Source: a virus
Direction: 5' to 3' (one strand)
Virus record (IMG/VR): IMGVR_UViG_3300046777_001651
Location: 1-24,331 of that record
DNA: 24,331 bases
The notes below the pieces were generated by a model. That model was not told the origin of the DNA. It worked only from the letters and a program-made list of their open reading frames with translations, and did no database searches. The position numbers were made by a program, and so were the translations under genes. Positions 1 to 24,331 of this stretch are shown here, piece by piece; positions within the stretch are counted from its first letter, which is position 1; each line of letters begins with the position of its first letter.

Positions 1-183
1 TACATATGCGCCTGTACCAGCAATTGCTTCAACAGTGGTAGCAGTACCACCTGCTCCTCCAGTTCCTTTACCGTAATAAAGAACATCATCTACCTCGTTA
101 TATGCAAGTTCTGCATTTTCAAGTGAAGCGGGAGCACCAGCGTTTCCTGAAGCTCTTCTTTTAATTCTAATTGTATTTGCCAT
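1..183 (-). CDS. Tail fibre-like structural protein, N-terminal part only
   Basis: The gene begins at the ATG at 183 and runs off the left edge after about 61 codons. It opens MANTIRIKRRASGN, followed by a Gly/Ala/Pro patch, then ENAELAYNEVDDVLYYGKG and a Gly/Thr-rich stretch. From memory, this N-terminus is common in phage tail fibre or receptor-binding proteins, where a short basic strand is followed by an 'ELAYNE...LYYG' motif that attaches the fibre to the virion. Its ATG overlaps the TAA stop of the upstream gene (TAATG), so it is probably translationally coupled to it. The C-terminal receptor-binding part lies outside the window, so host-recognition function cannot be judged. Confidence 0.7.
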   Translation of the reverse strand, partial: MANTIRIKRRASGNAGAPASLENAELAYNEVDDVLYYGKGTGGAGGTATTVEAIAGTGAYV

Positions 184-458
184 TAATAATTTCCTCCATC
201 TAATAGCGTATTTGCAATTGAATGGACATGATCCGCTCTACTTGCAAGTTCTAAAACACCAGAACTTCCTGTTCTGGCTATGTCAGATGGCGTTGCATCT
301 GATAGATCTAATATTCTTTCTAAAGTGATAGTTGCCGGTGTTGAATTCAAAACCGTAATATCGCCATCTCTAACTGTTATGCTAGTGATATCACTAGGTG
401 TAACTGATATTTGTGTTATATCCCCTGTGTTTACTAAAAGAGTTGTAATGTCAGCCAT
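183..458 (-). CDS. Small tail fibre/baseplate-associated protein (91 aa)
   Basis: The protein is rich in Thr, Ser, Asp and Ile and looks all-beta, with repeated short DIT/ITVRDGDIT-like strands in the first half. The C-terminal part reads GVLELASRADHVHS. The ASRADHVHS motif, with its HxH pair, is typical of phage fibre and collar segments (family knowledge); such His pairs can bind metal along a trimeric shaft. The ATG overlaps the end of the upstream gene by 8 bp, and GGAG lies about 10 nt upstream. It sits between two other tail-type genes. The virion role is inferred from the motif and context; the fold is not identified. Confidence 0.6.
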   Translation of the reverse strand: MADITTLLVNTGDITQISVTPSDITSITVRDGDITVLNSTPATITLERILDLSDATPSDIARTGSSGVLELASRADHVHSIANTLLDGGNY

Positions 459-786
459 TGCTTATATCTCCAACAACTGTGACTTTACCTCCCATAAGCG
501 TTGTTACAGTAGAGCCATTTACCTCCTCCAAATCGTAATAGTATGTACCACTACTAATATTTGCAGTATTACTTGAGGTCATTGAAAATGTTAGTACACC
601 ATTAGCAGCATCTGTTATTGATGTTGTAAAACTAGCTACAACGCTATCCGAACCCTTTGATCTTTTGATTTGTGCTGTGTATGTGCGACCAGATATATTA
701 ATTGCTACATTAGAACTATTTCTAATACGAGCTTCATGGGTGTAAGAGTCACCCTGATAAATTGATATATCTCTTGATGCGGCCAT
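451..786 (-). CDS. Baseplate/fibre-like beta-sandwich protein (BppU N-terminal type, 111 aa)
   Basis: The protein begins with ISIYQGDSYTHEARIRNSS, followed by NISGRTYTAQIKRSKGSD, FTTSITDAANGVLTFSMTSS and SGTYYYDLEEVNG. This pattern (x-QGD-, -ISGRTYTAQIR-, -G-Y-YDLE-) matches the small Ig-like domain at the N-terminus of phage baseplate upper proteins and many fibre-associated proteins, in which the strand signatures are well conserved. The whole protein is that one domain, so it probably acts as an adaptor in the tail tip. It starts 2 nt after the stop of the 26-aa Cys-rich gene and has only a weak ribosome site of its own, which suggests coupling. Confidence 0.7.
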   Translation of the reverse strand: MAASRDISIYQGDSYTHEARIRNSSNVAINISGRTYTAQIKRSKGSDSVVASFTTSITDAANGVLTFSMTSSNTANISSGTYYYDLEEVNGSTVTTLMGGKVTVVGDISNG

Positions 787-788
787 AA

Positions 789-869
789 TTAGCAGTCACA
801 TTCCTCACAACCACAATCACATTGATCAACACATTCGCAACCGCAATCGCATGATTTATTTCTAGTCAT
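789..869 (-). CDS. Tiny cysteine-rich peptide (26 aa, 9 Cys)
   Basis: This short ORF runs from the ATG at 869 to the TAA at 789. After MTRNKS come nine cysteines at positions 7, 9, 11, 13, 17, 19, 21, 24 and 26, mostly as CxC pairs separated by Asp, Gly or Glu. A good ribosome site (AGGAG, about 6 nt before the ATG) precedes it, and it fits exactly between the endolysin stop (879) and the next ATG (786). The composition resembles a minimal metallothionein-like or metal-cluster-binding peptide. I know of no named family. It could also be a virion disulphide staple or a lysis modulator. The spacing and ribosome site make it a credible gene; its function is unknown. Confidence 0.65.
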   Translation of the reverse strand: MTRNKSCDCGCECVDQCDCGCEECDC

Positions 870-878
870 TTTAAACTC

Positions 879-1415
879 CTATTTAGCAGGTTTTGGAAGT
901 GACTTCCAAGCTGCTTCCATTTTTGCTGCATCTTTTGCAAATTCTTGTTCAAATTCCAAATGCAACCACTGACCGCCAAAACTTCCAGCATTCTCTTTTT
1001 CATTATAAATCTTAACTGATTTTGGGTCAGTTCCTTCACCACGACTACAGCGATAACCACGACCATAACCCGGCTTGCCATCTTTTGCATTTGCATCAAA
1101 TGCATAGTCATGAATTTCTACAATTCCCAACTCTTTGGTATGCTTAAGGAACCACTCCCACATTTCAAGTCCAGTCTTACGATCTGGATAACCGATATCA
1201 CATGCTGCACCTGTTGCATGAACACTCAACCACTTCTCCATTCCTGGATCGCCAATCTTCTTACCAGCAGTGTGAGAGTTTCTCATCAATCTTGGAGAAT
1301 AAATTCCCATATTGGTTGCTTTCCATCTACGACCACAAGCCATAACAAACCATTCAACACCTTTTCCTGGCTCTTTACCATCAAAACTTGGATAATAAGG
1401 ATATTTTCTTGGCAT
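879..1415 (-). CDS. Endolysin, peptidase M15-like (178 aa)
   Basis: The motif SVHATGAACD (residues 64-73) matches the SxHxxGxAxD zinc-site signature of M15 D,D-/L,D-carboxypeptidases of the VanY type. A later WLHLE (150-154) supplies the second His, so H66, D73 and H152 are the likely zinc ligands. Enzymes of this family cut peptide bonds in peptidoglycan stems, and here this would release progeny phage. There is no signal peptide or separate wall-binding domain, so it would depend on a holin. Its ATG overlaps the TAA stop of the holin-like gene upstream (TAATG). The length is normal for a single-domain M15 endolysin. The exact bond cut cannot be read from the sequence. Confidence 0.85.
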   Translation of the reverse strand: MPRKYPYYPSFDGKEPGKGVEWFVMACGRRWKATNMGIYSPRLMRNSHTAGKKIGDPGMEKWLSVHATGAACDIGYPDRKTGLEMWEWFLKHTKELGIVEIHDYAFDANAKDGKPGYGRGYRCSRGEGTDPKSVKIYNEKENAGSFGGQWLHLEFEQEFAKDAAKMEAAWKSLPKPAK

Positions 1416-1612
1416 TATTTAACTTCCTCAGTACGACCAAATGCTTTATCTTTTGGATTCAAATAGCGCATAATTACAGGAAGAGCAGCAGCCCAAAGAG
1501 CATTCAAAGCCAATTTCCAATCTTGTGTTGCAACGTATGTTGATACGCCTGCACCAATAACGCTTCTTCCATAAGAGGCGAGCATTGCCTTATTTGATTC
1601 TGATAGTTTCAT
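1415..1612 (-). CDS. Holin-like small membrane protein (65 aa)
   Basis: I place the start at 1612 (MKLSESNK), because AAAGGAG lies 8 nt before this ATG; an in-frame ATG 10 codons upstream has no such site. Two hydrophobic helices (about residues 14-28 and 34-51, the latter including ALWAAALPVIMRYL) are followed by a short charged tail, RYLNPKDKAFGRTEEVK. Phage holins commonly have this size and two-helix layout, and the stop overlaps the endolysin ATG, the classic holin-endolysin arrangement. It would open the membrane so that the endolysin reaches the wall. Two other small membrane proteins lie nearby, and any one of the three could be the main holin. Confidence 0.7.
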   Translation of the reverse strand: MKLSESNKAMLASYGRSVIGAGVSTYVATQDWKLALNALWAAALPVIMRYLNPKDKAFGRTEEVK

Positions 1613-1658
1613 ATACAAATCTCCTTTGTGATATAAAATCACTTATTTATATTATACA

Positions 1659-1907
1659 TTAGACTTCTTCATCAGACTTACTTTTTGCTTTGCTAAAAAT
1701 TGACTCAATTTCTTTCTCATCAAGTTTTCCATCATCAAGAAAAGCATTAGCAAGCCCCTCTACCACCTTTGCTACTCCACCAATTCCAGCCATAAAAATA
1801 GCCTTTGGAAGACTGACTCCAGCGACAGCCCCAGCTCCAATAACCCCTAGACCCGAAGCTCCGAATACAGCAAGTATTCTAAGAAGAATATTATTTAAAT
1901 TTTTCAT
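1659..1907 (-). CDS. Second holin-like membrane protein with acidic tail (82 aa)
   Basis: A very Gly/Ala-rich hydrophobic stretch (about residues 9-32, ending VIGAGAVAGVSL) leads into a second hydrophobic helix (about 35-56). The charged C-terminus contains FLDDGKLDEKEIESIF, which resembles a single EF-hand-type acidic loop. GGAGG lies 5 nt before the ATG, and the ATG overlaps the TGA of the upstream LPKTG gene (ATGA). In phages, glycine-rich two-helix proteins beside an endolysin are usually annotated as holins. It could be the holin, a pinholin or an antiholin for the 65-aa protein downstream. The acidic loop might sense divalent cations, but this is speculative. Confidence 0.65.
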   Translation of the reverse strand: MKNLNNILLRILAVFGASGLGVIGAGAVAGVSLPKAIFMAGIGGVAKVVEGLANAFLDDGKLDEKEIESIFSKAKSKSDEEV

Positions 1908-3256
1908 TTTTCCTCCAATAATGAAAGGCCATAAAAGAATGCTCCTATCATTAAAATTAAAATTGCCAAAAACATCTTTGGTAAGAATTCACCACCAGTT
2001 TTTGGCAAATTTCCATGACTATGCGTACTATGGTCATGAATTGTTGTAGTTGTTACAACAATTACTGGTGTAGTTGTTGTTGACTCAGTTGTAGTAGTTA
2101 ATTGAACAGTTGTTGATGGAGCCAATGTCGTTGTTGGAGCAATCGTCGTTGTTGTTGGGGGCGCAGTTGTTGTCGTTGGAGGATTCCAAGAAACAGTTGC
2201 TGATACAGTTTTTGCTACTCCGTTAACTGTCGCTGTTGCTGTATACACAGCCGTTCCAACCGAGTTTGTTCTCACTGTAATTGTTGCTATACCACTTGAA
2301 TTTGTAATACCTGTAAGTGTTTGACCAGCATCTGGTCCACTACTTACCGTTACAGTAACGGTAACTCCTGCCTGTGGAACACCGGCAAGTGTTTGTGCTG
2401 TTGCAGTAATTGTTAAATCTTCACCAGCGTTTGGGTTCTGCGGAGATATTGCCAATGTAAAAGAGCTTGGTAGCGAAACAGATCCACCACCGATTGAAAC
2501 TGCTTTTCTGGTACTTGACATTGTTGGATATGGATAGTCAACAAGTGTCTTGAGTGTTCCGACATTGCCAGTAAAATAACCATGCCAACAAGCTGCAACA
2601 ATTGTATTATTCAGATTAAAATCTGCAATACCATCAGATGTTGCTTCTGGACCACCATTGCAGCCTCCATTGTTATAGACAGCACTTGGAAGAAGCGCTG
2701 TAAGCCAGCCATATGTTCCATTATTTGCAAATAAACCACCACCAGAATTCACGAAGTCAGCAATTTTTTCTGCATTATTGGTGAACAATGTTTCCTTAGA
2801 AGCGCTTCTTGACCAGTTATCTGGAATCCAGATGAGTGCTGGGGTTGCAGAAGTGATTGTCGTAGAGAAGAACGAACTGATTTGTGCGTCTGTCGTATAG
2901 AAATCAACACTTGGTGCTGTAGTGAATTCACCAAGATATTCAGAGAGTTTTGATGCCCAAGAAGCACCACAGGAGTTATTTCCTCCATTAGAACCCAAAA
3001 TGGCGATGTGTCCATTGTTTGGGTTTATTGCACCATCATGAACTTTCTTTAGAACACGGGCAATGTATTGACCAGTCGATTCATAACCTGAGTGGCATAC
3101 AGGGTCCATTCCGTCTAAAACAATTGGACCACCTCCAGTTGCTTTAGCACCTCCAACAAGCTGGATAACTGAACTATTTGTTGGCCAAGGAATAAAAAGG
3201 CTAAGTGCAGTCACAATGGATAATCCATAAATTAATTTATAAATTCTATTCTTCAT
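1904..3256 (-). CDS. Secreted, LPKTG-anchored Ig-like surface protein (450 aa)
   Basis: I start the gene at 3256 because AAGAAGG lies 6 nt upstream; two earlier in-frame ATGs fit the ribosome site less well. A signal peptide (residues 1 to about 28) is followed by a Cys-containing globular domain of about 230 residues, including ALIWIPDNWSRS and a GGGLFANNGTYGW turn. I cannot name it with confidence; it vaguely resembles ThuA/class-I-amidotransferase-like Rossmann folds. Next come an Ig-like repeat of the Big_1 type (about 266-358), a Thr/Pro linker (361-406), a His-rich patch (HDHSTHSHGN), LPKTGG at 417-422 and a terminal membrane helix (about 427-446). This is a sortase-type wall-sorting layout, although the tail ends LLEEK rather than the usual basic cluster. 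It is unusual in a phage lysis region. Confidence 0.75.
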   Translation of the reverse strand: MKNRIYKLIYGLSIVTALSLFIPWPTNSSVIQLVGGAKATGGGPIVLDGMDPVCHSGYESTGQYIARVLKKVHDGAINPNNGHIAILGSNGGNNSCGASWASKLSEYLGEFTTAPSVDFYTTDAQISSFFSTTITSATPALIWIPDNWSRSASKETLFTNNAEKIADFVNSGGGLFANNGTYGWLTALLPSAVYNNGGCNGGPEATSDGIADFNLNNTIVAACWHGYFTGNVGTLKTLVDYPYPTMSSTRKAVSIGGGSVSLPSSFTLAISPQNPNAGEDLTITATAQTLAGVPQAGVTVTVTVSSGPDAGQTLTGITNSSGIATITVRTNSVGTAVYTATATVNGVAKTVSATVSWNPPTTTTAPPTTTTIAPTTTLAPSTTVQLTTTTESTTTTPVIVVTTTTIHDHSTHSHGNLPKTGGEFLPKMFLAILILMIGAFFYGLSLLEEK

Positions 3257-3422
3257 TGTCATCCTTCTTAATAATTGTTCCAAACATATGAACAGCAAAT
3301 GCTGCTACTGTGAGCCATAGCCCATAAGTTCTTGTTTGACCAGATAATGTAATGATTACAATTACACCTCCAGATATAGTCCACGCAAGAGCGTGAAGTT
3401 CTCTTAGTATTTTTTTTACCAT
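3246..3422 (-). CDS. Small two-helix membrane protein (58 aa), possible third holin
   Basis: The protein runs from MVKKILREL to KKDDNEE. It has a hydrophobic helix at about residues 11-27 and another at about 31-51 (around TYGLWLTVAAFAVHMFGTII), separated by SGQTRT, and a charged tail. Its ATG overlaps the TAA stop of the PA14 gene (TAATG), and its last 11 bp overlap the start of the LPKTG gene. These couplings and its placement support a real gene. Size, topology and position fit a holin or a spanin-like/lysis accessory protein. An unrelated frame covers much of the same region but lacks these links. Confidence 0.7.
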   Translation of the reverse strand: MVKKILRELHALAWTISGGVIVIITLSGQTRTYGLWLTVAAFAVHMFGTIIKKDDNEE

Positions 3423-4687
3423 TATTTTCTCCTAGATCGCTTGCTACTGCGATCCTCATTTGAACCAGCATCTCCTGATGGTCCACCGCCTCCTGATGGG
3501 CTACCGTTAGGGGCGCTAGGAGCGCCTCCAGAGGGCATAGGAGCCGTTGTAAGCGTTGTTGTAAGAGCAGTTACGGCAATGACAGCCCTTCTTGTTTTTA
3601 CATCGACATTTGACCCTGTAGGGACATACTCATCTAGCCCTTCTCCAAATATGTCAATCTCATCCTCAAATGCTTCTTTAACCTCTGCTGGGGCATCTGA
3701 CATTGCCTCAACGAGTGCGGCTTCTTCTTGTGGTGAAAGTTCTGAAACTTCTATTTCTTGAAAAATTTCTTTTGCTTCTTCACCTGTAATAGCATTCAAA
3801 ATTTCTGGACTACTAGAGAGTTCTTTTGCTTCTTCAGAATCAACACCATCAGAAATAATATTTTCAATAGCAGCAACTATTTCTTCTTTTGTTAAATTTT
3901 CTGTATTTTCAATTAATTCAGAAACTTCTTTTTCCAATGTTTTAGGAACTTCTGTCGTAGTAGTTGTTGTTGAAGTTGTTGTGGTAGTTTCAGGAATTGT
4001 TGTAGTTGTCGTAGTTGTAGTTATTGATGTACTTGAAGTTGTTGTTTGTTCAAGCGTTGTTGTTGTTTCTGGAACCGTTGTTGTTTCCGGGACTGTGGTT
4101 GTAGTAGTTGTAGTAGTTGTTGTAGTCGTAGTTGGTACAAAAGCTTGTGTTGTAAAAGCCGATTCTGGAACAATTGACCATTCACCATTAACTAACCACC
4201 AGAGTTGAAGCCAAGCTCCTCCTCCATTTTCATAGAACCAAAGCGTTATTTCTTTTGAAACTCCTGCCTCAAATGAAACAGGCTCAGAAACACTTCCTCC
4301 ACCACCCTTATCCCACCAGTCATAAGTAATTTGTTGCCCATCTAAATAAAGAATTGTCCCATCATCGGCTTGAGCCATAAATGAAATATCTTGTGAAACT
4401 TCAGATGTTATAAATCCTTCATACTTAATTACAAAATCCTCATATAAATCAAGAACTGGTATCTGATCGAAATAATGTTCTATTTTTGATGTTGTATATG
4501 TTCCAAAAATTTCAGTAGTTGGAGGAACCGGGGGAGAAGAATTAAAATCATTATTGGGTGTTAAGTTGTTATAAACAGTAACAAGTAGACCAGATTGTAT
4601 TTCTGCTTTTGCAGGAGATGAGAGAAAGCCCAAAATAAGGACAGGGGTAATTATCCAAGAACCTTTTCGAAATCTTAATTTTCTCAC
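3422..4687 (-). CDS. Secreted PA14-domain protein with poly-Thr linkers (421 aa)
   Basis: The start codon is GTG at 4687. A basic N-terminus and hydrophobic core end in PAKA-E, a signal peptide cut near residue 28. Residues about 33-183 look like a PA14 domain: GLLVTVYNN, then ADDGTILYLDGQ (107-118), a WW near 124-125 and LWWLVNGEWSIVP (162-173). PA14 domains bind sugars or sit beside wall-active domains. A long Thr tract with VPETTT repeats (185-246) leads to an acidic helical region (about 250-345), a short segment containing EYVPTGSNVDVKTRR, and a Gly/Ser/Pro-rich tail ending SSKRSRRK. No anchor motif is present, so it is probably secreted or loosely wall-bound. It heads the secretion/lysis group. 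Confidence 0.75.
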   Translation of the reverse strand: MRKLRFRKGSWIITPVLILGFLSSPAKAEIQSGLLVTVYNNLTPNNDFNSSPPVPPTTEIFGTYTTSKIEHYFDQIPVLDLYEDFVIKYEGFITSEVSQDISFMAQADDGTILYLDGQQITYDWWDKGGGGSVSEPVSFEAGVSKEITLWFYENGGGAWLQLWWLVNGEWSIVPESAFTTQAFVPTTTTTTTTTTTTTVPETTTVPETTTTLEQTTTSSTSITTTTTTTTIPETTTTTSTTTTTTEVPKTLEKEVSELIENTENLTKEEIVAAIENIISDGVDSEEAKELSSSPEILNAITGEEAKEIFQEIEVSELSPQEEAALVEAMSDAPAEVKEAFEDEIDIFGEGLDEYVPTGSNVDVKTRRAVIAVTALTTTLTTAPMPSGGAPSAPNGSPSGGGGPSGDAGSNEDRSSKRSRRK

Positions 4688-4699
4688 ATAACAATAATA
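4685..4699 (-). promoter_or_regulatory. Possible leaderless promoter for the PA14/lysis group
   Basis: On the minus strand, TATTAT (4699-4694) is followed by six bases and then the GTG start codon. There is no Shine-Dalgarno sequence in front of it. A TANNNT -10 box six to seven bases before a start codon is the usual signature of leaderless transcripts in actinobacteria. No clear -35 is visible. Confidence 0.4.
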
Positions 4700-4711
4700 C
4701 TAGATTATTAG

Positions 4712-5044
4712 TTAAGCAGAATACTCAGCACCACTTATAGAAAATGTACATCTATTATTAGCATTTACAATATGAATTTTATTTCCAGCATTTAAAACAA
4801 TTGCACTGTCTACATTAATTGTTTCATAAGAATTTACCGTAAATGATTTAAAAAGTGCGTTATTATTACCGACTGTACCAGATTCAGTTAAAAGATGCAT
4901 ATCAAAAGTTACTGAAGCATTACTTGTATTACATATATTAATTGATTTAATAATTGCGTATGAACCAGTTGTGTTTGATACTGTGTAGACATTTGATGCT
5001 GTCTCATTTCCGACATATAAAGATTTTGCTATTAAATTAGCCAT
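4712..5044 (-). CDS. Small beta-rich virion protein (110 aa)
   Basis: The protein alternates Val/Ile/Thr strands with Asn/Ser turns, as in YAIIKSINICNTSNASVTFD and the later NAGNKIHIVNANN. In tailed phages this strand pattern (IVKSINICNTS..VTF..., then ...AGD.I) is seen in small head-decoration or tail-accessory proteins with a jelly-roll-like fold. It belongs to a run of four small structural genes between the major capsid gene and the lysis group, and its ATG comes directly after the upstream stop. The exact virion role is unknown. Confidence 0.55.
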   Translation of the reverse strand: MANLIAKSLYVGNETASNVYTVSNTTGSYAIIKSINICNTSNASVTFDMHLLTESGTVGNNNALFKSFTVNSYETINVDSAIVLNAGNKIHIVNANNRCTFSISGAEYSA

Positions 5045-5389
5045 TTAGACCCCCAACCATTGTAGTATTTCACTATCATAAACAGTTGTATTCATATCTT
5101 GAACAACTGTAGCATCAAGTACATGATCAACTAACTCACCTGCCGTATGAGAAACCGCAGTAGTTCCGTCATATCCTCTTTGTAAAACAGTAAAGCTATT
5201 TGAACTTCGGCTTTGAATTAGCATTTTTTCTTCATTTGGAGTTCCTCTTCCTATTGAAATAACAAAATAATTTAGAGAACCAGATGGAAATGAAGAACCA
5301 TCTGAAACGCTAAAAGAACTTGATGTGTTATTAATATTTGCAGACAGCGATTGTGCTACTACTGCACCAGCAAATTCTCTTCTCTCCAT
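5045..5389 (-). CDS. Small virion/tail protein (114 aa)
   Basis: Motifs are SDGSSFPSG, YFVISIGRGTPNEEKMLIQSR and VLQRGYDGTTAVSHTAGE (residues about 72-89), followed by a C-terminal VDHVLDATVVQDMNT. The combination '..FP..G..F.I.IG.GT.NEE...V..R....TV.RGYDGT.A..H..G..V.H..' recurs in phage minor tail or structural proteins (family knowledge, from memory), where it forms a compact beta-barrel. A ribosome site (AAGGAGT) lies just before the ATG. It probably sits at the head-tail interface or tail, but this is inference from context. Confidence 0.6.
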   Translation of the reverse strand: MERREFAGAVVAQSLSANINNTSSSFSVSDGSSFPSGSLNYFVISIGRGTPNEEKMLIQSRSSNSFTVLQRGYDGTTAVSHTAGELVDHVLDATVVQDMNTTVYDSEILQWLGV

Positions 5390-5397
5390 GTCACTCC

Positions 5398-5784
5398 TTA
5401 ATCAATTGAAATATCAAGGTCGCCAGTTGCAATTCTTAATGTGTCTCCAGCATCAAGAACTTTGTTTGCAGTAAGTGTTCCATGAATCAAAAGATTTCCA
5501 CCTGTGCTGTTATCCATAATTCCGATAGCTACAATCGTACAAGCTGGCATACCAGTAAAGTCAATGTTTGCATTGTTTGATGATGCGCCAGAACTTGCAG
5601 ATGTAAAAAGTCCGTCAAGAGGCTGTCTCGCATATGAACCGCCTGTTGCCTCTGTGCCTGATGTTGAATCAGTTGGAGCAACAGTAAAAAGGGCTAGATG
5701 TGTTGTTGGTTTTGTATAGGATGTTGTTCCCAATACATGATCAAGAACTTTATTTTCAGCATAATTGCTAAGGCTACCGGCCAT
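5398..5784 (-). CDS. Conserved phage structural protein (128 aa)
   Basis: The protein begins MAGSLSNYAENKVLDHVLGTT, then YTKPTTHLALFTVAPTD, GGSYARQPL and MDNSTGGNLLIHGTL, and ends GDTLRIATGDLDISID. This is a widespread small tailed-phage protein of the '(S)DYxExKlLDHLlG...YVALfT..PtD...G.E..GGgYARq' type, usually annotated only as a structural or tail protein. GGAGG lies just before the ATG (minus strand of 5794-5790). It follows the 101-aa gene with 2 nt between them. I am confident about the family, less so about its position in the virion. Confidence 0.7.
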   Translation of the reverse strand: MAGSLSNYAENKVLDHVLGTTSYTKPTTHLALFTVAPTDSTSGTEATGGSYARQPLDGLFTSASSGASSNNANIDFTGMPACTIVAIGIMDNSTGGNLLIHGTLTANKVLDAGDTLRIATGDLDISID

Positions 5785-5786
5785 TA

Positions 5787-6092
5787 TTAATCCTCCTTAG
5801 AATTAAAATATTCTTCAATTTCAAACTGGTCTGGCAATCTAAAGTTTTCAAGAGCCAAAAGCAACTCTGCTTCAGCATCTGGAACTTCTTGAATATGATT
5901 ATCTCTTGTAAATCTTACAGAATTACTTACATAGGAAGAACCGCTCTCAAAAACAATAATCTTAAAACCTTCTTGCACTCCCTTTGGAGCAGCATCTGCT
6001 TTTTTTGGAGCAGTTTTTTTTGGAGCAGCCTTTTTTGCTGGCTTCTCTGATGTTGGATTTACATCTGTAGATTTAATAGTATTATCAGTCAT
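5787..6092 (-). CDS. Lys/Ala-rich head-region protein (101 aa)
   Basis: The first 40 residues are a disordered Lys/Ala/Pro stretch (KPAKKAAPKKTAPKKADAAPK). A small globular part follows, with FKIIVFESGSSYVSNSVRFT and an acidic C-terminus (FEIEEYFNSKED). Proteins with a basic N-terminus and a small domain often lie directly after the capsid gene in actinophages and may be head-closure or decoration proteins. No convincing ribosome site precedes the ATG. The function is inferred from position alone. Slippage-prone Lys/Ala codon repeats lie in its 5' part. Confidence 0.5.
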   Translation of the reverse strand: MTDNTIKSTDVNPTSEKPAKKAAPKKTAPKKADAAPKGVQEGFKIIVFESGSSYVSNSVRFTRDNHIQEVPDAEAELLLALENFRLPDQFEIEEYFNSKED

Positions 6093-6130
6093 AATTAATA
6101 GAATACCATAATTTCATAATAAATGCGAAA

Positions 6131-6154
6131 TGGGGAGGCATTAAAACCTCCCCA
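6131..6154 (-). terminator. Hairpin after the major capsid gene
   Basis: Stem TGGGGAGG (6131-6138) and CCTCCCCA (6147-6154), with an 8-base loop. On the minus strand it is followed by TTTCGCATTTATT, only a modest T-rich tail. It lies in the 87-base gap between the capsid gene and the 101-aa gene, so it may be a partial terminator or an mRNA 3'-end stabiliser that keeps capsid mRNA abundant. Confidence 0.6.
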
Positions 6155-6179
6155 AATCACAATTTGTTTTTAATTCAAA

Positions 6180-7211
6180 TTATAGAGCACGAAGCTTAAC
6201 ATTCTTACCGATTACATATGAATCAGCATTTTCAATGTTAGAACCAACTCTCATGAATTGTGTGTACTCAATCGTGTCGGTCTTTGGCTTGAACTGACGG
6301 TAAACGGTAATATCACGGTGGATACCAATGATACGGTTGTTCGGGAATGTCAACTCAACATAGCCATGTGAACCAGATGCACCAGAGTAATCTCCAGAAA
6401 CAGTTTCTGGCATGAGTGGTACTTCAATCAATGGAATACCGAATGGTGCCAAACCTGTTGAACCAGCTCCACCATTGGCTCTCATTGAACCTTGGAGGAA
6501 TGCCATTTCACCAACCTGCGACATTGGTGCAGGTGCGCCTGCTGTTGCAGCAGTTGCAGAGTTTGGATTACCCAAGCTATAGATTGTGTCTTGTACAACA
6601 CCGGAACCTGAGAAGAATCTCAAGTCATTTCTGCGCTGTAGGTACTTGGTTGGCAAGTTACGAAGGATACGGTCATATGTTGCTCTCGAAACATTGTTAC
6701 CACCCTCATCAACAGTTACGCCATTTGCCTTTGCAAGCTTAACGAAACCATCAAGAGCCTTAATCAAGCTGTTGTTAGAAGAGGTGTTACCATTGATGAA
6801 CAAATCGTCAAGGTCATTTGCTGTTTGACGAGCCATGATCTGAGCAATGTGATCTTCAAGAGATGCACCCTCAATGTTGTCCTCTAGTGACTCTGTTGAC
6901 ACTGCCCAGTCCAAACGGAGCTTAACTGTGCTAATAGAAACCTTGCTAAAGGTTACTGGCGAGTTTGAGCCAGTATCGGTAGCCTCTGTTGCCTTTGCAA
7001 GCAAACGGGTACCTACGGAAACCTTATCGATTTCCATTTGTGGTGTACGCATGCGAACGACTCTTGCGTTCTGCATGAGAACTGATTGGTCGATGACGTA
7101 ATCAAGGAAACGGTTGGACTGTGCTGGCTTTAACAAACCACCAGAATCATTGCCAACAACGCTCGTTGTAACTTCATCAGCCTTTGAAAGAATTTCTTCT
7201 TGAGATGCCAT
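6180..7211 (-). CDS. Major capsid protein, HK97 fold (343 aa)
   Basis: The length, place (straight after the protease/scaffold gene) and motifs fit an HK97-type major capsid protein. It has an N-terminal helical part, then VRMRTPQMEIDKVSVGTRLL (an N-arm/E-loop-like strand), RLDWAVSTESLEDNIEG (the 'spine helix' start), a long helix with ARQTANDLDDLFINGN, and a C-terminal IGIHRDITVYRQFKPKTDTI strand. The protein self-assembles into the icosahedral shell around the scaffold and is normally processed by the protease. AGGAGG precedes the ATG, which suits high expression. No accessory Ig domain is visible. Confidence 0.9.
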   Translation of the reverse strand: MASQEEILSKADEVTTSVVGNDSGGLLKPAQSNRFLDYVIDQSVLMQNARVVRMRTPQMEIDKVSVGTRLLAKATEATDTGSNSPVTFSKVSISTVKLRLDWAVSTESLEDNIEGASLEDHIAQIMARQTANDLDDLFINGNTSSNNSLIKALDGFVKLAKANGVTVDEGGNNVSRATYDRILRNLPTKYLQRRNDLRFFSGSGVVQDTIYSLGNPNSATAATAGAPAPMSQVGEMAFLQGSMRANGGAGSTGLAPFGIPLIEVPLMPETVSGDYSGASGSHGYVELTFPNNRIIGIHRDITVYRQFKPKTDTIEYTQFMRVGSNIENADSYVIGKNVKLRAL

Positions 7212-7228
7212 ATATTTATTCCTCCTAC

Positions 7229-9352
7229 TTATGACTTATAGCCCAAAGCTTTAATCAAGCCCTGTGGCAAATAAAGGTTTCCCCAAAGTGATTCTGACTT
7301 CTCAAGCTCCTCGCCTTCCTCGTCATCTTCTGGGTCTACACTCTTCTTGATAGCACCAGCTTCAGCAAACTTGCTGACCTGCTCTTCTGTTTCAGCAAGA
7401 GCCTTTTCTGCTGCTTCTAATTTTTCTTGAAGTGCAACTGTGTTGGCTTCAAATCCCTTGGTGATATTGTCGATCTTTTCATTCAGCGAAGCCTCAACCT
7501 CTTCCTTGATAGAAGTAGCGAAGTTAGCTAGTTTGTCATCAACCACAGCACTAAGAGCATCTTTAAGGACTTCAATATCCATATCTTCCTCCTGTGTGTA
7601 TTCAGTAACTTCAACTGTATTTTCTGTTGAAGCATTTTCTTGAACATCTGGAACAAGCCAATTGACAACACGCTTTAAAAGCGATAATCTATTTATTTCT
7701 TGTTCATTCATGTCTAAGACCTTATCATAGTTTACATCATTTTGCAATGAATTGTCTTGCGTTTTAATCAAATTTGATTCCTCCTCCATTTTGTTTATAG
7801 AGGCGAGTAGTTGATCAAGCATCATCGTCATGGAATCTTCTTCTGAGATTTCCTCTGTCTCTTCCTCTTCTTCTTCTGTTTCAACTGAAATTGTTTCATC
7901 AGAAGAAAGTGTTGCATTTAATTGCCAATTAAGTTTTTGATGAGCATCAATAAGACCTGCTAAATAGTCAGCAACTCCCTGCTCATTTTCCTTACTTGCA
8001 ACATCAAAAGCCATTTTTAAAACTTCAATATATTCACCATTTTTTTCATATAAATCAGCAGCAAGTCTTCTTGCATTTGTTGTATCGGTTGCATCTTCAA
8101 AAGACGCAGTATCTTCCATTTCAGAAAGCGTTAATGGGAAGCCTCCAACTTTTCGAATGTTTTCAGCTAGTGGATCCACTGCAGCATATGTTTCTTCATA
8201 AATTTCACCAAAAAGATCGTGAAATTCGCTAAAGTCAATTCCCTGAACATTCCAATGAGCTCTTTGTGCAGAAAATGAAAGAACAACTGTATCGGACAAA
8301 ACTTTCTGAAGTGCTTTTATTGTAGCGGGTTTTGCTTGAACGCTCTTCTTAAGAGTCTTATCCTTCTTCTTCTTTTTGGGCATTGTTGGTGTTATAAAGC
8401 GATTTCCTTGTTCTGGATTCTTGATTCCAGAACCCATACCAGAAGAAGTAACTTCTCCCTCTTTTTCCATTTCAATATCAACAGATTTCTTCTTTGTGTT
8501 TTCATATCTTTCAAGAAGTCTGCGACCTTTTGCAGCAAGTGCTGCAGCATCTTGCATATTTTGAGGCACTGGCTCCCCCCATGCTGCGGCTGATAGCGCT
8601 AGTCTTGTCGGTTCACCATTTGGCTTCTTCATTGGTCCAGATGGATTAGTAAAGAATCTTGTTAAGAAAGAGCCTTTTCTACGCATCTTTTCTGGTGTAT
8701 CTGCTGGACCTTTAACGCCCGGCTTTAAATTTGCACCTTCTGTTTGCTTAAAGTGTCTACGACCAGCAGCAGTAAGACCGCCCTTTGGGTCTTTGAGAGG
8801 TTGTTTTGCCTTTTCTAAATCAAAGTCTAAGTCTTCAACAATATCTAGAATATAATCTAAATTACCTTCTGTGTCCATTTTTACAATATCAACAATTGCA
8901 AGTGCATTTGCTGGATTATCTACCAAGCTAAGCTCTCCCAATGTATATTTTTTAATAACATTAGCCGGTCTTCCTCTAAACATCTTTTCTGTTGATTCAG
9001 CTTTTTCAATAATCTTTCCACCAATAGAAAAAGCCTTAAGTGTTCCATCAAGAATCTTTTCCCAGGTGTTCTGAGCACCTTTGGAAATATAAGCACTCAC
9101 CTTGATTGCTTTATATTTCTCTCCATCCTCGCCTGTAATTTCTACAGGCTCGTAACTTATAGCCTTACCTACAGCAATTGGGGCATGCATTTCACGAATG
9201 TTACCTCCCCAGTTTTTAAATGCTTCAAGTGATGCATTAAATTCAACAATATCACCTGATTTATCAATATTATCAGCAGTAGCAATACCACTTACAATTC
9301 TTTCCTCTTTCTTGATCATATCAATTGGGAAAGATAAATTAAAATTTTCCAT
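7229..9352 (-). CDS. Prohead protease-Dps-scaffold fusion (707 aa)
   Basis: Four modules can be seen. (1) Residues 1-158: an XkdF/S78-like prohead protease, with H56 (EMHAPIAVG), S109 (LKAFSIGGK) and ELSLVDNPAN (140-149) as likely active-site segments. (2) About 185-285: a small basic module, GLTAAGRRHF then RRKGSFLTRFF and LSAAAWGEP, which I recall as DUF6321-like in aquatic viruses. (3) About 343-483: a Dps/ferritin-like four-helix bundle with HWNVQG (366-371). (4) About 500-680: acidic coiled coil with scaffold character, ending near ESLWGNLYLPQGLIKALG. The protease would clear the scaffold and process the capsid; the Dps part is the surprise. GAGG precedes the ATG. The fusion has no internal stop and reads in one frame. 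Confidence 0.85.
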   Translation of the reverse strand: MENFNLSFPIDMIKKEERIVSGIATADNIDKSGDIVEFNASLEAFKNWGGNIREMHAPIAVGKAISYEPVEITGEDGEKYKAIKVSAYISKGAQNTWEKILDGTLKAFSIGGKIIEKAESTEKMFRGRPANVIKKYTLGELSLVDNPANALAIVDIVKMDTEGNLDYILDIVEDLDFDLEKAKQPLKDPKGGLTAAGRRHFKQTEGANLKPGVKGPADTPEKMRRKGSFLTRFFTNPSGPMKKPNGEPTRLALSAAAWGEPVPQNMQDAAALAAKGRRLLERYENTKKKSVDIEMEKEGEVTSSGMGSGIKNPEQGNRFITPTMPKKKKKDKTLKKSVQAKPATIKALQKVLSDTVVLSFSAQRAHWNVQGIDFSEFHDLFGEIYEETYAAVDPLAENIRKVGGFPLTLSEMEDTASFEDATDTTNARRLAADLYEKNGEYIEVLKMAFDVASKENEQGVADYLAGLIDAHQKLNWQLNATLSSDETISVETEEEEEETEEISEEDSMTMMLDQLLASINKMEEESNLIKTQDNSLQNDVNYDKVLDMNEQEINRLSLLKRVVNWLVPDVQENASTENTVEVTEYTQEEDMDIEVLKDALSAVVDDKLANFATSIKEEVEASLNEKIDNITKGFEANTVALQEKLEAAEKALAETEEQVSKFAEAGAIKKSVDPEDDEEGEELEKSESLWGNLYLPQGLIKALGYKS

Positions 9353-9371
9353 AAAGACCTCGTAATTAATA

Positions 9372-9383
9372 ATTATACATCAA
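9372..9383 (-). promoter_or_regulatory. TATAAT-type element before the protease fusion gene
   Basis: On the minus strand the sequence reads TTGATGTATAAT about 20 bases before the ATG of the 707-aa gene. A very similar string (TTGATGGTATAAT) precedes the 327-aa gene at 16696. It lies in the 42-base gap after the small structural gene, so it could be an internal promoter boosting capsid expression. No -35 element is evident. Confidence 0.35.
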
Positions 9384-9394
9384 AAAATATATAA

Positions 9395-9658
9395 TTAACC
9401 AAGTGCATACATTGACAATGTTACATTCGCTGTCAGAACTTGGAATTTTGTATAGTCTCCATCAAAAACATTATAAAAATGTGCTTCAGTTTGACCATGA
9501 CCAATCTTTACAGTAAATTTACCATTTAGTTTTACTTCAGCATAATCTGCTGACTGATTCATAAATCCAATTTGAGAAGTATGACGACCAATACTAATTT
9601 CACCGTCTGCGCTTGTTACGTCTGGCATTGAAAATACCAGTGTTTGACCCTCTGCCAT
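9395..9658 (-). CDS. Small structural protein between portal and protease (87 aa)
   Basis: A compact, beta-rich protein with no recognisable signature: MPDVTSADGEISIGRHTSQIGF, then YAEVKLNGKFTVKIGHGQTE and a hydrophobic C-terminus, TANVTLSMYALG. It is placed between portal and maturation protease, directly after the portal stop. Candidates are a head decoration or neck protein, but nothing in the sequence decides this. GGAGG lies 7 nt before the ATG. Confidence 0.55.
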   Translation of the reverse strand: MAEGQTLVFSMPDVTSADGEISIGRHTSQIGFMNQSADYAEVKLNGKFTVKIGHGQTEAHFYNVFDGDYTKFQVLTANVTLSMYALG

Positions 9659-11284
9659 TTAATTTCCTCCTTGTGTAGAACTTTCTACATTATCGCCAGA
9701 ATCTTGATTCTGACCTCTTTCTGCTTGATCTCCAGACCCTTGAACTCCTGATGGAGTAGAGCCTGCATCAGATCTTGATTTTGGTGGTAATGAAGAAGCA
9801 TTGTTAGAATTTCCAACTGGTGCTCCAGCATTGTTTTCTTTTTTAACCTTTGTTGGATAAGGAAGCACTTCATCGCCATCCTTCCTTTCTGGAAGCCCAA
9901 CCATTCCTCTGACTTCATTTGGAGACATAACCTCTGTTCTAAGATATCTGTCATAGATTCTTGACTCCATTTCTTCATCCATCAAGTCAATCTTTCTAAG
10001 TTTAAACTGCAACATATCTGTAAATTCAGCAACAATTCTATTAATCTTTTTTTCAATAACAGCTTGGTCTGGGCCGATTACTTGCATCTTAAATGTCTTA
10101 TCTGCATCTCTTGATACTGCGAGGTTTGCATTATCATAAACTCCAACTTTCGGGGCAGGGACTCTGTTTGCAACAAGAATTTCATCTCTATTTGATTTAC
10201 GATATTTATCAAAAGAAGCATCTTGGACTCCGGCCTCTAATTTCTCAAATTTAATATCCGTATCTGCCCCTACTGATGCAGGAATAGGAATAATCAATGT
10301 ACCATGATTTCTTCCTTTAACTTCATTTCTAAAATAATTAACAAGTTCCTGTTTTGAGCGCTGACTTATCTTTGCACCCTTAAGAATAATTGCGTAACGA
10401 GGAATTGCTTTGTTTTCAAAGTAATCAATATTGTATTCTTTTGCAAATTTATCTCCAACAATTGCTGCGGCTGCAGAAACGGCTGAAGGGATTCCGTAAT
10501 AAGTATGATTTGGAGAATACATCTTAAAATGGATAATCTCATTAGGATTCGGATCCATATTAATTGGGTCTTCTGTTTCTGTATCCTGAAAATTTCTAAA
10601 GAAAACTGCTTGAATCTTGTTACTTCTAGAAATTTGAACAAATCCATCACGCTTTCTTCTAACCCTTACCATTGTTCCAGGAATATGACCTATATAACCA
10701 ATTTTTCCAGCATTATTTCTACCAATTTCAAGATAGCCATTTCCAATAGTAAGAACATCTTGCCATACACGAACCATCGTTTCAATTAATGTTTCTTCAA
10801 TATTTAAACCTTCAAAAGTTTCATCAAGTTCTTCTTTTAGATCTTGCAACTGTCTTCTTGTTCTGTCAAGTTTTGCCTCATCTTGCTGCGATCTCTCAAT
10901 CTTTCTTTTTGCTTTTAATGTCTCAACAAATTCATATCCAAGACCAACAGTGTTCATTACCCTTGCATTGATAGCTGCATAATGAATTGCGCTCTGATCA
11001 TATAAATGTGCAAGGTTATCTAAATCATATGGAGGATTAATAATGTCCCATAAAGAATATCCATTAACAACTAATGGATCAACATACTTTGTAGCAGTTC
11101 CGTCTTCACCTTCATACTTTTTCTGTAGACGATGAGCTCTTCTCTTCATTTTTGGAGAAAGAGTATCTATTTTTACATTTAAAAATGGATCATTAATCTT
11201 TTTCTCAACTATAAACTCATTATAAGAAATATCATCTAATTCAAAAGAATTGTTATCGTCTTCAACAACTTCCATTTTATTCAT
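9659..11284 (-). CDS. Portal protein (541 aa)
   Basis: The body matches phage portal proteins of the PBSX/SPP1-like broad group. There is a helix-rich N-terminus with VNGYSLWDIINPPYDLDNLAHL, a wing segment TIGNGYLEIGRN (about 189-200), YIGHIPGTMVRVRRK, NEIIHFKMYSPNHTYYGIPS and a stem/clip with FENKAIPRYAIILKG. RVPAPKVGVYDNAN comes before the crown, which contains LRTEVMSPNEVRGMVGLP. It forms the dodecameric ring through which DNA enters the head. The last 70 residues are a Gly/Ser/Asn/Gln-rich disordered tail. The start at 11284 has GAGGG upstream. The length is typical. Confidence 0.9.
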   Translation of the reverse strand: MNKMEVVEDDNNSFELDDISYNEFIVEKKINDPFLNVKIDTLSPKMKRRAHRLQKKYEGEDGTATKYVDPLVVNGYSLWDIINPPYDLDNLAHLYDQSAIHYAAINARVMNTVGLGYEFVETLKAKRKIERSQQDEAKLDRTRRQLQDLKEELDETFEGLNIEETLIETMVRVWQDVLTIGNGYLEIGRNNAGKIGYIGHIPGTMVRVRRKRDGFVQISRSNKIQAVFFRNFQDTETEDPINMDPNPNEIIHFKMYSPNHTYYGIPSAVSAAAAIVGDKFAKEYNIDYFENKAIPRYAIILKGAKISQRSKQELVNYFRNEVKGRNHGTLIIPIPASVGADTDIKFEKLEAGVQDASFDKYRKSNRDEILVANRVPAPKVGVYDNANLAVSRDADKTFKMQVIGPDQAVIEKKINRIVAEFTDMLQFKLRKIDLMDEEMESRIYDRYLRTEVMSPNEVRGMVGLPERKDGDEVLPYPTKVKKENNAGAPVGNSNNASSLPPKSRSDAGSTPSGVQGSGDQAERGQNQDSGDNVESSTQGGN

Positions 11285-11286
11285 TA

Positions 11287-11625
11287 TTAAACCCTCTTAT
11301 GTGCGAAATAGGCATCAAAGAAATCTTCATAAGGATCTGCAATTAACCCATTAGAAAGCCTTTCTGCTTGATCTTCTCGCTCTGAAGATGATACCTTTCT
11401 AGCGCCAGCAACCCATCTTGTAGTCCCATTTGAACTTCCTGTCCAGTATCTAGCGGCTTCAGCTACTTTTTTTTCAATTTCTTTATCGTCTACAAGACCT
11501 TCAGCACATAAAAGTTGCCCATCTGCGTCTGACAAAGGAAGACCGTCTTCCATAATCCAAATACAAATACCAAATGCCCTTTCAGGAACATATATATTTT
11601 TATGTTTAATAAGATTATCACTCAT
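11287..11625 (-). CDS. Unknown protein opening the head operon (112 aa)
   Basis: The protein contains VPERAFGICIWIMEDGLPLSD, an acidic VDDKEIEKKVAEAARYW helix and WVAGARKVSSSEREDQAERL, ending PYEDFFDAYFAHKRV. It is unrelated to any family I can name. It starts the head operon, 2 nt before the portal start, where many phages have a terminase-linked or head-adaptor gene. No ribosome site is clear, but TAAAAT lies nine bases before the ATG, so a near-leaderless transcript is possible. No membrane segment or metal motif is visible. Confidence 0.6.
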   Translation of the reverse strand: MSDNLIKHKNIYVPERAFGICIWIMEDGLPLSDADGQLLCAEGLVDDKEIEKKVAEAARYWTGSSNGTTRWVAGARKVSSSEREDQAERLSNGLIADPYEDFFDAYFAHKRV

Positions 11626-11687
11626 ACAAGTACAATTTTACATTACTTTCTTTAATTTATCTACACTGATTTGTCATTTTTTGATGT

Positions 11688-13778
11688 TTATGACTTATTA
11701 TTGTCCTTGATAAGTTTGATTTCGCATGAATCTGTCGTGCAATATGACTCTCCAACTGCATCAGCACCCATTCCTGAGTAGATTCCAGCAAAATCAATTG
11801 GAAATAACTTCATTAAACCCTCTTCACGATATTCTTCTTCTGTAATTTGCGTATAAGGCATTTGAGGATATGTAAAATTACCTTGAGGGAGGAAAGAAAC
11901 TGTCTTTAATTGACCATCGTACATATGTAAAACAGTGCCAATATATTGTTTTTCTGTTTCTGAATCAAACGAAATAGTTACAGAGACAGAATTATCTGAC
12001 CAATATCTCTGAGCGACTGCGGCAATTGCCATCTTTTCAAAAATTGTTACATCTTTCTCTGATCGTTTAGCATCAGACTTAATTGGAAAGAATACAACAC
12101 TTGTTGTGTCTGGTGACTCAGAAGCTGGTTCAACTCTGTAGTTAGCCATCTTGAATAGTGGAAGCATTGGGTCATCATTTGCAAAGCGAATTGACCTCAA
12201 GAAGTATTCACCACCTGGAGTCCAGTGAACTCCGGGAGACTCACCAGCAAGAATTGATACAGTTCCAGAAGGTTTAACTGTTGTCATCTTAATTGATTCA
12301 CGAATGCCAAACCATTCAGAATAAATGTTGTCATATCTCTTAATAACTTCATATCCATTATCCATCCATTCACGCAATACAGGAATGCCATGATTGTCAG
12401 CAAAGTTTGCAATACCAGACATTGATGTTCCAATACGGCGATTTCTCTGCATGATTGCATTTGTCTTTTCCCAGTGAGTAGGAAGAAGAGTTACAGTTTT
12501 TGCATAAAGGTATGCAAATTTTAAAGTACGCTTATAGTCTTCAAGTGACTCATGGCGATTTAAATATGTTTCTACGAGCGTACAGCACTCATAGGACTCA
12601 AGTGACTGCTCTGCACAGGGGTTGTATCCAGCAACACGCCAGTCTTTATTATTTGGTGGATCAATAAGACGACCATACTTACGAGACATATCAAGCCAAA
12701 TAACTCCAGGTTCACCATTAAGAGCAATGTTTTCAACAAGATGAGATAAGTCATTACCAACACTTGTTTCAACAGAATTATTACTCATCCAAGCCCAACC
12801 CGGATTTTCTGGGTCATACGAATTTCTATCTGGAAATACTTCAGCGTTCTTAAGATTTAAGAAGTCTTGGTCATCGTGTCTACCAATCAAAAGTTCTGCC
12901 GATCTTCTAACATTGCCAGAAACAACACAAACTCCAATTAGATTTCCAATATCTGCAATATCTTTTCTAGTGAGCTTTTGACCAGCACGACCTTCAAACA
13001 TCTTTCTAATTGCCTTATGAAGTTTAATCAAAGGCTCTGGACCAGATGCAGTACCACCAAAGGTCTTGATAGGCGTTCCTAAAGGTCTAATTAAACTGTA
13101 ATCAAACTTAACAGGATTTTGCTCTGGCTTAAGATAAGAGTTAATCAAATCAACAGTTGAATCTCTCCAACCCTCTCTACTATCTTCAATGATTTGAAGA
13201 ATTTCTGTCTTAATTGGTTGATAGATTGAAAAGTCTTTGTCTGCTCCCTTGTCATCAAAACCAACTCCAACTCCAAGCATTGAAGCCTCCATCAAGAAAG
13301 CAAAAGGTTCTGCTGGATTATCCTTTGTCATCTCAGATGTTGAAACAAAAGCACAGTTTTGTAGGGCAGCAGAGTTTCTCTGGACATTGACCAAAGGAGT
13401 CCCCATAATCCACAAACCACGACCCGGTGGTGTCCACTTAAGATTAAACAAGCGATCAAATGCCTCTTTTGCACTTGCTTGAGCTTTTACTCCATTCCAA
13501 GGCAAACGATTCTTTTTGCAATGGTCTTTTTGCAATGAATACATTCCGTTAATAACACGCTCGCAAACATCAACCCATGTTTCTTTTGTGCCATCTTCTT
13601 TTTTTCTGGAATAAGTTCTTAGAAAGGTAATCTCTCCAACAGAATTTCCAGCAGCGTCTCTATAACCAAAAGGAGCTTTCTTATCTCTGTATGAAGAAAC
13701 AAATTCTTCGCTTAGCTTAAATGAAAAAAGAGGGGTCTTTTCTGTAAGACCACCCTCTGTAGTTAAAAAATTTACCAT
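11688..13778 (-). CDS. nrdJ: Class II (B12-dependent) ribonucleoside-triphosphate reductase (696 aa)
   Basis: The enzyme makes deoxyribonucleotides with adenosylcobalamin and needs no oxygen. Active-site residues are visible (numbering from 13778): C142 in LQNCAF; N386, C388 and E390 in NPCAE; C399 in YECCTL; and the C-terminal C680/C685 pair in CTTDSC that passes electrons. The C388-C399 spacing (11) and C680-C685 spacing (5) match monomeric RTPR from Lactobacillus. VVSGNVRRSAELLIG and TVKPSGTVSILAGESPGVHW are further family motifs. I start it at 13778 (AGGAG 5 nt upstream) rather than 42 bases earlier. Its leader contains competing hairpins described separately. It may feed phage DNA synthesis together with ThyX. 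Confidence 0.92.
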   Translation of the reverse strand: MVNFLTTEGGLTEKTPLFSFKLSEEFVSSYRDKKAPFGYRDAAGNSVGEITFLRTYSRKKEDGTKETWVDVCERVINGMYSLQKDHCKKNRLPWNGVKAQASAKEAFDRLFNLKWTPPGRGLWIMGTPLVNVQRNSAALQNCAFVSTSEMTKDNPAEPFAFLMEASMLGVGVGFDDKGADKDFSIYQPIKTEILQIIEDSREGWRDSTVDLINSYLKPEQNPVKFDYSLIRPLGTPIKTFGGTASGPEPLIKLHKAIRKMFEGRAGQKLTRKDIADIGNLIGVCVVSGNVRRSAELLIGRHDDQDFLNLKNAEVFPDRNSYDPENPGWAWMSNNSVETSVGNDLSHLVENIALNGEPGVIWLDMSRKYGRLIDPPNNKDWRVAGYNPCAEQSLESYECCTLVETYLNRHESLEDYKRTLKFAYLYAKTVTLLPTHWEKTNAIMQRNRRIGTSMSGIANFADNHGIPVLREWMDNGYEVIKRYDNIYSEWFGIRESIKMTTVKPSGTVSILAGESPGVHWTPGGEYFLRSIRFANDDPMLPLFKMANYRVEPASESPDTTSVVFFPIKSDAKRSEKDVTIFEKMAIAAVAQRYWSDNSVSVTISFDSETEKQYIGTVLHMYDGQLKTVSFLPQGNFTYPQMPYTQITEEEYREEGLMKLFPIDFAGIYSGMGADAVGESYCTTDSCEIKLIKDNNKS

Positions 13779-13783
13779 GTGAA

Positions 13784-13868
13784 CTCCTAAAATGTGCGTA
13801 GATACAATGCTACCAAACAAAATACATTTTAGGTATAAATAATACTAGGGTCAGTTAAATGTATTTTG
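13784..13868 (-). promoter_or_regulatory. Two mutually exclusive hairpins in the nrdJ leader
   Basis: Read along the minus-strand RNA, arm 1 (CAAAATACATTT, 13868-13857) pairs perfectly over 12 bp with arm 2 (AAATGTATTTTG, 13829-13818). An overlapping arm 2' (CCTAAAATGT, 13833-13824) pairs over 10 bp with arm 3 (ACATTTTAGG, 13795-13786). Arm 3 contains AGG of the AGGAG ribosome site (13788-13784). Only one of the two hairpins can form. A TAGTAT -10-like box lies between arms 1 and 2 (13847-13842). Confidence 0.6.
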
Positions 13869-14864
13869 ATAATCTTCGTATCGTGCGAGTATCTTATCAG
13901 CAACAGCACTCCAAGACCATTCAGAATGAATAATTCTTGCGGATTTTAATGCAAAGTCAGAAATCTCATCATACTCATTAACAACAGATTGCATTGTTTT
14001 TAGAAGTTCATCAATATTAGGAGATGCCCATAAACCGGTATCGTCATTATAAACATGATCGTGCCAAGATGCTTTAGTCATGTTTGCTGAAATAGGAATT
14101 CCAAGATGAGCATAGTCTGTACAACCTGTTGCATTCGTAATAATTGTTGGCATACCTGTAGCCATTGATTCTAGAGGAATTAAACCAAATCCTTCACCGC
14201 TTGTTGGATAAATCATGCAATGACATTTATGATATAACCTAACTAATTCATCTGTAGTAAATATATCTGGAATACCGACAATCTGAGGATGTTCAGTAGC
14301 ACTTACTAAGTTACCATCAAGATATATTTCTGCATGACAGAAATTATTGTATTTAAGAATTAATCTGTAGTCATCATCGCCATCATAGAGTTCCAAAAAA
14401 GCATCTACTGCTAATTGAGCATTCTTTCTTTTAGAATCTCCACCTACATGCAAAAAGTTAAATCTACCAGTAAGTTCTCTTTCATAGATTTCCCATTCTG
14501 GAGTAATACCATGAGGAATTACATGAATATTTGCATGTACATTATTCTGAACATATATGTCTTTAACAAATGTTGATGTTGCCCAGATTTCGTCACACTG
14601 AGACATATTATGTAACCAGTTTTTTGGAACTTTAGTTGATTCCCAAGGCGTATAGCCAATCTTGTATTTGTTTCTCAGTTGATAGTACAAAGGACTACAA
14701 AAGTTAATATGATAATCTAACTCTTCTCTGTTATAAAATACGGCAGTCTTCTTTTCCTGAAGGGCACGAATTGTATTTAGTCCAGCATTATAATAACCTT
14801 GGCTATACCAAAGTTCTCCAGACTCGTCTAAGTTGTTGAGACTAAACCAACTAATTTTATTCAT
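13851..14864 (-). CDS. GT4-type glycosyltransferase (337 aa)
   Basis: This is a GT-B fold retaining glycosyltransferase. The sugar-nucleotide-binding half has FNFLHVGGDSKRKNAQLAVDAF (136-156), and TSGEGFGLIPLE (221-232) has the EX7E pair E224 and E232 used by GT4 enzymes. The N-terminal acceptor half includes YTPWEST and IHVIPHGI. The order is typical of bacterial GT4 members, although the N-terminal half is short. It lies alone between the 77-aa gene and nrdJ. It could modify phage DNA, virion proteins or the host surface (for example O-glycans, to block superinfection). The substrate cannot be judged. Confidence 0.85.
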   Translation of the reverse strand: MNKISWFSLNNLDESGELWYSQGYYNAGLNTIRALQEKKTAVFYNREELDYHINFCSPLYYQLRNKYKIGYTPWESTKVPKNWLHNMSQCDEIWATSTFVKDIYVQNNVHANIHVIPHGITPEWEIYERELTGRFNFLHVGGDSKRKNAQLAVDAFLELYDGDDDYRLILKYNNFCHAEIYLDGNLVSATEHPQIVGIPDIFTTDELVRLYHKCHCMIYPTSGEGFGLIPLESMATGMPTIITNATGCTDYAHLGIPISANMTKASWHDHVYNDDTGLWASPNIDELLKTMQSVVNEYDEISDFALKSARIIHSEWSWSAVADKILARYEDYQNTFN

Positions 14865-14873
14865 TTTATTACT

Positions 14874-15107
14874 TTAAGATTGTTCCTCAGCAAAAGCGTT
14901 TAAACATCTTACACCTTTTTCAATCAGTGCAAGCGCTGTTTCTTTAGAAATCTCACAAGTAATCGGCCTATCGCTATACATACACCTTGTAGCGGCCATA
15001 TAAAAATCTTCAAAATAGAAAACGGTAATATGATCCGGGTCAACAATAATTGCGGGTCCGTAGTCGTCAGACTCAACAACAGCAATTATTTCCATAGTAT
15101 CAATCAT
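14874..15107 (-). CDS. Unknown acidic protein (77 aa)
   Basis: The protein contains IIAVVESDDYGPAIIVDPDHITVFYFEDF, then a Cys-containing RCMYSDRPITCEI and a C-terminal helix, KETALALIEKGVRCL. No known family is recognised. It is the first gene transcribed leftward from the divergent control region, which makes an early or regulatory role plausible. Its ATG at 15107 has TAGGAAT nearby as ribosome site. A nearby in-frame ATG, four codons in, is an alternative start. Confidence 0.6.
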   Translation of the reverse strand: MIDTMEIIAVVESDDYGPAIIVDPDHITVFYFEDFYMAATRCMYSDRPITCEISKETALALIEKGVRCLNAFAEEQS

Positions 15108-15274
15108 ATCATTCCTACAATCTAATATAATAAAGTATATTAAATATACTTAAGCATACTTAGTATACTACGCATGCTGGCATGCTTTAGCATACACGCT
15201 CTGTCAAATGAATGTCGGACAAAAAAACATTTTTTTCAAACATTTTTTTCAGAACCTCATGATAGTCTATCCGC
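15108..15274. promoter_or_regulatory. Divergent control region with palindromes
   Basis: This 167-base gap separates all leftward from all rightward genes. It holds a perfect dyad, AAGTATAT-TAA-ATATACTT (15133-15151). Three related elements follow: TTAAGCATAC (15150-15159), TTAGTATAC (15160-15168) and TTTAGCATAC (15186-15195). Two GCATGC palindromes (15172-15177, 15180-15185) are two bases apart. Such clustered dyads suggest operator sites for a repressor or activator. TTGACA on the minus strand (15207-15202) is a possible -35 box, but no matching -10 is clear. Confidence 0.6.
15225..15250 (+). repeat. Perfect tandem 13-bp repeat (AAACATTTTTTTC twice)
   Basis: AAACATTTTTTTC occurs at 15225-15237 and again at 15238-15250, immediately upstream of the proposed thyX promoter. 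It is A/T-rich and could be a bent DNA element, a duplicated binding site or simple slippage. Confidence 0.7.
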
Positions 15275-15277
15275 ATG
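15260..15277 (+). promoter_or_regulatory. Possible leaderless extended -10 promoter for thyX
   Basis: TGA-TAGTCT (15260-15268), an extended -10-like box, is followed by six bases and then the thyX ATG at 15275. No Shine-Dalgarno sequence is seen before the ATG. The same TANNNT-N6-start layout is seen at 4699-4685. Confidence 0.4.
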
Positions 15278-15973
15278 GATTACAAAAATACAGTTTACGA
15301 TGTTTTAGATCATGGAGAAGTAGAACTTCTGGATGTGATGGGTGACGACCTAGATGTTGTTAATGCAGCAAAAGTGTCATTCTCAGCACAGGTTAAAGAG
15401 ATTAATGAAGCCTCTATTGGATTAATTAATTATCTTATGAAGAACAAGCATGCTACTCCATTTGAGCATGTTATTTTTAAATTTAGAATTAAGGCTCCAA
15501 TTTTTGTTACAAGAGAGTGGATGAGACATAGATGGTCTTCATTTAATGAGATGAGTATGAGATATCATGTACCACCTGTAATTGATTACTATATTCCAGC
15601 ATATAACAAAATTCGTAAGCAAGTAGGAAAGCCTGGAGCTTATTCTTTTGAGGAGATTAATAATCCAGAAGTAAAAGATGCCTTCTATTCCATTTTTCAG
15701 AATGTTATTTTAGAAGCAGATAACGCTTATAATAAACTATTGGAACTTGGGGTTGCAAAAGAGATTGCTCGCTGTGTTCTACCAGTTTCACAATATACTG
15801 AATTTATTTGGACAGTTAATGCTCGATCTCTTATTAACTTTATAAGTTTAAGAAATGAAAGTAATGCTCAGTATGAAATCCAGCAATATGCGGAGATTAT
15901 TGAATCTTATTTTGCACAAATAATGCCAATATCTCATTCGGCCTATGTAGAATCTGGTAGAATTGCAATCTGA
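15275..15973 (+). CDS. thyX: FAD-dependent thymidylate synthase ThyX (232 aa)
   Basis: It converts dUMP to dTMP using methylene-tetrahydrofolate, FAD and NADPH. The family motif RHRx7S is present as RHRWSSFNEMS (84-94) followed by MRY (95-97); flanking HATPFEHV (59-66) and the C-terminal NARSLINFISLRN also match. Length and motif order are normal for ThyX. It opens the rightward operon and probably starts on a leaderless transcript. Together with nrdJ it would enlarge the host nucleotide pool for phage replication. The TGA stop overlaps the next gene's ATG (TGATG). Confidence 0.95.
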   Translation: MDYKNTVYDVLDHGEVELLDVMGDDLDVVNAAKVSFSAQVKEINEASIGLINYLMKNKHATPFEHVIFKFRIKAPIFVTREWMRHRWSSFNEMSMRYHVPPVIDYYIPAYNKIRKQVGKPGAYSFEEINNPEVKDAFYSIFQNVILEADNAYNKLLELGVAKEIARCVLPVSQYTEFIWTVNARSLINFISLRNESNAQYEIQQYAEIIESYFAQIMPISHSAYVESGRIAI

Positions 15974-16167
15974 TGAAACAATTAATTACTTACTCTCTTT
16001 GGACTTTTATAGCCGCAGCTCTTTTGAAGAGTGGTTTAGATATTCTTCTTGATGAAAGAATCGGTTATTTGCCAGTTATTATTTTTACAATTTTCACGCA
16101 TGTGTCAATTACATTTCCTATTATGGTTGCTATAAATATTTTAGCTATTAAAAATGAGAATCGTTAA
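15973..16167 (+). CDS. Small membrane protein (64 aa)
   Basis: Two hydrophobic helices are evident: about residues 6-26 (SLWTFIAAALLKSGLDILL) and about 33-58 (LPVIIFTIFTHVSITFPIMV and onward), with DERIG in the turn. The ATG overlaps the thyX stop, so translation is coupled. No known family is recognised. Its position among early genes argues against a holin; a superinfection-exclusion or membrane-remodelling role is possible but unproven. Confidence 0.6.
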   Translation: MKQLITYSLWTFIAAALLKSGLDILLDERIGYLPVIIFTIFTHVSITFPIMVAINILAIKNENR

Positions 16168-16432
16168 TTATCCTCATAAATACGATTTAAATGAAATTGA
16201 AACGCTTTCAATAACAATTAAAGCAGTTCCATTTGAAGGTTATTTTGTCCCGGCTTTTGTAATTACATCTCCAGAGGATGATTATGAAATAACTATTGAT
16301 GAGTTAAATTGTTTAATGGATGGAGTAGAGATTGCTCAGAGAAAAGTTGACGATATAATTGATTTTATATTAAAAAATAAAGTTTTTAATGATAAGGAGG
16401 AACCAGATGTTGATGGGGAGAGTGATTCCTGA
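16154..16432 (+). CDS. Unknown acidic protein (92 aa)
   Basis: The protein starts MRIVNYPHKYDLNEIETLSI, continues with FVITSPEDDYEITIDELNCLMDGV and a long helix, EIAQRKVDDIIDFILKN, and ends in an acidic tail. It overlaps the upstream membrane gene by 14 bp and the next gene by 26 bp, suggesting coupled translation in this compact operon. No recognised family, membrane segment or catalytic motif. Confidence 0.6.
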   Translation: MRIVNYPHKYDLNEIETLSITIKAVPFEGYFVPAFVITSPEDDYEITIDELNCLMDGVEIAQRKVDDIIDFILKNKVFNDKEEPDVDGESDS

Positions 16433-16694
16433 TTTTCCATACCCTGAAAAGTTATGCCCATATTGCAACGCTAAACTTGTTGTAGTAAACGCAATCCACT
16501 GGCATGAAGATCCGTACCAGTTCAAAGCAGTCTATTTAGACCCAAATCCAAAATGCCCAATATATGACGAAGAGGCACTTCAGGCTTATGCTCGAATTTA
16601 TTACACATCAGAAGATGCCTTTAATTACTTCAGAGATGTACAGATTCCTGTTCAGAGATGGAGTAAGGAAGAATTATATTCTATTTATCAATAG
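16407..16694 (+). CDS. Zinc-ribbon-like small protein (95 aa)
   Basis: I start it at ATG 16407, six bases after AAGGAGG; an earlier ATG at 16389 lies upstream of this site. A CPYC knuckle (residues about 17-20) with a His-rich IHWHED and a later PKCPIY offers likely metal ligands, but the fourth ligand is not obvious. The remainder (YARIYYTSEDAFNYFRDVQI) is helical and aromatic. It could be a small DNA- or protein-binding zinc protein. No specific family recognised. Confidence 0.6.
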   Translation: MLMGRVIPDFPYPEKLCPYCNAKLVVVNAIHWHEDPYQFKAVYLDPNPKCPIYDEEALQAYARIYYTSEDAFNYFRDVQIPVQRWSKEELYSIYQ

Positions 16695-16698
16695 TTTG

Positions 16699-16720
16699 AT
16701 GGTATAATTACTATACTATG
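16699..16720 (+). promoter_or_regulatory. Extended -10 promoter before the 327-aa gene
   Basis: TTTGATGGTATAATTA contains TGG-TATAAT (16700-16708), a consensus extended -10. The ATG at 16718 lies nine bases after the box and has no Shine-Dalgarno sequence, so this mRNA is likely leaderless or nearly so. It would start a transcript ending at 18351. Confidence 0.5.
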
Positions 16721-17701
16721 CCTGTAAATCCTTGCTCAGAAAACGGTCAACCCGGCTTTAAATGGGGAGATAGTGGAAAATGCTATCTCTACACACGTGG
16801 TGATGCTAAATCAATGGGTGAAGCAAAGAGAAAAGCTACTGTGCAGGGCATTGCAACTGGTGAATATGAAACTAAAAAAGACTTTGATGAAGTTGAACTT
16901 GAAGGTCTTTTAAAATCCCTTAAGGAATGGTTCAGAGAGCAATGGGTAGATATTTCAAGACCTAAGAAGGGTGGAGGATTTGAACCATGCGGTCGTTCTG
17001 ATGCAAGTTCTGGTAAATACCCAAAATGTGTACCAGCATCTAGAGCAGCAAGAATGAGTCCTGAAGAGATTGCCTCTGCTGTTAGAAGAAAAAGAAGGGC
17101 TGAATCAACAGAAACAAGGGATGGCAAGAAGCCAATCTATGTTTCAACAGATAAGGAAAAAATGGAAAAAGCAAATGTGCCTACAGACCCGGCCCTTTAT
17201 GCAAGAGTAAAGGCAGAGGCTAAGGCTAAATTTGATGTATATCCTTCAGCGTATGCAAATGCATGGCTAGTTCGTGAATACAAAAAAAGAGGTGGAGGAT
17301 ATAGAGTCGTGAAAGAAAATGTTAATAAAGTAGCAGAAGATTTAGCAGAACCAGAGGCAGCGCTCGCTGAAGCGCTCACTATGGTTGCTGAAAGATTTGG
17401 TCCTTTTGATGCAGAAGGAACCGGAATTTGGGTTGAATATGAGACAGCAGAAGAGAATGAAGAAAAGTCAATTGGCGTTCATTGTCACAACTGTGCTCTA
17501 TACGCAGGCGATGGTGTCTGTAAGATTTTAAGCCAAAAAGTAGAGCATTTCGGTAAATGCCGTTTTGCCCTTATTCCTGATGGTCTAGTTAATCCAGAGA
17601 TGGAAGATGAAGACGAGATGGAAGAAGAGGATGATGATGAAAAAGATTCAGTATCAACTCTTATCTCTATGCTTAGAGATTTATTTAATAAGGAGAAATA
17701 A
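16718..17701 (+). CDS. Multi-module basic/zinc protein (327 aa)
   Basis: Several small modules lie in order. Residues 1-50: PGFKWGDSGKCYLYTRGD then AKRKATVQGIA, a module also seen attached to phage head proteins. About 70-145: WVDISRPKKGGGFEPCGRS, then YPKCVPASRAARMSPEE and a very basic RRKRR. About 152-200: TDPALYARVKAEAKAKFDVYPSAYANAW and LVREYKKRGGGY, which I recall as DUF5872-like from aquatic viruses. About 252-290: a four-Cys cluster at C256, C259, C268 and C281 (HCHNCALYAGDGVC..GKCRF), a likely zinc or Fe-S site. The end is acidic (EDEDEMEEEDDDE). It has its own promoter and overlaps the next gene. I infer a nucleic-acid-associated or virion role; no enzyme motif is visible. Confidence 0.65.
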   Translation: MPVNPCSENGQPGFKWGDSGKCYLYTRGDAKSMGEAKRKATVQGIATGEYETKKDFDEVELEGLLKSLKEWFREQWVDISRPKKGGGFEPCGRSDASSGKYPKCVPASRAARMSPEEIASAVRRKRRAESTETRDGKKPIYVSTDKEKMEKANVPTDPALYARVKAEAKAKFDVYPSAYANAWLVREYKKRGGGYRVVKENVNKVAEDLAEPEAALAEALTMVAERFGPFDAEGTGIWVEYETAEENEEKSIGVHCHNCALYAGDGVCKILSQKVEHFGKCRFALIPDGLVNPEMEDEDEMEEEDDDEKDSVSTLISMLRDLFNKEK

Positions 17702-18081
17702 TGAAATACAATATTGATAAGATGATTCAAGATCATGATTCAATGAAGTCTTGGCATGAGTCAATGGCAAAATCTGCTGCTGAATCAATGCAGGACCATA
17801 TCAAAGCTGCCGCTTGGCACAGTTCACAGGGAGATATCATCAAAGCTATGATGACAGAAGTTCCTCTTGATCCAGAAAAGAAGGTTACAAGCATTCCAAC
17901 TGCTGGCTCTGCTCAGACACCAACATCTGGTTCTGGAAAGAGTGCTCCTACGAAGGAAGTTCCACTTGACCCAGAAGTTAAGAAGGCAGATCTTATTGCT
18001 ATTCTTAATGAGCATGAGGCAGAATTTGGTAAGTTTGACATGGATGTTGAAACAATTGCTAAGTTCTTGCTAAACGACTGA
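17701..18081 (+). CDS. Helical protein with internal repeat (126 aa)
   Basis: An N-terminal helical region (IQDHDSMKSWHESMAKSAAES, then QDHIKAAAWHSSQGDI) is rich in Met, His and Ser. A flexible linker carries EVPLDPE twice (residues about 55-61 and 87-93), and a C-terminal helix follows (ADLIAILNEHEAEFG). The start follows AAGGAGA and overlaps the upstream stop (TAATG). It is probably a partner of the 327-aa protein. The duplicated EVPLDPE may be a binding motif. Family unknown. Confidence 0.6.
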   Translation: MKYNIDKMIQDHDSMKSWHESMAKSAAESMQDHIKAAAWHSSQGDIIKAMMTEVPLDPEKKVTSIPTAGSAQTPTSGSGKSAPTKEVPLDPEVKKADLIAILNEHEAEFGKFDMDVETIAKFLLND

Positions 18082-18086
18082 TTCAA

Positions 18087-18278
18087 ATGGATACCAGCAT
18101 TGTTGCTGTAGTCATTGCAGGTGTTTTTTCTGTTCTTGTTGCTCTAATACAAAAAACAAGAAAAGAAAATAAAGAAGATCACAATCTTGTTTATGACTCT
18201 ATCCAAAATCTTCATGAAGATGTTCGTAATGTTGGAGAAAAATTAGATAATCATATTGATTGGCATCTAAAGAAATAG
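18087..18278 (+). CDS. Membrane-anchored coiled-coil protein, DUF2746-like (63 aa)
   Basis: An N-terminal transmembrane helix (about residues 4-22, IVAVVIAGVFSVLVALI) is followed by a charged stalk and a helix ending LDNHIDWHLKK. The single-helix-plus-coil layout with a C-terminal H..WHL resembles small actinophage DUF2746-type proteins (from memory), whose function is not known. It follows the 126-aa gene by 5 nt and is the last gene before the terminator at 18283. It could be a membrane-bound modulator of lysis or superinfection. Confidence 0.6.
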   Translation: MDTSIVAVVIAGVFSVLVALIQKTRKENKEDHNLVYDSIQNLHEDVRNVGEKLDNHIDWHLKK

Positions 18279-18282
18279 TTCT

Positions 18283-18351
18283 GTAGAGCGCTTCTGGTTG
18301 TAGTATTTCGAAAGATTACTATAATTTTCAGGGGCGCTCTACTTTTTTTTT
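18283..18351 (+). terminator. Strong terminator with structured loop
   Basis: A 9-bp perfect stem, GTAGAGCGC (18283-18291) with GCGCTCTAC (18334-18342), is followed by nine T residues (18343-18351). The 42-base loop contains a smaller TAGTA...TACTA hairpin. It ends the transcript from 16718. The long structured loop is unusual for a simple terminator and may give a stable small RNA. Confidence 0.85.
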
Positions 18352-18354
18352 AAA

Positions 18355-18387
18355 TTGACGACATTTTATAAAAAATCATGCTATCAT
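18355..18387 (+). promoter_or_regulatory. Likely promoter for the HTH-led operon
   Basis: TTGACG (18355-18360) is a good -35 box. TGC-TATCAT (18379-18387) is an extended -10. The spacing of 21 bases is longer than the usual 17, so the -35 may not be used. It lies right after the terminator and 25 bases before the ATG, which has a GAAAGGA ribosome site. Confidence 0.5.
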
Positions 18388-18412
18388 ATCCCTGCTGACA
18401 GAAAGGACAAGA

Positions 18413-18835
18413 ATGTTAACTCAGCAACACCAAAAAGAATTGATTAATAGAATCCCCAAAGGGACAATTGGAGAGGAATTGAGAATTGCTTATTCAGTTA
18501 TTGCAGGGGTTCGTGATGAAAAGAGCGCCCAGCAAATTGCTCAATACTACTCTGCTGATCTTTCAATTGTGGAGAAATGGATTTCTTTCTTTGACTTTGA
18601 AAATTCAATTAAAACAAAGAAGTCAAAAAGAGGTCGCAAAGGAAAAGATATTAATAGTTTTATCAAATCAAATGTAGGAAAAATTGTAAGTCCAAAAAGC
18701 GTATCTGAAGAACTTGGTATTTCATTGCCTACTTTTTATAATTATTATAATACAAATCGTCATTTATTCAAAAAGGTTAAAAGAGGAGAATTTGAGATTC
18801 TTAGCCCAGAAAAAGAAAGAGGTCTTTCTAAGTGA
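18413..18835 (+). CDS. HTH DNA-binding regulator (140 aa)
   Basis: Two helix-turn-helix-like segments are present. One is at about residues 37-62 (KSAQQIAQYYSADLSIVEKW). The other, at about 92-118, has VSPKSVSEELGISLPTFYNY followed by NTNRHLFKKVKRGEFEI, the basic wing. A basic linker, KTKKSKRGRKGK (68-79), joins them. It should bind DNA as a phage transcription regulator. It is first in an overlapping operon with its own promoter, so it may regulate this promoter or the divergent region at 15108-15274. The GTG of the next gene overlaps its stop. Confidence 0.75.
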   Translation: MLTQQHQKELINRIPKGTIGEELRIAYSVIAGVRDEKSAQQIAQYYSADLSIVEKWISFFDFENSIKTKKSKRGRKGKDINSFIKSNVGKIVSPKSVSEELGISLPTFYNYYNTNRHLFKKVKRGEFEILSPEKERGLSK

Positions 18836-19536
18836 ACACTTTTCTACAAGAGGCAGTTGATATTTCTTATAGAGAGTTTCAAACTTGGGATGAAGCGGCG
18901 GCATTTTATGTGCAGAAAATATTTTCATTTTCTGAGCAGTGTGGACATAAGAGCATAATTGAAACCATTAATGACATTCACACATATACTCTAGACAATG
19001 ACTTTATTATTCCTCTTTCATATCTAAACTATACAGGCTATTCTCAATATATTGAATATCTTAAATCTTTAATCAATTATTATATTGAAAGTGAAATGCA
19101 ATCTATTGATCCAGTAAAGATTGCCGGTATTTATCCAGAAATTAAAGTTGAGCAATCTGTACAGACACACCAAACTTTTTTCTTAATGGCATCACATTGT
19201 GCAATTAGACTTTTTAAAGAACTTCTTGAAGATCCAGAATATTCTAGACTAATCAATACATCTTTAAATCCATCTTTAATAACAACAACTGTTATTAGAA
19301 AGCAGAATGACTACGGTCCAGAAAATATTTCAAAATTTGGAATGTGGGGACTAATTGTAAGATTGCATGATAAAATTGCAAGATTTGAAAATCTAATGTC
19401 TTCAAAAAGAAAAGCTACAAATGCAGTTTCTGATGAAACTGTTTATGACACATTGCTTGATATTGTAGGCTATTCTACAGTAGCTCTCTTATGGACAAAT
19501 GGATGGTTTTTACTACCACTTAAAAAGGATATTTAA
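18832..19536 (+). CDS. DUF1599-type (nucleotide modification associated) protein (234 aa)
   Basis: The start is GTG at 18832, overlapping the previous TGA. The C-terminal 70 residues match DUF1599 / 'nucleotide modification associated domain 1': RKQNDYGPENISKFGMWG (156-173), LIVRLHDKIARFENLM (174-189), then DETVYDTLLDIVGYSTVALL (201-220). In this family the acidic residues and the N-D-Y-G-P-E-N stretch are conserved, and members occur with DNA-base-modification genes in phages. The N-terminal 150 residues are helical with no clear homology. It may act on a modified nucleotide or its precursor; the biochemistry is not established here. Confidence 0.7.
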   Translation: MNTFLQEAVDISYREFQTWDEAAAFYVQKIFSFSEQCGHKSIIETINDIHTYTLDNDFIIPLSYLNYTGYSQYIEYLKSLINYYIESEMQSIDPVKIAGIYPEIKVEQSVQTHQTFFLMASHCAIRLFKELLEDPEYSRLINTSLNPSLITTTVIRKQNDYGPENISKFGMWGLIVRLHDKIARFENLMSSKRKATNAVSDETVYDTLLDIVGYSTVALLWTNGWFLLPLKKDI

Positions 19537-19610
19537 TGACAACATTTTTGACTTTTGTTATGGCTGGCTCTTTAGTCGCAATTTTATTAATTTGGATTAG
19601 TGGTTCATGA
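19536..19610 (+). CDS. 24-aa single-helix membrane peptide
   Basis: Starting at the ATG at 19536, which overlaps the TAA of the DUF1599 gene, the peptide reads MTTFLTFVMAGSLVAI and continues through a hydrophobic LLIW to SGS, a single transmembrane helix. Its TGA overlaps the next ATG (ATGA at 19607-19610). Overlaps on both sides mean the frame is used as a link in the operon. It resembles many phage micro-proteins. It could be a pure coupling cistron or a functional membrane peptide. Confidence 0.6.
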   Translation: MTTFLTFVMAGSLVAILLIWISGS

Positions 19611-20215
19611 CTACAATTGTTGCAATTCAAGGAGATGACTATTGTGTAGTAGGTACAGACTCTAGAGTTTCATCTTTTGATGAAAGTGGTTTTGCCTATC
19701 AAATAACAACTCTTGGAACTGGATCATGTAAAGTTGCCCAGAAGGGGAGATATCTTCTTGGAGCTGCTGGTGATGTAAGAGCAATCAATATTCTTCACCA
19801 TGCATTCAATCCACCAATTCCTCCATTTAAAGCAGGTGGAGAGCAATTGGATGAATTTATAACAACAAAGTTTATACCGAATTTACAAGTTTGTTTTGAG
19901 AATACTGGATATGCAATGCCAGATCTTGCAGAAGATAAGACGCATATTGCAGAACATTCTTCAACCATCTTGGTAGCCGTTAATGGTGTAATATATATTA
20001 TTGATGGTGATTACTCTTGGACTTCTGATAGGACTGGCGTGTACGCTATTGGTACCGGCTCTTCATATGCTCTGGGTGCAATACAAGCTATCACAGGCGG
20101 GAAACAAATCACTGTTCAAAAATCTAAAGCAGCTATTAATAAGGCGCTTTCGATAACTTCAAAGTTTGATCCATATACAGGTTCACCGTTTCAGTTATTC
20201 GTACAGGAGAGATAA
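19607..20215 (+). CDS. Proteasome/HslV-like Ntn hydrolase (202 aa)
   Basis: The N-terminus MTTIVAIQG resembles HslV and proteasome beta subunits, where Thr becomes residue 1 after Met removal. Numbering from that Thr, D17 (GTDSRV) matches the catalytic-site aspartate, and K41 (CKVAQ) is in the place of the usual K33, after an insertion. LLGAAGDVRAI and GTGSSYALGAI (from 147) match the remaining family motifs, including the small G-S-G/S-x-x-A-x-G loop. The fold assembles into rings that degrade proteins in chaperone-gated systems. No ATPase partner is in the window. A role in degrading host or phage proteins, or a modified amidase role, is open. It is translationally coupled on both sides. 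Confidence 0.8.
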   Translation: MTTIVAIQGDDYCVVGTDSRVSSFDESGFAYQITTLGTGSCKVAQKGRYLLGAAGDVRAINILHHAFNPPIPPFKAGGEQLDEFITTKFIPNLQVCFENTGYAMPDLAEDKTHIAEHSSTILVAVNGVIYIIDGDYSWTSDRTGVYAIGTGSSYALGAIQAITGGKQITVQKSKAAINKALSITSKFDPYTGSPFQLFVQER

Positions 20216-20388
20216 TGCCAACTTATCAATATAAGTGCCTCAGTGGACATGAGGTTGAAGAAACAAGAAAAATTACAGAAGAGCAAAAAATGATTTGCTG
20301 TCCAATATGTGGAGATGCTCTTAAACCTGTATACTCATCACCGGGAGTCCAACTTAAAGGTGGAGGCTTCTATCGGAATAGCCGATAG
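20215..20388 (+). CDS. FmdB-type zinc ribbon protein (57 aa)
   Basis: MPTYQYKC, then a CxxGH variant (C8, H12), CCPIC (28-32) and a C-terminal SPGVQLKGGGFY match the FmdB/CxxC putative regulatory family (MPTYEYRC...C..C...GF). Here the second Cys of the first knuckle is replaced by G11-H12, so H12 probably acts as ligand. It starts at the TAATG overlap of the Ntn hydrolase gene and ends the operon. FmdB proteins are thought to be small zinc regulatory factors; the partner here is unknown. It is short and easily overlooked. Confidence 0.85.
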   Translation: MPTYQYKCLSGHEVEETRKITEEQKMICCPICGDALKPVYSSPGVQLKGGGFYRNSR

Positions 20389-20500
20389 TGTATAATTATT
20401 ACGACACCTCTGTGTCTGTTGCGCAAGTGCAGGCTACCTTGAGGATCGTTATAGTTACGCCATCGCCTCATGTTTAAAAGCATGGGGCTTTGGTTTTTAG
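20389..20500 (+). ncRNA. Structured non-coding leader or small RNA
   Basis: A -10-like TATAAT (20391-20396) is followed by hairpin GACAC-CTCT-GTGTC (20403-20416), the palindrome TTGCGCAA (20419-20426) and a terminator-like hairpin. The last is GCCTCATG (20465-20472), an 8-base loop and CATGGGGC (20481-20488, one G-T pair), followed by TTTGGTTTTT. No ORF with a good start fits here. It is either an approximately 100-nt small RNA or an attenuator leader for the gene at 20514. Confidence 0.45.
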
Positions 20501-20513
20501 AAGAAAGAACAAA

Positions 20514-20807
20514 ATGTGTAACGAAGATTATTCTGTAATTAGAGACATGCGACAAAGTATTCAAGACTATGAAAGAAATCTTGATATCTGGATTAAGACT
20601 TCAGAGAAGTTTTCATTAGAAGCTTTTTATGCGACTAAAGAAAGAGATATCTATAAAGAATGTTTTCAAGAAATTTTAAGAGCAATTCAAGATGAAGGTC
20701 CAGTACCTCTTTATCATCGTCATATTGTAAGAAAGCATAGAAGTGAATGGCCTAATCTATGGAAAGCTATTGATAAAGCAATTGAACAACTTAAGAAGGA
20801 ACAATGA
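20514..20807 (+). CDS. Helical, coiled-coil protein (97 aa)
   Basis: I use the ATG at 20514 rather than an upstream TTG at 20490, which overlaps the hairpin tail. The protein is nearly all helical and charged: a segment from YSVIRDMRQSIQDYERNLDI, a later IYKECFQEILRAIQDEG, then HRHIVRKHRSEWPNLWKA. It resembles phage accessory proteins of the Ead/ninX class only in style. The stop overlaps the oxygenase ATG (ATGA). Function unknown. Confidence 0.6.
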   Translation: MCNEDYSVIRDMRQSIQDYERNLDIWIKTSEKFSLEAFYATKERDIYKECFQEILRAIQDEGPVPLYHRHIVRKHRSEWPNLWKAIDKAIEQLKKEQ

Positions 20808-21349
20808 TTGATTATATTGAAGACTTTATTTCAAAAGAAGATCAAGATTATATTGAGGATTATGTAAAAGATCCAAAATTTCCATATAGATTCCACAAGA
20901 TTCATTTGTATAGCAATGCAACAGTTTCTAATTTACAATTAACCCATCATTTGTATATGCATGACGAAGATAAAGTTTCTCCTCACTTTCCAATTATAAA
21001 TCCAGTATATAAAAAATTATTGGAAATGTATGGAAATATTAATCTTATGAGGGCAAAGATTAATTGCACCATGCCAGAGCCTACAATGAAGCCATACGAG
21101 GCTCAGCCCCGCCATGTTGATTTAAAATATGACAATGGGGAGCCATTCCCCCATCTTGTATGTTTATATTATATAAACGATTCAGATGGTCCTACATACT
21201 TCTATACCAATCAGGAAAATGCCTCACATAGAATTATCCCAAAGAAGGGTGCGGCTTTAATTTTTGATGGTAGTATTCTCCATGCAGGAAGCAACCCGGT
21301 TCAATATCCTTATCGTTTTGCACTGAATATAAATTTCACACAAGGATAA
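20804..21349 (+). CDS. 2-oxoglutarate/Fe(II)-dependent oxygenase (181 aa)
   Basis: The Fe-binding triad is visible: H104 and D106 in PRHVDLKYD and H160 in ILHAGSNP, with R171 (YPYRFALNINF) as the 2-oxoglutarate anchor. A jelly-roll fold of the prolyl 4-hydroxylase-like/PKHD type is expected; HLVCLYYINDSDGPTYFY (117-134) is a typical strand pair. Such phage enzymes hydroxylate proteins or modified bases. With DUF1599 and ThyX in the same window, a role in DNA-base modification is possible, but a protein substrate is equally likely. The start overlaps the upstream stop. Confidence 0.8.
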   Translation: MIDYIEDFISKEDQDYIEDYVKDPKFPYRFHKIHLYSNATVSNLQLTHHLYMHDEDKVSPHFPIINPVYKKLLEMYGNINLMRAKINCTMPEPTMKPYEAQPRHVDLKYDNGEPFPHLVCLYYINDSDGPTYFYTNQENASHRIIPKKGAALIFDGSILHAGSNPVQYPYRFALNINFTQG

Positions 21350-21350
21350 C

Positions 21351-21578
21351 ATGAGTAAAGAATTATTTGAAGCAGTTGAAACACTTGAAGAAGAGATTGA
21401 AAATATCGCTGAACAAATGCGTCAACAAACCATTATTATAAAAGAGATAGCAAAAGAGCGTGATGCTTGGAGGCGTATTGCTGATCAGCTTGCTCTGGGT
21501 GCAGAAGATTATTTAAATGAAGGAATGTACTACCAGTTGAAAAAAGGCTTAGATATGTTTAATGAGGCAATTAAGTAA
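21351..21578 (+). CDS. Coiled-coil protein (75 aa)
   Basis: Almost entirely a charged heptad-like helix: ETLEEEIENIAEQMRQQTII, then KERDAWRRIADQL and a short amphipathic end. It has no catalytic motif. It follows the oxygenase after one base, and its stop overlaps the next ATG (TAATG). Likely a small oligomerising accessory protein; the family is not recognised. Confidence 0.55.
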   Translation: MSKELFEAVETLEEEIENIAEQMRQQTIIIKEIAKERDAWRRIADQLALGAEDYLNEGMYYQLKKGLDMFNEAIK

Positions 21579-22213
21579 TGCCTGAATTAAATGCAAATAT
21601 CCCCTCCATTGAATGCTATGTTCGTGGTAACTATCTGAGAAATCAGACGGATTCTCACGATAAGTACTTTCCATGCGTTATCTTTGGAGTGACCTCAATC
21701 CCCTCCAGAAGCCCCCTATTTCATTTTTTAATGGAGGATGGCGGTGTTTGGTGGAGAATGCCAATTAGCGCTTTCTGTGCAGAGCCAAACACACCTGAAG
21801 TTGATCTTCATGAGCTGGTCTTATGGAATTCCTTCTCATCACATGTAACGGTTACAGAATTCTATGCCATGCGTAATATGAGGATGACATATGTTTCAAG
21901 ATCGGGTGAATTCGTTAATGGTAAATATCTATTCACATTGGACTGGCATGCACCAGACGACAATATTCTTAATACAGGATTTAGTCAAAACCCCGGTCAA
22001 CACAAGTGCGGACATGTTATAGTAAGAGACGATGGCAACTTTGCCATCCAGCCAAACAATCGGGTTCGTCTTTTTGATCCATCATTCACAACAAAGTCGG
22101 GTACCTTAATTGAAAGAAAGATTAATACCAGACAATGGGATGTAGAGGATGCACTAAAATGGCGGACTTCAGATGATGATAGATATGAATACGGAGTAGT
22201 TAATAATGACTGA
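21578..22213 (+). CDS. Conserved phage protein of unknown function (211 aa)
   Basis: The protein contains IECYVRGNYLRNQTDSHDKY, a CVIFGVTSIPSRSPLFHFLM stretch, GGVWWRMPISAFC, ELVLWNSFSSHVTVTEFYA and YLFTLDWHAPDDN, and ends GVVNND. I recall similar proteins (SIPGR..LFH....G..WRLPI..FC) in many aquatic phages without known function. Its Trp-rich beta strands suggest a beta-sandwich. Its start overlaps the upstream stop, and its last codons overlap the next gene by 8 bp. No catalytic motif is certain. Confidence 0.65.
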   Translation: MPELNANIPSIECYVRGNYLRNQTDSHDKYFPCVIFGVTSIPSRSPLFHFLMEDGGVWWRMPISAFCAEPNTPEVDLHELVLWNSFSSHVTVTEFYAMRNMRMTYVSRSGEFVNGKYLFTLDWHAPDDNILNTGFSQNPGQHKCGHVIVRDDGNFAIQPNNRVRLFDPSFTTKSGTLIERKINTRQWDVEDALKWRTSDDDRYEYGVVNND

Positions 22214-22469
22214 TGACATTGTGACCCGACTACGGGAAGAACGGTGGGTGTGGGTTTCTGAGTCGGCATTGCGTCAGGATGCAGCCGATGAAATTGAACG
22301 GTTACGAGCCGACAGAAAAGAACTTTTACAGATAGCAAGACTGTTTGCAGATGAAGGCATGTGCCGAATGTATGACGAGTTTGGAACCTGCATACATATT
22401 GACGGTGTATGTGATTGGCATGGTGCTGAACATCTATGGGAATCATTTTGTATGAGTAGGGGGTTATAA
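22206..22469 (+). CDS. Small phage protein, Ead-like style (87 aa)
   Basis: The N-terminus DIVTRLREERWVWVS followed by DAADEIERLRADRKELLQIA matches a common style of small phage accessory protein (Ead/Ea22-like). The C-terminal half carries four Cys and several His (MCRMYDEFGTCIHIDGVCDWHG) that might bind metal. Overlaps with both neighbours show a coupled operon. The function of this class is unknown. Confidence 0.6.
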   Translation: MTDDIVTRLREERWVWVSESALRQDAADEIERLRADRKELLQIARLFADEGMCRMYDEFGTCIHIDGVCDWHGAEHLWESFCMSRGL

Positions 22470-22762
22470 TGAACAAAAAGAAAATGAATGAAATCAGAGA
22501 TGAAATTGACCGTTGGGACCAATTAATGGAATCTCCAGATTGGGATGAAAATACAACAGCAATGTGGGCTATGGCTGAAGAGATTGTGCGCCTACGGAAT
22601 GAATTGGCGGAGCAAGCAATTATTCATGAAGTTCAAAAAACAAACACAGTAAGCGAGATTGAACGCCTAAGATTAATACTTACACACATTTGTGATGTTT
22701 GGGGAAGTGACCTTCTTTCAATTATTGATGAAATGAACAGATTTAAGAAAGAAATAAAATGA
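22469..22762 (+). CDS. Helical unknown protein (97 aa)
   Basis: Contains NEIRDEIDRWDQLMESPDW, AMAEEIVRLRNELAEQ and EIERLRLILTHICDVW, i.e. mainly coiled-coil-like helices. The motif '..AEEIVRLRNEL..' echoes the previous gene, so the two may be distant paralogues. The ribosome site is GGGGG/AGGGGG just before the ATG, overlapping the upstream stop. Function unknown. Confidence 0.55.
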   Translation: MNKKKMNEIRDEIDRWDQLMESPDWDENTTAMWAMAEEIVRLRNELAEQAIIHEVQKTNTVSEIERLRLILTHICDVWGSDLLSIIDEMNRFKKEIK

Positions 22763-22995
22763 ATGAAATGTCAATCGGAACGGTAATTTCGGATGAATGG
22801 TTCCAAGATGAAGAAAAGCGTCAAAGCATTGAAAGAAAGATGTGTGAGGCGCTTCCCGATGATGCAATAGATATTAATTTAATATGGTCGCCATTGGTAG
22901 CCCTTGATAAAAGCGGGGATACAAGATGGTCGGCTAGATTATCCTATAGATTGGATGATTTTCAGAAAACGAGTGGCCCCGGAAAAATACTATAA
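22759..22995 (+). CDS. Small unknown protein (78 aa)
   Basis: Contains ISDEWFQDEEKRQSIERKMCE, LPDDAIDINLIWSPLVALDKSGDTRWSARLSYRLDDF and a short Gly-rich end. The start overlaps the upstream stop (ATGA). It is the last gene before the repeat-rich intergenic stretch. Family not recognised. Confidence 0.5.
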   Translation: MNEMSIGTVISDEWFQDEEKRQSIERKMCEALPDDAIDINLIWSPLVALDKSGDTRWSARLSYRLDDFQKTSGPGKIL

Positions 22996-23021
22996 TCCGT
23001 CACATCCGTGACATCCGTGAC
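22995..23021 (+). repeat. Three tandem 9-bp repeats
   Basis: ATCCGTCAC (22995-23003), then ATCCGTGAC twice (23004-23012 and 23013-23021). The first two also form an inverted repeat, GTCAC-ATCC-GTGAC. The repeats begin at the last base of the preceding stop codon. Nearby TTCCCCCAA occurs twice (23035-23043, 23046-23054). They may be protein-binding iterons. Confidence 0.75.
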
Positions 23022-23095
23022 ATGGCGTGGCAGGTTCCCCCAAACTTCCCCCAATCTCCACCTATATTAAGTTCCCACAAGAAAGAAAATAAATT

Positions 23096-23512
23096 ATGAA
23101 TATATTTAGAAAAATTACTGAAAAATTAAACCCGAAAATTAAGAAGAAGTCAAGTGTATTTGATGATTCTATTGAATCCCTTGAAGAGATTCAAGCATTT
23201 GTTTATAAAGACCTTGATCTACTCAAGAAGAAGTCAGAACAGTTCTCTCTTATGAAGAATTATGACCAACCTTTGTCTGCTGAAGCACTAGAGAAGATTA
23301 AACAGAATAAAATTGAATTATCCCGACTTCTTGACGAGATGATTAGAGATAAGAAGTCTCTTGAAGAGAGAATCTATAAGATGAATCTTAATGACCCCGA
23401 ATTTGTTAGAGTGAGAAAGCTGCAAGACAAATTTAAGAACACTTCCCCGATTCCTCGTCATCCCTTCACCCCCGGAACTTCCTCTGAGACAGCACCAGAA
23501 GACACTGAGTGA
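23096..23512 (+). CDS. Lys/Glu-rich helical protein (138 aa)
   Basis: The N-terminus is basic (FRKITEKLNPKIKKKSSVFD). The rest is mostly long charged helices, including IESLEEIQAFVYKDLDLLKK, ELSRLLDEMIRDKKSLEERI and DPEFVRVRKLQDKF, followed by a Pro/Thr-rich tail (RHPFTPGTSSETAPED). No family is recognised. A GAAAGAAAATAAATT region before the ATG gives at most a weak ribosome site. It lies alone between the two repeat-rich stretches. Confidence 0.6.
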   Translation: MNIFRKITEKLNPKIKKKSSVFDDSIESLEEIQAFVYKDLDLLKKKSEQFSLMKNYDQPLSAEALEKIKQNKIELSRLLDEMIRDKKSLEERIYKMNLNDPEFVRVRKLQDKFKNTSPIPRHPFTPGTSSETAPEDTE

Positions 23513-23802
23513 ATTTTAATAAAAATTTTCAAGCCTTCCCCCCTTGCCCAATATTTTAAAAAATTTGAGTATATATTCGAAGAAGGCAATGCACTCCCAA
23601 CGGCAGGATCTTGCCCCCTGTGTTCGGACAGTCAATGACTGTTCCGATACCCTATGGGGTATGCCCCCTGCATATTTATGCAGGATCGAAGCTCGCCCCC
23701 CCTATGAAATAAGGGTACGGGCGCATAACTATGCAGTCGGGTGCATAAACATTTATGGGGGCGGGGGTTGTGGTGCGTAAGATTACGCCCTAGTATGGGG
23801 GT
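23513..23802 (+). other. Non-coding region with a cluster of hairpins
   Basis: No credible gene is seen in these 290 bases. From 23602 on, hairpins follow one another: near-palindrome GGCAGGATCTTGCC (23602-23615); TCGGACAGTCA with TGACTGTTCCGA (23624-23647, one bulge); ATACCC-TATG-GGGTAT (23647-23662); CCTGCAT-ATTT-ATGCAGG (23667-23684); GCATA-AC-TATGC (23723-23734); CATAAA-CA-TTTATG (23744-23757); GCGTAA-GA-TTACGC (23775-23788). Runs of C and G (CCCCC, GGGGG) lie between them. The layout suggests an origin or a recombination or packaging site, but none is proven. Confidence 0.7.
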
Positions 23803-24306
23803 ATGGCATCAACACCATCAAACAAAAAAGGCAAGGGTCGCGTCGTGACCCCTGCCACCAAGAGCGCAAAGGTTAAGAGCGCATTGACATTGGACAAGGG
23901 TGCAATTCTCGCACACTTGGCAACGGGGGCAACCGCCAACCGCTCTAAGGGTGTAAAGCCTTTTTACACCAATAAGGGTGCAGAAGTGTTGGCGAGCGCA
24001 ATTGTTCGTGCAGGCAAATTGCCAACTATGGCGAGCGAAGGCGTAATCGTGGACAAGTCAAAGGAAAGCGCAAAGGCTCGCCGTGACTTCTGCCGTAAGC
24101 ATCGTGCCACCCTTGTTGACTTTGCCGTGATTATCGGTGAGAACAAAGAGGGTGAGATTACGCATGACCGCCCAGAGAATACAGTACGGGCGAGACTGCA
24201 AAGCATTGCGAAGGCTATGGGCTTACCTGCCGATACCTTCTATGCAGTACGGGCAGAGAAGTACCAAGTAGGCGAAACGCCTAAGGCGTACATTATTCGC
24301 AAATAG
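23803..24306 (+). CDS. Basic, GC-rich unknown protein (167 aa)
   Basis: The first 30 residues are Lys/Ser/Thr-rich (NKKGKGRVVTPATKSAKVKS). A globular part follows, with ANRSKGVKPFYTNKGAEVLA, ASEGVIVDKSKESAKARRDF and, near the end, NTVRARLQSIAKAMGLPADT then FYAVRAEKYQVG. The protein is strongly basic and probably binds nucleic acid. Its codons are far more G/C-rich than those of the rest of the window, so it may be a recent acquisition or highly expressed. GGGGGT lies just before the ATG. Family unknown; complete in this window. Confidence 0.6.
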   Translation: MASTPSNKKGKGRVVTPATKSAKVKSALTLDKGAILAHLATGATANRSKGVKPFYTNKGAEVLASAIVRAGKLPTMASEGVIVDKSKESAKARRDFCRKHRATLVDFAVIIGENKEGEITHDRPENTVRARLQSIAKAMGLPADTFYAVRAEKYQVGETPKAYIIRK

Positions 24307-24311
24307 CGAAC

Positions 24312-24329
24312 GGGGGGCGAAAGCCCCCC
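24312..24329 (+). terminator. GC-rich hairpin at the right edge
   Basis: GGGGGGC (24312-24318), GNRA-type loop GAAA, GCCCCCC (24323-24329). It directly follows the stop codon of the GC-rich gene. The T-tract, if any, lies beyond the window, so the terminator call is provisional. Confidence 0.65.
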
Positions 24330-24331
24330 CA

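Follow-up and report, generated by a model that had tools for sequence, protein, structure and literature searches.

A Dps-Fold Domain Is an Optional Cassette in a Predicted Protease-Scaffold Protein of Tailed-Phage Heads

Introduction

In several viruses the head protease and the scaffold share one reading frame, as in C/Nu3 of phage lambda, UL26/UL26.5 of the herpesviruses and gpO of phage P2, and in C/Nu3 and UL26/UL26.5 an internal start additionally yields the scaffold. To our knowledge, none of these chains carries a ferritin module. The nearest analogy for a ferritin-like domain entering an HK97-fold shell by covalent fusion is offered by the Flp-fusion encapsulins, where the domain is internalized by its fusion to the shell protein (PMC8346489). 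Phage-encoded Dps have been described in Gratiaviridae (PMC8008677) and in Lactobacillus phages (PMC6669764); these published genes encode separate proteins, read as a help against oxidative stress or in terms of host physiology (PMC8008677, PMC6669764), and those of Lactobacillus phages lie near DNA metabolism genes (PMC6669764).

Here we describe a gene on a 24.3-kb virus contig (IMG/VR record IMGVR_UViG_3300046777_001651, whose whole stretch of 24,331 nucleotides is referred to as the window) that encodes a Dps, as those phages do, but inside a predicted capsid morphogenesis protein. The fusion partner of the encapsulins is a nanocompartment shell, while that of the window is the protease-scaffold of a DNA phage, and the window does not encode a Flp-fusion encapsulin, given that the shell protein has a gene of its own (6180-7211) and that there is a portal gene as well. 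A search of the literature outside preprints and most subscription journals returned no Dps-protease fusion.

The head proteases of Stanwilliamsviridae, represented by gp215 of Streptomyces phage Samisti12, have a protease domain about 50% identical to that of the window and share with it the gene order portal, small protein, protease and capsid. Both also continue past the protease in a long C-terminal region that contains AIKKS; in Samisti12 gp215 a candidate internal start stands there at codon 255. Samisti12 gp215 differs in its length of 428 aa, in a match confined to the protease part, and in that no Dps or DUF6321 was seen in it. Since its extension holds both AIKKS and the candidate start, nested scaffolds may be a general trait of Stanwilliamsviridae. 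The Samisti12 locus (L261:3962-5245) is an annotated protease of cultured Streptomyces phages.

We argue, on a slight balance of probability, that the Dps is a capsid-internal cargo, imported by the scaffold and freed by the protease, which would oxidize or sequester Fe(II).

The Fusion Gene and Its Head Module

The fusion gene (7229-9352, minus strand, as are all features described in this paragraph) is an uninterrupted frame of 707 aa, from the ATG at 9352 to the stop at 7229, in the order protease, DUF6321, Dps and scaffold. Residues 3-160 (8873-9346) match an XkdF/HK97-type head maturation protease (phrog_9427, E=1.6e-51, hmmscan); the match to PF04586 (E 0.0097) was under that profile's cut-off. 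The candidate protease triad, which by analogy with HK97-type proteases we take to be H56, S109 and E140, is kept in the 20 aligned family members whose protease is present. The DUF6321 module follows at residues 187-258 (8579-8794; PF19846, E=1e-28) with a net charge of +10, and a literature search found no paper on its function. A Lys-rich stretch at residues 326-337 (8342-8377) precedes the Dps domain, assigned by profile matches, a PDB match and predicted fold to residues 342-485 (7898-8329), which is followed by an acidic linker (residues 487-590; 7583-7894; net charge -24) and by the coiled-coil scaffold domain (residues 591-707; 7232-7582). The latter ends in a conserved tail, GAIKKSVDPE...LGYKS, and its residues 593-665 are modeled by AlphaFold as a 73-residue helix.

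The portal protein (9659-11284, minus strand; PF04860, E=1.2e-31) and a small conserved protein of 87 aa (9395-9658, minus strand) precede the fusion gene, and the HK97-fold major capsid protein (6180-7211, minus strand; phrog_1623, E=1.2e-81) directly follows it, which is the order of a tailed-phage head module. The 87-aa gene is duplicated in L059, L061, L063, L064 and L096. A preliminary description of this DNA, made from the letters alone, had read protease, small basic module, Dps and acidic coiled coil in one chain, and the analysis bears this out, the coiled coil being the scaffold part and the whole lying in a head module.

That description had also allowed for an assembly artefact or a frameshift joining separate genes. 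The same fusion is found on more than 20 other contigs: five contigs of an IMG/VR scan with the whole 707-aa protein (L002-L005 and L050) show the order protease, DUF6321, Dps, scaffold and capsid gene, and a search with the Dps alignment adds L056-L070, L079-L081, L085-L087, L089, L096 and L097, some of these loci being clipped by contig ends or split, and L056 and L059 being re-fetched parts of the L003 and L002 contigs. Among deposited sequences, the environmental phage protein A0A6J5N5R9 (679 aa), titled 'Ferritin/DPS protein domain containing protein', is 53% identical to the fusion protein. With the fusion recurring on many independent contigs and in this deposited protein, an artefact is ruled out. 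All fusion-bearing sequences are metagenomic; no cultured phage with the same fusion was found among 50,697 records, nor was a near DNA match to the window found.

Elsewhere on the contig, two genes on the minus strand (1904-3298 and 3422-4687) encode proteins with Thr-rich runs. One of them has a Big_1-like part and an LPKTG end with a hydrophobic stretch, resembling a sortase signal; in the other, a region weakly resembles PA14. A B12-dependent ribonucleotide reductase (11688-13820, minus strand), a thymidylate synthase (15275-15973, plus strand), an endonuclease V (20804-21349, plus strand) and a ferredoxin-family gene (21578-22213, plus strand) are also encoded.

Fold, Metal Site and Charge of the Dps Domain

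The Dps part matched Ferritin/Dps PF00210 (E=2.3e-15, residues 345-486) and phrog_3636 (E=3.4e-20) in hmmscan, and a phmmer search of the PDB with the fusion protein returned Dps/ferritin proteins (1n1q, E=1.8e-15). AlphaFold, run on a 37-row alignment, gave a pLDDT of about 86-96 across residues 341-480, was of low confidence outside the Dps (mean pLDDT 59.5), and placed helices at 342-368, 374-401, 409-415 (BC), 427-454 and 458-483, so that the predicted structure has the four-helix bundle and the short BC-loop helix typical of Dps. Foldseek matched this part to MrgA (2chp) with a TM of 0.91 at 1.3 Å and VIA-align gave a Z of 22.5, the superpositions on MrgA, B. brevis and S. aureus Dps being at 1.3-1.6 Å with Z about 22. 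The ferritin-like fold that had been proposed at residues 343-483 is hence found by profiles, AlphaFold and Foldseek alike, and the proposed ends fall within a few residues of the measured domain. The BC-helix fold is common to MrgA (2chp), Bacillus brevis Dps (1n1q) and Listeria Dps, and the closest structures superpose over about 145 residues with the H, H, D and E ligands shared; the window Dps differs from MrgA, 1n1q and Listeria Dps by an identity of about 30% and by belonging to a separate phage clade, and from known Dps by the loss of a fifth ligand and by its seat within a capsid morphogenesis protein.

Sixteen diverse phage Dps all keep the ligands H366, H378, D393 and E397 of the inter-subunit ferroxidase-type site, as well as W367. 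The fifth ligand position, which we take to be that of D67 in E. coli Dps and whose acidic residue backs membership of the family without defining it, is G382 in the window and G, S, A or E in relatives. Between the window and L003 the dN/dS of the Dps was 0.04 (dS 1.06), and it was about 0.01-0.13 in other informative pairs. To judge from these ratios and ligands, purifying selection acts on the Dps module as a protein, its metal site being largely kept, and we file it as a Dps-fold domain with putative iron oxidation. Of the functions suggested beforehand, iron binding appears plausible with four of the five ligands invariant, the loss of the fifth speaking against it. The proposed binding of DNA fares worse: a role of the Dps surface in it is not favored, because the Dps core is acidic (net charge -15; phage Dps have a median of -10) and relatives without Dps have the Lys-rich stretch too.

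Cellular Dps from across 84,980 genomes are at most about 30-36% identical to phage Dps, save those of L133 and L134, two contigs in metagenome bins whose Dps fall with the phage ones. Phage and sampled cellular Dps are split by a strongly supported branch, and the inner branching order is uncertain, as the alignment has many rows and few columns. A recent capture from a bacterium was rejected, given this identity to the cellular Dps sampled and the separate phage group, with L133 and L134 as exceptions.

Gain, Loss and Exchange of the Dps Cassette

The IMG/VR scan yielded 54 loci, and the Dps is absent from most of these relatives. L006 has a protease 96% identical to that of the window and no Dps, and it shares 93% of all alignable residues with L003, which has one; L005 (with Dps) and L027 (without) likewise have near-identical backbones. 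The KKKKKESSMTNEIKKESP leader, which precedes the Dps in L005, is still there in L027, and its retention suggests that the Dps was lost in the latter. The Dps modules of the window's family, termed class A, form one clade (support 99/82), while the presence of the Dps switches at least 4 times on the protease tree (8 by parsimony) and at least 6 times on the scaffold tree. Exchange of the cassette is indicated by synonymous distances far lower in the Dps than in its flanks (dS 0.02 vs. 1.3-1.9 for L081/L089); for L108/L113 the values are 0.04 and 0.8-1.2. Judging from the trees and distances, the Dps is an optional, exchangeable cassette in a disordered linker of the protease-scaffold protein. 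As many close relatives do without it, it is dispensable for assembly or infection, and Dps-less relatives of 63, 72 and 106 kb, whose records may be incomplete, gave no other ferritin-family match.

In L067 (L067:1267-2919 and L067:413-1294), where the gene is split, another module replaces DUF6321 and a further domain lies between Dps and scaffold; on account of this replacement and addition, the linker accepts several different cassettes.

Dps in Other Phage Head Modules

A search with the Dps of the phage clade returned 80 Dps loci, including a group termed class B (L106-L108, L110-L119, L121-L126, L128-L130 and L132). The class B protein, mostly 560-690 aa long, has an N-terminal protease-like domain, a Dps in mid-chain and a C-terminal helical region, and its gene lies between portal and capsid genes of other families. 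The N-terminal domain matches a head protease weakly (phrog_18299, 0.0013-0.007), its NHD, LTGSVGG and NQPAD motifs being placed where head proteases carry their active-site motifs. The class B protease and scaffold have no detectable sequence similarity to those of the window, while the Dps comes from the same phage clade and occupies the same place. It is optional here too: scanning with the class B protease, the Dps was present in 8/74 full-length relatives and absent in 66/74 (5 distinct proteins with and 38 without), and L114 and L264 differ by a clean insertion or deletion of the Dps in the acidic linker, with 89% identity elsewhere.

Further arrangements were met in head modules. In L071, L092 and others a protein of 276-288 aa, encoded between portal and capsid, begins with the Dps, and in L073 a 478-aa Dps fusion follows an 886-aa protease protein. 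In L127 and L213-L250 the Dps lies directly after a portal gene, alone at some loci and at others as the N-terminus of proteins of 375-738 aa with mostly unrecognized C-terminal parts. Standalone Dps of the same clade adjoins portal or capsid genes in L105, L127, L213-L215 and L219-L225, and no recognized head gene lies near the standalone phage Dps of L251-L258. A portal, capsid or terminase gene was present within 5 kb of the Dps (≤5 kb) in 116/130 loci and 51/59 clusters (90% identity), a count that describes the phage Dps clade rather than all phage Dps, since the loci came from clade queries, and that misses some head genes, the profiles having been seeded from the same loci. The repeated entry of a Dps into head genes of unrelated aquatic phages suggests that it travels within the particle as this assembles.

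Two observations were made alongside. In L105 (L105:4908-7650) the capsid gene is followed by a standalone Dps and then by a 742-aa DUF6321 protein, so that Dps and DUF6321 are again together in a head module, and in the large-contig phages L127 and L213-L260 the standalone form, of about 155-185 aa, comes directly after the portal gene, as does the N-terminally fused one.

Such a distribution could also arise if recombination in disordered linkers simply lands domains there, the Dps being tolerated and any work that it does being done in the cytoplasm of the host, ahead of assembly. The coming and going of the Dps and the other domains found in the same linker (DUF6321, the different module of L067 and further insertions) agree with this; the strong purifying selection, the invariant ligands and the repeated placement in head modules of different phage lineages do not, and we regard such passive carriage as very unlikely.

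Internal Starts, Scaffold and Candidate Cleavage Sites

The capsid protein has no N-terminal delta-like domain, its TIGR01554 match starting only at profile position 101; because the capsid gene is without such an HK97-type domain, the C-terminal coiled coil is likely the scaffold. An internal Shine-Dalgarno (SD) sequence AGGAGG (7588-7593, minus strand) stands before an ATG at codon 591 (7580-7582, minus strand), the predicted start of a 117-aa scaffold-only protein, in the context ACACAGGAGGAAGATATG. GGAGG lies a few nucleotides before the ATG in all 42 aligned sequences (once a GTG, in L067), even though the residues encoded there vary (QEEE, QEED, QEDE, VEEQ, LEEE and others). The Q codon at this site is CAG in 33/33, vs. 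30% CAG overall, and the core AGGAG/GGAGG occurs in 35/35 distinct sequences, which are related and hence not 35 independent events, against 16% expected from a synonymous codon redraw from the same gene. The sequence statistics thus carry the signal of a nested gene, and the conserved SD and start should give the scaffold alone.

In most Dps-bearing relatives a second site, AAGGAG-6 nt-ATG, is encoded by the Lys-rich stretch before the Dps, and an SD core before a Met ahead of the Dps is present in 13/20 distinct sequences; in the window this site is degraded (AAGGATAAGACTCTT). In class B a GAGGAG-ATG of its own is conserved ahead of the Dps (12/12 distinct sequences, 9% expected), and in L067 and L087 the gene has come apart into two frames, one for the protease and one for Dps-scaffold. 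From these pre-Dps starts, split genes and the class B start, many phages may produce a Dps-scaffold separately from the protease, while in the window the Dps seems to be made only as part of the full-length chain. Three points go beyond the preliminary description: the optional nature of the cassette, its recurrence among unrelated head proteins and the predicted internal starts of translation.

If class B makes a Dps-scaffold chain, as its internal start in 12/12 distinct sequences should lead to, the Dps would be part of the scaffold, and it could be purely structural, its dimer or trimer contacts adding valency or spacing and so tuning prohead size or nucleation before it exits with the scaffold, with no iron chemistry. 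The missing fifth ligand and the position of a domain between protease and scaffold, gained or lost without loss of the rest, are in line with this. A spacer, nonetheless, should have no need of a conserved ferritin active site, of which four ligands never vary among the 16 diverse phage Dps, and the same clade occurs as standalone proteins beside portal or capsid genes (L105, L127, L213-L215 and L219-L225). We consider the structural role unlikely, and the earlier idea of a folded spacer only is likewise disfavored by the dN/dS of 0.04, the invariant ligands and the standalone homologues in head clusters.

KKSVDPE is present in 21/21 aligned sequences, further K(K)S motifs lie near module ends, and Samisti12 has AIKKS. 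HK97 is cut at K103/S104 (PMC10275583), and it is by resemblance to this cut that we put forward the K(K)S motifs, as a suggestion, as cleavage sites. In linkers so rich in Lys and Ser, K-S pairs also arise often by chance.

A Dps cut free in the prohead could as well be ejected with the DNA, as an injected early effector that guards genome and host from iron and peroxide. T4-like phages do eject internal proteins, and the architecture fits this equally; phage Dps is, moreover, otherwise discussed as an anti-oxidative help in infection (PMC8008677). A folded four-helix bundle, however, would have to pass portal and tail, and both the cut between Dps and scaffold and the ejection are putative, so that a primary role after injection seems to us distinctly unlikely.

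Proposed Route Into the Prohead and Implications

The reading that we slightly favor, of Dps as an internal cargo, would proceed as follows. The coiled coil would supply the scaffold missing from the delta-less capsid protein and co-assemble with it, and the chains bearing the N-terminal part would bring protease, DUF6321 and Dps into the prohead. There the protease would cleave these chains, with the conserved K(K)-S motifs as possible cut sites, and the scaffold would exit, leaving the Dps as internal cargo beside the DNA unless it is ejected. A retained Dps might oxidize or sequester Fe(II), protecting the packaged DNA, or be delivered with it. Because the extra pre-Dps start is degraded in the window, the copy number of Dps in this phage would follow that of the protease-bearing chain. 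The preliminary description had the domain packed inside the prohead, which fits the architecture and the gene neighborhood; it is from these two that we infer its location in the head, with the iron function as putative.

More tentatively, and with a probability that we would place below even, a general capsid-cargo system of tailed phages can be envisaged, in which the disordered protease-scaffold linker or a portal- or capsid-adjacent gene would act as a docking slot for folded cargo, Dps above all. Such cargo would enter the prohead, be set free there by the phage protease and then either stay or leave with the genome, and virions with Dps would be iron-handling particles, equivalent in phages to encapsulins loaded with ferritin.

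If the cargo reading is true, phage virions would gain an internal ferritin-type activity, phage heads would be linked mechanistically to ferritin-loaded encapsulins, and a natural route for loading proteins into phage heads would be at hand, with the near-identical natural pairs with and without the cassette as ready-made controls. It bears on whether the virions of aquatic phages carry iron, and on how packaged DNA escapes iron-driven oxidation.
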